Positions 1 to 64,000 of a stretch of DNA of 64,000 nt are shown here, piece after piece (the stretch's first letter is position 1; each line of letters opens with the position of its first letter). The notes under the pieces are model-generated. The model had not been told where the DNA came from. It did not search any database and saw only the letters and a program-made list of their open reading frames with translations. The stretch spans positions 372,001 to 436,000 of the forward strand of contig JAMLHW010000001.1 of NCBI GenBank assembly GCA_023954475.1. Reading direction: 5' to 3'. The position numbers and the translations under genes are program-made. This stretch comes from Anaerolineae bacterium (lineage in GTDB: Bacteria > Chloroflexota > Anaerolineae > Promineifilales > Promineifilaceae).

Positions 1-1373
1 AGCGGGTTCCATTTCTGCGCTAACTCACCGCTTCGCAGACGATGTTCTGCGCCACCCCGCGCACGCGTCTCATCAAACCCTTCCGGCGCGATAAACATCT
101 GTTGTCCTTCCAGCAAGCGCAACACACCGGCCTGACCCGGCTCCGGACGCCGTTCGATCTGAGCATCTTGAGCGTCGATCTCGTGTGGATCGTAGTCCAG
201 CGGTTCCTGGTAAGTCGTGATAAACCCTTCAAAGTTGCGCAGCACCGTTTTACCCGGCGCCTGTGATAGCACATAGTTGGGCTGCACGGGAATCTTGCCG
301 CCGCCGCCCGGTGCATCGACGACGTAGGTCGGCACGGCGTAGCCGGACGTGTGGCCGCGCAATCCTTCAATGATTTCAATGCCCCTTGACACCGTCGTGC
401 GCATGTGGCCGGAACCTTCCACCAGGTCACATTGGTAGAGATAGTAGGGACGCACACGAATTTTGACGAGTTCGTGGACGAGTTTGCGCTGGATGTGAAC
501 CGAATCATTGACCCCGGCCAGTAGCACGCTTTGGTTGCCCAGCGGCACACCGGCACGTGAAAGACGTGCGGTAGCTGCGGCTAACTCCGGCGTGATTTCC
601 TTGGGATGGTTGACGTGTATGTTGATCCACAACGGGTGGTATTTCTCAACCGTGGCGCAAAATTCTTCGGTGACGCGCATAGGCAGGAAAACAGGGACAC
701 GTGAGCCGATGCGCACGATTTCGATGTGCGGAATGGCGTGCAGGCGTTCCAGAATCATCTCGAAGATTTTGGGAGACAACACCATCGGGTCGCCGCCGGA
801 AAGCAGGACATCGCGTACCTGTGGCGTTTTTTCCAGATAGTCAATCTGCGCCTCAAACTCGGCGCGGCTGAATGTCTGTGTCGGATCGCCGACGATGCGG
901 CTGCGTGTGCAGTAACGGCAATAGCTGGCACATTGCGTGGTGACGAGCATGAGTACGCGGTCCGGGTAGCGATGAACGAGGCCGGGTACGGGTGAATGTT
1001 TGTCTTCGGCGAGTGAATCTTCCATCATTGACTGGAACGGCACCATTTCGGCCGAAGTCGGGATCACTTGCTTGCGTACGGGACAGGTTGGGTCGTTGGG
1101 ATCGATCAGGCTGGCAAAGTAAGGTGTGATGTCGACGCGAAACAATCCACTGGCGCTCAGTGCCGTACGCTCAGAGTCGGTCAGGTTGATCACTTTGCCC
1201 AATTCATCAACGCTATTGAGACGATTCGCCATTTGCCAACGCCAATCCATCCATACCTCATCCGGCACTTCACTCCAGTATGGCGCGCGCGTGTAGACAC
1301 GGTCAGTCAACGGTTGATCCGGATCGCGGGGCGGGCGATATGGCTTGGCAGGTTGGTATTTGGCAGAATTCAT
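1..1373 (-). CDS. kamA: Lysine 2,3-aminomutase, C-terminus cut by window edge
   Basis: Radical SAM/PLP enzyme that interconverts L-lysine and L-beta-lysine (fermentation or compatible-solute synthesis). The minus-strand frame is open from ATG at 1373 to base 1, giving 457 visible residues without a stop. The radical SAM cluster motif CASYCRYC lies at about residues 148-155, followed by LSGGDPM and a GSRVPVF strand, the usual order in KamA. The glycine-rich VDAPGGGGKIPV near residue 365 is the conserved PLP/substrate region. Family length is usually 410-470, so little is missing. Related glutamate or arginine aminomutases cannot be excluded from sequence alone. Intergenic DNA of 267 bp separates it from the divergent DUF2785 gene. 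Confidence 0.93.
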   Translation of the reverse strand, partial: MNSAKYQPAKPYRPPRDPDQPLTDRVYTRAPYWSEVPDEVWMDWRWQMANRLNSVDELGKVINLTDSERTALSASGLFRVDITPYFASLIDPNDPTCPVRKQVIPTSAEMVPFQSMMEDSLAEDKHSPVPGLVHRYPDRVLMLVTTQCASYCRYCTRSRIVGDPTQTFSRAEFEAQIDYLEKTPQVRDVLLSGGDPMVLSPKIFEMILERLHAIPHIEIVRIGSRVPVFLPMRVTEEFCATVEKYHPLWINIHVNHPKEITPELAAATARLSRAGVPLGNQSVLLAGVNDSVHIQRKLVHELVKIRVRPYYLYQCDLVEGSGHMRTTVSRGIEIIEGLRGHTSGYAVPTYVVDAPGGGGKIPVQPNYVLSQAPGKTVLRNFEGFITTYQEPLDYDPHEIDAQDAQIERRPEPGQAGVLRLLEGQQMFIAPEGFDETRARGGAEHRLRSGELAQKWNP

Positions 1374-1447
1374 GGCAGTGTGCTCCAGAAGTGAATAAGG
1401 ATGAAGGCTGAAGGTGGAAAATCTTAAGTGATCAATCCATGTGACAA

Positions 1448-1505
1448 CAGTGTGATGTGTCCTGAACAATTATCAATCTAGTGGCGTTCATCCAGTGTGA
1501 TGTGT
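1448..1505. repeat. 13-bp direct repeat between kamA and DUF2785 gene
   Basis: CAGTGTGATGTGT occurs at 1448-1460 and again at 1493-1505, 45 bp apart, in the divergent intergenic region (1374-1640). The spacing of about four helical turns would suit a regulator binding two sites. No promoter hexamers stand out. Next to it at 1399-1419 lies one copy of the GGATGAAGGC-type unit also seen near 9036. Function is a guess. Confidence 0.4.
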
Positions 1506-1640
1506 GGCCGAATTGTACGCAGGATTGTGGCTTTGAGCAATGATGCACACGCCTGTCTCACCACCGGCACAGGAGCGAAACGCTGTGCGCAAATTGCTTT
1601 TACTGCTACTATCCTGCAACCCAAAGACGCGCGAGGAGTT

Positions 1641-2471
1641 ATGCTCACGGAACACGAATTGAAACAACGTCTACAACCGGTCGCCGAAAATGATTACACC
1701 ATTGCCGACAACGAGACGGCATTTGCGCTGGCGCTGGATATGATGCCCCATGTCGGTTCGGCCGATGCGGAATTGCGCGACGAGTTGATCTACGTGACGC
1801 TGGCGTGGTGGCTGGAACGGGGCGTCCTCACCGACGCGCAACAGCGTGAGCTGCTGACCATCTTGCGCGACGATGCCCACTTGTTTTACCGTTTGGGAGA
1901 ACAAGAAACCGATACCGTTTTAACGCGCTCGTTCTCGGTGCTGCTCATTGCCGGATTGATATACCGGCAACGCCACGCACCGTACTTGACTACAAACACA
2001 TTGTTGGCAGTGAAAAATGATGTGTTGCATTATCTGGCGGCGGAAGAGGATTTGCGCGGCTACGATGTGACAAAGGGATGGATGCACGCGGTGGCCCATT
2101 CGGCCGATGCACTCAGTCAGTTGGCCCGGTGCACAGAGTTAGGAGCGACGACATTGCGTGAGATTCTGGACGCTATACGGCAGGCAGTTGGTCGCAGTCA
2201 GGTCGTCTACGCCTACGAAGAGGATGAGCGTCTGGCGACAGCGGCTGAGCATGTGATCGACCGCAAACTATTGACCGCAGCAGACATTGAGGCGTGGCTG
2301 ACCGGTTTCACGCAGTTGCATGATGAAAACGCGCCGCTCGCCGCCCGCTTGCACACCTATGTCAACGCCAAACATTTTCTGCGTTCGCTCTATTTCCGTC
2401 TGTATGATGACGATAAGGCAGTGGCGTTGCTGCCCACCATCCGTGATACGCTTGCCAGTCTCCAGCGCTAA
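1641..2471 (+). CDS. DUF2785 domain protein
   Basis: Encodes 276 residues if started at ATG 1641, which has GAGG (GCGAGGAGTT) just upstream; the frame stays open further 5' but that part looks like intergenic sequence. The all-helical protein contains GWMHAVAHSADAL at about residue 147, a hallmark of the DUF2785 family, whose function is unknown. Two copies of TCGGCCGA encode Ser-Ala-Asp here (1758, 2100). The gene converges with sbcC, with only 12 bp between stop codons, so the two probably share a termination zone. No membrane segment or signal peptide. Confidence 0.8.
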   Translation: MLTEHELKQRLQPVAENDYTIADNETAFALALDMMPHVGSADAELRDELIYVTLAWWLERGVLTDAQQRELLTILRDDAHLFYRLGEQETDTVLTRSFSVLLIAGLIYRQRHAPYLTTNTLLAVKNDVLHYLAAEEDLRGYDVTKGWMHAVAHSADALSQLARCTELGATTLREILDAIRQAVGRSQVVYAYEEDERLATAAEHVIDRKLLTAADIEAWLTGFTQLHDENAPLAARLHTYVNAKHFLRSLYFRLYDDDKAVALLPTIRDTLASLQR

Positions 2472-2483
2472 ATGGTAGTGGAA

Positions 2484-5468
2484 TTATGAAACGCGAATTT
2501 GTGATCCTTCGGCCGATTTTGATACGTCAATACGCACAGGAAAAGCGTCACGCAGCTCGTCAATGTGGGTGATTACCAGCACGCGCTTGAACTCTGATTG
2601 AATGGCGTTGATCGCCTCCACTAACCGCTGTCTTCCGTTCGGGTCCTGGGACCCAAACCCTTCATCGATCACCAGTGTCTGCAACTGTGCCCCGGCGCGC
2701 TTGGCCAAAATCTGTGACAGCGCCAGCCTGATGGCGAAATTGATGCGGAATTGCTCGCCGCCGCTGTAATTTTCGTAGGGACGCTCACCCGCTTCGTCGA
2801 CAATGTGGATGTCGAGCGTTTCAGCCAGCTCGTCGCGACTCTTGAGTTGTCGTTGTGTTTCAAATGTGATGCGCATGCGTCCACTGGTCAACCGATCAAG
2901 GATGGCGTTGGCACTGTCTTCGATTTCAGGCAGGGCGCGTTCGATAAGCAGTGCCTGTACGCCGTTGCGCCCGCACGCTTCTTCGAGTCGTTTGAGGCGT
3001 TGAATGAGTTGCGTGGTGTCATGGCGTTCGGCCGATAAGCGTTCTCGTTGTGCTCGCCTGTCATCGAGTACCGCGACCCGTTGTTGCGCCACGCCGACTT
3101 TGCGCGATGCGGCGATATGTTCCTCACGCAAATGAAACGCTGTATCTTCAACTGCGTGCAACCCGGCTGCATCCGCTTGTAAGGCCGTTAATTGCGCTTG
3201 CGCCACCGTCACTTGTGCTTCGCGTTCGGCAATGCTCTTTGTCACGTCCTCGATCTGCGCCGTCAGATCGGCAATCATCTCCTGTAGCGGTTTGATCGTC
3301 GCCTGGGCTTCCTGTAATTTTTCAAGTCGGGCGGGTACATGGGCCAGTGCATCCAGCGCAGATTGTGCAGCGGCGTGGGCTGCGGCATCATAGTCCAACG
3401 CCTCGATTGCGGCAGCCAGTTCAGCATAGGCGGCGCGTGCTTCCGGCTCGAAATCATCTTTTTCTAGTGTGGCTGTTACGCGAGCCAATGCCGGTGCCCC
3501 TTCGTCAGTCCATTCCTGAGCAATTCGGCCGATTTCGGTTAAGCGGGCCTCACTCTGGGAAATGGTGCGTTGTGTCTCCTGGAATTCTTTTTCCAATGCT
3601 GCTTTTTGTTTGACGGCGGCTTGCAACGCGTCTGCCTGCGCCATTAGCTGTTTGAGAACACTGTCATCAGCAAGTTGTGTTTGCAACGCCGCGATGCGGT
3701 CACTCGTTCCGGCTGATTCCCACTCCGCTTGTGCGCGGTCCAGTTCGTCAAGGCGGGCTTGAGTGGCAGCGAGTCGTTGCTGCTGTATGCCCAGATCGCG
3801 TTCGACCCGTGCCGCGAGTTTAAGATCGCTATTGAGGTTTGCCATTTCAGCAGTAAGCGCGGCACGCGTGCGCTTGTTAGCGCGGTAGGTGTCGCCGAGT
3901 CGTGTGCCTTCTTCCTCTAACTCGGCCAGCACAGCGCTGCGATGCGCGGGTGTCAACTCTTGCCCACACAACGGACAAACGCCACCGCTATCGGCCGATA
4001 GGCGATCTATCCGTTCCCGTAACTGTTCCATCTGTTCACGCAGCGGCGGAAGACTGTTTGCCAATGTCGTTTGTTCGGCTGTGGCAGCGGCCAGGCGTTC
4101 GCGTTGTCCTTGCACGACGGCAGCCTGGCTTTGCAGTCGCTCCAGCGCAGCGGTCGCTTCGGCGAGATTGGCGGTAGCTGCCTGGCGTTCTGCGGCTTGT
4201 TGCGCGATGTGACGTTGTTGCTTCTGCAGTTGGTCCAATTCCTGTTGCAGCAGCGCCCGTCTGCTTTTCAGATCGGCGAGTTCAGCTTGTGCCGTCTGAC
4301 GTTCCGTTTCCTGTTCCGCCGTGGTGCGCAGTTGATCGCGCAATTTGTCGCCACGTTGTTGCATTGCAGTAAGGCGAACTGTCAGCGCGTCGCGTTCGGC
4401 CGATAATTGTGTCACGCGTTCAGCCTGACGCTGCAATGTTTTCTGCTGTTCGGCAAGGCGGCTGCGTGTACGGGCAATGGTCAGTTCGTGCGGGCGCTGC
4501 TGCTGCAACAATGCGTTGTGGGCGTCGGCTTTGCTTTGCCATGTTTTGAGATCGGTTTCGGCCGAACGCAACTGTGTTACCTCGGCAGTAATGGCGTCAG
4601 CTTGTGCAATCCAGGTCTGCAACTGGGCGCGTTCCTGTTCGCGTTGTGTTAGCCGTCCTTGCAGCGTTTTCAGTTTAGCGCGTTCCTTTTCCAGCCCTGT
4701 CTCCAGTTCCTGCAATGCCTGTTGTTGTTGTTGGGCACGTTCTGCGGTCTGACGCAACTGGGTTAGCAGCGTTTCCTGTGCATCGAGTTGCGCTTTAATG
4801 CGTTCCGCGTCGGCTTGAGCGCCAAAAAGCAGCGCCTCGCGTTCGTCTTGTTCTGTCAACTCATCTTCGATTTCTTGCAACCGTCCGTCGAGCAGGTGCA
4901 GCGTATTTTCGACCTGCTTGCGCCGTTCGGCAACGGCGTCGCGATACACGTCCCACTGGCTGACGCCGAGCAAGTCAGCCAGTATTTCCTTGCGGCGCCC
5001 GGCGGTCTTGGTCGTGAATTCGTCGGCCTGGTCTTGCAGGAAGAAGCTGGCGTTGATGAACGTGTCGTAGTTCATCTTGAGCGTGCTTTCGATGGCGGCT
5101 TGGGTTTCGCGCAAGCGTCCTTCGCTCAATGTCTTCCAGCCGCTGTCGGGCAGGGCGATTTGAAAGTCAAGCGTCGCACGTCCGCCCGCTTTTTTGGTGC
5201 GGATGATGCGGTAATCGATGTCGTCAAGGGTAAAGACTAAACGAATTTCGGCCGATTCCCCCAATGACGCTGCCAATCGATTGACGACATCATCGTCGCT
5301 GCGGCTGCGGCTTTTGCCGAACAGCGCCCAGGTCATCGCTTCGAGCAGACTGGATTTACCGGCGCCGTTGGCTCCGGAAATGCACGCTAGATGGATACCG
5401 GCAAAATTCAATTCGGCCGATTGCCGATAGGACATGAAATTGGTGATGGCGAGTGTTTGCGGAATCAT
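2484..5468 (-). CDS. sbcC: Exonuclease SbcC (Rad50-type SMC ATPase)
   Basis: ATPase subunit of the SbcCD (Rad50-Mre11) nuclease, which cleaves DNA hairpins and protein-blocked ends. 994 residues. The Walker A motif GANGAGKSSLLEAM is at about residue 34, long coiled coils follow, the zinc hook CPLCGQEL sits near residue 497, coiled coil returns, then the ABC signature YSGGEQF near 901 and Walker B TLVIDEGFGSQD near 929. Its ATG overlaps the stop of sbcD by 4 bp (ATGA), so translation is coupled. Seven TCGGCCGA copies fall in this gene in the Ser-Ala-Glu/Asp phase, and one in the Ile-Gly-Arg phase. SbcCD acts on palindromes, which is notable given the repeat density. Confidence 0.97.
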   Translation of the reverse strand: MIPQTLAITNFMSYRQSAELNFAGIHLACISGANGAGKSSLLEAMTWALFGKSRSRSDDDVVNRLAASLGESAEIRLVFTLDDIDYRIIRTKKAGGRATLDFQIALPDSGWKTLSEGRLRETQAAIESTLKMNYDTFINASFFLQDQADEFTTKTAGRRKEILADLLGVSQWDVYRDAVAERRKQVENTLHLLDGRLQEIEDELTEQDEREALLFGAQADAERIKAQLDAQETLLTQLRQTAERAQQQQQALQELETGLEKERAKLKTLQGRLTQREQERAQLQTWIAQADAITAEVTQLRSAETDLKTWQSKADAHNALLQQQRPHELTIARTRSRLAEQQKTLQRQAERVTQLSAERDALTVRLTAMQQRGDKLRDQLRTTAEQETERQTAQAELADLKSRRALLQQELDQLQKQQRHIAQQAAERQAATANLAEATAALERLQSQAAVVQGQRERLAAATAEQTTLANSLPPLREQMEQLRERIDRLSADSGGVCPLCGQELTPAHRSAVLAELEEEGTRLGDTYRANKRTRAALTAEMANLNSDLKLAARVERDLGIQQQRLAATQARLDELDRAQAEWESAGTSDRIAALQTQLADDSVLKQLMAQADALQAAVKQKAALEKEFQETQRTISQSEARLTEIGRIAQEWTDEGAPALARVTATLEKDDFEPEARAAYAELAAAIEALDYDAAAHAAAQSALDALAHVPARLEKLQEAQATIKPLQEMIADLTAQIEDVTKSIAEREAQVTVAQAQLTALQADAAGLHAVEDTAFHLREEHIAASRKVGVAQQRVAVLDDRRAQRERLSAERHDTTQLIQRLKRLEEACGRNGVQALLIERALPEIEDSANAILDRLTSGRMRITFETQRQLKSRDELAETLDIHIVDEAGERPYENYSGGEQFRINFAIRLALSQILAKRAGAQLQTLVIDEGFGSQDPNGRQRLVEAINAIQSEFKRVLVITHIDELRDAFPVRIDVSKSAEGSQIRVS

Positions 5469-6700
5469 ATCGTCAGATTCGTGCCAATGATGTCTCGTGC
5501 CAATGTCTGTAAAATGGCCGCTTCTTCAGGTGCAACGCCTTTGTTGTCCCAGTAAAGAGCCAGCAATTCTTCCGGCGTCAATGTTTCCACGGCCAGCGTG
5601 TCGCCCAGGCGCGACCGTTGTTCAGAACGGCGGTGTTTGGCGATGTGAAAGCTGAGGGCGTCGTTGAAGTGGTGGGCAATGGCGACTTCGTCGAGTTGCG
5701 GCTCTAATTCGCGTGGATAATACAGGTTGAGACGACAAACGGCGTCGTTGATGCGTTCGGGATCAGGCAGTTGGGCCAGGATGTCGGGCATAAAATTTTC
5801 GGCCGAATCCACCTCAATCGTCAAATCAATGAAGCGACGGGTTTCCAACGGCACAAATCGCCAATGAGCTTGCCCTTTCGTGATGTCAGCCAGCACAAAT
5901 CCTTTCTTTTCCTTCACCTCACCAAAATCAATGCGCTCAATCGAACCCGGATAAACGACAGGAGGTTGTCCGCCCCGACTCAAATCCTGATGCTTGTGAA
6001 TATGGCCGAGCGCCACATAATCGAGCCGCCGATCGCCGACGACAGAACCACTCAGCACCAGTTCCTGTCCCAACATGACCTGCCGCTCACTGCCGTATAG
6101 TGCACCCTGTACACTGGCATGCGCCGCCAGAAGTAATGGCACATCGGGATCAGCCTCAGCAATCAATCGATCAATACCATCCGCCACACGCTCAGCAATT
6201 GCATCATATACGGCTTGCGGATCTTTACCGACCGTTTCCTCACGCGTCATCAGCGCATGGCGCGACACCCACGGCACAGTGATGATTTGCACAGGTACAC
6301 CCAACTGCGCCGGATCAATGCGCTCCAGTCGATCGGCGACATGGATGTGCGGCACAGCTAATGTGCGAAACTCTTGCAATGTGTGCGCTCTTCCACTTGC
6401 CGGAGAAACGTCGTGATTGCCTACCAGCAAAACAGTTGGAATCCCGGCTTGCGACAGCCGCATAATGCGCCTTCCCCATTCGCGCTGAAAGGTTGGCTGC
6501 GGATTGCGATCCTTGTATGCGTCACCGGCAAACAGCACCAGGTCAACCCGTTCGGTGATAGCGTTATCGATTATCTGATCGAGCGCATTGAGGAAATCGA
6601 CGACACGCACCGGCAAACCACTCTCCGGATCGTGGCGTCCATGATTGACCATGTCGACGTGAGCGTCGGCAAAGTGCAGAATTTTGATTGTAGAGCTCAC
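5465..6700 (-). CDS. sbcD: Exonuclease SbcD (Mre11-type nuclease)
   Basis: Metallophosphoesterase nuclease partner of SbcC. 411 residues from ATG 6700. The phosphoesterase motifs appear in order: HFADAHVD at residues 9-16, FAGDAYKDR near 57, GNHD near 95, a His in LLAAHAS, and ALGHIHKHQ near 232. This fits the two-manganese active site of Mre11 proteins. First gene of a two-gene operon with sbcC. The 108-bp upstream gap (6701-6808) separates it from the end of the kelch gene on the same strand. Confidence 0.96.
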   Translation of the reverse strand: MSSTIKILHFADAHVDMVNHGRHDPESGLPVRVVDFLNALDQIIDNAITERVDLVLFAGDAYKDRNPQPTFQREWGRRIMRLSQAGIPTVLLVGNHDVSPASGRAHTLQEFRTLAVPHIHVADRLERIDPAQLGVPVQIITVPWVSRHALMTREETVGKDPQAVYDAIAERVADGIDRLIAEADPDVPLLLAAHASVQGALYGSERQVMLGQELVLSGSVVGDRRLDYVALGHIHKHQDLSRGGQPPVVYPGSIERIDFGEVKEKKGFVLADITKGQAHWRFVPLETRRFIDLTIEVDSAENFMPDILAQLPDPERINDAVCRLNLYYPRELEPQLDEVAIAHHFNDALSFHIAKHRRSEQRSRLGDTLAVETLTPEELLALYWDNKGVAPEEAAILQTLARDIIGTNLTI

Positions 6701-6808
6701 TTTTGATCCTCAGGATTTGCGCCAGATTGCCTTGTAGAGAGCGATTTCAGCTTGCTTTTTGGCGAGTACGAAAACCATTTCACCCGCCTTATGTCGCACC
6801 ATGTCCGG

Positions 6809-9007
6809 TCAATACGCATTGATGTCGAGCCAATACCATGACGGCACATTCGGTATCGTATTAGCCTCAGCAACGATCATCAAATAATACGTCCCGGGTT
6901 GCAATACAATCGTGATGCTTTCATCGGCCGTATTTGGATTTTGACTGCTCGCCAAAAGGGTACGGCCCACAGTGTACAAAAACAGGTTGAAATTGTCCCC
7001 TTCAGGTATCTGTTGCAAATCGATCTCTATTCTTTGCGACTGCTGCAAACTAAACGAGTAGACATCAAAGCGGTCGGCCTGATCATAAAAATTGGAGTCA
7101 AATGATGCGTTGAGTGACAATGGCCACGCTGTCTCGAAGGTGTCGTTGGGTTCTTCAGGTCCGACATCAATGGGAATAGAAACGACAGGAAGAAACACAG
7201 TACTTGGCGCGGTCTGCGTTTTATACAGCGGGATATTTGTTTGGAGGACTTCCGCTGTAACCAAACTGCCGCCTGTTCCGCTCAGATCCAGCGGCTGGGT
7301 TTCGCCACCGATCACCGTCAAGGTACTACCGACAACCCCGCCTTGCGTCCAGGCACGACCCGGATCGTTGATATTGAACGGATAGTCGAGGACAAGCCAG
7401 CGGTTGTTAAGCGCATCGTATGCTTCAATCTCCTCAACGGCCATGAAACTTTCATCAATGCCACCAAAAACGTACCAGGTGCCGTCAAAGCCGACAGCAC
7501 TGCCGGCCAAATAGCGTGGAAAATTCAGAGAAGCGATAGGACGCCAGCTCTTGATGGCCGTATTGAAGCATTCGCCGCCCGGCAGCAAAGCCGCGGGCGA
7601 GATCAGCGTCGAGCCCGGTTCAAGACCGCCGACAACGCACAATTCGCTGTCACCGGTTGGGCCGGGTATCAACGCGCCTGTCTGAGCATAGCGGGCAGTA
7701 TTGGCTGGTGGAAGCTGCCCGGCAGCGGAGGAGAGCCAAAAATCGAAGTCTGCGGCATAGAGGAAGATGTCTTTCGACGCCGTTGTTACCGTATCAATTC
7801 CGAAAAATGGACCGGTAATGCCATTGACGACATAGTACAAATCACCTGCAGGATCGGCGATGACACTACTGTATCCAAGGGCTTTGTCACTGCCACCGGG
7901 CCAGGGCGCATCAGCAGCATTGACCGACCAATGATTGGTGGCAATGTCGTAGACACAGTGTTGACCCAGATAAATATCATTATTACCGACGAATCCGCTG
8001 GGTATGTAAAGCTTGCCGCTGATATAGGCCATGCCTGTATTGGAATAGCCGCCGCCTCCGTCGTTTGAAAGCGGTGCGCATTCGGGCGGCATGGGAGCCA
8101 GTTCGACCCATGTCTGGGTTGGCACATGGAAACGACTCAAACGGGCGGTGCGCAGGAACGGTCTTACGCCACCCGGTGGGATGTAATTATCGACGGCTTC
8201 CTGGCCGCCGGCAACGTAGATGTAATCGCCGACTGTGGCGGTCATGTGGCGGCTGCGCTGTGCGGCGGTTGTATTCCAGGCTGAATCGGTGCGCCAATTG
8301 GTGCGCGTTTCAATCCACACTTCCAGATTGAGAATTTTCGCGTCGCTAGCAGCCAGATCGCGGTCAACTATTTCGAAATAATACTTTTCGCCTTCCTGCA
8401 CCTGGAGCGAGATGCGTGAGAGAAAGCCGTTGTAGTTATCATTGCACGTCAATAGATTGGATTGCAGGTTGCCGCATACGCCTTCGGAGTACGCGGCGAT
8501 AACGGTGTCGTAGTCATTGCTAAAACTGGCGTTGGGAACGGCTTGCATGACCAACATACCGGTGATCGGGGCGGTTAACTCGTACCAGGCGCTGCGATAA
8601 CCGCTCGATGACCCGGTAATCGGCCCCCACATGCAGCCGCTGAGGTTGGGTGCCGCATCGCTGATTGAGAAGTTGGTTACATCGGTTGGCCCGGCTGCGA
8701 TTTGACCAATAGCCAGCCCGATGATGTCAGCACCCGGGCAAAAGTTATCGGCCGGTGCCAACAATATTTCGGGAACGCGCTGCAGTGCTTCCGGCCCTAG
8801 CGGTACGTAGAGTCCATTAACAGTTTGACCATCTCCGGACGGCCAGGGCGGCAAGGGAATGCGCTCTATGCCGTCATCGCCGATGTAAGCAACACCGATG
8901 GGGTGCAGCGGATCGGCGGTCGGCGGCGTTGCATCAACGTTGTGCGCTGAAAGCAATATGATACATCCTACCAGGCTTGCTGCCAGTAGGAGCAAGTTAC
9001 GACGCAT
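6809..9007 (-). CDS. Secreted kelch-repeat protein with PPC domain
   Basis: Probably a cell-surface or secreted beta-propeller protein of unknown ligand. ATG 9007 is chosen because AGGAG lies about 8 bases upstream and because a classical signal peptide (MRRNLLLLAASLVGCIILL, cleavage near residue 26) follows directly. 732 residues. A first beta-sandwich segment spans about 60-230, kelch-type blades with GG pairs (VAGGQEAV, VFGGIDESF) fill about 235-560, then STVFLPVVSIPI, and finally a bacterial pre-peptidase C-terminal (PPC) domain (YFLMI-like strands, GTYYLMIVAE). No TCGGCCGA copy occurs inside, unlike almost all neighbours, which may mean recent arrival. It lies downstream of the M36 protease gene but behind a hairpin. 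Confidence 0.8.
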   Translation of the reverse strand: MRRNLLLLAASLVGCIILLSAHNVDATPPTADPLHPIGVAYIGDDGIERIPLPPWPSGDGQTVNGLYVPLGPEALQRVPEILLAPADNFCPGADIIGLAIGQIAAGPTDVTNFSISDAAPNLSGCMWGPITGSSSGYRSAWYELTAPITGMLVMQAVPNASFSNDYDTVIAAYSEGVCGNLQSNLLTCNDNYNGFLSRISLQVQEGEKYYFEIVDRDLAASDAKILNLEVWIETRTNWRTDSAWNTTAAQRSRHMTATVGDYIYVAGGQEAVDNYIPPGGVRPFLRTARLSRFHVPTQTWVELAPMPPECAPLSNDGGGGYSNTGMAYISGKLYIPSGFVGNNDIYLGQHCVYDIATNHWSVNAADAPWPGGSDKALGYSSVIADPAGDLYYVVNGITGPFFGIDTVTTASKDIFLYAADFDFWLSSAAGQLPPANTARYAQTGALIPGPTGDSELCVVGGLEPGSTLISPAALLPGGECFNTAIKSWRPIASLNFPRYLAGSAVGFDGTWYVFGGIDESFMAVEEIEAYDALNNRWLVLDYPFNINDPGRAWTQGGVVGSTLTVIGGETQPLDLSGTGGSLVTAEVLQTNIPLYKTQTAPSTVFLPVVSIPIDVGPEEPNDTFETAWPLSLNASFDSNFYDQADRFDVYSFSLQQSQRIEIDLQQIPEGDNFNLFLYTVGRTLLASSQNPNTADESITIVLQPGTYYLMIVAEANTIPNVPSWYWLDINAY

Positions 9008-9028
9008 ATGAAAGCTCCTGTTAAAAAA

Positions 9029-9093
9029 AGGCGGAAGGATGAAGGCAGAAGGCGAAAGGATGAAATTTGTATTCATCCTTCTGCCTTCATCCT
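9029..9093 (-). terminator. Perfect 17-bp inverted repeat, likely terminator of M36 gene
   Basis: AGGATGAAGGCAGAAGG at 9036-9052 is perfectly complementary to 9077-9093, with a 24-nt loop. Read on the minus strand it follows the M36 gene and is trailed by a run of seven T (minus strand) at 9025-9031, so it can work as a rho-independent terminator. The arm sequence also occurs in degenerate form at 1399 and 47728, so it may equally be a small dispersed intergenic repeat. Confidence 0.65.
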
Positions 9094-9193
9094 TTGCTCT
9101 AGCGGTGTTTATGACGGCGCTGCTGGGCAAGTCGCACGTCTTTAGCACCAACGGATGCGATTGTACCCCAATCGAGGTTTGATCTGAAACGGC

Positions 9194-12100
9194 TCAATCG
9201 GCCGACCACATTACGGGCAAGAAAATGAAGCCGCGCGTATCAAATGTACTCGTTGTGCTCGGCACACTGCTGTCGCAGCCATTGAGACTGCGCACACGCC
9301 AATACAGCGTAGACAGAGCGGGCAATGGTTCGGCCGATCGGTATTCAGTTTCACGCACAACGGCACTGTCCACAATATGGGTGAAAGTTGCGTCAGTCGC
9401 AATCGTCACTTCGTATTGCGCCGCTTGCGCCGTCGCTTCCCATACCAGCAGCGGTTGCAAGGTGTCGACAAGCGTACCGATAGTCGGCGTGAGTAGCGTG
9501 GTTACGCCAGGCGTCGTGTCGGCGACGTTGAGCGCCAGGTGCAACTGATCGGTATGTGTCGCGCCGGTTCCGGTCATGACGACGGTATATGCCGCCGGCG
9601 TCACAAGCGCCGTGTCGCTGATGGTGAGTGTGACGGTTTGCGGCACCGTGAGCACGCTACTGTCTGAAAGCAGCGCTGTGCTGCCGTCGGGATAGCCGTT
9701 GACTGACAAATCTACAGCCGAATCGTAGGATGCGCCGACGGTAACTGTGTACGTTGCCGTATCTCCGACGCAAATATCCTGGGTTGGTTCGGCCGAATAC
9801 AGATACTCGCATTCCACAGGTATATCAAACGCCTCTACTTCGAAACCGACATCTTTGCCATGGGAATCGGCCGAAACACCCAACCCCCGTTTGGCAAAAG
9901 CACGCCAGATAGTGCAGCGATTCGCGCCGTCGCTGTTGACTTCATCAGCTAACAAAATTGCATCGCGTCCATCGGTAAACGTCGGATTGCATTCCTGCAA
10001 TTTGAGGCCATCGAGCACCAACTGCAATGCCAGATTGTTGCCGCCACTGCCGTTGACCAAATCGGCATCATACCCATACTCGTTGATCAGCAGCCAGTAC
10101 ATATCCCAGAGCATGGCGCCCCACACCGAGCCGAGGCCGTGCGGGATTTGCAGCTCACCGATGTCGCCAAACGTGAGCGGGTTGACGGTCAGATCGGTGG
10201 AATAGGGATTCGGCCGAATGCCTTTATCTTCCGGTGTCTGGAACATGACGTAATTACCAATACCCCGTGGTTGCTCCGGCGTATCAGTTGGCTTGGCTGT
10301 AAGCCACAATCCAAAGAAATCGCTCCAACCCTCACCCATTTGCTCTGAGTTAAAGAGACAACTCGAATTAGCCGGGCCACCTGCCAGTCGATTGGAAATG
10401 CCGTGCCCGTACTCATGGGCGATGATCAAGTTGTCAAAATCGCTGTCCCGATTGGGTTCTGTCGAACCGCTCAGAGCAACGGTTACCGCTTGGGTGGGTA
10501 ATGTCGCCTTGATGCTGTCGCCCAGATTTTGCGTGATCATCAACGACGGGATGGAGATGTCCGGATTGGAACCGCCCATGCTCTGTACCACGTCTCCGCC
10601 CTGATTGTTGGCGATGAGAACGGCAACCGCACCCGCTTCCTGCCCGTGGAGAACTTTGGTTGTGAAATAGCAGTTGCCCCGGTCGAGGACGACAATATTG
10701 CCGGCAATATCTGCCGCGTTGAGCAAAGGTTGGCAACCGTCTGTCACGGACCCCTCGTCTTCTGTCACCGGCTCGTCGCTGCCGTCATTGCCCAGCACGA
10801 GCGTACCGGAGATGGGCGGCAGATCGTTGAGCGACAGCCCGAATCCGGCACTGGCGGCATCGTACTGTCCGGCCAGTTCCGGCGGCGCGGTGACAGAAAA
10901 GCCGGGCGGCGCGGTCCAGACAAACATCTGCATACGCGACGGTAATCCGTCGGGCGGTGTGGCAAAATTGGCATTGTTTGTCCCTGATCCGTCCTGTGCG
11001 TCGGCCTGAACGGGATCGCCGGCCAATCCTTCGTGGCCGTAGTTGTTGTGTTGGAAGTTGCCCGCCGCTTCGTCAAAGCCGTAGCCGTAAAATACGTCGT
11101 GCAACACATTGTTCCAGTAAAACAGGTTGACGATGGCTGCAGCCTGATTGGTGTTTTCATCCGGTTCGATTGCGGGGTCGAAGAGGTAATCGAAAATCAG
11201 GTCGTCGCCGCCATTCGGCCGAAAACCACCGACATTATTCCTGTCCACGTCTTCCTGTGCAAATACGTTATTGCCACGGGTATCGGTGAATTCTGCGCCC
11301 GGCGCGCCGTCAGTGTCGTGCCAGCCGTAGGGTGAGGCGGTCACATCGGCCGAATCGGTGACGAGCGTTTGATTGAAACCGCCGTCTTGTGCATCGATCA
11401 GCGGCATGGGAAAAACGAGATAGGCCGGGCCGGTGGTTGGTAGGGTTGGCGTGTGCTGCACTGAAGGATTGTGATCGGATGCCGGTTGTTGTGGATACTC
11501 CCACGCTTCACTTACGACCCAATCAACTTGCCCCAGCATCTCACCGGTGACCGCATCGACCTGTGTTTCCCACCAATGTGCGCCGCTGTTTTCGTTGATG
11601 ATCAGGTTCCACGCGAGGCGCAGCGCATTATCATGTGGGACGTAGACCAATTCGGCCGAGATCGGTTCCTGCGCCATACCGCCATCGCTGAGTAATTGCG
11701 CCTGCGACGGTCCGCGTGCAGCCTGTAAAGCGACGACTGGCGTCGTCACTACGAGGTCGAGTTGTGCTGCCGCCGCATACGTGGCGTCAATAGCAGAAAT
11801 GTGGGGAAGGCGTGTAGCGGCACGCGATCCGGCATGGGGAATAAATTGGTTGGACTCGTTGATGACGCTGCCGTCCGCAGCGATATGGATGTTCCCGTTG
11901 GCGCCGATAACTTGCAGCCCGTTAACCTGTTGGCGCACATAAATGTGTGTGACGCCGTTGTGTTGGCTGGTGTAGTGATCGGTGATGAGCAAATTGGCAA
12001 TGTCGGCCGAATCCACTCCCCATTCTGCCGCTGTTTGTGCCAGGTAAGTCAGCGCAATCTCCAACGGGTCGCCTGATGTCGGGCCGGTCAGGAATGCGCT

Positions 12101-12229
12101 ACGAATGGGCGGCGGCAATGGCCCAGTGGCCGATGCTGCAGCCGCTGACTGATATGTCCATAGAGCTATTGAACTGAGAATGACAGCAAAGAACAGGACG
12201 AACGCAAGTGTAAGTTTGACTGGTTTCAC
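9194..12229 (-). CDS. Secreted M36 (fungalysin-type) zinc metalloprotease with PA and Fn3-like domains
   Basis: Extracellular protease. GTG 12229 is preferred (CGAGG upstream; signal segment VKLTLAFVLFFAVILSSIAL directly after), giving 1011 residues; an in-frame TTG lies at 12292. Order: signal peptide, FTP-type propeptide (about 60-260), catalytic domain split by a PA domain (about 460-590), zinc motif HEYGHGISNRLAGG near 603, second zinc ligand EGWSDFFG near 632, then beta-sandwich and Fn3-like domains (TLLTPTIGTLVDTLQPLLVWEA begins the last). It ends FIFLPVMWSAD, the Leu-Pro-Val motif seen in other secreted proteins here. Nine TCGGCCGA copies. Propeptide cleavage probably activates it after export. 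Confidence 0.92.
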   Translation of the reverse strand: MKPVKLTLAFVLFFAVILSSIALWTYQSAAAASATGPLPPPIRSAFLTGPTSGDPLEIALTYLAQTAAEWGVDSADIANLLITDHYTSQHNGVTHIYVRQQVNGLQVIGANGNIHIAADGSVINESNQFIPHAGSRAATRLPHISAIDATYAAAAQLDLVVTTPVVALQAARGPSQAQLLSDGGMAQEPISAELVYVPHDNALRLAWNLIINENSGAHWWETQVDAVTGEMLGQVDWVVSEAWEYPQQPASDHNPSVQHTPTLPTTGPAYLVFPMPLIDAQDGGFNQTLVTDSADVTASPYGWHDTDGAPGAEFTDTRGNNVFAQEDVDRNNVGGFRPNGGDDLIFDYLFDPAIEPDENTNQAAAIVNLFYWNNVLHDVFYGYGFDEAAGNFQHNNYGHEGLAGDPVQADAQDGSGTNNANFATPPDGLPSRMQMFVWTAPPGFSVTAPPELAGQYDAASAGFGLSLNDLPPISGTLVLGNDGSDEPVTEDEGSVTDGCQPLLNAADIAGNIVVLDRGNCYFTTKVLHGQEAGAVAVLIANNQGGDVVQSMGGSNPDISIPSLMITQNLGDSIKATLPTQAVTVALSGSTEPNRDSDFDNLIIAHEYGHGISNRLAGGPANSSCLFNSEQMGEGWSDFFGLWLTAKPTDTPEQPRGIGNYVMFQTPEDKGIRPNPYSTDLTVNPLTFGDIGELQIPHGLGSVWGAMLWDMYWLLINEYGYDADLVNGSGGNNLALQLVLDGLKLQECNPTFTDGRDAILLADEVNSDGANRCTIWRAFAKRGLGVSADSHGKDVGFEVEAFDIPVECEYLYSAEPTQDICVGDTATYTVTVGASYDSAVDLSVNGYPDGSTALLSDSSVLTVPQTVTLTISDTALVTPAAYTVVMTGTGATHTDQLHLALNVADTTPGVTTLLTPTIGTLVDTLQPLLVWEATAQAAQYEVTIATDATFTHIVDSAVVRETEYRSAEPLPALSTLYWRVRSLNGCDSSVPSTTSTFDTRGFIFLPVMWSAD

Positions 12230-12374
12230 GCAGATTACAGCCTCGTGTCGATGGGTTTGGGAACAGCCATGAGGGTAACACACGAGGCACAAATGCCGAA
12301 CAATTGCGCACGCCGCTAATCACGTTCTCAAATTGCAGGTTAGCGAGGGCGTATGTTGGATGGTTTCGGGGATG

Positions 12375-14402
12375 TTATGCTTGTTCCAGCCAAAACACTT
12401 GATACGGAGCCATGTAGAGATAGCGCCAACCCTGAATCGGTTGCGCAGTCAAGCGGTCGAACAGGTTGCCGTGGAAGCCGAGCGCGTTCAAGCGGGCGCG
12501 TTCGATAAATTGCATGCGTTCAGAAAAATTGGCGAGAATCAATAAGCGTCCGCGCGGACTGTGGCGCAACAAGCCAAAAACCTGATCATTGTGTGTCCAT
12601 ACTGGCGTTGCCGTCGCCTGCGCGTGTAGCGCAGCACAACCCCGTCTTGCAGCAATGATTTGTTGCAAGCTGCAAAAAATGCGGCCTGCGAAATGGTGCG
12701 GTTCATTGCGCAGTGCAGCCAAGTTCCAATCCATTTTCGGCCGATGCAACCAGCGGTTATCGTCGGCATGCTCGGGATCGTTTTGAAACGTGTAATCGTT
12801 GAGCATGCCCAGTTCATCACCCATGTAGATGAGGGGAATGCCGCCGTAGGCACAAATCAGGTTGTGGATGAGCAAAATTCGGCCGATAGCCAACTCAGCT
12901 TCATAGCGGCTATGCTTCTCGATTGCCAGTTCCAGCCCAGCCAACGAGGCGCACGCGCCACTGATACGCCGATCCTGATTTTCCGGGTTGTATTGAAAAA
13001 CTGCGCCGCGCGCAAAACTACCGTCAAATTGCCCGCTGTAAAAATCGCTGAGAAATGAGCGGTGCCAGAAACCGTTTAATCCCAATGCACCGGCATTCTC
13101 ATCCGTGATCGCCCAGCCGATGTCGTCGTGGCAGCGCACATAAGTTATCCAGGCTGTGTTATCCGGCATCTCCGGCAATTGTTGCAGCGAATGCGTCAAC
13201 AAGCGCACATTGCGTTCAGCCAGCGCACTCCACAACAGCACCATCAAACTGTTGTGATACGCCAGTTCGCATTCTTTGCCGGCCGCTGCGCCGACGCCGA
13301 AGTATGGTACGACATCTTTGGGCGATAAAATGGCCTCAGCCAGCAGCAGTAAACCAGGTGCAACCAATTTGGTCAATGCACGAAATGCTTGCAACAGGGC
13401 ATGGGCTTGCGGCAAGCTTTCGCATGACGTGCCCATTTCTTTCCACATGAAGGCGACGGCATCCATGCGCAGGATTTCGACACCTTTGTTGGCCAGATAC
13501 AACATGGCGTCGAGCATTTCGATGAAGACCTGGGGATTGTGATAGTTTAAATCCCATTGATAAGGGTAAAATGTCGACCACACCCATTTCTGGCTGCTTT
13601 CATCAAAAATAAAGTTGCCCTGCTTTGATTCCGGAAAAATAATGCGCAGTGTTTGTTCGTATTGGTCGGGCAGTGTCCGTTCGGAGAACATGAAGTAGTA
13701 GTCTTGATACGCTTTTTCTCCGGCGCGGGCACGCTGCGCCCACTCGTGATCGTCGGCAGTGTGATTACAGACGAAATCGATCATCAGACTGATGTCGTTG
13801 GCGCGCAATTGCTCGGTCAGATGCTCGAAATCAGCCATTGTCCCCAGATGCGGATCGATGGCGCGATAATCGGCAACGGCATAGCCGCCGTCGTTAGCGC
13901 CGTCACGGGGTTTGAGCAGGGGCATGAGGTGCAGTAAGTTGATATCGAGTTCGTTGAGATACGGAATTTTGTCAACGACACCATTGAGGTCTCCGGCAAA
14001 GCGGTCGGTGTAAGCAATATAGCCGGTGCGATCAGGCCGGGAAATCCAGTCGGGTTGTAAGATGCGTCGTTGATCCAGATCTTGGAGTGCTTTCGGCCGA
14101 ATGGCAAATGCATCGGCTGCAATCATCACAAAGCGAGTCACACAATCGGCAAAATCGTCCCGCTCACCATACAGCAGGGACAAAGGACGTACGATGTCGT
14201 CCCAGCCGATTTCCAATCGGTTTTTGAATGCTTGTTGTTGGTAGCGGTAAAGGCGTTTGAAGCGCGATTCGGCCGAAACACGCTCCCAAACTACGTCTGC
14301 ACTGATGTTGTGCGAATCGGTGCCGTCACGAGAGATAAGCATGGGCATCACACCTTCGCCCGACGCAGGTTTGACGACGGACGAAGGTGTATGTGGCATC
14401 AT
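12375..14402 (-). CDS. Amylosucrase (GH13_4)
   Basis: Transfers glucose from sucrose onto alpha-1,4-glucan, releasing fructose; cytoplasmic (no signal peptide). 675 residues, the normal amylosucrase length. The nucleophile is Asp in ILRMDAVAF near residue 309, the acid/base Glu in LLAEAIL near 352, and the transition-state Asp in CHDDIGW near 424. WDLNYHNPQVF and SFARGAVFQYNP are amylosucrase signatures that separate it from ordinary alpha-amylases. ATG 14402 and ATG 14399 are both possible. It starts 3 bp after the stop of the PPK2 gene, so the two are co-transcribed. Sucrose could arrive through the ABC transporter just upstream. Trehalose synthase or sucrose hydrolase are less likely alternatives. 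Confidence 0.88.
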   Translation of the reverse strand: MMPHTPSSVVKPASGEGVMPMLISRDGTDSHNISADVVWERVSAESRFKRLYRYQQQAFKNRLEIGWDDIVRPLSLLYGERDDFADCVTRFVMIAADAFAIRPKALQDLDQRRILQPDWISRPDRTGYIAYTDRFAGDLNGVVDKIPYLNELDINLLHLMPLLKPRDGANDGGYAVADYRAIDPHLGTMADFEHLTEQLRANDISLMIDFVCNHTADDHEWAQRARAGEKAYQDYYFMFSERTLPDQYEQTLRIIFPESKQGNFIFDESSQKWVWSTFYPYQWDLNYHNPQVFIEMLDAMLYLANKGVEILRMDAVAFMWKEMGTSCESLPQAHALLQAFRALTKLVAPGLLLLAEAILSPKDVVPYFGVGAAAGKECELAYHNSLMVLLWSALAERNVRLLTHSLQQLPEMPDNTAWITYVRCHDDIGWAITDENAGALGLNGFWHRSFLSDFYSGQFDGSFARGAVFQYNPENQDRRISGACASLAGLELAIEKHSRYEAELAIGRILLIHNLICAYGGIPLIYMGDELGMLNDYTFQNDPEHADDNRWLHRPKMDWNLAALRNEPHHFAGRIFCSLQQIIAARRGCAALHAQATATPVWTHNDQVFGLLRHSPRGRLLILANFSERMQFIERARLNALGFHGNLFDRLTAQPIQGWRYLYMAPYQVFWLEQA

Positions 14403-14405
14403 TGA

Positions 14406-15326
14406 TCAGTAAACTTCTTCGATAAATGTCTGTTCGTCCATCGGTGGCCGAATATACGGAATCTTCTCACGGTCGGGCAATTCCACCGGCGGACGGATCA
14501 TATCTTCATACTCTATTTGACTCAAAATATGATGCATGCAGTTCAGACGCGCTTTTTTCTTGTCGTCAGCCGGCACGACATACCAGGGTGCCTGTTTAAT
14601 GTCCGTATATTCAAACGTCATGTCTTTTGCCTGCGAAAAGCTATCGTACAGACGGTGCTCGGCAACATCAATCTCGCTGAGCTTCCACCGTTTGAGCGGC
14701 TCCATATTGCGGCTGGTGAACCGTTTGCGTTGTTCTTCGTAGCTCACAGAGAACCAATATTTGAGCAGGATCATACCGGAGCGCACAAGCATGCGTTCAA
14801 ATTGGGGACAGGAGCGCAGGAATTCTTCGACCTGCTCTTCTGTAGCGAACCCCATGACGTGTTCGACGTTGCTACGATTGTACCAACTGCGGTCAAACAG
14901 CACGATTTCGCCTGCTGCAGGCAAATGGGAAACGTAGCGCTGGAAATACCATTGGGTGCGTTCGCGGTCGCTGGGTTTGGGCAGAGCCACGGTCCGTACG
15001 ACACGAGGATTGGTGCGTTCGGCAATGCGCTTGATGACGCCACCCTTGCCGGCAGAGCCGCGACCTTCAAAGACGATGCACACCTTCAAGCCGTTTTGTG
15101 TAACCCAGCGTTGCAGTTTGACGAATTCTTCCTGCAAACGACGCATTTCTTTGTTGTAGAAATGGGTGCGGAGTTTGCCGCTTTTCTTGTAGCGTTTGTC
15201 TTTGGGAATCGTAGGGGGTGTGGAAATATCGGATTCGGCCGAATGGCTGATTGCTTCGACTTCCACGGCCTGCCTGCCATTCATTTCCACTTCATCATCG
15301 ATTGGGGTCATCATCTCATCGTCCAT
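14406..15326 (-). CDS. ppk2: Polyphosphate kinase 2 family protein
   Basis: Phosphorylates nucleoside di- or monophosphates with polyphosphate. 306 residues. Walker A FEGRGSAGKGGVIKRI begins near residue 85, the lid region carries RTVALPKPSDRERTQWYFQRY, and Walker B is VLFDRSWYNR. The acidic N-terminal 45 residues are variable. The sequence pattern matches class I PPK2, single-domain. It is the first gene of a tight pair with amylosucrase. Start ATG 15326 is preceded by AGGGAGAAGATG, a good ribosome-binding site. One TCGGCCGA copy (15235) encodes Ser-Ala-Glu in the N-terminal tail. Confidence 0.93.
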   Translation of the reverse strand: MDDEMMTPIDDEVEMNGRQAVEVEAISHSAESDISTPPTIPKDKRYKKSGKLRTHFYNKEMRRLQEEFVKLQRWVTQNGLKVCIVFEGRGSAGKGGVIKRIAERTNPRVVRTVALPKPSDRERTQWYFQRYVSHLPAAGEIVLFDRSWYNRSNVEHVMGFATEEQVEEFLRSCPQFERMLVRSGMILLKYWFSVSYEEQRKRFTSRNMEPLKRWKLSEIDVAEHRLYDSFSQAKDMTFEYTDIKQAPWYVVPADDKKKARLNCMHHILSQIEYEDMIRPPVELPDREKIPYIRPPMDEQTFIEEVY

Positions 15327-15525
15327 CGCATCTTCTCCCTTACTGTGACCGCCACTTATTCCAGAGAACTAAGCTGCGCATTGCGGCTATAAAGTGAACG
15401 TCACCTGTAACAATGGCATCAGTACGCCGTTTGTATCATCTCACCTGTGCAAACGCAAGATACCGATCACATTGTCACCAGATATGCCGCCAACACAAGG
15501 TTGTTCGATAATGCCAAACGACATC

Positions 15526-15562
15526 TCCAATCGCCGAGATTTACAAAACCTCGGCGATTGGA
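15526..15562. terminator. 13-bp inverted repeat after sugar ABC operon
   Basis: TCCAATCGCCGAG (15526-15538) pairs perfectly with 15550-15562 across an 11-nt loop. It lies 22 bp beyond the stop of the last permease gene. There is no clear T-run, so it may be a processing or stabilising hairpin instead of an intrinsic terminator. The rest of the 15327-15583 gap shows nothing else recognisable. Confidence 0.55.
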
Positions 15563-15583
15563 AGGTTGTACACACAAAACAAC

Positions 15584-16690
15584 TTATCCCTTCACAGAAC
15601 CAGCCGTCAGACCGCGCACGAAGTAGCGCTGCAATGCAAAGAAAACAAGCAAAGGCAGAAGCATTGAGATGAAAGCGCCGGCCGTTAGCAGATGCCAGTC
15701 ATTACCACGCGAACCGACAATCCCCGCCAGCCGCATCGTAATCACTTCTTTATCCTGCGTGCCGCCGAGAAAGATCAATGCCACCAGGTAATCGTTCCAC
15801 ACCCACAGGAACTGGAAAATGGCGAACGACGCCAACGCAGGCACCGATAGCGGCAGGACGAGACGACGGAACACAGTAAAATGCGATGCGCCGTCGATGA
15901 ATGCCGATTCCAGCATTTCACGTGGCAGCGTCACGACGTAGTTAAACAGCAGATAGACGGCCAGCGCCAGCCCAAAACCGGTGTGCGCCAGCCAAACCGA
16001 CATGAACTCGCCATTGATGCCCAACGCCCTGAAGTCCTGCAAGATCGGCACCAACGCCAATTGCAGCGGCACAACGAGCAACGCAACGACGAAAATGAAC
16101 AACAATTTCCGTCCGGGAAAACTCATCCAGGCAAAGGCATAGGCGGCAAAGGCAGCGATCAATATCGGGATAACAGTGGCAGGAATAGCGACCGCCAGAC
16201 TGTTGAGAAACGAGTCAGTCATATTCTCGCCGGGAATCGTCGTGGTAGTACCGTCTGGCTGGGTGAATGTAAATTCTTTCCCCGTCAACACTTCCTGATA
16301 GTTTTCTGTCGTAAAATCCCAATTCACCGTCCAGACAAGCTCTTGCACTTCGATGCGGCCATTGCGTTTGTTGCCGATCCAGGTCACCTGCGTTTTGCCG
16401 TCATCTGCAACGACACCGTCACGCAGTTCTTCAAACGTACCGGTTGCTCCTTCGATCTCCATCACCGTGTCCGGATCAAGCCCAGCCTCACCCGGATCGA
16501 GAACCAATACAGTTTCCCAGGCACGGTGCGGGAAAACTGTCCACCAGCCGGATGTCTGAATATCCAGACGTGAGCGCCACGATGAAACGAACAAACCCAG
16601 TGTTGGAATTGTCCACGCCAGTACCAGGATAAGCAGGGCGAGGTTGATACCAAATCTTCCCCAACGGCGTTGTGATTTTGCACTACCCAT
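15584..16690 (-). CDS. Alpha-glucoside-type ABC transporter permease (AglG/MalG-like)
   Basis: Inner-membrane permease of a carbohydrate ABC importer. 368 residues. The ABC-docking EAA loop reads EMLESAFIDGASHFTVFRRLVLPL at about residues 255-280. Six main membrane segments, with a long external insertion at about residues 40-165 (rich in Trp, Thr, Glu), typical of AglG proteins and absent from short MalG homologues. Starts 2 bp after the stop of the partner permease. No TCGGCCGA occurs here. No ATPase gene is in the window; a shared MsmX/UgpC-type ATPase elsewhere is presumed. Confidence 0.9.
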   Translation of the reverse strand: MGSAKSQRRWGRFGINLALLILVLAWTIPTLGLFVSSWRSRLDIQTSGWWTVFPHRAWETVLVLDPGEAGLDPDTVMEIEGATGTFEELRDGVVADDGKTQVTWIGNKRNGRIEVQELVWTVNWDFTTENYQEVLTGKEFTFTQPDGTTTTIPGENMTDSFLNSLAVAIPATVIPILIAAFAAYAFAWMSFPGRKLLFIFVVALLVVPLQLALVPILQDFRALGINGEFMSVWLAHTGFGLALAVYLLFNYVVTLPREMLESAFIDGASHFTVFRRLVLPLSVPALASFAIFQFLWVWNDYLVALIFLGGTQDKEVITMRLAGIVGSRGNDWHLLTAGAFISMLLPLLVFFALQRYFVRGLTAGSVKG

Positions 16691-16692
16691 GA

Positions 16693-17856
16693 TTAAAATG
16701 CCTCCTGTTCGCGGAATTGACGCAGGTTATAGATCATGACTGGAATAACGGCGACGAGCAAAATGATGGCAATCGCTGAGCCATAGCCGGGATTGCGTGC
16801 CACAAACGATTGTCTGTAGAATTGTGTTGCAATCACCTCCGTGCCGAATTGTCCGCCAGTCATCACCCAAACCACGTCAAATATCTTCAGCGTGAAAATC
16901 ACGATTGTCGTCCACACCGTAATAATTGTGCCGCGAATGTAAGGTATCATGATGCGAAAGAATATCTGGGACTCCTTGGCGCCGTCAATGCGCCCCGCTT
17001 CCATTAATTCTTCCGGAATACCTTTCAAGGCTGCTGAAAACAGCACCATCGAAAAGCCGACCTGCAGCCAGATAACAATTACGATCAGAAACAGGTTATT
17101 CCAGGGACTGATTGCCGTGTAAGCCGGCCAGGAGTGGGCCTCACCGCCTAACGCAACGACAATCGCATTGACCAGACCGATTTGTGGAATGTTGGGCGGG
17201 CGTACTTCATACATGAAGTTCCAGATAACGCCGGCACCGACAAAAGAAATTGCCATGGGGAGGAAGACTAGGGATTTGGCAACCCGTTCCCAGCGTGATC
17301 GGTCGGCCAGCACAGCTACAATCAAGCCAAAAATGACGGAAAATGTGCTGCCGAAAACAATCCACAAAATGTTGTTGCGGAACGCTTCACGCATGAGTCG
17401 TTCAGTAAAGATGGCTTTGTAATTGGCCAGTCCGACAAAGCTCGCCGGCATGCCATCAGTGAAAATACTAAAGAAACTATCCGGTGGGCCTGCGCGGTCG
17501 AATAAACTGATCCAAAACGAGCGGATCGTCGGCAACGCCAGGAACCAGGTCAAGATGAAAAGTGCCGGGCCGACAAACACAAACGGCTGCAGGATTGCGA
17601 TCCAGTTGTCCGGCAATTGCTCGACGAGCCAGTTGAACACCCAATACAACAACGCCACACCGCCAACACCCCAGATGACGGCGACGATGACAACGAGCCA
17701 TTTGGGCGCCTCGCTGTCACGTAAGAACAAAAATCCGGCGTACAATACGCCAAATGCGAGCAGTGGGATAGCGATGGCGACGGCGATCCGCACGACAGCC
17801 GCAACAATCTTTGCCCCTGTACTCAACTCCTGTGGGGTCGTGTCGATATTTTGCAT
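16693..17856 (-). CDS. Alpha-glucoside-type ABC transporter permease (AglF/MalF-like)
   Basis: Partner permease of the importer. 387 residues with about eight membrane segments; the first two (residues about 20-90) form an extra N-terminal unit. The EAA loop is ELMEAGRIDGAKESQIFFRIMIPYI near residue 285. Strong ribosome-binding site AAGGAGAGG before ATG 17856. Lies 353 bp downstream of the binding-protein gene, with hairpins in the gap, so its expression is probably lower than that of the binding protein. The operon is read LacI, binding protein, AglF-like, AglG-like. Confidence 0.9.
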   Translation of the reverse strand: MQNIDTTPQELSTGAKIVAAVVRIAVAIAIPLLAFGVLYAGFLFLRDSEAPKWLVVIVAVIWGVGGVALLYWVFNWLVEQLPDNWIAILQPFVFVGPALFILTWFLALPTIRSFWISLFDRAGPPDSFFSIFTDGMPASFVGLANYKAIFTERLMREAFRNNILWIVFGSTFSVIFGLIVAVLADRSRWERVAKSLVFLPMAISFVGAGVIWNFMYEVRPPNIPQIGLVNAIVVALGGEAHSWPAYTAISPWNNLFLIVIVIWLQVGFSMVLFSAALKGIPEELMEAGRIDGAKESQIFFRIMIPYIRGTIITVWTTIVIFTLKIFDVVWVMTGGQFGTEVIATQFYRQSFVARNPGYGSAIAIILLVAVIPVMIYNLRQFREQEAF

Positions 17857-18209
17857 GCATCCTCTCCTTTAGAAACCGGAGCACGGAAAACTTGTCCGTT
17901 TCTTGCGATTTTACAAACCGCACTCCTTGATTGATGTCGCCTGAAAGTTGATGTGTGAAGGTTGACAGGTCTTTGCCAACCACGCTGCACAGAGCCTGCG
18001 CACGCTACTATGATTTTGAATCTAGCACCGTAAATTTCTAGATCTGTGGGTTGGAGCGTGACCATCCTGGTCGTTTCACCACTGACAAGCAGGATGCTCG
18101 CGTTCCTGGAACCCCTCAAAATCATAAGACCAGGGTACTAGGGCAGGTGGTTGGTAAAAAAAGAGGATGAGGGCGACATGTGCCGCCCACATCCAATAAC
18201 GTGTGTTTG
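17857..18209 (-). promoter_or_regulatory. Gap between binding-protein and permease genes with two mutually exclusive hairpins
   Basis: No gene in this 353-bp stretch. Two stems compete: CATCCTG (18063-18069) with CAGGATG (18090-18096), and CCTGGTC (18066-18072) with GACCAGG (18128-18134). They share bases 18066-18069, so only one can form at a time. Placement after the abundant binding protein suggests control of transcript stability or read-through, as known for malE-malF. No T-run marks a strong terminator. No TCGGCCGA. Confidence 0.4.
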
Positions 18210-19676
18210 TTAGTTGCTTGGCCAGGACGCGTCGATCTCTTCGAGTACTGTATCGAGGTCCTGCGCACCGGAGACGTAGTCGGTCATGCCTGTCCAGAAG
18301 GAACCGGCGCCGACTTCGCCCGGCATCAAGTCAGATGCATCAAAGCGGAAGCTGGTGGCTTCATTTACAGCGGCAGCAATGTCGCGGGCAACGTCGCTGC
18401 CGTACATGTCAGGCGTAGCTTGTAGATGGGGTGACAGGGCTCCACCGGTTTGCATCCAGCCGGCAACCGAATCCGGCAGTGTGAAGTATTCCATTACAGC
18501 GCGGACTTCGTCACGATCAGCAAACTGACCCATGATGTCACCGGCAACGAGGAATGGTTTGCCGTATGCTTCGTCAACAGGCGGCATATAAAAGAAGCCG
18601 TAATCTGTGCCGTATTCAGCGCCTTCGGGGAAGAAGCTGGTGATGAAGTTGCCTTGCTTGTGCAGCCAGCATTGTGGCGGATCTTCAAACATCGGTCCAG
18701 GTGCGTCGCCGAAGAAGGTGCCGACGATAGAGTCAGTGCCGCCGAAGACATAGTCATCGTTGAGCCAGATTTCGCTCCATGTTTCGACAGCATTCTTTAC
18801 TTCGGGCGATGCAAACGGCAGGTCGCCGGTTACCCAGGCGTCGTAGTTTTCCAGCGACGTGGTACGCAGCATCATTTCCTCAGTCCAGTCGGTGGCTGCC
18901 CAACCAGTAGCAACACCAGACTCGATACCGATACACCAGGCTGGGTCGCCGTCGTCGGCAATTGTTTGGGTCAACGCCATCAGTTCGTCCCAGGTGGTCG
19001 GTACTTCATAACCGGCGGCTTCAAATGCTGCTTTCGGGTAGAAGACAAGGCTCTTGCCATTAAAACGCTGCCAGACACCGGCCATGATTTCGCCGTCGGC
19101 ACCGTCCATTGTGGCCATGTCAAGCCAGCTCGGATTGTAGCTCTCGAGCAGTGCGTCTTCGGACATGTATGTTGAAACGTCAACGATCTTGCCTTCGCGG
19201 GCAAAGTTAGCGAGCAAACCGGGCTGCGGGAAGTCGGCAATGTCAGGGGCATCGCCACCGTCGACGCGGACGGAGATGGCGGCCTCGAATTCTTTGGTGC
19301 CAACGTATTGGATATCAATGCCGGTCGCTTCTTCGAATGGCGCGATGGCTTGGTTAAAGAGTACTTCGTCTTCATCGGTGAATGGGCCGAACATGGTTAC
19401 AGTTGTGCCGGCGAACTCACCTGCCATGGCACGTTGGAGGTATTCGCCACCGCCATGAGCATCCATCATTTCATCGTCCATGGCTGCATCGTCCATGGAT
19501 TCATCAGTCGTGGCTTCCTCGTCCATAGTTTCGTCAGTGGTATCGGCCGTTTCTGACGTTTCGGCCGAAGTCGTATCGTCTGTGGTCGGCTCTTCATCGC
19601 TGCTCCCGCATGCTGCCAATGCAAACACAAAGATAAGCATGAAGGTGAGCCATATAGCTAATCTGTTCTTTTTCAT
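18210..19676 (-). CDS. Alpha-glucoside ABC transporter binding lipoprotein (AglE-like)
   Basis: Captures sugar at the cell surface for the two permeases. 488 residues. Lipobox FALAACGSS puts the lipid anchor on Cys23. Residues about 26-75 form an acidic, Ser/Thr/Met-rich linker with repeated MDDE-like units before the folded solute-binding domain, which begins GTTVTMFGPFTDEDE and contains DIADFPQPG, both strongly AglE-like. Alpha-glucosides (sucrose, maltose, trehalose) are likely ligands, which fits the neighbouring amylosucrase. Ribosome-binding site GGAG about 11 bases before ATG 19676. The only TCGGCCGA (19561) is in the linker. Confidence 0.9.
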   Translation of the reverse strand: MKKNRLAIWLTFMLIFVFALAACGSSDEEPTTDDTTSAETSETADTTDETMDEEATTDESMDDAAMDDEMMDAHGGGEYLQRAMAGEFAGTTVTMFGPFTDEDEVLFNQAIAPFEEATGIDIQYVGTKEFEAAISVRVDGGDAPDIADFPQPGLLANFAREGKIVDVSTYMSEDALLESYNPSWLDMATMDGADGEIMAGVWQRFNGKSLVFYPKAAFEAAGYEVPTTWDELMALTQTIADDGDPAWCIGIESGVATGWAATDWTEEMMLRTTSLENYDAWVTGDLPFASPEVKNAVETWSEIWLNDDYVFGGTDSIVGTFFGDAPGPMFEDPPQCWLHKQGNFITSFFPEGAEYGTDYGFFYMPPVDEAYGKPFLVAGDIMGQFADRDEVRAVMEYFTLPDSVAGWMQTGGALSPHLQATPDMYGSDVARDIAAAVNEATSFRFDASDLMPGEVGAGSFWTGMTDYVSGAQDLDTVLEEIDASWPSN

Positions 19677-19770
19677 CGGTAAATCTTCTCCATCTATTTA
19701 GGTTGATAATTGTGCAAAGGGTCTGAAAATCAGTTTGAATCTTGTGTCAGATACATTACCTCCTGGTTTG

Positions 19771-20838
19771 TCAATGTGATCTCAGATAATCGAGTTCAGT
19801 GACGCTGCTATTGTGTGCGCGTACCGGTGCTGTTGTCTGTCGAATGACCAATTCAATTGGGAGCAAAGTCTGGTAGGTGGTCTTTTCAACGTCATCAATC
19901 AGATTCAACAAGAGTTTTACACCCTCCAGGCCGGTGTCAAATAGTGGTTGTCGAATGGTGGTCAAGTTCAAATAGTCGGCGATTTCAATATCATCGTACC
20001 CGATAACGGAAAGTTCATCGGGAACATGGAATCCCATCTCTTCGGCCGCTGAGATAACGGCAATGGCTTTAAGATCGTTGGCAGCAAAAATGGCTGTTGG
20101 GGGATCTTGCAGTGAGAGCAATTGGCGTGTCAATGCTTTGGCAGATTGCGCACCGAGTTGGCCGTGAGCCAAGTAGGGTACATCAATCGCCATTCCGGCA
20201 TCTGTCAGTGCGATTTGATAGCCTGCCAGTCGGTCACGATTGGACGAATTGAATGCGTCAGGATCATCAATGAAGTCACTGACAAAAGCGATTTTTGTGT
20301 GGCCCAGGTAGAGCAGGTGTTGTGCTGCCAATTCACCGCCGGCAACATCATCAACGGTAACATAGTTGAAGTGCGGGTGAAAGGCATCGATCAGCACCAC
20401 AGGTACGCCTATGTTCAATAACTTGTGTGCCTCTGGTTCAGTTGGTGTCAGTGAAATGAGGATCAGACCGTCGATACGCTCGGAGCCGGGTAAATTCTGA
20501 AAGATACGCCGCCGTTGTGTCTGGTTTTCGACGTTGAATAACACCAAATCGTATTCAGTATTCTCAAGGAGCGATTGTATGCCGCGTAGACGATGAATGT
20601 AGGAATCAGCAATGAAAAAGGGGGCGATAACACCAATGGTGTGTGTGCGTCCACGTGAGAGGCGTTGTGCTGAGGGATTCGGCCGATAGTCAAGTTCTTC
20701 AATGGCAACCAAAACACGTTGGCGCGTCTCTGGACTTACGGCTGAGCTGGCATTGATCACCCGTGAGACAGTGCCAACGCCGACACCCGCTTGCTTGGCT
20801 ACGTCTCGGATAGTTGCTTTCGCCACGTTATACTGCAT
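19771..20838 (-). CDS. LacI-family transcriptional regulator
   Basis: Sugar-responsive repressor of the downstream ABC operon, by position. ATG 20838 gives 355 residues and places the helix-turn-helix TIRDVAKQAGVGVGTVSRVIN at residues 7-27 as usual; GTG 20826 is also possible. An upstream in-frame reading would run through the operator and is rejected. The periplasmic-binding-type sensor domain includes VIDAFHPHFNYVTVDDVAGG and FAANDLKAIAV. The hinge RPNPSAQRLSRGRT is canonical; its Arg-Pro is encoded by TCGGCCGA at 20679. It is separated by 94 bp from the binding-protein gene. Confidence 0.93.
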   Translation of the reverse strand: MQYNVAKATIRDVAKQAGVGVGTVSRVINASSAVSPETRQRVLVAIEELDYRPNPSAQRLSRGRTHTIGVIAPFFIADSYIHRLRGIQSLLENTEYDLVLFNVENQTQRRRIFQNLPGSERIDGLILISLTPTEPEAHKLLNIGVPVVLIDAFHPHFNYVTVDDVAGGELAAQHLLYLGHTKIAFVSDFIDDPDAFNSSNRDRLAGYQIALTDAGMAIDVPYLAHGQLGAQSAKALTRQLLSLQDPPTAIFAANDLKAIAVISAAEEMGFHVPDELSVIGYDDIEIADYLNLTTIRQPLFDTGLEGVKLLLNLIDDVEKTTYQTLLPIELVIRQTTAPVRAHNSSVTELDYLRSH

Positions 20839-20867
20839 TCCCTGGGTACAAAGTGTTGTTTCTTCTA

Positions 20868-20885
20868 AATGGAAGCGGTTCCATT
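20868..20885. promoter_or_regulatory. LacI-type operator at lacI promoter
   Basis: AATGGAAGCGGTTCCATT has 7-bp arms around a central GCGG and matches the LacI/CcpA-type consensus TGNAANCGNTTNCA. It sits immediately downstream of the -10 box and about 30 bp before the regulator start, where bound repressor would block transcription. Autoregulation is therefore likely. No second copy was found before the binding-protein gene. Confidence 0.75.
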
Positions 20886-20892
20886 GATACAT

Positions 20893-20921
20893 ACTATACA
20901 AGTTGAACAAGTACTTGTCAA
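20893..20921 (-). promoter_or_regulatory. Sigma-70 promoter of lacI
   Basis: On the minus strand TTGACA (20916-20921), 17 bp, TATAGT (20893-20898). The spacer contains the small palindrome ACAAGTACTTGT (20907-20918), which could bind a further factor. Transcription would start at about 20885, inside the operator. Confidence 0.8.
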
Positions 20922-21025
20922 TAGATATTCATTAGAAGCGCCAGGGTTAACGCCCATGAATCCATATATTTGGTATCGTTATTTGTGGTGCATGGTTTGA
21001 ATAAAGAAGAATAAATTGATAAAAA

Positions 21026-21054
21026 TTGACATCGGTTCGCTTTGTTGCTAGAAT
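21026..21054 (+). promoter_or_regulatory. Sigma-70 promoter of erpA-like gene
   Basis: TTGACA (21026-21031), exactly 17 bp, TAGAAT (21049-21054). Transcription would begin near 21061, leaving a short leader with GAAGGA before ATG 21096. Divergent from the lacI promoter about 100 bp away. Confidence 0.8.
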
Positions 21055-21095
21055 GTTGACACATTTGAAGTGTGAACCGATAGAAGGACATACCA

Positions 21096-21497
21096 ATGAG
21101 CATTGTTGAAGAAACCACAACTGTTTTAGTTACCGAAGAAGCGGCCAAAGTTGTTGCGGACCTGCTTGTCGCCAAGAACGTACCTGATTACGGGCTACGT
21201 GTTTTTGTGTCTGGCGGTGGCTGTTCCGGCATGCAATACGGCATGGCCCTTGAGTCTGAAGCACGCCCTTATGATTACGTCATCGAAGCACATGGCATTA
21301 AAGTGTTTGTCGACCCGACCAGCATGATGTATGTCAATGGTGCGACTATCGACTACGAAGATAGTTTAATGGGTGGCGGTTTCAAGATCGACAACCCCAA
21401 CGCGGTTTCGAGCTGCGGCTGTGGTCATTCGTTCAAGACGCAAGGCAGCGCAGGCGCACAGTCAGACGCATCTTGCGGTAGTGGGTGTGGTTGCTAA
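21096..21497 (+). CDS. erpA: A-type iron-sulfur carrier (ErpA/IscA family)
   Basis: Delivers Fe-S clusters to apo-proteins. 133 residues. The three conserved cysteines are present: one in GGGCSGMQYG and two in SSCGCGHSF. Beyond the family core there is a tail ending DASCGSGCGC with four extra cysteines, of unknown role, perhaps metal binding. Clear ribosome-binding site and promoter upstream. Fe-S clients in the window include the radical SAM proteins and the FadF-like oxidoreductase. IscA versus ErpA naming is not resolved by sequence alone. Confidence 0.9.
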   Translation: MSIVEETTTVLVTEEAAKVVADLLVAKNVPDYGLRVFVSGGGCSGMQYGMALESEARPYDYVIEAHGIKVFVDPTSMMYVNGATIDYEDSLMGGGFKIDNPNAVSSCGCGHSFKTQGSAGAQSDASCGSGCGC

Positions 21498-21541
21498 AAA
21501 CGGTTCAACCTAGTTGATATGTAATCGCTGCGAGGCGCTCC

Positions 21542-21946
21542 ATGCGGGCGGCTCGCTTTTTGTGTATGGGGCCAATGCAGTATTTTACGGTTGAAGAAGC
21601 CAACGCGTTATTGCCGGAGATTCGGCCGATTATGGCTGACTTACTCGAACGACGGGCACGCGTCGCCGTGGCACGGGACCAACTTAAACCGGTCATCGGT
21701 GACCGCTGGAGCAACACAGGTGGCTCCGAAGCGTCCGCCATTGTCAGTGAATTTGTCGCCATTGAACGGTTGATCGACCAGTTGCAAGCATTTGGCTGCG
21801 AGATCAAAGACATTAACGGCGGCTTGCTCGACTTCCCGGCGCGGATCAATGATCGCGAAGTGTATCTTTGTTGGCGCTACAACGAGCCGTCCATTCAGTA
21901 TTATCACGATTTGCACAGTGGTTTCGCAGGGCGAAAACCGCTTTAG
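21542..21946 (+). CDS. DUF2203 family protein
   Basis: Small soluble protein, about 134 residues, function unknown. The core YFTVEEANALLPEIRPIMADLL and the end DFPARINDREVYLCWRYNEPSIQYYHDLHSGFAGRKPL match DUF2203. ATG 21542 has GAGG six bases upstream, but the conserved part begins at the later ATG 21575, so the first eleven residues may be untranslated. It lies 44 bp after erpA and may share its transcript. TCGGCCGA at 21622 encodes Arg-Pro. Confidence 0.8.
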   Translation: MRAARFLCMGPMQYFTVEEANALLPEIRPIMADLLERRARVAVARDQLKPVIGDRWSNTGGSEASAIVSEFVAIERLIDQLQAFGCEIKDINGGLLDFPARINDREVYLCWRYNEPSIQYYHDLHSGFAGRKPL

Positions 21947-21953
21947 GGTACAG

Positions 21954-22006
21954 GTTTGTTAGTTGGATGGTTGGATGGGCGATATGTCCCTATCAAACTA
22001 ACAAAC
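21954..22006. repeat. Inverted repeat with 15-nt arms before radical SAM gene
   Basis: 21954-21968 (begins GTTTGTTAGTT) pairs with 21992-22006 (ends AACTAACAAAC) with one mismatch; the loop is 23 nt. It fills most of the gap between DUF2203 and the radical SAM gene. It could be a terminator without T-run or a leader structure of the gene starting at 22020. Confidence 0.5.
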
Positions 22007-22019
22007 TTCTTCTTGGATT

Positions 22020-23423
22020 ATGAAACGATTCTGGATTAAAGCAGACGACAATCGGCCGAAACGCCTGTTCCTCGACCTGGGCGATCTGGGTGACCTGGTC
22101 AACCCCGCCGGGCCGCACGAACAATGGCAGGATCACGGCCTCGGTTTACTGCGCACTATTCTGCACAACAACGGCTTGATGACCGACATCGCCTCCACCC
22201 GCGCCTGTCGTACCTGGGACGAAGTGCGCAAAGCGGTGCGTGGCTATGACATGGTGCTGATGAACGTGCGCAGTTACACCTATCCGGTAGGGCTGCGTGC
22301 TGCGCGCATCTTCAAGGAAGAGAACCCCAACGGCATCGTCCTCACCGGCGGCATGCACGCCACCGTATCGCTCGATGAAATGCTCGAAATCGAAGCGTTT
22401 GACAAAATTTGTCAGGGACCGGGCGAAAACGTCATCGTCGATCTGGTGCGCGATCCCGATGCCTTTCCGCGTGTCATTCTCGGTACAGGCGCCAAATCCA
22501 TGGCCGAATGGCCGGTCATGGATCGCGAATTGTGGCCCAAACCGGCCAGCCGCAAGCTGAAAAAGAACTTCCATTGGCCGCTCGAACCCGAATGCGGGTG
22601 GGGACCGCCGCCGGTCGCCACGATCATCACCAGCCGTGTTTGCCCCTGGCAATGTGTTTTCTGTAACGAGAACTCATACATTCCCAACATGGGTCGCCGT
22701 CCGGTCGAAATGGTGATCGACGAACTGAATTACCTCGACCGCAAATACGGCGTCGGTTCAGTCGTCATCCACGATTCGATGTTTTTCCAGAATCCGAGCT
22801 GGCTGGAAGAGTGGATCGAGAAATATCCACGTAAAGCGCGCAAAGTGTGGCCGTATTGGGCGGCAGGGCGTGCCGACACGGTGCGGCAATGGCCCGATTT
22901 GTTTGAAGCACTGCTCAAAGAAACCAACTGGCGCACGATTTCGATTGGATTTGAATCCGGCAGTGACCGTGTCCTGCAACTCTTGAACAAAGAATGTACG
23001 GAAGAGGATAACTACTTCGCCATTGATTTGCTGAATAAAATCGGCGATGAAATGGAAGCGGAGGGCAAGGTCGCGCCGACGTTCTGGTCGAACATCATGC
23101 TCGGCATTCCGGGCGAAACGCCGGAAGATGCCTTCAAGTCGATGCGCATGGTCAAATACATGAAGCGCGTGTTCCCGTCGATTGCGTTTTACGCGCCGTA
23201 TCCCGGCTCGGCGCTCGGCTATCAACTGATCGCCGAAGGCAAGAGCTTGATGACCAAGGACAATTACCACCGCTTCCCTGATGATGAAAAGGTGAAGGGG
23301 GTCGATTACCAATTTTATCGCGACTTGCTGGCCGGAAAGTATGAGCACGAGGTCAACAAAGGGCTGAGTGAGTTGCAGCGGCAGCGCAAAGTCGCATTTG
23401 CCGAAGCGCTGACTAAGGCTTGA
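22020..23423 (+). CDS. B12-binding-type radical SAM protein
   Basis: 467 residues. The N-terminal third (about 60-150, with YDMVLMNVRSYTYPVG and VLTGGMHATVSLDEM) resembles a B12-binding fold. The radical SAM cluster motif CPWQCVFC is at about residues 217-224, followed by GVGSVVIHDSMFFQNP and SIGFESGSDRVLQLLNK, features of the BchE/MiaB-like Elp3 superfamily. Substrate cannot be assigned. Methylation or rearrangement chemistry on a lipid or pigment is typical of the group. The two small genes that follow look linked. A single TCGGCCGA near the start (22052) encodes Arg-Pro. Confidence 0.85.
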   Translation: MKRFWIKADDNRPKRLFLDLGDLGDLVNPAGPHEQWQDHGLGLLRTILHNNGLMTDIASTRACRTWDEVRKAVRGYDMVLMNVRSYTYPVGLRAARIFKEENPNGIVLTGGMHATVSLDEMLEIEAFDKICQGPGENVIVDLVRDPDAFPRVILGTGAKSMAEWPVMDRELWPKPASRKLKKNFHWPLEPECGWGPPPVATIITSRVCPWQCVFCNENSYIPNMGRRPVEMVIDELNYLDRKYGVGSVVIHDSMFFQNPSWLEEWIEKYPRKARKVWPYWAAGRADTVRQWPDLFEALLKETNWRTISIGFESGSDRVLQLLNKECTEEDNYFAIDLLNKIGDEMEAEGKVAPTFWSNIMLGIPGETPEDAFKSMRMVKYMKRVFPSIAFYAPYPGSALGYQLIAEGKSLMTKDNYHRFPDDEKVKGVDYQFYRDLLAGKYEHEVNKGLSELQRQRKVAFAEALTKA

Positions 23424-23452
23424 GATTTGTCCGTTCACCATTTACTAGCAGT

Positions 23453-23659
23453 ATGAGCAGTTTTAGCAATCCCCATTACATGTATTTGTTTCGTCTCAAG
23501 AACGGCAAGCAGAAGCTGACGTACGGCAAATCGCCGGAAGATGCGCTGGTGATTTTGGGTTATCGGCTTTCGGCCGAAGAGATGGACGAAATTATCCGCG
23601 ACGACTACATCAAGATTTCACAGCGCCGCTTGCACGAATTCGTCGACAACCTCGGCTGA
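23453..23659 (+). CDS. Small hypothetical protein after radical SAM gene
   Basis: 68 residues from ATG 23453. Contains MYLFRLKNGKQKLTYGKSPEDALVILGYRL and an acidic helix. No known motif, no membrane segment, no signal peptide. The gap to the radical SAM gene is 29 bp, pointing to one transcript. Upstream start codons in frame exist, but the region 23420-23452 carries no convincing ribosome-binding site. TCGGCCGA at 23570 encodes Ser-Ala-Glu. Confidence 0.6.
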   Translation: MSSFSNPHYMYLFRLKNGKQKLTYGKSPEDALVILGYRLSAEEMDEIIRDDYIKISQRRLHEFVDNLG

Positions 23660-23683
23660 AAACGACTGACGCGATTGAGTCTG

Positions 23684-24025
23684 ATGAAACACATGCTACG
23701 TCGTCTCTTTGCGCGGCCTGAATTATCGGCCGAACAGCACGCCATTCTAGCTGCGTTGGCGGGTGGCCAGACCCTGAAATCCCACCGCACTATTGAAGGT
23801 GACAAGACGTATACGCTGCACGCGCTCGACGGCACTACGCACTCCGTCTCGATGGATGCCGTTCTCGATTTACGGGCACGACGCCTGATCGAGACCAATC
23901 ACAAATTTCCGGCGGCTACTTTTTTATTGACAACGACCGGAACTGCCCAGGTACACAATCTGACTACTACTGGTGACACGACAGCGCTCCGCGCCCGTCA
24001 TTTTGTCTCCAGTGCCGACAAGTAG
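23684..24025 (+). CDS. Hypothetical protein
   Basis: 113 residues from ATG 23684; TTG 23675 in the same frame is possible. Basic N-terminus (MLRRLFARPEL), then LAALAGGQTLKSHRTIEGDKTYTLHALDGTTHSVSMDAVLDLRARRLIETN, which reads like a small winged-helix or ribbon fold, but I recognise no family. Follows the previous gene by 24 bp. Weak coding evidence beyond frame length and base pattern. Confidence 0.5.
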   Translation: MKHMLRRLFARPELSAEQHAILAALAGGQTLKSHRTIEGDKTYTLHALDGTTHSVSMDAVLDLRARRLIETNHKFPAATFLLTTTGTAQVHNLTTTGDTTALRARHFVSSADK

Positions 24026-24289
24026 TCGATTCCACCTTCTCTTTTTCCCATTGCATAAAAAGCATGTATGTTTGCGTAAGAAATCGGCCGATGCGATTGT
24101 CTAAAGTTGTAGCGCCGCAATCGGCTGCTGTGCTGATTTGCACGGGTTTTGTACGAATTTTCGCTAATATTACGCATCTCTAATACAGTAATGCTATGAT
24201 TGAACAGAATTTGTCACAGTATTGCACAATATATGTCAACTCATAATATCGATACCCTGTCGGCACAATCGGCCGAAGCGGAGAACCTC

Positions 24290-25330
24290 ATGAAGGAAAA
24301 CGGAATTTATACAAATGGTAACGGCGTAGCTCTTAGCGGATATGCCAACGGAAAATACACCAATGGACACAGTAACGGCGCAGTTGCGACAAAAACACCT
24401 GGTCACGTGCCGTACGACACCAATTTCGTCGTCACGCCGGAATACAAAGCGTCACTCCCTGACCTGCAAAATGGTCCCGAATCGCTGATTAAAGGCAGCC
24501 GCGTCGCCATCCAACAAGTCGGCATCCACAATTTCCGCCTGCCGATCAATTATTTGACTAAAGACGGCGGCTCACGGATGCTCGAAACATCAGTTAGCGG
24601 CACAGTTTCGCTGGAAGCACACAAGAAAGGCATCAATATGTCGCGCATCATGCGCACCTTTTACGAGCATCAGAACGAGACGTTTTCGCTCGACATGCTC
24701 GAAGATGTGTTGCAGGATTACCGCGACAATCTGGAAAGCCTCGACGCACGCCTGATGCTGCGCTTCAGCTATCCGATCATGAATCAGTCGCTGCGTTCCG
24801 GCTTGCTCGGTTACCAATATTACGAAGTGGCTTTTGAGGCCCGCATGGATCGCGCCGGCAACGTGCAGAAATTCATCCACTTTGATTTTGTCTATTCGTC
24901 TACCTGTCCGTGCAGCTATGAATTGTCGCAACATGCGATCAATACGCGCGGCGTGCCTGCCGTTCCGCACAGCCAACGCTCGGTGGCCCGTGTCAGTGTG
25001 GAACTCAACGATTTCCTCTGGATTGAGGATTTGCGTGATCTTTGTCTCGATGCGTTGAAGACAGAAACGCAGGTGATGGTGAAGCGTGAAGATGAGCAGG
25101 CATTCGCGGAGATGAATGCGGCTTATCTCAAATTTGTCGAAGACGCGGTGCGGTTGGTTTACGAGCAACTGGATGACGATCCGCGTATTCGCGACTTCAA
25201 AGTGATTGCTTCCCACCAGGAATCGCTGCACAGTCACGATGCGGTTTCGGTGATTGTCAAGGGCATTGAGGGTGGTTTTTCGGCCGAAATCGAGCCAAGT
25301 ACATTGACCTCGTTGATTCACAAAATCTAA
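24290..25330 (+). CDS. folE2: GTP cyclohydrolase FolE2 (type IB)
   Basis: Converts GTP to dihydroneopterin triphosphate, first step to folate (and queuosine). ATG 24290 has GGAG at ideal spacing and yields 346 residues; ATG 24233 is an alternative. The metal/catalytic motif [13 protein letters not shown], the [17 protein letters not shown] segment and the end [32 protein letters not shown] are FolE2 features. The first 40 residues are an unusual Asn-Gly-rich tail ([19 protein letters not shown]). A strong terminator follows. FolD at 35 kb serves the same cofactor pool. Confidence 0.93.
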
Positions 25331-25355
25331 ACGTCAATCTCTGTTCCTCCCTGAC

Positions 25356-25389
25356 GGGTGCGTTTCGGCCGAAGCGCCCCCTTTTTTTT
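25356..25389 (+). terminator. Rho-independent terminator with TTCGGCCGAA as its apex
   Basis: GGGTGCGTTTCGGCCGAAGC begins the stem; 25356-25368 folds onto 25369-25381 with 12 of 13 positions paired (one wobble, one mismatch), followed by eight T at 25382-25389. The dispersed palindrome at 25365 forms the top of the hairpin. It ends the folE2 transcript. Confidence 0.88.
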
Positions 25390-25470
25390 GATCCTACGCA
25401 CAAACTGTGGTGAGAGGTGTTTTTTGCAAAGGGAACAAAGCAACGCCCGCACCGGAAACCACTATTGCAG

Positions 25471-25532
25471 TAGTATTTCTTTGCTACTCTGCACAAGAGA
25501 CTAGTATTTCTTTGCTACTCTGCACAAGAGAC
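25471..25532. repeat. Perfect tandem duplication of 31 bp
   Basis: The unit beginning TAGTATTTCTTTGCTACTCT occupies 25471-25501 and is repeated exactly at 25502-25532. No gene covers it. Exact identity implies a recent duplication. It lies at the left edge of the AT-richer island. The rest of the 25331-25802 gap holds the terminator, a hairpin and a probable promoter. Confidence 0.9.
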
Positions 25533-25594
25533 TTAATACTTGCGCCAGCGTGAAGATTCGGCCGATGCACACCGCCGCTACGCGGCAAACCATG

Positions 25595-25635
25595 AAGTAC
25601 ACACTGACCCCACAGGGGGTAGGTGACGTGTACTT
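25595..25635. repeat. Hairpin with 8-bp outer and 5-bp inner stems
   Basis: AAGTACAC (25595-25602) pairs with GTGTACTT (25628-25635); inside, ACCCC and GGGGGT pair around ACA. It lies in a non-coding stretch directly after a TCGGCCGA copy. Both strands have short open frames here, but nothing that resembles a protein family; a folded element or decayed repeat is more likely. Confidence 0.5.
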
Positions 25636-25802
25636 TAGGCCGGCTAGTGCAACAAAACGTTCTGTGCATAGCAGCGCCGTCCACTTAACAAGGTCAGGGC
25701 CGGGGGTTGATGTCGCCGACAACCAAAATCAAATCACTTTCTGTTATAATGAAATCTATCAGTTATTTGTTAATCAACGACTTCTATCATTAGGAGACGA
25801 TC

Positions 25803-26000
25803 ATGCGTGTCAAAGAGCTTCAAATAGAAATAGAGCAACTTCCAGCAGAGGAGTTTGCACAATTGCGTCGGTGGTTTATTGAAAAAGATTGGGATCAGTG
25901 GGATCAGCAACTGGAAGCAGATGTTGCTAGTGGGAGACTCGATATTCTACTTGAGGAAGCCAAACAAGCAAAAGAGCAAAACTCTCTCGAAAATCTGTAA
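25803..26000 (+). CDS. Putative antitoxin of type II toxin-antitoxin pair
   Basis: 65 residues, highly charged: LPAEEFAQLRRWFIEKDWDQWDQQLEADVASGRLDILLEEA. This is the common small antitoxin pattern found before ParE/RelE-like toxins. AGGAGA lies seven bases before ATG, and a TATAAT box at 25745-25750 could start the message. Its stop codon is immediately followed by the toxin ATG with no spacer. Codons are AT-richer than in flanking genes, suggesting transfer. Confidence 0.75.
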   Translation: MRVKELQIEIEQLPAEEFAQLRRWFIEKDWDQWDQQLEADVASGRLDILLEEAKQAKEQNSLENL

Positions 26001-26252
26001 ATGCACCGTACCACCGCTCAATTTTGGGATCGTTTTTACCAGTTGCCTGATGATGCCCAAAGGTTGGCTCGCAAAAACTTTGCCTTGATGCAAGAAAACC
26101 CAAGACACCCATCGCTACATTTCAAGAAAGTCGGACGATTTTGGTCGGCTCGGGCCGGGTTAAGCTACCGTGCTTTGGCAGTGGAAGATGAAGGTAACTT
26201 CATCTGGGTATGGATTGGCAATCATGATGACTATGATCGGTTAATTGGGTGA
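26001..26252 (+). CDS. Putative ParE/RelE-type toxin
   Basis: 83 residues. LHFKKVGRFWSARAGLSYRALAVEDEGNFIWVWIGNHDDYDRLIG is typical of RelE/ParE-superfamily toxins, with the paired basic and aromatic residues of the fold. Direct abutment to the antitoxin gene supports co-translation. RelE-like mRNA cleavage and ParE-like gyrase poisoning cannot be told apart here. No TCGGCCGA inside either gene. Confidence 0.78.
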   Translation: MHRTTAQFWDRFYQLPDDAQRLARKNFALMQENPRHPSLHFKKVGRFWSARAGLSYRALAVEDEGNFIWVWIGNHDDYDRLIG

Positions 26253-26368
26253 TCACAAGTCTTCTGCTGGCTTTGGGTTTATGGTGCACAGTACACACCT
26301 TACCCACCAACGTGTCATTTGTTTGTCTAGCGAGTCTACATCCGATAGGAGGAGCGGCTGAAGCGAGC

Positions 26369-26455
26369 GTTAGGCGGCAAGATCGGATTGATAGCGAGTT
26401 CACTTCGGCCGAATTCCGCTCCCCACCAACCACTAAGAGCGCTTGTTTGAAGCTG
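26369..26455. repeat. 87-bp repeat, left copy
   Basis: Begins GTTAGGCGGCAAGAT and ends CGCTTGTTTGAAGCTG, with TCGGCCGA at 26405 in its middle. Matches the copy at 27248-27334 at 78 of 87 positions with no gaps; all nine differences are transitions. GAG/CTC arms flank the central palindrome and could form a cruciform. The two copies bracket the methyltransferase gene, an 879-bp period. The start fits the GTTRRRY core of integron attC sites, but no complementary core was found. Confidence 0.85.
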
Positions 26456-26496
26456 GCGTTAGCCGCTTCGCAAGAATACGACCTAGAGATTTTTTT

Positions 26497-27120
26497 ATGA
26501 GTAGATTTGGTTCTGATCCACTCGCTTTTTTTAACTCTGTATATCAAGATACTGTACCTTGGGATATTGGCGCACCTCAACCCGCAATGGCTGCGCTTAT
26601 TGAAAACTATCCACCTGCAAATCCAGTTTTGGATCTTGGTTGCGGCTCTGGTGATCTCGCAATTTACTTGGCTCAACTCGGTTATCAAGTTGTCGGAATT
26701 GACTTTGTTGAATCCGCAATTATGAACGCTCGAAACAAGCTTGGCTCTCTTCCCCATGAAACAGCACAATTGCTGAGTTTCCAAGTAGCAGACGCTCTGA
26801 AACCTTCCCGGCTCCAACTAATGTTTGGGGCGGTTGTGGATTCCGGTTTTTATCATCTGTTTGATCCTGACCAATGTGAGCAACTAGTTGATGAGATTGC
26901 ATCAATACTACTCCCCAATGGTCGCTTTTATTTGCACGAGTTTGCAATCGAATTTCCAGTGCCAAATGTGCCTCGTAAGATTACTGTAGGTGAAATACAA
27001 GCACGTTTTACAGTTGATAAAGGATGGCGTATTAGAGAACTTCAAACAGTAGAATTCCTGAGTCGAGTCGCTGCTCCAGTGCCGGCAACATGTGCTTGCA
27101 TCGAGCGCCTTTCATCATAA
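26497..27120 (+). CDS. Class I SAM-dependent methyltransferase
   Basis: 207 residues from ATG 26497. Motif I VLDLGCGSGDLAIYLA at residues about 47-62, acidic residue of motif II in VVGIDFVESAI, then AVVDSGFYHLFDPDQCEQLVDEI, typical of small-molecule methyltransferases close to the thiopurine/tellurite type. Substrate unknown. The coding sequence is AT-richer than the neighbours and lacks TCGGCCGA. It lies exactly between two 87-bp repeats, like a captured cassette. The ribosome-binding site is weak. Confidence 0.82.
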   Translation: MSRFGSDPLAFFNSVYQDTVPWDIGAPQPAMAALIENYPPANPVLDLGCGSGDLAIYLAQLGYQVVGIDFVESAIMNARNKLGSLPHETAQLLSFQVADALKPSRLQLMFGAVVDSGFYHLFDPDQCEQLVDEIASILLPNGRFYLHEFAIEFPVPNVPRKITVGEIQARFTVDKGWRIRELQTVEFLSRVAAPVPATCACIERLSS

Positions 27121-27247
27121 AACGCGACCAACACGATGTGCACGCGGACGGCTGGATTCTCACCGCGAAATTGGCGTTTTTCGTGGCTTTAGGTCTTGTC
27201 CGTTTCGTGAGCGAGTCTCGTCCCGTCAGCCACCGGTAACGCGGGCC

Positions 27248-27334
27248 GTTAGGCGGCAAGATTGGATTGGTAGCGAGTTCGCTTCGGCCGAATCCCACTC
27301 CCCATCAACCGCTAAGAACGCTTGTTTGAGGCTG
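27248..27334. repeat. 87-bp repeat, right copy
   Basis: Partner of 26369-26455. Contains TCGGCCGA at 27284, and a further copy lies just beyond at 27341. Upstream of both repeat copies is GCGAGTCT, so similarity may extend further in weaker form. The gap 27121-27367 holds no gene that I can support. Confidence 0.85.
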
Positions 27335-27367
27335 TCAGTTTCGGCCGAAATATGCTACCCTGATGGC

Positions 27368-28771
27368 ATGAACCGCGACCACAATGCCATCCGACGTGCT
27401 CTCATCGTCAGCCTGTTCGTCAATTTGCTGGCGATGGTGATCAAACTCGGCGTCGGCTTTGCTACGGGCGCGCTGAGCCTGATCGCCGACGGCCTCGACA
27501 CACTCTTTGACGCTGCCGCCAACATCGTCGGCCTCTACGCCGTGCGCATCGGTGCGTTACCTCCCGACGACGACCATCCCTACGGCCATCGCAAATTTGA
27601 AACCGTTGCCGCGCTGTTGATCGCCGCGTTCCTTTTCATTGCCGCGTGGGAAGTGGCGACAGGCGCGATACAACGCCTGCTCAATCCGGCCGACGTCGTC
27701 GTCAACGGCTGGGTGATCGTTGCCGTGGTCGTGTCAGGTGGCATGCAGGGCATCGTCGGTGTATGGGAAATTCGGCGCGGACGCGCACTGCAGAGCGAGA
27801 TCCTCGTCGCCGACGGGCGGCACGCGTTCACGAGCTTGTTTGTTAGCGCCGGGGTGTTGGTGGGTCTGCTGGCCGTTGCTGCCGGTTTGTGGTGGGCCGA
27901 TTCGATTGTCGCCCTTGCTATCGCCGGCTTGATCGCCAAAATCGGCGTCGACACAATCCGCGAAAACATTCCCGCATTAGTCGATGAAGCACCGCTGGAC
28001 AGTGTGGCCATCGGCCGAATTGTCGGCGACGTTCACGGCGTCGAGAGCTATCACCGCATCCGCAGCCGCGGCACTGCTGACCACATCGCCATTGACCTGC
28101 ACGTACGCGTCGCGCCCAACCTAGCGATGCCTGCCGCTAACGCGATTGGCGACGAAGTGCGCCGCCGCCTGCTCGCGCTGCCGCACGTCGATGATGTCAC
28201 CGTTCACATCGAAGCGGAGCGCGGCCCCGAAAGCGCGACGGACACCTACGAAGCGGTCAAACTGTGTGCAGCAGAAGTCGGGGTCACAATTCACGAATTC
28301 TGGGTGCAGTCGGTTGATGACGACCGGTCGCTGCATTTGCATGTCGGCGTCGCACCCGACTTGACGTTGAGCGAAGCGCACGCGCTGGTCGACGACCTGG
28401 AACAGCGCATTATGGAGCGCCGTCCGCGCATTTCGGCCGTTCACACCCATATCGAGCTGGCCACGGTTGACGTGTTGCCCAGTGCCGGAGTCAGTTCCCA
28501 TTTGCAAAAACGAATAGAACGGGGGATCATGGAAGCGATTCGGCCGATACCAGGCATTTACGAGCCGCACGATATTGTCGTCCGACAAGTCGAGGGACAA
28601 TTGTTCATCAATCTGGAAGCGTTTGTCGATGGCAACCTCTACGTCGCCGACGCACACGAGCGCAGCACCACCTTTGAGAAAGCGATTCGCGAAGCAGTCC
28701 CCAATGTCGGCGAAGTGATCATCCATCTTGAACCGGGTGCAGAAGAACCGGTCGATCAGGAACTGAGATAG
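27368..28771 (+). CDS. Cation diffusion facilitator with three cytoplasmic dimerisation domains
   Basis: Proton-driven efflux of divalent metal (Mn, Fe, Zn or Co). 467 residues from ATG 27368. Membrane part about residues 10-200 with metal sites ADGLDTLFDAAAN and DGRHAFTSLFVSAG. After it come three successive ZT-dimer-like alpha-beta units: about 220-300 (VESYHRIRSRG), 300-385 (IHEFWVQSVDDD) and 395-460 (GIYEPHDIVVRQVEG). Most CDF proteins carry one. The order His-Asp...Asp in TM2/TM5 was not resolved enough to fix the metal. Operon with a DtxR regulator 2 bp downstream points to manganese or iron. Confidence 0.9.
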   Translation: MNRDHNAIRRALIVSLFVNLLAMVIKLGVGFATGALSLIADGLDTLFDAAANIVGLYAVRIGALPPDDDHPYGHRKFETVAALLIAAFLFIAAWEVATGAIQRLLNPADVVVNGWVIVAVVVSGGMQGIVGVWEIRRGRALQSEILVADGRHAFTSLFVSAGVLVGLLAVAAGLWWADSIVALAIAGLIAKIGVDTIRENIPALVDEAPLDSVAIGRIVGDVHGVESYHRIRSRGTADHIAIDLHVRVAPNLAMPAANAIGDEVRRRLLALPHVDDVTVHIEAERGPESATDTYEAVKLCAAEVGVTIHEFWVQSVDDDRSLHLHVGVAPDLTLSEAHALVDDLEQRIMERRPRISAVHTHIELATVDVLPSAGVSSHLQKRIERGIMEAIRPIPGIYEPHDIVVRQVEGQLFINLEAFVDGNLYVADAHERSTTFEKAIREAVPNVGEVIIHLEPGAEEPVDQELR

Positions 28772-28773
28772 AC

Positions 28774-29481
28774 ATGCCGCAAATCAGATCACTACCCGAC
28801 GGTTCCTCCCCGCAGCGCCACGGCTTGAACCATCAAGCTGTCGAAGATTATCTCAAGACGATCTACAAACTGGCGCGGACGGAAAGTCCGGTGAGCACAT
28901 CGCGGTTGGCTGAGGCGCGCGATGTCAAACCGGCGTCTGCCACGGGCATGATCAAGCGCCTCTCCAATCTCGGTCTGGCCGACTACGAAAAACATCGCGG
29001 TGTGACGCTGACGCCTGAAGGTGAACAAATCGCACTCGAAGTGATTCGCCACCATCGCCTGATCGAACTGTATCTGATCGAGGCGCTCGGCTTTACCTGG
29101 GATGAAGTACACGACGAAGCCGATCTGCTCGAACACGTCATCAGCGAAAAGCTGGAAGAGCGCATCGCGGCCGTACTCGGCAACCCCCAGTTTGACCCGC
29201 ACGGCGACCCGATTCCGTCGAAAGAAGGCACAATTGAGATCATTGCCGCCCGGTCGCTGACCTTGGTCGAAGCGGGTCAGACGGTGCGTGTCATCCGCGT
29301 GCGGGATGATCACAAGGGGGATTTGCTGCGCTATCTGGCGCAACGAGGCTTGCAGCCGGGCGTCGAGGTGATGGTCACCAGCGTTGAGCCATTTGACGGC
29401 CCGCTGACGATTATGGTCGCGGGAAATGAGTACATTATCGGCCGAAAAGCAGCCGGAGCCGTCCTCGTTGACACAGGGTGA
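28774..29481 (+). CDS. DtxR/MntR-family metal-dependent regulator
   Basis: 235 residues. Winged helix at about residues 14-80 (AVEDYLKTIYKLA, SRLAEARDVKPASATGMIKRL), dimerisation and metal domain 80-150 (HHRLIELYLIEALGFTWDEVHDEADLLEHVISEKLEERI), then an FeoA-like SH3 domain (LTLVEAGQTVRVIRVRDD to GRKAAGAVLV). Metal-bound forms usually repress uptake or switch on efflux. It starts 2 bp after the efflux gene, so it likely senses the metal that the transporter removes. I found no clear operator upstream of 27368. Confidence 0.93.
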   Translation: MPQIRSLPDGSSPQRHGLNHQAVEDYLKTIYKLARTESPVSTSRLAEARDVKPASATGMIKRLSNLGLADYEKHRGVTLTPEGEQIALEVIRHHRLIELYLIEALGFTWDEVHDEADLLEHVISEKLEERIAAVLGNPQFDPHGDPIPSKEGTIEIIAARSLTLVEAGQTVRVIRVRDDHKGDLLRYLAQRGLQPGVEVMVTSVEPFDGPLTIMVAGNEYIIGRKAAGAVLVDTG

Positions 29482-29551
29482 AGCATGGGGAAGGGGCGAC
29501 CGATCGGTTGCCCGGAAACAGGGAACCAAACAAACACAACGGAAAGCGCCT

Positions 29552-30754
29552 ATGCTGAAAAAAACGCCATTCCACCCGCGTGTTGAACTGCTTAATGTTG
29601 CCTGGTCGTGGCGACGCTGGGCCGGGCATACCGTCGCCAGCCAATACGAGATGACCCACGAGCGCGAATACTACGCCATCCGCAGCGGCGCTGGCTTGAT
29701 CGACGTGTCGCCACTCTACAAATACGCGATTGAAGGTAAAGATGCTGAGCGATTTTTGAGCTATCTGCTCGTGCGCGACGCGCGCCAATGCCAGGTGGGA
29801 CAGGTGCATTACACGGCGTGGTGTAACGAAGACGGCCATGTGCTTGAAGACGGTGTGTTGTTCCGCATGGCGTCTGATAAGTACCGGCTCACTGCGGCTG
29901 AACCCAATCTCGATTGGTTTACCGAGGTTGCTTATGGTCTCGACGTGGCAATTGAGGACATTTCGGCCGATTTTGGTAGTCTCGCTGTTCAGGGGCCGAA
30001 CGCACGCGCGATAGTGCAGGCGGCGTCCGGCGACGGCGATCTGGCGTCGCTCAAATACTTCTGGCATCGTCCCGGTGAGATTGCAGGGGTTCCCGTTATG
30101 ATTTCACGCACGGGTTACACGGGCGATCTGGGGTATGAAATCTGGATGGATTCGGCCGAATCACTGCCGGTCTGGGATCACCTGATCGCGGTTGGCACGG
30201 ACTACGGTCTGCGCCCTGCCGGGATGCTGGCTCTCGACGTGGCGCGTATCGAAGCCGGCTTGTTGCTGCTCGACGTCGATTACACCTCGGCCCGGTTTGC
30301 CCTGATTCCCGACCAGAAATCGACGCCGTCTGAACTCGGTTTTGGCTGGATGTTGCGTGGCCTGAAAAAGGATGGTGGACGGCGCCTTATCGGCCGAAAT
30401 GCCATCGAGCGTGAACTGGAATACGGCCCACAATGGGCGTTTGTCGGCCTCGAATTCGACTGGCGTTCCTACCAGATACCGTTTGATACTATCGGTTTGC
30501 CGCCTGTTTACAATACGATTGCCCAGCGCAGCAGTGTGCCGATCTACCACCATGGCGCTTACGTCGGGTACGCCACCAGCCATACTTACTCGCCGTTGCT
30601 TAAAAAACACATCGCGCTGGCATCCGTCTACGCCGGTTCGGCACAACCCGGCACACAGTTGGCGATTGAAATTACAGTCGAGCACCGCCGCCATACGGCG
30701 CTTGCCACCGTCGTCAACTTGCCGTTCTTCGATCCACCGCGCAAACGTGCCTGA
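29552..30754 (+). CDS. GcvT-like aminomethyltransferase family protein
   Basis: 400 residues from ATG 29552 (GGAAAG upstream). Folate-binding three-domain fold of glycine-cleavage T protein: SGAGLIDVSPLYKYAIEG, LAVQGPNARAIVQ, SRTGYTGDLGYEIWMDSAE, then a C-terminal barrel. The TGYTG(D)xGYE segment is the folate site. Other glycine-cleavage genes are not nearby, so it may instead demethylate another substrate, as in dimethylglycine, sarcosine or DMSP demethylases. Overlap with dtxR is avoided by the chosen start; the gap is 70 bp. Confidence 0.85.
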   Translation: MLKKTPFHPRVELLNVAWSWRRWAGHTVASQYEMTHEREYYAIRSGAGLIDVSPLYKYAIEGKDAERFLSYLLVRDARQCQVGQVHYTAWCNEDGHVLEDGVLFRMASDKYRLTAAEPNLDWFTEVAYGLDVAIEDISADFGSLAVQGPNARAIVQAASGDGDLASLKYFWHRPGEIAGVPVMISRTGYTGDLGYEIWMDSAESLPVWDHLIAVGTDYGLRPAGMLALDVARIEAGLLLLDVDYTSARFALIPDQKSTPSELGFGWMLRGLKKDGGRRLIGRNAIERELEYGPQWAFVGLEFDWRSYQIPFDTIGLPPVYNTIAQRSSVPIYHHGAYVGYATSHTYSPLLKKHIALASVYAGSAQPGTQLAIEITVEHRRHTALATVVNLPFFDPPRKRA

Positions 30755-30798
30755 CGACGGGTCATGTGGTTAGGCTCTCATTATCATGGGGGGAAGTA

Positions 30799-32070
30799 TT
30801 GTCCAATCAAATTTCAGAATTGTCGCACTCGATGTCGTTAATAGCCTTATTGCTGCTACTCATTGCGTCAGGTGTTTTGCTGATACAAATCTCATCTGCA
30901 CGTGCAGATGAGAACGAAACCATGTATTTGCCGCTCGTGCTCAAACCGCTTGTATTTGAGTTGGAGGCGTTTCCAGATGAGGATACATTGTTCCATGACG
31001 TGACCGACATTGCCAATGCCGGCGATGAGCGCCTGTTTGTGGCGACGCGTGGCGGCATTGTCTGGCTCATCAAGCCGAATACTGCGCCGACACCATTCCT
31101 CGATATTGCCGATCGACTCGTCCCTGAAGATGTGCGCGATTGGGAACAGGGGCTGCTCAGTCTTATATTCCATCCCGAATACACAGACAACGGTTATTTT
31201 TACGTCACGTATACGGAAAACGGCCTACATCAGTCGATGGACGATCTCGTTGTGGCACGTTTCTCAATTTCGGCCGATCCCGATGTCGTAGACAGGGAAA
31301 GCGAATTCGTCATTTTGAACGTCGCCAAAGACCACCACCGGCATAACGGCGGCGACCTCGCTTTTGGCCCCAATGACGGGTATTTGTACATCAGCGTCGG
31401 CAATGATGAAGATCCCGGCAACGGCAAAAACCTGAACTCACTAAAAGGCGCCATCTTGCGGCTCGATGTTGACAGTGCAGAACCATACGCCATTCCGCCG
31501 GACAATCCGTTTGTTGCCAATCCGCAGGCACGCGATGAGATTTGGGCGTACGGGCTGCGCAATCCATGGCGGATCGGTTTCGACACGGTCACCGGAGACT
31601 TGTTTATCGCTGACGTAGGCGGTGCAACTCGAGAGGAAATCAATTTCCAATCGGCCGAAAGTCCCGGTGGTGAAGATTATGGCCATCCGTGCTTTGAGGG
31701 AAGCTATGAAACCGGCTACGGCGAAAGCGAATGTAAGCCACCGGCACCCTCTGTCATGCCGATCTACGAATACTCGCACGAAGTTGGCTGTGCCGTCATC
31801 GGCGGGCAAGTATATCAGGGCATAGCAGCACCACAGTGGCAGGGAAGCTATATTTTCGGCGATCTGTGTTCGGGTGCATTCACGACATTGAACCACGACG
31901 CCGACGGCGTCTGGTTCGCCCACCTGCTGGGTGCTAAGTCTGGTTTCAAAACAGCGACGTTCGGCGTCGATCACAACGATGAAATGTACAGTGGCGCATA
32001 CGGCGGCCCAATGCCCATCTACCATCTTATCTTGCCCGAACTGCCGCCCGTCATCGAGGAAACACCATGA
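30799..32070 (+). CDS. PQQ-dependent sugar dehydrogenase-like beta-propeller protein
   Basis: Exported glucose/sorbosone-dehydrogenase-type propeller. A TTG start at 30799 follows GGGGGAAG; GTG 30766 and ATG 30832 are alternatives. Signal segment SLIALLLLLIASGVLLI, then MYLPLVLKPL (the Leu-Pro-Leu motif at the mature N-terminus), then the GSDH fold: HDVTDIANAGDERLFVATRGG, GLLSLIFHPEYTDNGYFYVTYT, HNGGDLAFGPNDGYLYISVGN, GLRNPWRIGFD and GHPCFEGS. The last ATGA overlaps the next gene by 4 bp. Whether it binds PQQ cannot be seen. Confidence 0.88.
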   Translation: MSNQISELSHSMSLIALLLLLIASGVLLIQISSARADENETMYLPLVLKPLVFELEAFPDEDTLFHDVTDIANAGDERLFVATRGGIVWLIKPNTAPTPFLDIADRLVPEDVRDWEQGLLSLIFHPEYTDNGYFYVTYTENGLHQSMDDLVVARFSISADPDVVDRESEFVILNVAKDHHRHNGGDLAFGPNDGYLYISVGNDEDPGNGKNLNSLKGAILRLDVDSAEPYAIPPDNPFVANPQARDEIWAYGLRNPWRIGFDTVTGDLFIADVGGATREEINFQSAESPGGEDYGHPCFEGSYETGYGESECKPPAPSVMPIYEYSHEVGCAVIGGQVYQGIAAPQWQGSYIFGDLCSGAFTTLNHDADGVWFAHLLGAKSGFKTATFGVDHNDEMYSGAYGGPMPIYHLILPELPPVIEETP

Positions 32071-33656
32071 GTCAATGGAGATATGATGTAATCGTCATCG
32101 GCGGCGGCCACAATGGCCTGATCAATGCCGCATACCTCGCCAAAGCGGGTTTGAAAACGCTGGTGTTGGAAAAACGCCACACGGTTGGCGGTGCTACTTA
32201 CTCCGAGGAAGTGCTGCCCGGCATCAAATTTTCGATGTTTTCCTACCTGACCAGTTTGCTGCGTCCCGACATCATTCACGATTTGCAGTTGGCGCAGCAC
32301 GGATTGGTAATATTGCCATTTGCAACGACGTTTACGCCCATGCCCAATGGCGACTATCTGCTGCGCGGCCCGGATCACGACGCGACGTATCGCGGCATCA
32401 CACGCCACTCCAAACGGGATGCGGCTGCGTATTTTGAGTTCGGCCACCGTCTCAGTCAGGTTAGCCATATCGTCAAGCCGTTGCTGGATGCCATTCCACC
32501 CAGTCTGGACGATCCGTCACCGCAAAATCAGGCGCGATGGGATTGGCTCAGTGCCTATCTCGGCAGCCTGGACAAGGAGATGCTTTATTTCCTGCACAAG
32601 CTGATGACGATGAGTTCGGCCGATTTGCTCGACGAATGGTTCGAAAGCGATGTACTCAAAGGCACGATGGCCGCCTCCGGCATCATCGGCACGCTTGTCG
32701 GGCCGCGAACGCCGGGCAGTGCGTATGTATTGCTGCACCACTACTTTGGTGAAATCGACGGCGTCTACCGCGAATGGGGTTTTGCCAAAGGCGGCACCGG
32801 GGCGATCAGCCAGGCAATTGCAGCGGCTGCGCGGTCATTTGGTGCCGATATCCGCACGAAAGCGCCTGTAAGTAAAGTCATTCTACGCGGTGGCAAAGCG
32901 GTCGGCGTCGCGCTGGAAAATGGCGATGAATTTTACGCGACGACCGTTGTCTCAGCGCTTGACCCGCGTCGCACCTTTCTGCAACTGGTCGATACCTATC
33001 ATCTGCCACCTGAACTGGTCACAGACATCGAACAATACCGTTTCCAGGGATCGTCGGGCAAAGTCAATATGGCACTCGACGGTTTGCCGACGTTTACCGC
33101 CTTGCCCAAAGGCAGCGATCACCTCAGCGGCGCTATTTCGATCAGCCCCGATGTCGATTATCTGGAACGCGCCTACGATGATGCTAAATATGGCCGCTTT
33201 TCGCGTCGCCCGTACATCGATTGCGGCATTCCCTCGCTGGTCGATCCTGATATGACGCCGCCGGGCAAACATATCATGACCTGCTTCGTGCAGTACGCGC
33301 CGTATCACCTCGCAGATGGGAGCTGGGAGGAGCAGGAAGCGGCCTTTGGTGAAACGGTTATCGACACGCTGGCTGAGTATGCGCCCGACATTCGTGAACA
33401 CATTATTTATCATCAGGTGGTCACGCCGCCGTTCATTGAGCGCACGACGGGTCTCAGTGAAGGCAATATTTTCGCCGGTGAATTGGCGCTGTCGCAATTG
33501 TTCCTGTTTCGGCCGACACCACGCTGGAATCAATACCGCACACCGATCCGCAACTATTATCAATGCGGTTCTGGCACGCACCCCGGTGGCGCGATAATGG
33601 GCGCACCCGGTAAGTTAGGAGCGCAACAGATTCTCCAAGATCGCACAATGCGGTAA
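32067..33656 (+). CDS. FAD-dependent phytoene-desaturase-like oxidoreductase (PYROXD2-like)
   Basis: 529 residues. N-terminal dinucleotide fold DVIVIGGGHNGLINAAYLAKAG with FAD motif LEKRHTVGGATYSEE. C-terminal GSGTHPGGAIMGAPGKLGAQ is the second FAD-contact of the carotene-desaturase superfamily. Overall pattern (HNGL, MFSYLTSLLRPDI) is closest to PYROXD2 proteins, which lack proven carotenoid activity. Translationally coupled (4-bp overlap) with the sugar-dehydrogenase-like gene, an odd pairing. No signal peptide, so the two act in different compartments. Confidence 0.87.
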   Translation: MSQWRYDVIVIGGGHNGLINAAYLAKAGLKTLVLEKRHTVGGATYSEEVLPGIKFSMFSYLTSLLRPDIIHDLQLAQHGLVILPFATTFTPMPNGDYLLRGPDHDATYRGITRHSKRDAAAYFEFGHRLSQVSHIVKPLLDAIPPSLDDPSPQNQARWDWLSAYLGSLDKEMLYFLHKLMTMSSADLLDEWFESDVLKGTMAASGIIGTLVGPRTPGSAYVLLHHYFGEIDGVYREWGFAKGGTGAISQAIAAAARSFGADIRTKAPVSKVILRGGKAVGVALENGDEFYATTVVSALDPRRTFLQLVDTYHLPPELVTDIEQYRFQGSSGKVNMALDGLPTFTALPKGSDHLSGAISISPDVDYLERAYDDAKYGRFSRRPYIDCGIPSLVDPDMTPPGKHIMTCFVQYAPYHLADGSWEEQEAAFGETVIDTLAEYAPDIREHIIYHQVVTPPFIERTTGLSEGNIFAGELALSQLFLFRPTPRWNQYRTPIRNYYQCGSGTHPGGAIMGAPGKLGAQQILQDRTMR

Positions 33657-33729
33657 GGCTTTCGGTAAGCTAGCCGTGCTATACTGAGGCTGTCGTCAAT
33701 CAAAATGACGGAAGAGGTTTGGTAGGATC

Positions 33730-34578
33730 ATGCGCATACGTTTTTGGGGGGTGCGGGGAACTATCCCCAGCCCCGGTTATGAAACCGCCGGTATCGGCGG
33801 CAATACGGCTTGTGTCGACTTGCTGACTAATGATCGGCAATTGATCATTCTGGATGCCGGCACCGGCATTCGCAAGTTGGGGCAGGTATTGCTCCGGGAA
33901 TATCCGCAACGCATCACGGGCACCCTGTTGATCAGCCACACCCACTGGGATCATATTCAAGGGTTTCCGTTTTTCACGCCCGCATTCACACGCGGTAACC
34001 GCTTTGTCATTGTCGGGCAAAAACGCATTGGTCAGCAGTTGGAGAATGTGCTGGCGGGTCAGGTTGTGGAACCGTATTTGCCGTTTCCGTATGAAGATTT
34101 GAAGGCTGATTTGCTTGTCAAGGAGATGCATGACGGGGAAATGATGGTTATTGGGGATGCGACGGTGCTGCAATCGGCCGAATTGGATCATCCCGGCGGT
34201 TGTCTCGGCTTCCGCATTAGCAACAGCGGTACAGTCGTCACCTATTGCACCGATACGACCCACCGGGAAGGGCAACTCAATCCTGCCGTGCTGGAACTGG
34301 CACGCAACGCTGACTTACTCATCCACGATGCACAACATACACCGGAGCATAAATCAGCCATGCCCGATTACGGCCACAGCAGTTGGCTCGATGCCGTTCA
34401 AGTGGCAATTGAAGCCAATGTCAAACGCCTGGCACTTTTCCACCACGCACCGGATGCTTCGGACGCTTCACTCGAAGGGATTCTTCAGGAAGCTCGCAAT
34501 TATTTTCCTAACACTATATTGGCGAGAGAGGGTTTGACGCTAAACATCGACAGCGGCAACGGAAATCTGAGTCGCTGA
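33730..34578 (+). CDS. Metallo-beta-lactamase-fold hydrolase
   Basis: 282 residues. Starts MRIRFWGVRGTIPSPG, then GNTACVD, the zinc motif SHTHWDHIQGFPFF, later LDHPGG, YCTDTT, LLIHDAQHT and GHSSWLDAVQVA, all in the order of the Lactamase_B_2 family of phosphodiesterase-like proteins. Substrate may be a cyclic nucleotide or phospho-ester; not decidable here. TAGGATC precedes ATG. 73-bp gap to the oxidoreductase gene. Confidence 0.88.
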   Translation: MRIRFWGVRGTIPSPGYETAGIGGNTACVDLLTNDRQLIILDAGTGIRKLGQVLLREYPQRITGTLLISHTHWDHIQGFPFFTPAFTRGNRFVIVGQKRIGQQLENVLAGQVVEPYLPFPYEDLKADLLVKEMHDGEMMVIGDATVLQSAELDHPGGCLGFRISNSGTVVTYCTDTTHREGQLNPAVLELARNADLLIHDAQHTPEHKSAMPDYGHSSWLDAVQVAIEANVKRLALFHHAPDASDASLEGILQEARNYFPNTILAREGLTLNIDSGNGNLSR

Positions 34579-34694
34579 GTTATCAGCCGGAGTGATAGAT
34601 CGCCGATTGTGAAAACGATCACGAACTTTTCGCAAATCGGCCGAAGATAGGTATAATTCAGGCAGAAAATTGACCGTTTTCGGAGGCTAAAACC

Positions 34695-34901
34695 ATGTCA
34701 TTGACCATTAAACGCATTATCCTGGCTATCATCTCGCTGGTTGTTGGATTTGTCGCAACTTATTTGATAGTCATCTTCATTCTGGACACCGTTTTGTCTG
34801 ATTATGGTACGGTCTACGTCGTTCTCACAGTCTTGTCAATCGCCAGCGCTGTCGGGATTTGGCTGGACAAATTCATGAAAACGGAATTGCTGCCGAATTA
34901 A
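34695..34901 (+). CDS. Small two-helix membrane protein
   Basis: 68 residues: a basic start, TM1 (ILAIISLVVGFVATYLIVIFIL), a short loop, TM2 (VYVVLTVLSIASAVGIWLD), and KFMKTELLPN. GGAGG upstream (TTTCGGAGGC) at good spacing. No family recognised. A terminator follows at 34928, so it is a one-gene transcript. TATAAT-like box at 34652-34658. Confidence 0.72.
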   Translation: MSLTIKRIILAIISLVVGFVATYLIVIFILDTVLSDYGTVYVVLTVLSIASAVGIWLDKFMKTELLPN

Positions 34902-34927
34902 ACTGTCATTCCATACCATGTCATTAT

Positions 34928-34961
34928 AGCCTCCGGGATCATGCGATTTCGGGGGCTTTTT
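34928..34961 (+). terminator. Rho-independent terminator
   Basis: AGCCTCCG (34928-34935) pairs with CGGGGGCT (34950-34957) with one wobble, followed by a T-run to 34961. Confidence 0.85.
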
Positions 34962-34995
34962 ATCTTACGCCGACATCACCACAAGAGAGAGTATC

Positions 34996-35877
34996 ATGAG
35001 TGCAAACATTATTGACGGCAAAGCTATTGCCCAAAAGATTCGAGACCAGGTTGCAACGGACGTGGCCGCTATGCAATTAGAACACGGCATTACACCGGGA
35101 TTGGCAACTGTTTTGGTTGGGGAAGATACGGCTTCAGCAACCTATGTGCGCATGAAGCGCAAGGCATGTGAAGAAACGGGGATTCGTTCCATTGCACACG
35201 AACCTTCGGCCGATATTACACAAGCTGAACTGGAAACATTGGTACGTTCATTGAACGATGATCCTGCTGTTAATGGTATCCTTGTGCAGTTGCCGCTGCC
35301 GGATCACATCAACACCAATCGCATCATCGATCTGATTGCGCCTGAAAAAGACGTCGATGGTTTTGGCGTGACCAACATGGGCTTGCTTTCGATGAAGGGG
35401 CGCGATCCCAATTTCGTCGCTTGTACACCGTCTGGTGTCATGGTGCTGCTGGAAGAAATCGGTGCCCAGGTCAGCGGCGCAGATGCCGTTGTATTGGGTC
35501 GCTCCAATATTGTCGGTATTCCCGTGGCGATGCTATTGCAACGCGCCAACGCCACCGTGACCATCGCCCACAGTCGTACTAAAGATTTGGCTTCGCACCT
35601 GAAAAAGGCAGACATCGTCGTCGCCGCTGTCGGGCGCGCCGAAATGGTGACGGGTGAGATGCTCAAACCGGGTGCCGTCGTGATCGATGTGGGCATTAAC
35701 CGCAAGGATGATCCGACACGCAAACGAGGCTATCGTCTGGTTGGCGATGTCGAATACGATTCGGCGGCTGAGGTCGCAGGTTGGATTACGCCGGTTCCGG
35801 GCGGCGTCGGCCCGATGACGATTGCGATGTTGATGCGGAATACGCTGCACGCAGCACAGATGATGTTACGGGATTAG
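34996..35877 (+). CDS. folD: Methylenetetrahydrofolate dehydrogenase/cyclohydrolase FolD
   Basis: Interconverts 5,10-methylene-, methenyl- and 10-formyl-THF. 293 residues. Catalytic Lys motif ATYVRMKRKACEETGI, QLPLPDHINTNRIIDLIAP and EKDVDGF, NADP site VLGRSNIVGIPVA, and C-terminal TPVPGGVGPMTIAMLM are all present. GAGAGAG upstream of ATG. Stands alone between a terminator and a hairpin. Confidence 0.98.
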   Translation: MSANIIDGKAIAQKIRDQVATDVAAMQLEHGITPGLATVLVGEDTASATYVRMKRKACEETGIRSIAHEPSADITQAELETLVRSLNDDPAVNGILVQLPLPDHINTNRIIDLIAPEKDVDGFGVTNMGLLSMKGRDPNFVACTPSGVMVLLEEIGAQVSGADAVVLGRSNIVGIPVAMLLQRANATVTIAHSRTKDLASHLKKADIVVAAVGRAEMVTGEMLKPGAVVIDVGINRKDDPTRKRGYRLVGDVEYDSAAEVAGWITPVPGGVGPMTIAMLMRNTLHAAQMMLRD

Positions 35878-35883
35878 TCGTTC

Positions 35884-35914
35884 AGAAACCGAGTTTTCCA
35901 AAAACTCGGTTTCT
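35884..35914. terminator. 14-bp hairpin between converging genes
   Basis: AGAAACCGAGTTTT (35884-35897) pairs perfectly with 35901-35914 across a 3-nt loop. T and A runs inside the arms allow it to terminate folD and the E2 gene from either side. Confidence 0.7.
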
Positions 35915-35999
35915 CAGTGCGCTAAACCCTGGCGATTGAAAACCTGATTGGCGGAGAAATCGTTTTCGTGTTGCTTTGAGTCATCTCCGACTCAGAATA

Positions 36000-37277
36000 C
36001 TACGTCCAGTTCTCAATAATTGATTGCAACGTGCTGACAAAATTATCGGCCGAAGCACCGTCCAATATGCGGTGATCAAACGTGAAGCTGATATAAGCTT
36101 TCGGCCGAATGGCGATCATATCATCCACCACACAGACGCGTTTCTCGATCTTGCCGACGCCTAAAATACCGCATTGCGGCTGATTGATGATCGGCGATGC
36201 AAACAAACTGCCCGACACACCGTGATTGGTGATCGAAAACGTGCCCCCCTGCACTTCATCCGGTTTGAGCCGCTTTGTGCGCGCACGCTCTGCCAAATCG
36301 GCAACGACCCGTGCCAGACCGAGCAGATTGAGTCCATCAGCCCCTCTGATCACCGGCACAATCAGGCCGTCTTCAATAGCCGTAGCCATGCCAATGTTGA
36401 TCTGGCGTTTTAATACCAGACCGTCGTCACGCCAACTGCTGTTGACCCGTGGATGTACCTTCAACGCTTCAGCCGTCGCCATGACCAGGTACGGCGTAAA
36501 TGTCAGCCGCGCACCATCTCGGGCAAACTGATCTTTATGCGCTTTGCGATGCGCCCATACGGCCGAAAAGTCGAACTCAAACACGGTCGTCACGTGCGGA
36601 CTGGTGTGTTTGCTCTCTACCATGTGTCTGGCGATAGCGCGACGCATGGTGCTGTGCGGCAGCAATTCTTCGCTTTCGCTGAGTTGTTGCGTGGGTACGG
36701 TGATCGGCGTGACGGCAGGTTGTACAGAAGGTGGCGGCGCCGCTTCTTGCGCCGCTTCTTGCGCCGCTTCCGGCGCCGTTTCCTGGCGTTGTTCCACGTA
36801 GGCGAGAACGTCTTGTTTGGTAATACGACCGTTTTTGCCTGTGCCCGAAACCTGTGTGAGGTCGATATCGTGTTCGGCCGAAATACGTGCCACGACAGGA
36901 CTGACTCGGCCGACCGGCGTTTTGCGGCTGGCAAACTCTGTTTTTACCGGCGGCGTGACGATTTCCGGTGCGGACACTGTTGGCGATGAGGTGGCTGCGT
37001 TTGTTGGCACACCACCATTGGTCGCACCTGTTGACTCGCCTGGTGTGCCGATAACGGCCAGGACTGTATCGACCGCAACTGTTTCACCGGCGGGAACACG
37101 GATTTCCAGCAAGGTGCCGGCGGCTTCCGCTGTAATTTCGGTTGTCACCTTGTCGGTTTCAACCTCGACAATTGGTTCGTATAGTTTAACCGGCTCGCCC
37201 TCTGCTTTTAGCCAGCGGGCGACGGTGCCTTCGGTAACGCCTTCGCCCATTTCGGGTAAGATCAATTCTGTTGCCAT
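36000..37277 (-). CDS. Dihydrolipoamide acyltransferase (E2) of 2-oxo acid dehydrogenase complex
   Basis: Core enzyme moving acyl groups from E1 to CoA. ATG 37277 puts the lipoyl domain directly at the N-terminus (lipoyl Lys43 in VETDKVTTEI); 425 residues. Ala/Pro/Gln linker, E1/E3-binding domain VVARISAEHDIDLTQVSGTGKNGRITKQDV near 130-165, then catalytic domain with active-site SFTFDHRILDGASADNF. Sequence type suits branched-chain or pyruvate complexes. Downstream of the E1 gene by 55 bp. No E3 gene in the window. Confidence 0.94.
   Translation of the reverse strand: MATELILPEMGEGVTEGTVARWLKAEGEPVKLYEPIVEVETDKVTTEITAEAAGTLLEIRVPAGETVAVDTVLAVIGTPGESTGATNGGVPTNAATSSPTVSAPEIVTPPVKTEFASRKTPVGRVSPVVARISAEHDIDLTQVSGTGKNGRITKQDVLAYVEQRQETAPEAAQEAAQEAAPPPSVQPAVTPITVPTQQLSESEELLPHSTMRRAIARHMVESKHTSPHVTTVFEFDFSAVWAHRKAHKDQFARDGARLTFTPYLVMATAEALKVHPRVNSSWRDDGLVLKRQINIGMATAIEDGLIVPVIRGADGLNLLGLARVVADLAERARTKRLKPDEVQGGTFSITNHGVSGSLFASPIINQPQCGILGVGKIEKRVCVVDDMIAIRPKAYISFTFDHRILDGASADNFVSTLQSIIENWT
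36739..36774. repeat. 12-bp tandem repeat in E2 linker
   Basis: GCCGCTTCTTGC occurs twice exactly (36739-36750, 36751-36762) and once with two changes (36763-36774). It encodes the EAAQEAAQEAA part of the flexible linker, so length may vary between strains. Confidence 0.85.
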
Positions 37278-37332
37278 TGGTCGATATTCCGTTTGTGGAG
37301 TCAGAGTTTTCAAAACCCTTGTGACTTACCTG

Positions 37333-39753
37333 CTAACGATAAAAAATAGGATAGGTTTGTGGATCGGCGTCATGCATCAGTTCGTAGACTGTGTCGAACA
37401 GCTCTTCAGCGCTCGGTTTGGAAAAATAGCCGCCGTCTGTGCCGTATGAGGGGCGATGCGCGCGCGCTGATAATGTGCGTGGTTCGGCGTCGAGCCAATG
37501 GTAGCCGCCCTGTTTTTCCAGCACTTCCTGCAGCATGAATGCCGTCGTGCCGCCGGGTACATCTTCGTCCATAAAGACGATGCGGCTCGTTTTCTTGAGC
37601 GATTCGACGATGGTGTGATAGCGGTCGAATGGCAGCAGGGATTGGACGTCGATCAATTCAACATCGATGCCGACGCGTGCCAGTATTTCGGCCGATTGCA
37701 GCGCAATAGCACAGCACGCCCCGTAAGTCACCACAGTCACATCGCGACCGGCACGCAGAATTTCCGGTACACCTACCGGAACACGTAATTCAGCGATGTT
37801 GTCCGGTAGTCGTTCTTTGAGTCGATATCCGCTCAATACTTCGACGACCATACCCGGCTCGTCTGAATCGAGCAGTGTGTTGTAGAAGCCAACGGCTTGC
37901 GTCATGTCGCGCGGCACGAGGACATGCATACCGCGCACGAGGTTGATAATGCCTGCCATCGGCGATCCGGCGTGCCAGATTCCTTCCAGTCGGTGGCCAC
38001 GTGTGCGCACGATGACCGGCGCTTTTTGGCCGCCTGCGCTGCGCCACAAGACCGTCGCCAAATCGTCGGACAGGATTTGCAGCGCATAGAGCATATAGTC
38101 GAGGTACTGAATTTCGGCGATGGGCCGCAAACCGCGCATCGCCAGCCCGACGGCCTGCCCGATGATCGTCGACTCGCGTATGCCGACATCGGAGACGCGC
38201 AGTGCGCCGTATTTAGCTTGTAAACCGGCGAATCCCTGGTTGACGCCGCCGAGCTTGCCCAAATCTTCGCCAAAAGCGACGATACGCGGGTCGCGGGCCA
38301 GCATGGCGTCAAAGCCGTGGTTGAGGATCTCAAAGGCACTCAGGCTGGGAGTATCGGTGGCGTACCGGGGTGGAACGGCCGTTACATTGAGGGCGCTTTC
38401 GGCCGATTCGCTGTATAAAAAACGTTCATACGTTTGCCGATAGTGTGGCTCATGTTGGTTGCGCCAGGCGACCAGTTGTTGCAGCGCCGGAATGGATTCG
38501 CCACGGGTTAGCAGCAGCACATCATAGATTGTCTCCATGATACGGCGTCGTTGCGGCAGTCGTGTACGCAACATTTTGCGTTTGATCGCTTTCAAATCGG
38601 CTGCGTGAGTCGATTGCGCGGCAATGGCGTCGATCAATTGCCCGACAGCCTGCATTTCAGCCAAGATCGGCTCGGTAAATGCTTGCCAGGCAGCATCTTT
38701 GACGGTATAGACGTGAGCCGTTGCCTCTTCTTCCAGCGCGTCGAGTTGTTCTGCTGTGGCGATGCCTTTTGCGATCATCAAGGCACGCATTTGGGCAACA
38801 CAATCGGCCGATTCTTCCCAAGCCAGGCGTTCGGCCGATTTGTAGCGTTCATGTGAACCACTGGTGCTGTGCCCCTGTGGCTGCGTCAATTCAACTACGT
38901 GGACAATCGACGGCGTGTGCGTTTCACGAGCAATGGCGGCAGCACGATGGAATGTCTCCACCAGCAACGGATAATCCCAACCCGGAACCGTATAAATGTC
39001 ATAGCCGGTTTCGTCGTCTGCTTCACGTCGAAAACCTGACAACATATCAGATAAACTGGCTTTGGTGTGTTGATGCTCGTTGTGTACCGAGATGCCGTAC
39101 TCGTCGTCCCAAATCGCTATCACGACAGGTGAACGCAACACGCCGATGGCGTTGATCGCTTCCCAGAACATGCCTTCAGCACAACTGGCGTTGCCGATTG
39201 TGCCAAACGCCACTTCGTTACCATTGTTGGAGAACTGTGTCAATGCTTGTAATGCATCAACTTCGCGATAGAGGCGTGATGCAAAGGCCAGCCCAACGAG
39301 GCGCGGCATCTGGCTACCGGTACACGACACATCGGCCGAACTGTTGTATTGCTGCGTCAGGTTTTTCCAGGAGCCATCCGGATTGAGGCTGCGTGTGGCA
39401 AAATGGGCGTTCATCTGCCTGCCGGCTGAAAATGGGTCGGCATCGGCATCAGCATGGGCGTACAGTTGGGCGAAGAATTGTTGTATCGTCGCTATCCCCA
39501 ACGCAAACATGAATGTCTGGTCGCGATAGTAGCCGCTGCGGAAATCACCGGGCTGAAAAGCATGTGCCAATGCTAGATTGGCAATTTCCTTACCATCGCC
39601 AAATATGCCGAATTTGGCGCGCCCGCTGAGTACTTCACGTCGGCCGATCAGGCTTGCTTGTCGACTTTCAACTGCAATTCGATAGTCGCGCAGAATTACT
39701 TCCGGGCGCAAAAGGTCGGAGACGTCTACCGGTTCTTCGGTTATTCCGAGCAT
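37333..39753 (-). CDS. Fused E1 alpha-beta 2-oxo acid dehydrogenase
   Basis: Thiamine-diphosphate decarboxylase part of the complex. ATG 39753 gives 806 residues; an in-frame start at 39831 is possible. N-terminal half is E1-alpha-like (FGDGKEIANLALAHAF, FGTIGNASCAEGMFWEAINAIG, IWDDEYGISVHN); the usual GDG of the ThDP motif reads GNA. C-terminal half from about residue 450 is E1-beta (VAFGEDLGKLGGVNQGFAG, SDVGIRESTIIGQAVGLAMRGL, MDEDVPGG). Such fusions are known in Bacteroidetes and others. Five SAE/SAD and one IGR are encoded by TCGGCCGA. Confidence 0.92.
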   Translation of the reverse strand: MLGITEEPVDVSDLLRPEVILRDYRIAVESRQASLIGRREVLSGRAKFGIFGDGKEIANLALAHAFQPGDFRSGYYRDQTFMFALGIATIQQFFAQLYAHADADADPFSAGRQMNAHFATRSLNPDGSWKNLTQQYNSSADVSCTGSQMPRLVGLAFASRLYREVDALQALTQFSNNGNEVAFGTIGNASCAEGMFWEAINAIGVLRSPVVIAIWDDEYGISVHNEHQHTKASLSDMLSGFRREADDETGYDIYTVPGWDYPLLVETFHRAAAIARETHTPSIVHVVELTQPQGHSTSGSHERYKSAERLAWEESADCVAQMRALMIAKGIATAEQLDALEEEATAHVYTVKDAAWQAFTEPILAEMQAVGQLIDAIAAQSTHAADLKAIKRKMLRTRLPQRRRIMETIYDVLLLTRGESIPALQQLVAWRNQHEPHYRQTYERFLYSESAESALNVTAVPPRYATDTPSLSAFEILNHGFDAMLARDPRIVAFGEDLGKLGGVNQGFAGLQAKYGALRVSDVGIRESTIIGQAVGLAMRGLRPIAEIQYLDYMLYALQILSDDLATVLWRSAGGQKAPVIVRTRGHRLEGIWHAGSPMAGIINLVRGMHVLVPRDMTQAVGFYNTLLDSDEPGMVVEVLSGYRLKERLPDNIAELRVPVGVPEILRAGRDVTVVTYGACCAIALQSAEILARVGIDVELIDVQSLLPFDRYHTIVESLKKTSRIVFMDEDVPGGTTAFMLQEVLEKQGGYHWLDAEPRTLSARAHRPSYGTDGGYFSKPSAEELFDTVYELMHDADPQTYPIFYR

Positions 39754-40020
39754 GGTTGTGCTACGGTCCTCCTCATGGACAATGTGTGACGTGCGTTGGA
39801 AAATGGGATGTGTTGTGTCAAATACGCGCAACTATGTCGGGCTGTCGTGTGAGCGGCGGTTTGATGGTTGGCAAGGAAGTGGTTTTATTCACTCGACAGC
39901 CGGTTGACGCGAAAGGGCGCGTACAGCATTCTAATCTTACCACATTTTTCGGCCGATTTTCGCACGTTTCACGACATTTCAATTATTGATAGGTGTATGG
40001 TATCGGCCGAAATCAATTCG
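39754..40020. other. Intergenic stretch with two TCGGCCGA copies
   Basis: 267 bp with no supported gene. Palindrome copies at 39949 and 40003 are only 54 bp apart, each flanked by A/T-rich sequence. No promoter box is obvious. Confidence 0.6.
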
Positions 40021-40668
40021 CTATTCCAATGGCTGGACACTGAAATTATCAAATGCAACTTTGACATTGGGAAAGCCCAGTGTCTCCACCAACAGACCGA
40101 TGTCGCCCCTGCGCAGCGCATCGTCAGTGACACGTCCCACCTGAGTGCCGTTGATGGAAAAAATCATGTTGCCAGATTCCGCATTGACCCGCAACACATT
40201 TGTCTCGCCCAATCCCTGTTTGATCAACGGCGTCTCAAACCACCATTCATTGACCAGCGCAACCTGGTCGGCATCGGTATTGCAACCATTGTCGCAGCGT
40301 CCGATCCACGCATACCCGTCGCTGCTAATTTCAAATAGATAAAATGAATCGCTGCCATCATTGCTGTTGAGGCGGAAAACCATGCCGTAACCGGCGTCGA
40401 GATTGCCTTCAACTTGTGTTGCCTCAACCTGATAGATACCATCGGCAAATGATTCGCCGGCTGTTGTATAGAACTGTCCGCTTGGTTGCTTGACCAACAA
40501 CTCATAGCGTCCGTTGGTCACTGATCCTTCGACATCCGTGTCGGAATCAACGGCCCAACCGCCTACTTCGTCGAAGGCGGTGGTGTAACTTGTGTCTTGT
40601 CTACAGGCTGCTGCCGTCACCATGAGCAGGGCCACGAGAAGCAGGAATGTGATATGTTTTGCTGTCAC
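40021..40668 (-). CDS. Lipoprotein with concanavalin-like fold
   Basis: 215 residues. Signal and lipobox LLMVTAAACRQD place a lipid on Cys22. The rest (FDEVGGWAVDSDTDVEGSVTNGRYELLV, GYGMVFRLN, YLFEISSDGYAWIG, VAFDNFSVQPLE) follows the strand order of laminin-G/DUF1080-type sandwich domains. Ligand unknown. Stands alone; upstream gap of 137 bp to the polyprenyl synthase stop. Confidence 0.75.
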   Translation of the reverse strand: MTAKHITFLLLVALLMVTAAACRQDTSYTTAFDEVGGWAVDSDTDVEGSVTNGRYELLVKQPSGQFYTTAGESFADGIYQVEATQVEGNLDAGYGMVFRLNSNDGSDSFYLFEISSDGYAWIGRCDNGCNTDADQVALVNEWWFETPLIKQGLGETNVLRVNAESGNMIFSINGTQVGRVTDDALRRGDIGLLVETLGFPNVKVAFDNFSVQPLE

Positions 40669-40805
40669 GGACTTTCGTTGTGCTCCAGTATTGATTCGAC
40701 GTGTTCACGTCTCATGGGCATGAATGCGCCCACCGGCTATTTTAGCATAGTTTCGGCCGATAATCGGTGATGTTGGCAATTGGATCAGAAAGCATTGGCT
40801 TGCTT

Positions 40806-41798
40806 TCAGGTAACAGAAGTAGCGGCAATCGTTTCGGCCGAGATTGAGATACCGTTGCGGGCCAGCATATCAGAGAGGCGTTCGGCGTAATAAGTATTCA
40901 ACTGGGTCAGGTGATGCGGTTCAGCCAGAGGCAGCGCATGCAGACGCGTCAAAATAGTCTGATTGCGCACAATGATGTTGTATAGCGCGTAACTGACAGC
41001 CCCGGAGCGTACCAAAATCTGTTGTGCAGCATCCAGACACGCCGGGTCATTGATGCAGGTGCGCAACTGCCTGAACTGGGCGCGCTCCGCGTGGTCTGCT
41101 GTGGAAGCGTACATAATCAGCAGATTATTGCGTTCCTCGTTCCAGTCGCTGTTGGCTGGCGTTTTGAGCGCATCGGTTAGATCATCTTCGATTTGGATCA
41201 ACTCGCCCAGAATCACGCCGATTTCATAAAGCGTTGCCGCCAATTTCACATCCGCCCCACCCAATAATGCGCCTGTTTCGTAAGCGCAACCGTAGAAGGG
41301 TGTGCTTTTCGTTGCGGTAACACGCCAGTAATTGTCTTCGCCGGTGAGGTTTTGTACGTCGAGATGTTGTCCGTAAGCTGTGCGCAAGTTCATCTGCGCT
41401 ATGCTCTGCATGATGGATGCCTTGCGTTCAGCGGGAATCTCGGCTTTGTCTATGACGCGTAATGCCAGAGCAAGCAGCGCCAATGCGGCATTTGATGCTA
41501 CTCCGGCACCAGCCTGAGCATGGTAGCCGTCGGGTTCGTTGTCGAGCATGTCGTCGACGACGATGATCGACATTTGGCTAGCGGCGATGGCTATGCAACC
41601 GGGGATAGCTTGTTCGGCCGATCCTCCCACAGCCAGACAAGCCCGCAGCGGCAACCGCCAATCGTGATCGGTCATGGCAAACGCGGTATTGAGCCGGTCG
41701 GCAATGTCGGGCCACTCAGTTATTTCGGGGATGTCTGCAATATAGGCACGGAGCAATTCGGCCGATAGCATCGGAAATACCAAAAGGGCGTGCAACAT
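40806..41798 (-). CDS. ComQ-like isoprenyl synthase/transferase 1
   Basis: All-alpha prenyl synthase fold. ATG 41798 gives 330 residues; GTG 41810 in frame is possible. First Asp-rich motif VVDDMLDNE near residue 82, second QIEDDLTDAL near 203, so both metal sites are kept. The protein lacks the longer chain-length regions of typical farnesyl/geranylgeranyl synthases and matches the short, divergent ComQ class (polyprenyl_synt family) that prenylates the Trp of ComX. It lies 113 bp downstream of the small peptide gene on the same strand. A pure isoprenoid-making role (carotenoid or quinone chain) remains possible. Three TCGGCCGA copies. Confidence 0.72.
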   Translation of the reverse strand: MLHALLVFPMLSAELLRAYIADIPEITEWPDIADRLNTAFAMTDHDWRLPLRACLAVGGSAEQAIPGCIAIAASQMSIIVVDDMLDNEPDGYHAQAGAGVASNAALALLALALRVIDKAEIPAERKASIMQSIAQMNLRTAYGQHLDVQNLTGEDNYWRVTATKSTPFYGCAYETGALLGGADVKLAATLYEIGVILGELIQIEDDLTDALKTPANSDWNEERNNLLIMYASTADHAERAQFRQLRTCINDPACLDAAQQILVRSGAVSYALYNIIVRNQTILTRLHALPLAEPHHLTQLNTYYAERLSDMLARNGISISAETIAATSVT

Positions 41799-41911
41799 TC
41801 TGTTACACACCCGCTACTGTTTAGAAAGTTTTATGTTTTAGATCAAATACAATCTATCGAATCGGTGACTGGATCAAGCATTTGCCCCCAATTCATCAAA
41901 ATACGAGGCGG

Positions 41912-42091
41912 TTATGTCCAACCTACCCAGGTGCCACCAAGCGGCATTGGATTTTTGGCATCAACGCTGTAATCCACGTCGAACTTATCACGGTTTAACA
42001 GTTGACGTAATTCAGCTATGATAGACTCGCCATTGTTCGAATCATTCATTTCTGCGTTGAAATCTTCAACCTTAATCAAATCTTTTTTCAT
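41912..42091 (-). CDS. ComX-like 59-residue precursor peptide (candidate)
   Basis: Short gene, 59 codons plus TAA. ATG at 42091 follows AGGGGG at six bases, one of the best ribosome-binding sites in the window. The peptide starts MKKDLIKVEDF, has an amphipathic stretch SIIAELRQLLNRDKF, and ends NPMPLGGTWVGWT. Two tryptophans in the last five residues, just after a Gly-Gly, are what a Trp-prenylated signal such as ComX needs (mature TWVGWT if cut after GG). It precedes a ComQ-like gene and diverges from a ComP-like kinase. No sequence similarity to Bacillus ComX outside this layout was seen. Alternative: leader of another prenylated RiPP. Confidence 0.7.
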   Translation of the reverse strand: MKKDLIKVEDFNAEMNDSNNGESIIAELRQLLNRDKFDVDYSVDAKNPMPLGGTWVGWT

Positions 42092-42171
42092 TTTGTACCC
42101 CCTGCATTACTATGCAATGTCAATCAATACAGTTCTTTCAGCGAATAGATGAAAACCACCGGAAAGTGATT

Positions 42172-42216
42172 CTTTCCTATAATAATGATGCTAGTCTATA
42201 AGATTACTTATGTCAA
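42172..42216 (-). promoter_or_regulatory. Promoter of peptide-comQ operon with nearby inverted repeat
   Basis: Minus strand TTGACA (42211-42216), 17 bp, TAGCAT (42188-42193); start expected near 42181. Just inside the transcript, GGAAAG (42161-42166) and CTTTCC (42172-42177) form an inverted repeat that could be an operator or a hairpin in the 90-nt leader. Confidence 0.6.
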
Positions 42217-42511
42217 GAAACTGTGGACAAAAACATCGAAAAGAACGGCTCATATATGGTACTGTTTACATGATTGATACACGCAACGCAGTTGGAATGA
42301 GGAGTTGTCTTTGAAAATCCTCCCAATAGTTGCATGGCCTATTCACTTTTGGAATCCGTCAGCAGAAAAGTATTGTGAATAATCTTCGGTATGAGTGAAT
42401 GAGCGTGACAACTGGTTCAAAAAGTGCGATGCTTATAAGGACTTCAATTGAATTGATTGGTGACCACAATGGCCGGGGTTTTCACTATAGAACTTACGCG
42501 GATTGGCGATC
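42217..42511 (+). other. Kinase upstream region with two tiny candidate frames
   Basis: No firm gene. A 23-codon frame (TTG 42311 to 42382) has GAGGAG six bases upstream and encodes a Trp-containing peptide (VAWPIHFWNP). A 38-codon frame (ATG 42399 to 42515) overlaps the kinase ATG as ATGA and ends YADWRS, reminiscent of the comX-comP junction, but has a poor ribosome-binding site. Both may be chance. Confidence 0.3.
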
Positions 42512-44635
42512 ATGAGAAAACGTGTACTTAATACCATCTACAGGATTTGGTTTCAATTAACTGATCCGGCCGAATCGATCAAACAACTGGATGAACGGCG
42601 TCAGGCGCAGTTTATTTCGTCGCTTCTGGTCGGTTTGGTTTTGATCGGTGCCATCTCTGCTGCGGCTCTGGTCTTCAGTGAGGATGTGAACGCCAGTCTG
42701 ATATCCGGTACACTGACCGCCTTTGGATTGATGGTCATACTTTACATTCTGAGTCGCACGCGTTTCTATCGCTTTGCGGCTGGTTTGACTGCTTTCATCT
42801 TCATCATTTTGATTATTTCAACTGCCTATAACGCAGCGACGACAACTATTGTGCCATTTGATGTCGATGTATTGGTGTATATGATCGTGCCCATTCTATT
42901 GGCAAGCACGTTGGCATCTGTGCGCGCGACGATTATTCTGACAGTTTTTTGCTTGATCTTGCTTGTTTCGATGGCCATATGGCTACCGCTTTCAGTTGTG
43001 GAAATACTCATTGGCCCCGTGACGTTTTTGTTGGTGATCGCAACACTGCTGACATTCATGGCACGCCAACGAGATTTGTTGGAAGAAGACCGGCGGTTGG
43101 AATTGGCAGAAAGTGAAGCGCACTATCGGACATTGCTAGAGGCAACTTATGAAGGCGTGGCGATTGTGCAGAATGACAGTATCGCCGAAAGCAATCCGAA
43201 CTTTGCAGCGCTGTTTGATTTTACCCTTCATGAGGTTATCGGAACGCCGTTACATCGCTACTTGTTTTATCGGCCGAATCCGGGAATCGATTCGACTGAA
43301 AGTCTGCCGTTGGATGTGGTGCGCGAGGGTATCGGTGTTAAACGTGATGGCAGTCATATTGACGTTGAATTTATTGCCAGTGAGCAACAATATCAACGAG
43401 ATGCTGCCCTGGTTGTGGCTGTGCGCGATATTACCGAACGCAAGCGCACGGAACAGGCATTGCAGCAGGCACAACGGTTGGATAGTATCGGGTTACTCGC
43501 CGGCGGTATCGCACATGATTTCAATAATCTGTTGACAGGTGTCATAGCTCAATCGTCTATGGCGATATCCACGTTAGAGCCGAACGATCCGGCACGAGGC
43601 TATGTTGAGAAATCATTATTATCGGCCGAACAGGCGGCCCAATTAACACGACAACTACTGGCATATGCCGGTAAAGGCGTTACGTCAAACGAAGTATTCG
43701 ACATCAACCGTTTGATTACCAGCAATTTGGCTATTCTGAAGACGTCGGTGCCGGCACATGTTGAACTGTTGCTCAGGTTGTCCAATGAGCCAATTGCGGT
43801 TGAGGCGGATCGCCATCAGATTCAACAAGTGCTGTTCAATCTTGTGCTGAATGCTGGTCAGGCGATTCCATCGGGGCGAGGTTTTATACATATCACAACA
43901 GACAGGGTTGAATGGCACCAGGTGCAATACGCTCAAACCTTCATTGGTTATCAGCAACTTATTCCCGGGCCACACGTCCTCATCAGCGTCAAGGACAATG
44001 GTGTCGGTATGGATGCGGCAGTTCGCACCCGGATATTTGAACCATTTTTTTCGACAAAATCGCAACGTGACGGGATTGAGGGGCATGGACTGGGATTATC
44101 CACATCGCTGGGCATTGTGATATCGCATCACGGCGCTATTGCAGTAAACAGTGCACCAAACGACGGTACGGAATTTATCGTCTTGTTGCCGGCTGCGCCG
44201 TTGACTGCGCCCTTGCCGGAAGTTAGCGATGATAGACCGCAAAATGTCGCCTTTGATTTTAAGGGTCTTACAGCTTTAGTTGTGGATGATGAAGAAACCG
44301 TGCGCGATGCGATTGAAGATATTTTGCGTTTGAGTGCGTTTTCGGTGCTGACAGCGGTGAATGGTTTAGAAGGCGTCGAACAATTCGTCGCACACGTCAG
44401 CGAAATCGATTTGGTAATTCTGGACATCAAGATGCCGGGTATGGACGGGATGGAAGTGCTTAAAACAATTCGAGAAATGGCTCCGGATGTGCGCGTGATT
44501 ATTACATCCGGATACAGTGAAGAGGAGAAAATGGCGCGTTTTCTGGCCGATGATCGTATTTATTATTTGGCCAAACCATTTGACATCGATGGCTTGATGG
44601 TAGCCGTCAACGCTATTCTTGGCGTGGTTTCATAG
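42512..44635 (+). CDS. Membrane hybrid histidine kinase (ComP-like role suggested)
   Basis: 707 residues from ATG 42512. Six membrane helices at about 35-205, a PAS domain (SEAHYRTLLEATYEGVAIVQN) near 205-325, HisKA with phospho-His in GGIAHDFNNLLTGVI near 335, HATPase (NLVLNAGQAI, VKDNGVGMD, GHGLGLS) to about 565, then a C-terminal receiver with Asp in LVILDIKMPGMDG near 636 and TSGYS/Lys in LAKPFD. The membrane sensor with no large outer domain is like ComP in using helices to sense a hydrophobic peptide. The receiver has no DNA-binding output, so a further regulator elsewhere is implied. Convergent overlap of 6 bp with the next gene. Confidence 0.9.
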   Translation: MRKRVLNTIYRIWFQLTDPAESIKQLDERRQAQFISSLLVGLVLIGAISAAALVFSEDVNASLISGTLTAFGLMVILYILSRTRFYRFAAGLTAFIFIILIISTAYNAATTTIVPFDVDVLVYMIVPILLASTLASVRATIILTVFCLILLVSMAIWLPLSVVEILIGPVTFLLVIATLLTFMARQRDLLEEDRRLELAESEAHYRTLLEATYEGVAIVQNDSIAESNPNFAALFDFTLHEVIGTPLHRYLFYRPNPGIDSTESLPLDVVREGIGVKRDGSHIDVEFIASEQQYQRDAALVVAVRDITERKRTEQALQQAQRLDSIGLLAGGIAHDFNNLLTGVIAQSSMAISTLEPNDPARGYVEKSLLSAEQAAQLTRQLLAYAGKGVTSNEVFDINRLITSNLAILKTSVPAHVELLLRLSNEPIAVEADRHQIQQVLFNLVLNAGQAIPSGRGFIHITTDRVEWHQVQYAQTFIGYQQLIPGPHVLISVKDNGVGMDAAVRTRIFEPFFSTKSQRDGIEGHGLGLSTSLGIVISHHGAIAVNSAPNDGTEFIVLLPAAPLTAPLPEVSDDRPQNVAFDFKGLTALVVDDEETVRDAIEDILRLSAFSVLTAVNGLEGVEQFVAHVSEIDLVILDIKMPGMDGMEVLKTIREMAPDVRVIITSGYSEEEKMARFLADDRIYYLAKPFDIDGLMVAVNAILGVVS

Positions 44636-45508
44636 CTGCACCAGTCTCGCTCTGACCGCCGCCACTTTTGACTTATCCACTTCGGCCGATAAATAGATCA
44701 GTCCCGGCAGCGCATTTGTCAGATAGTCGCGCCAATAGTGCGCAATCTCTGTACTGTCGGCAACAGGTGAACTTTGCCATAAATCGTCAAAACGCAGGAC
44801 TGAGTCGAGCCACAGATTGCACGCATAATCCAGAGCGCCCGTGCGCCGCACTGCTTCCCAATCGACTTCTGACTCTTGAGCGAACGCGTATTGGATGACC
44901 AGATTTTGCTTGCTCTCCCAGTCAGCTTCCTCAAACAAATCCTGTAAATCGTCGTGAATAATCGAAATATGGCTAAACGCTTCGCCTAACTTATTCAACT
45001 CAGCCATTAGATCATTTCGGCCGACCACGACTGCGCCCATCATAAACGGGAACGCGTAATATGGTCGGATACGCGCCTGGGCCTCAGCCCAATAAGCTGC
45101 GCCTTCGACAGACACGCCTTGTAGTTGTTGGGCTTGCGAGCGCACTGCTTCCGCCAGAAATTCAGTTGTCAATCGCATCAGCTCCGGATTAAACGCCACG
45201 AGAGTCAACGCAGCGGCGGCAGCAACCGCCGCGCCTACCGCGTATGCTCTTGTGTCATCGGGAGTGAGGTCGTCGTCGACGAGATCGTCCAGCACCAACA
45301 CTGATAATTCGGCAGCCGCAAAACTTGCAGCGGTTGCAAGAACCTGGGCCTGATCGGCGTGCGAGTCGAGGGCGTGTGCAATGAATGCAATCCAGACGTA
45401 TTCGGGTACGGCACGCCGATCCAGCAATCGGTCGAGTAGGTCACGTTCGGCGTCGGTTGTGCAGGCTGATAGAATTTTCGGCCGAATGTCGGCCAATGAC
45501 AGACGCAT
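44630..45508 (-). CDS. ComQ-like isoprenyl synthase/transferase 2
   Basis: 292 residues from ATG 45508 (GGTGA upstream); TTG 45517 possible. First Asp-rich motif VLDDLVDDD near 73, second SIIHDDLQDLFEE near 183. Same fold class as the enzyme at 40806 but only weakly similar. It starts 5 bp after the stop of the Fe-S oxidoreductase gene and overlaps the kinase tail on the other strand by 6 bp. It may form a heteromer with synthase 1, supply the prenyl donor, or act on a second peptide that I could not find. Confidence 0.7.
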   Translation of the reverse strand: MRLSLADIRPKILSACTTDAERDLLDRLLDRRAVPEYVWIAFIAHALDSHADQAQVLATAASFAAAELSVLVLDDLVDDDLTPDDTRAYAVGAAVAAAAALTLVAFNPELMRLTTEFLAEAVRSQAQQLQGVSVEGAAYWAEAQARIRPYYAFPFMMGAVVVGRNDLMAELNKLGEAFSHISIIHDDLQDLFEEADWESKQNLVIQYAFAQESEVDWEAVRRTGALDYACNLWLDSVLRFDDLWQSSPVADSTEIAHYWRDYLTNALPGLIYLSAEVDKSKVAAVRARLVQL

Positions 45509-45513
45509 TGCGA

Positions 45514-47592
45514 TCAATCACCTGCCAGAGGTAACTCGGACAGTTCGCGTTTTTCCAATCTTTCCGCTACTAATTGCGCTACATCCTTGACTTGAACCAC
45601 ATTGCCGCGTTCGCTGTTAGCGTCACGCATCATCACCGCACAGAATGGGCAGCCAACCGCCAGCGTTTCGGCGCCGGTGCGCACCGCTTCATCAAAGCGA
45701 TTCACGCTCACCGCTTCACTGCCGTGTTCCTCTTCCTTCCACATCTGTGCGCCACCAGCACCACAACAGAATGAGTCGCGTTTGTTGCGATCCATCTCCA
45801 GCAATGTCAAGCCTGCTTGCGCCAACGCCTCACGCGGATCGTCATAAATACTATTGTGACGACCCAAATAACACGGATCGTGGAATGTCACATGCTGCAA
45901 CTGATTATCCAAATCCATCGTGAGCTTGCCCCGTCCAATCAAGTCGGAGATCATCTGCGTGTGGTGGAAAACGGTGAAATCGCCGCCCAACGCCTTGTAC
46001 TCTGTGCCGATTGCTGTCAGGCAATGTGGACAACTCGTCACCACTTTGCGTTCATTGACCTTGTACGCGTTCATCGTCTCGATGTTAGCTGAAGCCATTT
46101 CGAAGAAAAGGTATTCGTTGCCTGCGCGACGTGCTGAATCACCGGTACACGTTTCCTGGTCGCCCAAGACGGCAAAACTGATGCCTGCTTCGTGCAAAAT
46201 CGTTGCCACCGACTGCGCCACTTTTTGCGCATCGGGATCAAAAGCGCCGGCGCAGCCAACCCAGAAAAGATATTCAAAATCGGGATTTTCATCGACGGTC
46301 GGTACGGCAAAGTGCAGCGGTCGTGCCCATTCCATGCGGCTATCAGTCGCCCCCCATGGATTACCGCGCCGCTCCATGCCCTGGAACGCCGTTGCCAGTT
46401 CATGCGGATAACTGTCATCCATCAACACTTTGCTGCGCCTGATGTCGAGAATGTCCATCATCGGCTCGTTACCGACCGGGCATACTGCGCTGCACGCACC
46501 GCAACTGGTGCAGGCCCACAGCGCACTTTCGCTCAGTGCGTAGTCAAGCATGGGGATGCCGAGAACTTCCGTGTCGCCGTCAGCGAGCGCGGCGAAATTG
46601 TGCTTGATGTGATAGCGTTTGTTAATCTCAATGGCTGCCGGAGATAATTCTTTGCCGGTGTTGTATGCTGGACATGCTTCTTGACACCGGTTGCACATGA
46701 TGCAGGCGAAGGCGTCCAGAATTTGTGTCTGGCTCAGGTCATTCAAGCTGACGACGCCAAATTTTTCATTGGTTTCGTCGTCAAAATTGAGCGGATTCAT
46801 TGCGCCTAACGCACCCCGATTCGGCCGAGTCATGAAATTGAGCGGCCCAATGAAGAGGTGGGCGTGTTTGGTGTACGGGAAGTAAGGCAGGAAAAGCAAA
46901 ATCGAACCGAGTGCCAGCCACCAGAATACATGCCACATCGTCGTCAATGTTTCTGTGCTCAGGCCGGAAAAAACCGAAGCCAAACCTGTAGCAAACGGCT
47001 GCCACGTATCGGGTTCTGTGAGTGCAACGGCTGTGGCTGCGCCGAGATAGCGGCTGCCGATGTGGACGATGATAAAGATGCCGACAATGAGCGAATCGCG
47101 GGCGATGCCGCCATTGCGCGCTCTTGCATCAAACAGGACATTGTCACGAACGGTCAGGACGCGGTCTTTGGCGAGGAAGCGGCGCACGAGAAAGTAAACC
47201 ATGCCGACGAGTACGGAGATCGTCAGGAGATCCGCCAGAAGACGATATAAATTGCCCCACCAATAGTTGTACTCAGCACTCCAATAATGATAGTCAGACG
47301 GCAAATACCCTTCGAGTACGTCGACGCCGTTAACGATCACGTAGAAGATGAAGCCGAAGGCAATGCCGTAGTGGAAGAGGGAGGAAAATGTGCGGTTGCG
47401 TAAAATGTGGCCTTGCGAAAACAGTGCAGCGATGCCGGCCCAAATACGGCGTGGTAACTGGTTCCATAACATGCGATCGGGTCCTTGACCACGAGCGACA
47501 ATTCGATACATTCGGCCGAATCCACGTATCGCCAGCGCAATCATCGCGACCGCAAATATCGGAAACAGAAGCATTTCAATCGTCGTTAGCAT
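45514..47592 (-). CDS. FadF-like membrane Fe-S oxidoreductase
   Basis: Likely passes electrons from ETF/acyl-CoA oxidation to quinone. 692 residues. N-terminal nitrate-reductase-gamma-like membrane domain (about five helices to residue 260), two [4Fe-4S] motifs (CIMCNRCQEACPAYN near 303, CTSCGACSAVCPVGN near 362), then two CCG domains (TSCPHCLTAIGTEY; HDPCYLGRHNSIYDDPRE; SFCCGAGGAQMW) as in heterodisulfide-reductase subunits. Length and order match Bacillus FadF. No etfAB or acyl-CoA dehydrogenase here. Upstream gap to 47828 is 236 bp and contains one GGCGGAAGG unit at 47728. Confidence 0.88.
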   Translation of the reverse strand: MLTTIEMLLFPIFAVAMIALAIRGFGRMYRIVARGQGPDRMLWNQLPRRIWAGIAALFSQGHILRNRTFSSLFHYGIAFGFIFYVIVNGVDVLEGYLPSDYHYWSAEYNYWWGNLYRLLADLLTISVLVGMVYFLVRRFLAKDRVLTVRDNVLFDARARNGGIARDSLIVGIFIIVHIGSRYLGAATAVALTEPDTWQPFATGLASVFSGLSTETLTTMWHVFWWLALGSILLFLPYFPYTKHAHLFIGPLNFMTRPNRGALGAMNPLNFDDETNEKFGVVSLNDLSQTQILDAFACIMCNRCQEACPAYNTGKELSPAAIEINKRYHIKHNFAALADGDTEVLGIPMLDYALSESALWACTSCGACSAVCPVGNEPMMDILDIRRSKVLMDDSYPHELATAFQGMERRGNPWGATDSRMEWARPLHFAVPTVDENPDFEYLFWVGCAGAFDPDAQKVAQSVATILHEAGISFAVLGDQETCTGDSARRAGNEYLFFEMASANIETMNAYKVNERKVVTSCPHCLTAIGTEYKALGGDFTVFHHTQMISDLIGRGKLTMDLDNQLQHVTFHDPCYLGRHNSIYDDPREALAQAGLTLLEMDRNKRDSFCCGAGGAQMWKEEEHGSEAVSVNRFDEAVRTGAETLAVGCPFCAVMMRDANSERGNVVQVKDVAQLVAERLEKRELSELPLAGD

Positions 47593-47815
47593 GTTGTCTT
47601 CTCCGTTCTGGCATCACTGTACCAGGCTCCCAAAACCATCTGCAAAGCATTAGAATCAAGTCGTCAAAAGTGTAACACAAGCCGAAATGCATGACAATGT
47701 GGCGCACTGCGTCATGAAAACCAGGGCGGAAGGCGGAAAGATTATTTCATCCTTCAATAAATGAACGTTTTGCCGATGAAAGGTGGCACTGCCTGAATCA
47801 AGGCAAGCAAGGCGG

Positions 47816-47821
47816 TATAAT
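47816..47821 (+). promoter_or_regulatory. TATAAT box eight bases before GTG start
   Basis: TATAAT at 47816-47821 would start transcription at about 47828, right at GTG 47829, so the mRNA would be leaderless. The -35 region is not clear. Confidence 0.45.
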
Positions 47822-47828
47822 CGCCGTC

Positions 47829-49190
47829 GTGTGGCGCAAAGTTATTCTCCTCGTTTCATTTGTGGGTATGGTCGTTGCCGTGTGGCCATCGGCCGAATCC
47901 CTGCGCGATCTTACCGGTGAAGAAAAGTGGCCCGGCCAACTACTCGGCATCATGCATTGGGTCAACACCGCCATTCGTCCGCAGCCCGACCTCGCACCGG
48001 AAGCGGTCACCCAATACGCTGACGTACCCGTCTTTGGCGTCAACGTCTTTCTTGAACAGGAACCGGCAACCGAAGTGCGCGAGCAATCACTGCGCCTGAT
48101 CGGTGCTGCCGGATTTGGCTACGTGCGCCAACAATTCAGTTGGGAAGATATTGAAATCCACGGCAAAGGAGATTTCATCGACCGGCGCAATGAGGATGCG
48201 GTCGGTGCAGTCGACGCGTGGGCCAAATATGATCACATCGTCGAACAAGCCGTTGCCAACAATGTAGAAATTATCGCCCGTATCGATAACCCACCGGACT
48301 GGAGCCGCGCTATCGGCAACGGTCCGGACGGCCTGGACGCCCACGCACCGCCGGACAATTTTGATGATTACGGTGATTTCGTTGCGACCACTGTCGAACG
48401 CTACAAAGACCGCATCACCTATTTCCAACTGTGGAACGAGCCCAACATCTACCCCGAATGGGGCAACGAACCGCCTGATCCTGAGGCGTTTGTCGAACTT
48501 GCCTGCATTGGATACGAACGGGCCAAACAGGCCAATCCCGACGCTGTCATCCTCGCCGCCGCATTAGCCCCAACCATTGACCTACAAAACAACAACATGA
48601 ACGATCTCGTTTTCTTGCAACGCGCTTATGATGCAGGGTATGGAGATTGCTTCGACATCTTCTCAGCGCAGGGGTACGGATTTTGGTCCGGGCCGGCCGA
48701 TCAACGCTTGCGACCGACCGTGATCAACTATCCGCACCATTTATTGCTGCGCGATGTGATGGTCAACAATGGCGATGCGCACAAGCCAATCTGGATCAGC
48801 GAGGTCGGTTGGAACAGCACGCCGGACGGTATGCAACCGGTTTTTGGGCAGGTTACCGAAACAGACCGGGCACGCTATGCCGTTGAACTGTACGAGCGGG
48901 CGCAAACGGAATGGCCCTGGATCGGCGCGGTCAACTATTGGTTTTTCAAGCGGGCGACAGATAGTGAGCAAGATCAACCGTTTTACTATTTTCGTCTGAT
49001 GGAACCGGATTTTACACCGTATCCGGCATGGGATGCGCTGGCCGGTTACGCCAACGGACCACAGCCGGAGCAGGGCGTTAAAGTAGCGTGGGGTTTTCGG
49101 CCGAATCTTTTCCTCATTTCGCTCGCCGTCTTCACCTTCACCCTGATCCTCACCCTCGCCCCGCAGCCGGAGCGCCATGAAAAGCCGTGA
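47829..49190 (+). CDS. Membrane-anchored clan-A glycoside hydrolase-like protein
   Basis: 453 residues from GTG. N-terminal membrane/signal helix (KVILLVSFVGMVVAVW), TIM-barrel with acid/base Glu in YFQLWNEPNIYPEW near 204 and nucleophile Glu in PIWISEVGWNS near 324, then a C-terminal helix LFLISLAVFTFTLILTLA. The two Glu and their contexts fit GH39/GH5-like enzymes; substrate not assignable. Ends overlapping the next gene by 14 bp, so it works with the glycosyltransferase, probably on an exported polysaccharide. Confidence 0.82.
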   Translation: MWRKVILLVSFVGMVVAVWPSAESLRDLTGEEKWPGQLLGIMHWVNTAIRPQPDLAPEAVTQYADVPVFGVNVFLEQEPATEVREQSLRLIGAAGFGYVRQQFSWEDIEIHGKGDFIDRRNEDAVGAVDAWAKYDHIVEQAVANNVEIIARIDNPPDWSRAIGNGPDGLDAHAPPDNFDDYGDFVATTVERYKDRITYFQLWNEPNIYPEWGNEPPDPEAFVELACIGYERAKQANPDAVILAAALAPTIDLQNNNMNDLVFLQRAYDAGYGDCFDIFSAQGYGFWSGPADQRLRPTVINYPHHLLLRDVMVNNGDAHKPIWISEVGWNSTPDGMQPVFGQVTETDRARYAVELYERAQTEWPWIGAVNYWFFKRATDSEQDQPFYYFRLMEPDFTPYPAWDALAGYANGPQPEQGVKVAWGFRPNLFLISLAVFTFTLILTLAPQPERHEKP

Positions 49191-51135
49191 CACGACGTTG
49201 CGCTGGTTTTTGCTAGCCGTTGCCATCATTTTGGTGGCGTCGTGGCTGCGCTTCCACTGGTTGGCAGCGCAATCATTCTGGAACGACGAAGGCAACAGCG
49301 CCCGTCTCAGCGAGCGTTCGCTGCGCCTCATTCTCGAAGGAACAGCGAGCGACGTCCATCCGCCACTGTATTATTTGCTGTTGCGCGGCTGGCGCGAATT
49401 GGTCGGTGAGAGTGAATTCGGATTGCGGTCGCTGTCGGCGTTTGCCGGTGTTGTCACCGTAGCCGGCGCATGGGCACTGGTACGGCTTGGTGGCTGGCAG
49501 CGTGGCTGGACGGAACGCCGTGTCGTTGCCGTGGCAGCATTGCTGGTAGCTGTCAGCCCCGCTCTCGTCTACTACAGTCAGGAAGCGCGTATGTATGCGT
49601 TACTGGCTTGCCTGGCAGCGCTAGCGACGGTTGCGTTGCTGGTCTGGTTGCGCAGTGGCGATTGGCGTGCGGCGGGCGGTTATGTCGTGTTGCTGACGGC
49701 TGGTCTGTACACTCATTACTTCTTTCCAATCGTGATTGTGCTCAATGCGCTGATCGTGGCGTGGTGGTTGTGGGCACATTGGCGTGGGCATGTTGCTGTG
49801 GCCGAACCGTATGCCGGGGTTGCAGTGTGGACGCCGCTACGTTCGACGCGGGCTTTTTTGCTGGTCTGGCTGGGCATGGTGGCGTTGGCGCTGTTGCTCT
49901 ATTCGCCGTGGCTGCCAATCGCATGGCGTCAGACCGGAGGCGGAGAGCAGGGTGCGGCGTTTGGGGAGTTTGTGGTGGATTTCGGCCGATTCCTCATCGT
50001 TGGCGCCACATTAGTTGAACCCTTAATCGTCAGTGCCGCCTTACTCTCGATATTGCTCGGTGCATTGGCGGGCAAACGGGCGATCAGCCGCTTTCTGGGA
50101 TACGGGTTAATCGGCGTCGTCGTTCCGCTGGCAGCGATGGCTTTGTCCGGTGCGACTTTGCCGCAGTTCTACAAATTTGGCTTGCTGATCATCGTTCCAC
50201 TGACTGCTCTGATCGCCTACGGGTGGCGTGCAGCATGGGTGTGGCCGCATAGCGGACGGCTGTTGTTGCGTTTACTGACAGTTTTGCTCGTAATTGCCGT
50301 TGGTTGGGGCGCGGCGAGATCATTGGACAATATGTACAACGATGCGACATACGCACGGGCGGATTATCGCGGTCTGGCCGGGCGGATTGCCGCCGAAAAC
50401 TATCCCAATGCCGGTATTGTTCTCAACGCGCCCAATCAATGGGAAGTGTTTACCTATTACCATCGCGATGGTGCACCTGTCTACCCATTGCCGCGTGGCA
50501 ATCCCAATCCGGTCACAATCGAGCAGGAACTGCGCGGCATTGTCACGATGCATGATCGACTGTACGTGCTTTATTGGGGCGAGCACCAGCGTGACCCGGA
50601 TGGCCTGGTAGAAAAGTGGCTCAATGCCAACACGTTTCCGGTCAGCAGTGAATGGGTCGGCGATGTGCGTTTTGTCGTGTATGCTGTGCCCAATTCGGCC
50701 GAAACGACGCTGGAAACGCGGCTCGACCTGCCGTTTGGCGATGCCATTATGTTGAACGGGTATACATTGCTTTCGGCCGATACGTTGCATCCCGGTGACA
50801 TCGTCGAATTGACTTTGTACTGGAGCGCTGTTGACGCCGTGGATGAACGGTATAAAGTATTTGTCCATTTGCAGGAAATAGGGGGGCGTCCGGTCGCGCA
50901 GCGCGATCAGGAGCCGCTAGCGGGCGTTGCGCCAACTGATTCATGGCACGCAGGTGATGTGATCATCGATAATTATGGCGTACCGGTTCCGCTTGATTTA
51001 GAGCCGGGTGCATACCGGTTAGTTGTCGGCATGTATGACATTGCCGACCCGACACGCCGCGTGCCGATTGCGGGGCCGGATGGCACAGTCGGCGCGTGGG
51101 AATTGGCGACTATTGTCGTTGAAGAAAGTGACTGA
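49177..51135 (+). CDS. Family-39 type membrane glycosyltransferase with beta-sandwich tail 1
   Basis: Polyprenyl-phosphate-sugar-dependent transferase. 652 residues. Catalytic start SFWNDEGNSARLSERSLRLIL has the Asp-Glu of GT39/ArnT-like proteins, DVHPPLYYLLLRGW follows, then about eleven membrane helices to residue 390. A globular outer part follows, ending in a beta-sandwich (PGDIVELTLYWSAVD, YKVFVHLQE, GAYRLVVGMYD) that is shared with the gene at 55150. Starts within the last codons of the hydrolase gene. Confidence 0.87.
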   Translation: MKSRDTTLRWFLLAVAIILVASWLRFHWLAAQSFWNDEGNSARLSERSLRLILEGTASDVHPPLYYLLLRGWRELVGESEFGLRSLSAFAGVVTVAGAWALVRLGGWQRGWTERRVVAVAALLVAVSPALVYYSQEARMYALLACLAALATVALLVWLRSGDWRAAGGYVVLLTAGLYTHYFFPIVIVLNALIVAWWLWAHWRGHVAVAEPYAGVAVWTPLRSTRAFLLVWLGMVALALLLYSPWLPIAWRQTGGGEQGAAFGEFVVDFGRFLIVGATLVEPLIVSAALLSILLGALAGKRAISRFLGYGLIGVVVPLAAMALSGATLPQFYKFGLLIIVPLTALIAYGWRAAWVWPHSGRLLLRLLTVLLVIAVGWGAARSLDNMYNDATYARADYRGLAGRIAAENYPNAGIVLNAPNQWEVFTYYHRDGAPVYPLPRGNPNPVTIEQELRGIVTMHDRLYVLYWGEHQRDPDGLVEKWLNANTFPVSSEWVGDVRFVVYAVPNSAETTLETRLDLPFGDAIMLNGYTLLSADTLHPGDIVELTLYWSAVDAVDERYKVFVHLQEIGGRPVAQRDQEPLAGVAPTDSWHAGDVIIDNYGVPVPLDLEPGAYRLVVGMYDIADPTRRVPIAGPDGTVGAWELATIVVEESD

Positions 51136-51224
51136 GATTGGTGAGAGCAGGTGATTGAAGCGCAGTGTCTCATCCGGTTGCTCCGTAAAATTCCAACACA
51201 AGTTCAAATGGAAAGGATAAAGTG

Positions 51225-53477
51225 ATGCGTTTACGTTTGTGGTTGAGTGCTGTAGTCGGAATGGGAATGTTAGTTGTCGTATTGTTGCTGGGCATGGCAT
51301 TTTCGGCCGAAACGGCACCGTCCAACCACTCGCGTTTGCTCTTTGTCGAAAATGTGGGCCAATTTGCGGACAGTGTGCGTTTTCAACTGCGCCACAATGG
51401 GCAAACATGGTGGCTGACGGACGACGCCATCTGGATCGACGTGGCTGAAAACGGCCAAATGCGTCGCATGCAGCTCACTTTTCCCGATGCGGCGGCGCAC
51501 TTTGTGCTGGAGCCGTTCGCAGCGCAAGACACGACGATCAGCTATTTTCAGGGCACAATTTATGCTGCCGTTCCTGTGTGGGGCGGTGTGCGCTACGTCG
51601 ATCTGTATCCCGGTGTCGATTTGATCGTGCAGGGTGACGGCACTCAGTTGCAAATGCGCTACAGCAACGGTGCAGAACGCCGTGTTCTGTTGGCCGGCGC
51701 GACTGCTGCCGATCTCGATGTATTGCAACTGCCATTGCCCGGCACGCAAGTTGACTTACTTGATGATGATGGCATGATTTCGGCCGAAAATATCGGGTCT
51801 TTTTCAGCAACCCAACATCTTGCAGTGGAAGATGATCTCGTCTTTAGCACCTTCATCGGCTCGGATGGCGGTGACTTTGGCGAAGCGATTGCCATTGACG
51901 ATGTGGGTGCAGTTTATATCGGCGGCACGACGACATCAACCTATTTCACACCGACTGTGGGCCTCATGCCAACTTTACATGGTGTCGATGTCTTTTCACT
52001 CAAACTCAGCCCTGACGGTAGCGCCCTCGACTATGTGATCTGGATCAATCCCAATCCCGACCAGCAAGATGACGAAGATCACGGTTTGGGCGTTGGTGTA
52101 GACGCTGCGGGTAATGCCTATGTGGCCGGCTGGACACTCAGCCCTGATTTATGCACAGCAGCCGGATCACCGCCCGGATATGACCCGACACACAACGGCA
52201 ATAACGATGCGTTTGTTTTTCGTGTCAATGCGCTGGGTACCGCGGTAACGTATTGCACGTATCTGGGCGGGAGCGACGGTGATTCGGCGTTTGATTTGCA
52301 TGTCGCACCGGACGGCACAACTTATTTGACGGGCGATACGGTTTCGGCCGATTTTCCCACCACAGACGGCACATCACCCAACGGCGGTTCTCGTGATCTG
52401 TTTGTAGCCAGTTTTGCCCCCAACGGGACAACATTGCAAACGTCCACGGTCGCAGGTGGCAGCGCGACAGATGGTGGTCGAGCCATTGCCGTCGATGCCG
52501 GCAACCGCGCTTATGTCACCGGGTTCACCTATTCGACCAACTTTCCGGTAACCGCCAATGCGTATGATCAAACCGCTAACGGAGATGCCGACGCGTTTGT
52601 CGTCCGTTTTGCCAGCGATGGCGAAACGGTGGATTATGCATCGTATCTGGGCGGCTCAATGGCCGATCGCGGCTGGGGTATCGATGTTGACAATAGCGGA
52701 CGGGCATACGTAACCGGTTCGACTGAGTCGTCCAATTTCCCGACGACAGCCAGCGGCTACGATCAGCAGTTCAACGACGGTATTCCTGTGTCGTTTGTCA
52801 CAGACGGGTTTATGGTGCGACTGTCAAGCGCGGGCAGCAATCTCAATTACGGCTCGTTTCTGGGAGCTGAAGGATTTGAGGAAGGGCGTGCAATTCGCGT
52901 CGGCCTGGACGGATCGGTGTATGTCGGTGGGTACACGGATTCGGCCGATTTTCCGACCCATTTGGCTTTTCAGGATACGCTGGCCGGATTGAAAGATGGT
53001 TTTCTGACACGACTGCTGTTTGGCGGCAGCGGCTTGCTCTACAGCACGTATTTTGGCGGTAGCCAGGAAGATGCAGTCAATGACATCGCTGTCAACAGTT
53101 ACCAGCAGGCTTACCTGACAGGAGAGACGCAATCGGCCGATTTTCCCACCACGGCCGGCGCATACGACACGATACAGAACGGTGATTTCGACATATTCGG
53201 CAGTTTGCTCAATCCTGGCTCCGTCTCGGTGCCGACACCGACACCCACAGCGACGAATACGCCGGTCACGCCGACCAATACACCCACCAACACACCCATT
53301 CCGACTGCGACGCCGACCGGCACCTTGACCGTAACGCCGACGCCAACCAATACGCCCGTGCCGCCAACGCCGACGAGTACGCTGACAAGCACGCCGGTAA
53401 TACCGACGCCAACGCCGACGAACACGCCGACCGCGCCGTTGTTTGAGGTGTATGTACCGCTGGTATTGGTGCCGTAG
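51225..53477 (+). CDS. Secreted SBBP beta-propeller protein with Thr-Pro tail
   Basis: 750 residues from ATG 51225 (AAGGA upstream). Signal peptide ends near MAFSAET. Residues about 35-190 are the domain often preceding SBBP repeats ([30 protein letters not shown]). Then at least seven SBBP repeats of about 50 residues ([27 protein letters not shown]). A Thr/Pro stalk follows (PTPTNTP units, about 670-740) and the end is [11 protein letters not shown]. Such stalks often span the wall and are glycosylated. Three repeats use TCGGCCGA to encode the SADFP turn. Converges with the next gene, 3 bp between stops. Confidence 0.9.
53228..53440 (+). repeat. Thr-Pro coding repeat
   Basis: Degenerate ACGCCGAC-type units encode the TPT/NTP stalk of the SBBP protein. 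Likely to vary in length by slippage. Confidence 0.8.
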
Positions 53478-53480
53478 GGA

Positions 53481-54467
53481 TTATGCAAGCAGGTGGCTGC
53501 CGTAAGCGAAGAGTGCCGGCGAGCCGCCCGTATGCCAGAATAGGACGCGTTGGCCGCGTGTAAAAGCGCCCCAACGGATCAAATCGATCAAACCACCCAT
53601 CGCGCGGCCGGTGTAAACGGGGTCGAGCAAAACACCTTCTTTCTGTGCCACCAGGGTAATTGCTTCCCGTTCCGTCTCACTCAAAATGCCATACCCGTCG
53701 CCGAGATAATCATCGTTGACTTCAAAGCGATCGTGGAGTGAGAGCAAGCCGAGACCGAGATGGGTCGATGTGGCGGTAGCCAGCGCCGCCGCCTGGCTTT
53801 TCAGATCGCCTGCGGGTCGGTCGACGCTGATGCCGAGCAGCTTGCCGCGAAAATCGTAAACGTGTGCGCCGAGAACCAAACCGGCTTGTGTGCCGCCGCT
53901 GCTGCTGGCGAAGATGATGAAGTCGATATTGAGATTTTCGGCCGATAATTGCCGCATCAATTCGCCCATCGCCGCCACGTAACTCGTCGCGCCGAGGACA
54001 TTGGAACCACCGTAGGGAACGAGATACGGTTTGCGTCCCATCGCCTCCAGTTCACGCATGACACGCGGCGCAAACTGCGGCGGCGTCTCATCTCCGCTCC
54101 AATACAAATGAGCGCCCAGAAGTCGATCGAGCAGCAGGTTGCCACTCATCTCAGTTTGTTCCGAACCGCGCAGCACAAGGCTGCATCCCAGGCCGAAGTG
54201 AGCGGCTGCTGCTGCCGTTTGGCGACAATGGTTGCTCTGAGGCGCACCCATGGTTACGAGGTGGTCGTGGCCGTTGCGCAGCGCGTCGGCGACGAGAAAT
54301 TCCAGCTTGCGCGTCTTGTTGCCGCCAAGCGCCAATCCCGTTTGATCATCGCGTTTGATCCACAATTCAGGCCCGCCCAGATATTTGCTCAGGCGTGGCA
54401 GAGCTTCCAGCGGTGACGGCAGGTGGGCGATGGAGACGCGTTCCGGATAGTTGGGATTCATCGGCAT
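53481..54467 (-). CDS. dcyD: D-cysteine desulfhydrase/ACC deaminase-family PLP enzyme
   Basis: 328 residues, fold type II PLP enzyme. PLP Lys in LALGGNKTRKLEFLV near residue 53, MGAPQSNHCRQTAAAAAHFG next, SSSGGTQAGLVLG for phosphate binding, and HTGGSPALFAYG at the end. Sequence resembles DcyD more than ACC deaminase, whose critical residues were not checked one by one. ATG 54467 or 54461. Monocistronic by context. Confidence 0.85.
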   Translation of the reverse strand: MPMNPNYPERVSIAHLPSPLEALPRLSKYLGGPELWIKRDDQTGLALGGNKTRKLEFLVADALRNGHDHLVTMGAPQSNHCRQTAAAAAHFGLGCSLVLRGSEQTEMSGNLLLDRLLGAHLYWSGDETPPQFAPRVMRELEAMGRKPYLVPYGGSNVLGATSYVAAMGELMRQLSAENLNIDFIIFASSSGGTQAGLVLGAHVYDFRGKLLGISVDRPAGDLKSQAAALATATSTHLGLGLLSLHDRFEVNDDYLGDGYGILSETEREAITLVAQKEGVLLDPVYTGRAMGGLIDLIRWGAFTRGQRVLFWHTGGSPALFAYGSHLLA

Positions 54468-54630
54468 AGGCGTTTGGTCTGATTTGTTCGCGTGTAGTTT
54501 ATCATGTTTTGTGCGGCGTGCATGAGTGGTTTACGTTAAGGTGATTCTATTGCAACTCAACGGGAACGACTGCGTAGAGAGTGGTAGTGAATAAGATATG
54601 ATTCGGCCGAAATGCCGCACTGAGGAAAAT

Positions 54631-55056
54631 ATGACAACTGCAACAATTACAAAACAACCTGTCAGAGAAATACCGTTCCTGCTGCGCGTAATCTGGTTTT
54701 TCGTGCTCGGTTGGGAAATAGCTGCCGTCTGGATTTTAGTCGCCTGGCTGTTCAATATCACCATCATCGGTCTGCCGCTTGGTTTGTGGATGATCAATCG
54801 CGTGCCGCAGGTGCTGACCCTCAAGAGTCCGGGAGGCGATTACTACGTCAACGGCAAGACCGGTGAACGCCACTTCAAGAGTGCCGAGCAGGTCAACTTC
54901 TTGCTGCGTGCTCTCTACTTTGTATTCGTTGGCTGGTGGGCGAGTTTGCTCTGGGCAGCGGTCGGTTGGCTGTTCTGCCTGACCATCATCGGGCTGCCTT
55001 TAGGCGTGTTAATGCTCAACTGGCTACCTTTTGTGACAACCCTGCGCGTGCGGTAA
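54631..55056 (+). CDS. YccF-domain membrane protein
   Basis: 141 residues from ATG 54631, with GAGGA upstream. Two related halves, each with a membrane hairpin ending in TIIGLPLG (about 43-50 and 119-126), the YccF (inner membrane component) signature. Role unknown. A strong terminator follows. TCGGCCGA at 54603 is in the leader. Confidence 0.82.
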   Translation: MTTATITKQPVREIPFLLRVIWFFVLGWEIAAVWILVAWLFNITIIGLPLGLWMINRVPQVLTLKSPGGDYYVNGKTGERHFKSAEQVNFLLRALYFVFVGWWASLLWAAVGWLFCLTIIGLPLGVLMLNWLPFVTTLRVR

Positions 55057-55092
55057 CAGTTTCCTGACTTACTACTTACTACAATTTTAACG

Positions 55093-55126
55093 GCGCTCAT
55101 CGTCACATGATGGTGGGCGCTTTTTT
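55093..55126 (+). terminator. Rho-independent terminator of yccF-like gene
   Basis: GCGCTCATC (55093-55101) pairs with the segment 55109-55120 (ending GGGCGC) with a small bulge, followed by six T at 55121-55126. Confidence 0.8.
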
Positions 55127-55149
55127 GTTTGCCTGCTAAAGTCAAGGGC

Positions 55150-57042
55150 ATGAATCGTCGTGTTGCATTGTGGTCGATGGTGGGTGTGTTGCTGGCGGGT
55201 GCGTGGTTGCGTTGGACCGCGTTTCGGCCGATGCAAACCCTGCTGATGTACGATGAAGCATTTAACGCCCTCGATGCCATCGATCTTCTCCATAACCCAC
55301 GCTTGACACCATTTCTTCTCGCCAACGGGGGCCGCGAGAGTGGTTGGCATTATGTGTTGACACCGTTTATTGCTGCGTTTGGCATGCAGCCGTTTGCTTT
55401 GCGTTTTGCGGCGACATTGATCGGTGTGCTGACCCTGGCAGCCGTTTACCGACTGGGTACTGAATTAGTCAACCGACAAACCGGGCTGTGGTCTGCGGCA
55501 GCATTGGCCGTGCTGTACTGGCATGTCCATTTGAGCCATATTGCTTTACGCGCCATTACCATGCCGTTGCTCGGCGCTTTGGCATTTACCGCGATCCTCA
55601 ATGCCTATCGCACTAACCAACGTTCTGCCTGGTGGCTCGGCGGATTGTGGCTCGGTCTGTTGGCCTACACGTATTTTGCGGCGCGTGTCTGGCTTGTTTA
55701 CGGATTTGTGCTGTTGCTGATTTGGTTATGGCCGCGTCGGTTGCGGCGCGGTGCATTGCAGGCGCTGTTGGTCGCCGTTGTCGTCACATTGCCGCAGGCT
55801 GTGTTTATACTGAGCCGACCGGATGCGGCTTTCGGCCGAATAGGAGCCGTCGCCGTTTTTGACAGGACGGCCCTATGGCAGCAAACGGTCGCGTGGCTGA
55901 ACGCCTGGATCGGACAAGGGGATGCCACTGCCACACTCAATTTGCCCGGTCGGCCGATTCTCGATGGCGCATTATTGATTCTGGTAGTTGTCGGAATAAT
56001 CGCATTCACGTTTGTGGCACGACGCCGCTGGTATGCGCTGTGGCTCCTCGGATTGGCTGTCACCGCCGTCATGCCCTCTCTATTCAGCGATTTCGCACCC
56101 CATTTCCTGCGTGCCGTGGGGCTTGTCGTGCCGCTTGCCATCGTTGCTGGAACGGGAGCGGCGGTGCTCGTCATGGTGTTGCGACCGACGCGAATGGGAC
56201 AGTTTGCCTCAATCGTGCCGCTCCTGTTGCTCATCATCACCGGCGCAGGCACGTATCGCGACTTCAATCAGAACTGGTTGAATCTGGCAGAACTGGATAG
56301 TGCAATGGAGCGACAGGTCAATGCCGGTGTGGCTGCGGCTCTTACTGCGGCCGATGTCGATACACAACTGTTCCTTTCCCCGTTTGCCACAGACCATCCG
56401 CTAGTGCGCTTTCACGATGCAGCCCAACCGCAGCGCATTACAGGCCTCGATAGTCGTCACTGTATGGTCGCGCCTGCGACGGGGGCACTCATGGTGCAGT
56501 TGCCGCAATACGATGGTGATGTTGCTGCGAGATGGGGCGATTCGGCCGAATTGAAATGGGTAACATCATCGGCTCAGCCTGCCTATGCTATCTGGCAAAT
56601 TGCGCCGCCAGTGCCGTCCGTTGCGCCAGTCACTGCGACATTTGGCGATGTAATTGAATTGAGAGCCGTTGCAATACCCGACCAGGCACAGCCCGGTGCA
56701 CCGGTTGCATTGCGATTGCAGTTCACACCATTGCAACCGGTGCAGCATGACTATTCGTTATTTGTTCATCTACAGGGTGAGCCGTCACCGTACGAAGGCG
56801 GGGTTTTGTGGGGACAGGGTGATACGCTGCTTTGCCCGCCGTATCCGACGACGCAGTGGGCTGTTGGAGACGAAATCTTTCAGGATGTGACGCTGCCGAT
56901 TTCGGCCGAAACACCAGCGGGTACATATGAGATTGCCGTCGGTCTTTACGATGTTGCAACTGGAAACCGTTTGCCCATTACGGGAACCGTTGCCAATCCA
57001 TGGCACTACGTAACACTGGGCGAAATGGAGATTGCACCATAA
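55150..57042 (+). CDS. Family-39 type membrane glycosyltransferase with beta-sandwich tail 2
   Basis: 630 residues from ATG 55150; a start at 55129 is possible. LLMYDEAFNALDAIDLL carries the conserved Asp-Glu, about ten membrane helices follow to residue 375, then an outer domain (FGDVIELRAVAI, YSLFVHLQGE, AGTYEIAVGLYDVATGNRLPI) like that of the transferase at 49177. The start lies only 24 bp after a terminator, so it needs its own promoter, which I did not find. Confidence 0.85.
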   Translation: MNRRVALWSMVGVLLAGAWLRWTAFRPMQTLLMYDEAFNALDAIDLLHNPRLTPFLLANGGRESGWHYVLTPFIAAFGMQPFALRFAATLIGVLTLAAVYRLGTELVNRQTGLWSAAALAVLYWHVHLSHIALRAITMPLLGALAFTAILNAYRTNQRSAWWLGGLWLGLLAYTYFAARVWLVYGFVLLLIWLWPRRLRRGALQALLVAVVVTLPQAVFILSRPDAAFGRIGAVAVFDRTALWQQTVAWLNAWIGQGDATATLNLPGRPILDGALLILVVVGIIAFTFVARRRWYALWLLGLAVTAVMPSLFSDFAPHFLRAVGLVVPLAIVAGTGAAVLVMVLRPTRMGQFASIVPLLLLIITGAGTYRDFNQNWLNLAELDSAMERQVNAGVAAALTAADVDTQLFLSPFATDHPLVRFHDAAQPQRITGLDSRHCMVAPATGALMVQLPQYDGDVAARWGDSAELKWVTSSAQPAYAIWQIAPPVPSVAPVTATFGDVIELRAVAIPDQAQPGAPVALRLQFTPLQPVQHDYSLFVHLQGEPSPYEGGVLWGQGDTLLCPPYPTTQWAVGDEIFQDVTLPISAETPAGTYEIAVGLYDVATGNRLPITGTVANPWHYVTLGEMEIAP

Positions 57043-57161
57043 TGCAAATGCAGACTGCCACAAGCATCGACGAACTTTCGGAATCGCTGCGTAATCCGGG
57101 TTATGCCGGACAAGGGCGACCGCAATGACCAACCATTTCCAGCCCGGTTGCTGCAAAAAAG

Positions 57162-58241
57162 CTAAAGCAACGCTGCCCAGACATCCAGTTTAGCACGAAC
57201 ACGGCGGATAACTTCATCAGTGAACTCCGTTGTTTGCGCTGAACCACCCAAATCCGATGTGCGAATGCCGTCGTAGACCGCTTCCAATGTCGCCTCGTAG
57301 ATGGCACGACTGACGCGTTTAGCCAAATCTTCTTTCATGAAGCTCAACAAGCCGGCAGCCGCCATGATCATCGCCATTGGATTGGCGATATTGCGACCTT
57401 CCAACGTCGGCGCGGTGCCGTGTGGCGCTTCCGCCATCACGCAATCGACTTCGCCGTCATCGTTCACCGAAATGACCATCGATTCTGCGCCGGCGATGGA
57501 GCCAAACATTTGCAACACCATGTCGGAAAGCAGGTCGCCGTCGCGATTGAGGCTGGGGATAACCAATGCCTCACCGGTTGTCGCCAGCAGTAAGGCAAAG
57601 GTAGCATCGATCAATTGTGGATCGTAGCGTACGCTGGGATAGCGCAGCGCGGCCTTGTCCATTTCTTCCTTGAGCATGCCTTCGTAAACCGGACTGACGG
57701 TAAATTTGGGGCCACCGAATACTTTGGCGCCGTTTTTGAGTGCCTGTTGAAAGGCGAACAGCGCCACATCGCGGCATAGTTGGCGGTTGATGACTTCGGT
57801 GCGGTACGCGGTTTCGCTGAGGCTGCCGGGTTCGCCTTCGCGCCACTCTTCCGCGCCATATGCGTCACCGCGTGCCATGCGCACGACGCTGATCGGCGCA
57901 AACACGCCCCCAATCGGCCGAATGCCCGGTATGCGTCGGCCGGTGCGCAAAATCACCTCAGCATCGATTTCCTCACGCAAAATCGCGTTGGGGCTGCCGA
58001 CACCATTTTGATCAGGGGGCGTAATCGTGGCTGCTTTCAGACCCACATGAAATTCGCGTATAGCGCGTCCTGCCTCGTGGACGACAGCATTGTTGGTGCG
58101 GAGACGATTTTCCAGACTCAGATCATAGCGCAAATAGTTGACCTCAAATCCGGTCACGGACGGATGGATGACGCGCAGCGCCTCTTCGAGCAATTCCTGC
58201 CCGGTTTGGTCGCCTTCCAGGATGACGATAGTTCTACTCAT
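57162..58241 (-). CDS. Isocitrate/isopropylmalate dehydrogenase family protein
   Basis: NAD(P)-dependent beta-decarboxylating dehydrogenase, 359 residues. ILEGDQTGQELLEEALRV is the N-terminal GDG(I)GPE-like motif in altered form, TGRRIPGIRPI the substrate loop, NRDGDLLSDMVLQMFGS the metal-binding NxxGDxxSD, and EAPHGTAPTLEGRNIANPMAMIMAAAGLL the cofactor region. TAP in HGTAPTLEG suggests isocitrate dehydrogenase more than LeuB; no leu genes are near. The preceding gap 57043-57161 holds nothing clear. Confidence 0.87.
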   Translation of the reverse strand: MSRTIVILEGDQTGQELLEEALRVIHPSVTGFEVNYLRYDLSLENRLRTNNAVVHEAGRAIREFHVGLKAATITPPDQNGVGSPNAILREEIDAEVILRTGRRIPGIRPIGGVFAPISVVRMARGDAYGAEEWREGEPGSLSETAYRTEVINRQLCRDVALFAFQQALKNGAKVFGGPKFTVSPVYEGMLKEEMDKAALRYPSVRYDPQLIDATFALLLATTGEALVIPSLNRDGDLLSDMVLQMFGSIAGAESMVISVNDDGEVDCVMAEAPHGTAPTLEGRNIANPMAMIMAAAGLLSFMKEDLAKRVSRAIYEATLEAVYDGIRTSDLGGSAQTTEFTDEVIRRVRAKLDVWAALL

Positions 58242-58274
58242 CAGGTTTTCCTCACTGTTGTTAGCTGTCAGCCG

Positions 58275-59345
58275 TCAGCTCGTGTTGCGGCTGCGCAGAA
58301 AGTCCAGGTAGCGCGGGACGGTTTCATTGTACAGGCGATACATTATCGGCCGAACCGGGAAATCCCACGCACCGATATGCCGATGCACGACGGGTTCAAA
58401 TCCGCTTTTGAAACGCCAGACACCCCACATGCGGTCGCTTTCCTCAAACTCATCCGGCGCTCCCCAAAAATCGTATGTTGTACAGCCGTTGGCTTTGGCC
58501 CAACGAATTGCTTCCCATTGTAGCAGATGATTTGGCATGCGCTGCCGTTCTTGCTCGGTAGAAGCGCCGTACATGTAGAGCGCGAGTTTGCCGTAAGTAA
58601 CGATGATGACGGCTGAAACGGGGATGCCTTCGAATTCGGCGATCAGTGGGCAGGCCATGCCGTCGTCAAACAACGCTTGCCATAGGTCGAGGTAGTAGGC
58701 CGGAGGTCGAACGGCAAAGTCGTTGCGGCCTGCCGTTTCTGTATACATCTGCGCAATGATCGGAAAATCGGCCGAATCACCGCGACGTATGATGATGCCC
58801 TTACGTGCTGCCAGGCGAATATTGTAACGCGTTTTAGACTTGAACGCTGCGAGCAGCACATCTTCGTCCGCAGATAAATCGAGTGTGCAGGTATTGCGAA
58901 ACTGCACCTGCTGCTGACTGTAGCGCCAACCCCGTTGCATCAGGTCAGCGACGAATGCACCACCGGTCGCATCCGGCTGCGGCGTGACGCCCCATGCCTG
59001 CACCACATCGGGATCGATGGTGACGGCAAGGGCGCGGTGTGTTTGTGCCAACGCTTCCAGTTGTGTGAGAATGGCGCTGCGCAAATCGGCGTCGGCATAA
59101 TCAAAATTAGGGCCTTTGGGAATGTAGAGTAGGCTGTACGGCGTGCGCGGCAGGTTGCGCTTCAGCACCAGAGCGGCGGCGAGCATGTTGCCGTCATATT
59201 CCCAAGCGGTCGGATGCATTGTCCAGCCCCAACGTGCCTTGAATGCACCCCAAGTCCAGCTCTGTAACGGATGGGGATGCGGAAGTCGGGTTTGGATGGC
59301 GTGCCATTTTTCGGCCGAACTGACCGTTTTACGAACCAATTGCAT
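58275..59345 (-). CDS. FemAB-family aminoacyl/GNAT transferase 1
   Basis: 356 residues from ATG 59345. QSWTWGAFKARWGW, KSKTRYNIRLAARKG near residue 165 and GAPDEFEESDRMWGVWRFKSGFEP are FemABX features (lipid II interpeptide-bridge enzymes). Sequence pattern and length are shared with the gene immediately upstream, so the pair arose by duplication. They may add successive residues to the peptidoglycan bridge. Confidence 0.87.
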   Translation of the reverse strand: MQLVRKTVSSAEKWHAIQTRLPHPHPLQSWTWGAFKARWGWTMHPTAWEYDGNMLAAALVLKRNLPRTPYSLLYIPKGPNFDYADADLRSAILTQLEALAQTHRALAVTIDPDVVQAWGVTPQPDATGGAFVADLMQRGWRYSQQQVQFRNTCTLDLSADEDVLLAAFKSKTRYNIRLAARKGIIIRRGDSADFPIIAQMYTETAGRNDFAVRPPAYYLDLWQALFDDGMACPLIAEFEGIPVSAVIIVTYGKLALYMYGASTEQERQRMPNHLLQWEAIRWAKANGCTTYDFWGAPDEFEESDRMWGVWRFKSGFEPVVHRHIGAWDFPVRPIMYRLYNETVPRYLDFLRSRNTS

Positions 59346-59368
59346 GTCTTGAACCAACCTCTGAGATT

Positions 59369-60433
59369 TCAGCTTTGCCGCGCCCGACGCCATTTGTACA
59401 GTCGATAGGTACGGTTGTTATAGATGCGGTCGGCGCAGCCGATGGTACGCTTGACGTCACCGCCGTAGCCGCGTTTGGCACGGTAAACACTCCATAGCCC
59501 GTCGCTGCGCTCCTGAAATTGCGCTTCCAGCGTGTCCGGTTCTTCATCTGGTACACCCCACATGTCGTAGAATGTACAGTCGCGAGCACGCGCCCACTGC
59601 ATCGCCGCCCATTGCAAGGCATAGGTCGGCATTCGTTGACGTTCAACGTTGCTTGATGCACCGTAGAGATAGCTGGCCTGTTCCCCGTGTGCAAACACCA
59701 TGATAGCGGCCAGCGGTTGCGCATTGTATTCGGCGATTAACAGCGCGGCCGATTCGGGTGCAAATAGCTCGTAGGCGGCACTGTAGTATTCAGGCGCATG
59801 AATGCCAAATTCACCCCGTTCGCCTGTTTCCAGCATCAGGTTGTAGAAGATGGGAAGGTCTTCGAGCGTGCCTTCCCGTACCGTTACCTCTTTGCGGGCT
59901 GCCAGACGGATGTTGTAACGCGTTTTCGATTTCATTCGGGCCAGTATATCGTCTTCGCTGCCCTGCAGATCGATGACGACGGTGCGCGGTGGTTGTATGG
60001 TGTCTGTATCTGTCACCAGTTCATGTGTGGCGCTGATGGAATCCCAGCGACCGGGCGGTAGCGTATCCTGCCATACGTAAGGCTCAATTTTGACCAAACC
60101 GGCGCGATGTTCGTAAGCGGCGAAGTCGATCTGGTTGAACAGGACATCTATTTGTTCGTCGTTGTGCCAATCGACGAGTGGGCCATGGGGAATGTAGCCA
60201 ATGCGAATGAGCCGCATGGCAGCCGAACGGAACAACATTTGTGCCCCGGCGACGAATTGGCCGTCTTGTTTGAGCCAGACACGGTAAGCTGTCCACCCGA
60301 AGCGTGCTTTGAGTCGCGCCCATTGACTGGTTTGCAAAATGCTACCGTGCGGGTGAGCGGCGACAAATGCATCCCACTCGGCATCTTCGGCCGAATAGGG
60401 TTTTTCTTCTATCTGAAACAAGTTGCTGAACAT
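59369..60433 (-). CDS. FemAB-family aminoacyl/GNAT transferase 2
   Basis: 354 residues from ATG 60433, which lies ten bases after TATAAT (60444-60449, minus strand) and could be nearly leaderless; ATG 60454 is an alternative. HPHGSILQTSQWARLKARFGW, KSKTRYNIRLAARKEV and YDMWGVPDEEPDTLEAQ parallel the downstream copy. The gap to copy 1 is 23 bp. First gene of the pair. Confidence 0.86.
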   Translation of the reverse strand: MFSNLFQIEEKPYSAEDAEWDAFVAAHPHGSILQTSQWARLKARFGWTAYRVWLKQDGQFVAGAQMLFRSAAMRLIRIGYIPHGPLVDWHNDEQIDVLFNQIDFAAYEHRAGLVKIEPYVWQDTLPPGRWDSISATHELVTDTDTIQPPRTVVIDLQGSEDDILARMKSKTRYNIRLAARKEVTVREGTLEDLPIFYNLMLETGERGEFGIHAPEYYSAAYELFAPESAALLIAEYNAQPLAAIMVFAHGEQASYLYGASSNVERQRMPTYALQWAAMQWARARDCTFYDMWGVPDEEPDTLEAQFQERSDGLWSVYRAKRGYGGDVKRTIGCADRIYNNRTYRLYKWRRARQS

Positions 60434-60589
60434 ACGGTTGGGAATTATACCCATTACACCTTGTCTCGACAGTTTCGACTGTTAAAATGACCATTCACTT
60501 ACCTGTTTCGTCGATTTGATGCGGCAATCGGTTGGTTGCCCTGCCGATTTCGTCTACAATACATTTCCGCCACAACATCAGGTGTTTTT

Positions 60590-61288
60590 ATGAGTCAACT
60601 GGATTTACTCCAGCGTTTGCAGGAAGTTGATACGGAAATACGCGAAAAGAAGCAGCGTTTGATGGTTGTGCTCAAGTCACAGCGAGAAACGGAAGCGTTG
60701 CTGGCCGCACGATCGCGTGCCAAACAGGCCGAGGCAACTGTTTCGGACCTCAAGATGCAACAACAGGATTTGAATTTGCAGATCGGCACACTAACGTCGC
60801 GTGTGCAGCAGGGCGAGCGCAAGCTCTATTCAGGCAAGGTGCAAAGCCCCAAAGAATTGGAAGATTTACAGGAAAGTATCGAAGCCCTCAAACGGCAGCG
60901 CAGTGGATTGGAAGATGATGCGTTGGAAGTGATGGTGCTGCTGGAAGATGCGACTGCGGAACTGGAATCGGCCGAAACAGATTTGGTTGCTGTAGAAACC
61001 GCATGGGAACAGGATCAAGCCGGGTTCCGTGAGGAGCAAAATAAGCTGGCATTGGAATTACAGCACCTTTTGGCGCTGCGTACAGAACGGGCGGCTTTAA
61101 TTCGACCAGAGTTGGTGAGTGAATACGAAGCCATTGCCAAGCGCAGCCGAGGTGTCGGAATAGCCACTATTTCTTACGGCAAATGCCTGGCATGTCACGT
61201 GACGATACCGGTCAACAAGGTTCGCACTGCACAGCAAGGGCAAATTATCCATTGCTCAAATTGTGGCCGGATATTGGCACCTGCTTGA
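60590..61288 (+). CDS. Coiled-coil zinc-ribbon protein (C4-type, CT398-like)
   Basis: 232 residues from ATG 60590 with AGGTG upstream. Long antiparallel coiled coil (residues 1-180), then CLACHVTIP and IIHCSNCGRILAP, four cysteines of a zinc ribbon. Such proteins are proposed to bind nucleic acid or flagellar/secretion partners; the role is open. TACAAT at 60555-60560 may be its -10 box. Confidence 0.87.
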   Translation: MSQLDLLQRLQEVDTEIREKKQRLMVVLKSQRETEALLAARSRAKQAEATVSDLKMQQQDLNLQIGTLTSRVQQGERKLYSGKVQSPKELEDLQESIEALKRQRSGLEDDALEVMVLLEDATAELESAETDLVAVETAWEQDQAGFREEQNKLALELQHLLALRTERAALIRPELVSEYEAIAKRSRGVGIATISYGKCLACHVTIPVNKVRTAQQGQIIHCSNCGRILAPA

Positions 61289-61478
61289 CACGATACGCGC
61301 AAGCGATAATAATTTCTGGGAAATGCTTCTTTTGTGAATTACTGGTGGAAGCGAGTGGGTGTTGGGGATTACGCTCATTTGATGCTTCCATAGAGGTTGG
61401 GAAAAAGCTTCTTGTGTTCATGGGTTGATAAAACGCACTTGATCAGGGCTTTGGTCAAGGTGCAAATCGGGGTACTGA

Positions 61479-61925
61479 ATGGATATACAGCATAAGGATA
61501 TCGATCGCGTTGAGGCTCGGCCAATTCGTGTTGCTGAATCCAGAAAAAAGAAACGCAAACGTCGTTCCTGGTCTCAAAACGACGCAATTGGTATTGCTGC
61601 TGCAATATGCGCGTTGTTGGCCACTGTCTTTTTCATCTTGTATTTTTTCAGTGAAGTTGGTAATGTCGCAATCGTTCCCGGTGCTTTATTTCTGACAGCG
61701 TCATTGATTCTGGGTGCGTTGTATACGCGCAATCGCTACCGCAACAATATGTCTCGTTGGGAGAGTGCGGGATGTCCGCAATGTGGCAACTTGATGATCA
61801 AACGGATGCGCCGCAAACGCCGTCATCGGGTGGTTGGCGTGGTGACCAACACACCAATCCGTCGCTATATCTGTCCCGAATGTTCCTGGAGGGGCACCCG
61901 AATTGACGAATCGCGTCTACATTGA
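61479..61925 (+). CDS. Membrane protein with C-terminal zinc ribbon
   Basis: 148 residues. Basic N-terminal tail (RKKKRKRRSWS), two membrane helices (about 37-60 and 64-85), then CPQCGNLM and YICPECSW as a four-Cys ribbon with a basic stretch between. No family name known to me. GAATGGATATAC context gives a weak ribosome site. The 190-bp gap before it shows no gene. Confidence 0.65.
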   Translation: MDIQHKDIDRVEARPIRVAESRKKKRKRRSWSQNDAIGIAAAICALLATVFFILYFFSEVGNVAIVPGALFLTASLILGALYTRNRYRNNMSRWESAGCPQCGNLMIKRMRRKRRHRVVGVVTNTPIRRYICPECSWRGTRIDESRLH

Positions 61926-61964
61926 TTTCCGTCAGCAACCTATTTTTCTGAATGTTGGCTTTGC

Positions 61965-62573
61965 TTACACTTTTCGGCCGATAAGACGCGAACTCAAATG
62001 AGGTTTGTGTCGAATATCTTCCCACTGCTTGACCACACTCAACGCCATCTGACCGAGTGCCACAAATACAAATAACAGCGGTGCATCGCGCCAGAACAAA
62101 ATGCCGACCAAACAGGCAACTGCCAGGAGTGTTGCCCAGCCGTTGTTATCCAGCACCAGCATCCAAAAGATGAGCATCAGAATGACCGGAACCGAATAAG
62201 TTGCCAGTGACAGGCCAATCCAGACACCAAACATGGTTGCCAACGCTTTGCCGCCGCGAAATTTCAGGAGTGGAGAAAACGCGTGCCCGATGGGTGGTGC
62301 CATCGCTACGAGAAACATGGGCCAGCCGCGCCATCCCCACTGTTGGTAAGCCAACCCAACGGGCAATGCCCCTTTAGCAATATCCAGCAACATTGCCACG
62401 ACAAACAAGCCGCGGCTACCGGCGCGCATGACGTTGGTTGCGCCGGGATTGTTGTCACCGTAATCGCGAATATCTGTTTTCAGGCCAATACGACCGATCC
62501 ACACACTGAAAGGCAGTGCGCCGAGCAGAAATGCAAAGGCGATCCAGAGTAGTTGTTGCGTGAGTGTCGGCAT
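61965..62573 (-). CDS. plsY: Acyl-phosphate glycerol-3-phosphate acyltransferase PlsY
   Basis: First step of phospholipid synthesis, inner membrane. 202 residues from ATG 62573 with GGTGA upstream. GALPFSVWIGR, DYGDNNPGATNVMRAGS, and PIGHAFSPLLKFRGGKALATMFG are the three PlsY motifs. Follows the lycopene cyclase gene by 14 bp and so is probably co-transcribed with it. The C-terminal IGRKV is encoded by TCGGCCGA at 61974. Confidence 0.95.
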   Translation of the reverse strand: MPTLTQQLLWIAFAFLLGALPFSVWIGRIGLKTDIRDYGDNNPGATNVMRAGSRGLFVVAMLLDIAKGALPVGLAYQQWGWRGWPMFLVAMAPPIGHAFSPLLKFRGGKALATMFGVWIGLSLATYSVPVILMLIFWMLVLDNNGWATLLAVACLVGILFWRDAPLLFVFVALGQMALSVVKQWEDIRHKPHLSSRLIGRKV

Positions 62574-62587
62574 GCACTGGTCACCGT

Positions 62588-63418
62588 TCAAATTTCACTG
62601 TTTACAATGCCATCAGGTTTGTGTTTGGAAGATTTTCGGCCGAAACGCGTTTTCAGGTAAGTCAACCGAGGCTGGCTGTCTTTGGCCAATGCCAGTGTCA
62701 TGCCGAAAACAACCAGTATATTGGTCAGCATAAAGAATATCAATTCTTCTATGGGTAAAATGCCGCCGATTAACCATTCCAGCGATTGCTCAGGGTTGAT
62801 AGTCCATGTACCTGAACCGATGGCAATCGCATCGGCCGATGCCAGAAAAAGCGTTGGAATCAGAATCGCAGGCAACACAATGCGCCGATAGCGCCACAAA
62901 ATGTCAGCCCCGAACCACAACTGCAACATGATTGGGATGAGCGCCCAACTTAACTCCAGGGAAAGGTACGTGCCTGGCCCCCACCGACTGAGCAACAGCA
63001 CGACTGATCCCAACCAGACCACACCTGTTACGCCCACTACCCAACTGCGCAGTCGTGGGTTTGGATTACCGTCACCGTCATGTTGGCGTAACCAGCTCGA
63101 CCGCTGCATCAACAACAGCAGGAACAAACCGGTCATGATCGGTTGCAGAACGAAAAAAGTGTATTCCTCAATTGGTACCCATCCAATCGTGATTCCGGTT
63201 ACCAGAGCGGGGTCATACCACCAGACGCGTGTCGCGACGAGATAGTTGTCCCACGGGGTGGTGTAGATGAGTGCTAAAACGACGTGCAACGCGATAATCA
63301 CCAACGGCGAATAGGTCTGCACGGCGGACGGCAGTTTATCGCGCCGCCACACTTGCAGCGCGAGTAAGATCACAATGGGAATAATCAAAAAAATGGCGAG
63401 AAATCCAAAATAGCTCAC
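62588..63418 (-). CDS. Fused CrtYc-CrtYd type lycopene cyclase
   Basis: Cyclises lycopene ends in carotenoid synthesis. 276 residues, six to seven membrane helices in two repeats. Each repeat carries the essential PxEE motif: VPIEEYTFFVLQPI near 81 and LPIEELIFFMLTN near 228. TTPWDNYLVATRVWWYD is also family-typical. Actinobacterial versions are two genes; this is the fused form. A downstream PlsY and an upstream P450 complete a likely operon. The desaturase and phytoene synthase are not in view. Confidence 0.9.
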   Translation of the reverse strand: MSYFGFLAIFLIIPIVILLALQVWRRDKLPSAVQTYSPLVIIALHVVLALIYTTPWDNYLVATRVWWYDPALVTGITIGWVPIEEYTFFVLQPIMTGLFLLLLMQRSSWLRQHDGDGNPNPRLRSWVVGVTGVVWLGSVVLLLSRWGPGTYLSLELSWALIPIMLQLWFGADILWRYRRIVLPAILIPTLFLASADAIAIGSGTWTINPEQSLEWLIGGILPIEELIFFMLTNILVVFGMTLALAKDSQPRLTYLKTRFGRKSSKHKPDGIVNSEI

Positions 63419-63459
63419 ATTAATTTCCTCTGTTGGGCGGATTACCGACTCACCTTAGC

Positions 63460-64000
63460 TTACGATCGTTTGTGGACCCGTATCTTAACGCCGGGACGTG
63501 GTTCGAGCGTCGCGCCCATATGTGGATGCACTTTATTTTGCAATGGTTCGAGTTCAAATTGTTGCAATACCCGTGCCATGATCACTTTCGCCTCAATTTG
63601 CGAGAACGCAGCACCGATACAATTTCGTGGCCCACCGCCGAACGGCACATAGGCGAGCGCAGGTCGTTTCTCGCGGATGTGTGGGCAAAACCGCTCCGGC
63701 TCGAACTTGTCCGGATTTTCCCACTGTTCCGGATCGCGATGCGTTGTGTAGATGGAGTACATCACGCGCGACTGCTCTGGAATCTGGTACGCATCGATGG
63801 GAATATCGGTATTGGCGCGGCGGTTGCCGATGTGAATGGGTGGGTACATGCGCAGGGTTTCTTTGATTACCTGGTCGCAGTAACTGAGTGGGTGCATGTG
63901 CTCTTCGGCCGGTTGATCTGTGCCAATGACTGTGTCGATTTCAGTTTGAACCTGCATCAGCGTGTCGGGGTGCGTGCCCAGCATGACCCAAATCCATGCC
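63460..64000 (-). CDS. Cytochrome P450, C-terminal part only
   Basis: The frame is open to the window edge, so the N-terminus is missing. About 180 residues visible: end of I helix (WVMLGTHPDTL), ExxR in IKETLRMYPP, PERF region, and heme loop FGGGPRNCIGAAFSQIEAK with the Cys ligand. Sequence type is near CYP4/CYP102-like bacterial forms that include carotenoid hydroxylases/ketolases. The position 41 bp before lycopene cyclase supports a carotenoid role. Confidence 0.93.
   Translation of the reverse strand, partial: AWIWVMLGTHPDTLMQVQTEIDTVIGTDQPAEEHMHPLSYCDQVIKETLRMYPPIHIGNRRANTDIPIDAYQIPEQSRVMYSIYTTHRDPEQWENPDKFEPERFCPHIREKRPALAYVPFGGGPRNCIGAAFSQIEAKVIMARVLQQFELEPLQNKVHPHMGATLEPRPGVKIRVHKRS

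Follow-up and report, generated by a model that had tools for sequence, protein, structure and literature searches.

A candidate peptide–prenyltransferase pair of ComQXPA-like plan in Chloroflexota

The window analyzed here is a 64,000-nucleotide stretch of DNA from an Anaerolineae bacterium, in which an earlier note had proposed a peptide signaling locus resembling ComQ-ComX-ComP outside Bacillota. The locus contains the following features, given with the evidence on which each assignment rests.

40806–41810, minus strand: Q, a trans-prenyltransferase-fold enzyme (group A) and predicted Trp prenyltransferase of X (Pfam, alignment, tree, AF2 model)
41786–41812, minus strand: terminator-like hairpin, located after X and ahead of the probable start of Q (sequence)
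41912–42091, minus strand: X, a 59-codon ORF for a 59-aa precursor peptide (sequence and comparison with relatives)
42098–42103, minus strand: AGGGGG, ribosome-binding-site-like, 6 nt upstream of the X start codon, ATG (sequence)
42188–42216, minus strand: TTGACA-17-TAGCAT, promoter-like, upstream of X (not above chance)
42503–44635, plus strand: 6-TM PAS hybrid histidine kinase with fused receiver and CckA-like transmitter (PAS, HisKA, HATPase and receiver domains)
44630–45517, minus strand: Q2, a divergent paralogue of the group-A enzyme (Pfam, alignment, tree)

The X gene lies where it had been placed and ends, as described, in GGTWVGWT; its leader (MKKDLIKVEDFNAEM...) is followed by a C-terminal core containing W-V-G-W, with Trp at positions 5 and 2 counted from the C-terminal end. 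Its ribosome site, previously called strong, is a reasonable AGGGGG but not the textbook AGGAGG, and the promoter claimed for it was not upheld, since TTGACA-17-TAGCAT-type sites are no commoner than in shuffled sequence (2 found versus 2.2 expected). The probable start of Q is Met14 (41771), in alignment with the Met at which its relatives begin, and the hairpin upstream of this start could possibly act as an attenuator. The invariant part of X is the C-terminal Trp. The Gly-Gly before the Trp segment, to which the earlier note had drawn attention, is absent from most homologous precursors, and on this lack of conservation it was rejected as a peptidase or double-glycine leader cleavage site.

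Q matches PF00348 at 64.8 bits and carries both of the Asp-rich motifs claimed for it, DDMLD and DDLTD. The first, DDxxD, is present in Q as in all ComQ, and its D86, D87, and D90 do not vary across the 44 rows of alignment A4. The second reads D-D-x-x-D in 53 of 53 group-A enzymes, including Q, whereas ComQ has a pseudo motif (N/G-D-xxx) in which Asp at the first position drastically lowers Trp geranylation in Bacillus (PMC5331326). The GKxxRP motif of the IPP site and the Arg pair (RR) after FARM, kept in 18 to 19 of 19 ordinary synthases, are lost in groups A and B and in ComQ. In the tree, these three stand together against the ordinary synthases with 98% SH-aLRT, on long branches and with a ComQ set (used for tree and profiles) made up only of the database ComQ loci L189–L191; the grouping with quinone or carotenoid chain enzymes, one of two outcomes that the earlier note had said would refute its reading, did not appear. 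An AF2 model of Q (pLDDT 92.6) has the trans-IDS fold and shares it with Ord1 (PDB 9v4g-9v4j; Z 25.8–25.9), a free-Trp farnesyltransferase whose PDB titles name the mutants Q216A and D219A. The Gln and the first second-motif Asp of Ord1 align with Q206 and D209 of Q. An isoprenoid-synthase fold with a Gln upstream of an Asp-first second motif is the pattern of trans-IDS-like Trp prenyltransferases (Ord1, PalQ, ChrPC), and Q has it, but since this Gln is found in ordinary synthases too, it does not discriminate. Unlike Q, Ord1 acts on free tryptophan and has no peptide gene.

The pairing, outside Bacillota, of a ComQ-like enzyme with a conserved precursor ending in Trp was borne out in about 50 independent homologous synthase loci, and the peptide is conserved beside the synthase in relatives, contrary to the second refuting outcome named in the earlier note: an upstream ORF of 45 to 70 aa has a leader in common and two C-terminal Trp, usually W-x-x-W, and nearly every locus has a Trp-ended precursor upstream of the synthase. 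Nearly all of these loci are from Chloroflexota, the exceptions being one Kordia and two 'Acidobacteria' MAGs. When ORFs were picked blind to Trp, at least two Trp were present in the last 20 residues at 43 of 50 group-A loci, compared with 0 of 20 ordinary prenyl-diphosphate synthases from the same phylum (Fisher p ~5e-12), and W-x-x-W occurred in the last 22 residues of 1.2% of 903 random ORFs of 40 to 90 aa from these loci. The leader and W-x-x-W of the window X are common to 42 of 49 group-A precursors, and homologous X genes are under purifying selection (pooled pN/pS ~0.34). The 26-aa ORF upstream of the L042 synthase (..NPFVW) was too weak to count as a precursor. Gene order is X-Q in the window and its relatives and Q-X in the reference loci, the ComQXPA arrangement being Q-X-P-A on one strand. 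Judged by sequence, Q is not ComQ sensu stricto: X precedes it and its second Asp motif is intact.

Group B consists of X-Q-P operons with adjoining regulators, one of them on another contig (C24) of the source genome. Group-B X leaders resemble ComX (E 2e-4, 0/200 shuffles), and for one group-B peptide ComX (PF05952) is the best Pfam match, at 13.7 bits and below cut-off; group-A leaders have no detectable similarity to ComX. Two group-B loci, L120 and L121, have precursors without Trp. The window X gave no match to PF05952 at E<=10, and a PF05952 search of the family also returned none but was uninformative, since the control genomes gave no match either. A search of 300 genomes of the phylum with the group-B alignment (A2) gave matches swamped by ordinary synthases, and no relatives were present in the viral contigs searched. 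No conserved dedicated exporter or protease gene was found near the homologous loci.

The divergent membrane histidine kinase with six hydrophobic helices is present as the earlier note had said, but it was rejected as a counterpart of ComP on comparison of sensors: its own is homologous neither to that of ComP nor to those of the cognate kinases at the other loci (hhalign probability <1%). Sensors related to it turn up in 23 of the 52 genomes of the family, carried by kinases of widely differing size, and these include genomes in which the family-wide search had found no group-A synthase; we conclude that the sensor is a generic one of the family. A member of the kinase cluster lies within 5.5 kb of 44 of 53 group-A and 13 of 13 group-B loci, and the sensors of these kinases in relatives are homologous to ComP (hhalign 96% and 94% versus 0.1% for controls). 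The ComP-type kinase of relatives consists of an N-terminal TM, a PDZ-like loop, 7 to 9 TM, often a GAF domain, and an HK. It is also found in the X-Q-P locus on C24, and one genome of the same order carries a fusion of synthase and ComP-like kinase. A LuxR/NarL-type regulator adjoins 27 of the group-A loci and every one of the 13 in group B, counted as cluster members with domains checked for two; neither a regulator of that type (ComA) nor any other separate DNA-binding regulator lies beside the window pair. The fused receiver and missing ComA are true of the window locus but peculiar to it: in most relatives the ComP-like kinase is a gene of its own, and in many there is a regulator of LuxR type.

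This plan is like that of ComQXPA from Bacillus and other Firmicutes in the small C-terminal-Trp precursor beside an IDS-fold enzyme without an IPP site, in the ComP-homologous kinases and LuxR-type regulators of the relatives, and in the group-B operons with their ComX-like leader. It differs in its Chloroflexota host, in the position of X before Q, in the intact second motif, in the paired Trp and unrelated leader of group A, and in the unrelated sensor of the window kinase. The pairing of X with Q, its conservation, the loss of the IPP site, the kinase linkage, and the ComP homology in relatives, all read directly from the sequences, point to a Trp-prenylated RiPP pheromone system on the ComQXPA plan, with a ComP-type kinase as receptor in most relatives, and we consider this the probable reading. 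X and Q would form a ribosomal-peptide pair, in which Q, having lost the IPP site, would take geranyl or farnesyl (or longer) diphosphate and prenylate one or both Trp of the W-x-x-W core; the leader would then be removed, and the peptide with its lipidated Trp secreted as a cell–cell signal. In most relatives the adjoining ComP-type kinase would receive it and pass phosphate to a response regulator, often of LuxR type. The intact DDxxD of Q, the group-A leaders unlike ComX, and the non-ComP kinase of the window count against this reading, as do the lack of a separate DNA-binding regulator beside the window pair, the lack of a conserved exporter or protease gene near the loci, and the two group-B precursors that have no Trp.

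The X-Q product could also be a Trp-prenylated RiPP without a signal role (an antimicrobial, surface-active, or membrane-anchored lipopeptide) whose production the kinases merely regulate. Non-pheromone RiPPs are indeed made by trans-IDS-like enzymes: PalQ of Paenibacillus alvei prenylates the C-terminal Trp of the RiPP PalX (PMC10853753), and ChrPC, as cited in PMC13290415, is a RiPP Trp prenyltransferase-cyclase that modifies an internal Trp. By description, both are set apart from the present pair. PalX has an NHLP-type leader, no ComP kinase is described, and PalQ needs Trp at the very C-terminus (PMC10853753), whereas Trp of the X family lies 1 to 16 residues from the end; ChrPC is a fused prenyltransferase-cyclase and Q a single domain. 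A window kinase that is not ComP-like and two Trp per core, unlike ComX, would fit such a product, but the recurrence of kinases with ComP-homologous sensors beside the pair, the Q–kinase fusion, and the lack of any conserved immunity or transport gene near the loci make it improbable. Another reading would make Q an ordinary enzyme of short-chain prenyl-diphosphate or terpene synthesis, and X either a small subunit with a regulatory role or a protein unrelated to it; we regard this as very improbable indeed. Q has the fold and Pfam family of prenyl-diphosphate synthases and keeps both DDxxD motifs; against this, neither the Lys/Arg that bind IPP nor the Arg pair is left, the phylogeny sets Q apart, the C-terminal Trp of X is invariant, and the source genome has two normal prenyl-diphosphate synthases elsewhere.

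Under the preferred pheromone reading, the ComP-type kinase would in the window have been replaced by, or lost to, the 6-TM hybrid kinase, so the receptor of the window X would be either this kinase or the ComP-type kinase on C24. It is possible, but doubtful and unsupported, that the hybrid kinase is a dedicated receptor of X, having exchanged the ComP-type sensor for one with six TM helices and taken the ComA step into its own receiver domain. It lies divergent beside X, as ComP-type kinases do at many group-A loci, but its sensor is dissimilar to the cognate sensors and spread through the family, including genomes in which the family-wide search found no group-A synthase, and the source genome has the C24 alternative. 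The second ComQ-like gene said to close the locus is likewise present, overlapping the upstream Fe-S oxidoreductase gene by 4 nt, but a functional two-synthase design found no support: Q2 reaches only 18 bits against PF00348 (cut-off 27), has its conserved Lys changed to Arg and the SARM Gln to Ile, sits on a long branch, and is found in the source genome only, with no precursor of its own. We conclude from these sequence features that Q2 is a degenerate paralogue. Heteromeric trans-IDS enzymes exist, and Q2 keeps both Asp-rich motifs, a foldable trans-IDS scaffold, and an intact frame, which leaves some room for a role beside Q, as a partner subunit or as a factor setting its substrate specificity; its single-genome occurrence, changed residues, and long branch make this the less likely account.

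To our knowledge, no Trp-prenylated pheromone has been described other than from Bacillus relatives, and our literature search found no description of such a system in Chloroflexota. A survey published in 2014, covering 9,590 genomes, reported no comQXPA beyond the Firmicutes (PMC4008528). From its sequence features, X-Q looks like a cousin of Bacillus ComX communication in a phylum without an earlier report. If so, the mostly uncultured Chloroflexota would have a candidate peptide language, the study of peptide lipidation would gain about 50 pairs of enzyme and substrate, and prenyl-diphosphate synthases and ComQ would be linked in evolution by an enzyme whose second Asp motif is still intact. 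More speculatively, and with considerable reserve, Chloroflexota (with occasional transfer, e.g., Kordia) may use a new signal class made up of ribosomal peptides in which IDS-derived enzymes prenylate both Trp of the W-x-x-W pair, or prenylate and join them, and which ComP-homologous kinases read; ComQXPA-type communication would then extend beyond Firmicutes and might also predate them, and some genomes would be multi-channel. The source genome itself carries two X-Q pairs, one in the window and one on C24.

All four genes of the locus read earlier as a candidate for ComQ-ComX-ComP-like peptide signaling outside Bacillota (peptide, synthase, kinase, and second synthase) were present at the place noted.

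41912-42091, minus strand: X, 59-codon ORF of the small precursor peptide, ending NPMPLGGTWVGWT, upstream of Q
41812-41786: terminator-like hairpin between X and Q
40806-41810, minus strand: Q, synthase (PF00348, 64.8 bits)
42503-44635, divergent from the X-Q pair: hybrid histidine kinase
44630-45517, convergent with the hybrid kinase: Q2, weak synthase homologue (18 bits)

Translation of Q probably starts at Met14 (41771), in agreement with the starts of its relatives.

Using the synthase as a query against 59 related genomes, we found Q orthologues at 40-46% identity, each with a short Trp-ended ORF upstream (GSWSGWPS, SPAWTGWW, GSWSGWAM, VWGWNWDW, and YLTWSVWG). Scanning a 14-row profile against 84,980 species genomes yielded 58 loci, labeled almost all Chloroflexota (Anaerolineae, Caldilineaceae, Ardenticatenaceae, and Litorilinea) and otherwise two Acidobacteria MAGs and one Kordia. 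To prevent selection on Trp, upstream ORFs were chosen blind, by ATG and Shine-Dalgarno site only. This rule found an ORF in 44 of the 50 loci with window-type enzymes (group A) and sufficient upstream DNA, and 43 of the 44 carried at least two Trp within their last 20 residues; the conserved Trp-ended peptides that the earlier note proposed to look for were found in 43/50 loci. Among 20 ordinary synthases of the same phylum, the rule found an ORF beside two and a two-Trp ORF beside none (Fisher p about 5e-12). It missed the precursors of the window (AGGGGG site), L133, L112, and the Kordia locus L179, which were found by eye; the L043 precursor (..LGAWSGWSA) lies on a separate contig. Alignment of the 49 precursors revealed a shared leader, M-Q-x-F-Y or T-I-E-x-F, with W-x-x-W in 42 of them and alternating W-x-W in five others; the Gly-Gly before the Trp segment, noted earlier in the window peptide, was not common to them. 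In close pairs, X genes had pN below pS (pooled, 0.195 versus 0.573). Group A occurs in 13/52 Promineifilaceae genomes by our own count, and in 6/400 genomes drawn across the phylum. In Kordia (Bacteroidota), the group-A-like enzyme and a 47-aa precursor ending IGWAPWAE lie near TPR-AraC type regulators, and horizontal transfer is the likely origin.

We considered whether Q is simply an ordinary chain-forming synthase. Its AlphaFold model (pLDDT 92.6) has the trans-isoprenyl-diphosphate-synthase fold, with 6kd7 as best structural match (Z 30.2) and Ord1 at Z 25.8-25.9. Because every group was still related to ordinary synthases by profile comparison, the case for separating them is based on the tree and the lost residues. 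In FPP synthases, IPP is held by the GK..RP and Arg-pair residues. Of 19 ordinary synthases, 18-19 had an intact GK..RP motif and 18 the Arg pair that follows the first Asp motif. Group A, ComQ, and a second group of X-Q-kinase operons (group B) have lost both but retain that Asp motif and, with few exceptions, the KT/KS lysine. A 98% branch, from a quick-mode tree with long branches, split ordinary synthases from these three groups; Q did not show the grouping with quinone/carotenoid chain enzymes that the earlier note had named as a refutation. The second motif of group A is DDxxD, whereas ComQ needs N/G-D there (PMC5331326), and group-A Q206/D209 align with Ord1 Q216/D219 (Ord1 numbering from PDB titles). 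Q therefore probably works as ComQ does, without being a ComQ sensu stricto.

X is very probably the substrate of Q, and their product is likely a signal. X would be synthesized, Q would prenylate one or both of its Trp residues, the leader would then be removed, and the exported lipopeptide would be read by a ComP-type kinase. A kinase from a single cluster lay within 5.5 kb of 44/53 group-A and 13/13 group-B loci; for a cluster of LuxR-type regulators, the numbers were 27 and 13, respectively (cluster domains checked in samples only). The kinases begin with TM1, followed by a PDZ-like loop, mostly 7-9 TM, often GAF, and then HK, and their sensors matched Anoxybacillus ComP with hhalign probabilities of 96% for group A and 94% for group B, versus 0.1% for the control ComEC. 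The window kinase, earlier taken for the ComP counterpart, did not fit this role: it has six TM and no PDZ loop, and its sensor, a type found in 23/52 family genomes, matched the ComP, group-A, and group-B sensors with <1% probability. It is therefore doubtful as the receptor of X.

The ComP-type kinase of this genome lies on another contig (C24), within a second complete locus (L050) comprising a regulator, a 67-aa X ending TDLWTPPGPV, a synthase, and a kinase. In the 13 group-B loci, X, Q, and kinase are consecutive, and a regulator gene lies nearby. The X leaders of this group (e.g., MNTLHEVVYQIVSNPVLLAEIV..) are similar to that of ComX (MQQIIRFLVEHPEVIKKLQ..), with an hhalign E of 2e-4 that beat all 200 column shuffles, and the best Pfam match of the L048 ORF was ComX (13.7 bits, below cut-off). 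The group-B loci appear to be genuine relatives of comQXPA outside Firmicutes, differing in that X precedes Q. A 2014 census placed comQXPA-like loci in Firmicutes only (PMC4008528), and in a KEGG survey the kinase and its regulator were the only components reported for Chloroflexi (PMC8895600); our search of open-access articles found no description of the X-Q pair in Chloroflexota.

In group-B loci L120 and L121, the only good upstream ORF (84-85 aa) contains no Trp; modification may fall on a different residue, or the real precursor may have escaped the search. ComQ-like frames (31% identity) without ComQ annotation occur on plasmids labeled Stenotrophomonas rhizophila (CP065518.1:70679-71482 and CP031730.1), which may be mislabeled Bacillales plasmids. 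One genome from the window's own order encodes, in a single 1067-aa ORF (L051:9178-12381), a ComQ-like synthase domain joined to a ComP-like kinase that has PDZ, TM, GAF, HisKA_3, and HATPase. In seven loci (L142, L144, L147, L148, L150, L168, and L184), the gene after X-Q-kinase is convergent and belongs to a single cluster; in L144 it is the competence DNA channel gene comEC (PF03772, 180 bits). Several of the seven have a mutS-like gene upstream; a link to competence is possible, as is mere synteny.

Q2 matched group A only, formed a long branch inside that clade, and has lost two residues, the conserved Lys and the Gln that precedes the second motif, with its predicted structure still an IDS fold. 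We found no precursor of its own and no orthologue in 58 relatives; Q2 represents either decay or a partner subunit.

The 8-bp palindrome TCGGCCGA occurs at 102 sites in the 64-kb window (e.g., 1048, 40834, and 43622; 1.6-3.6 expected) and in 7,668 copies in the genome, versus 125 for the reversed control. Among relatives, it reaches 9,414 copies in G031 and about 1,900 in G073-G075, with a few hundred or fewer in most, behaving similarly to the cyanobacterial HIP1 repeat.
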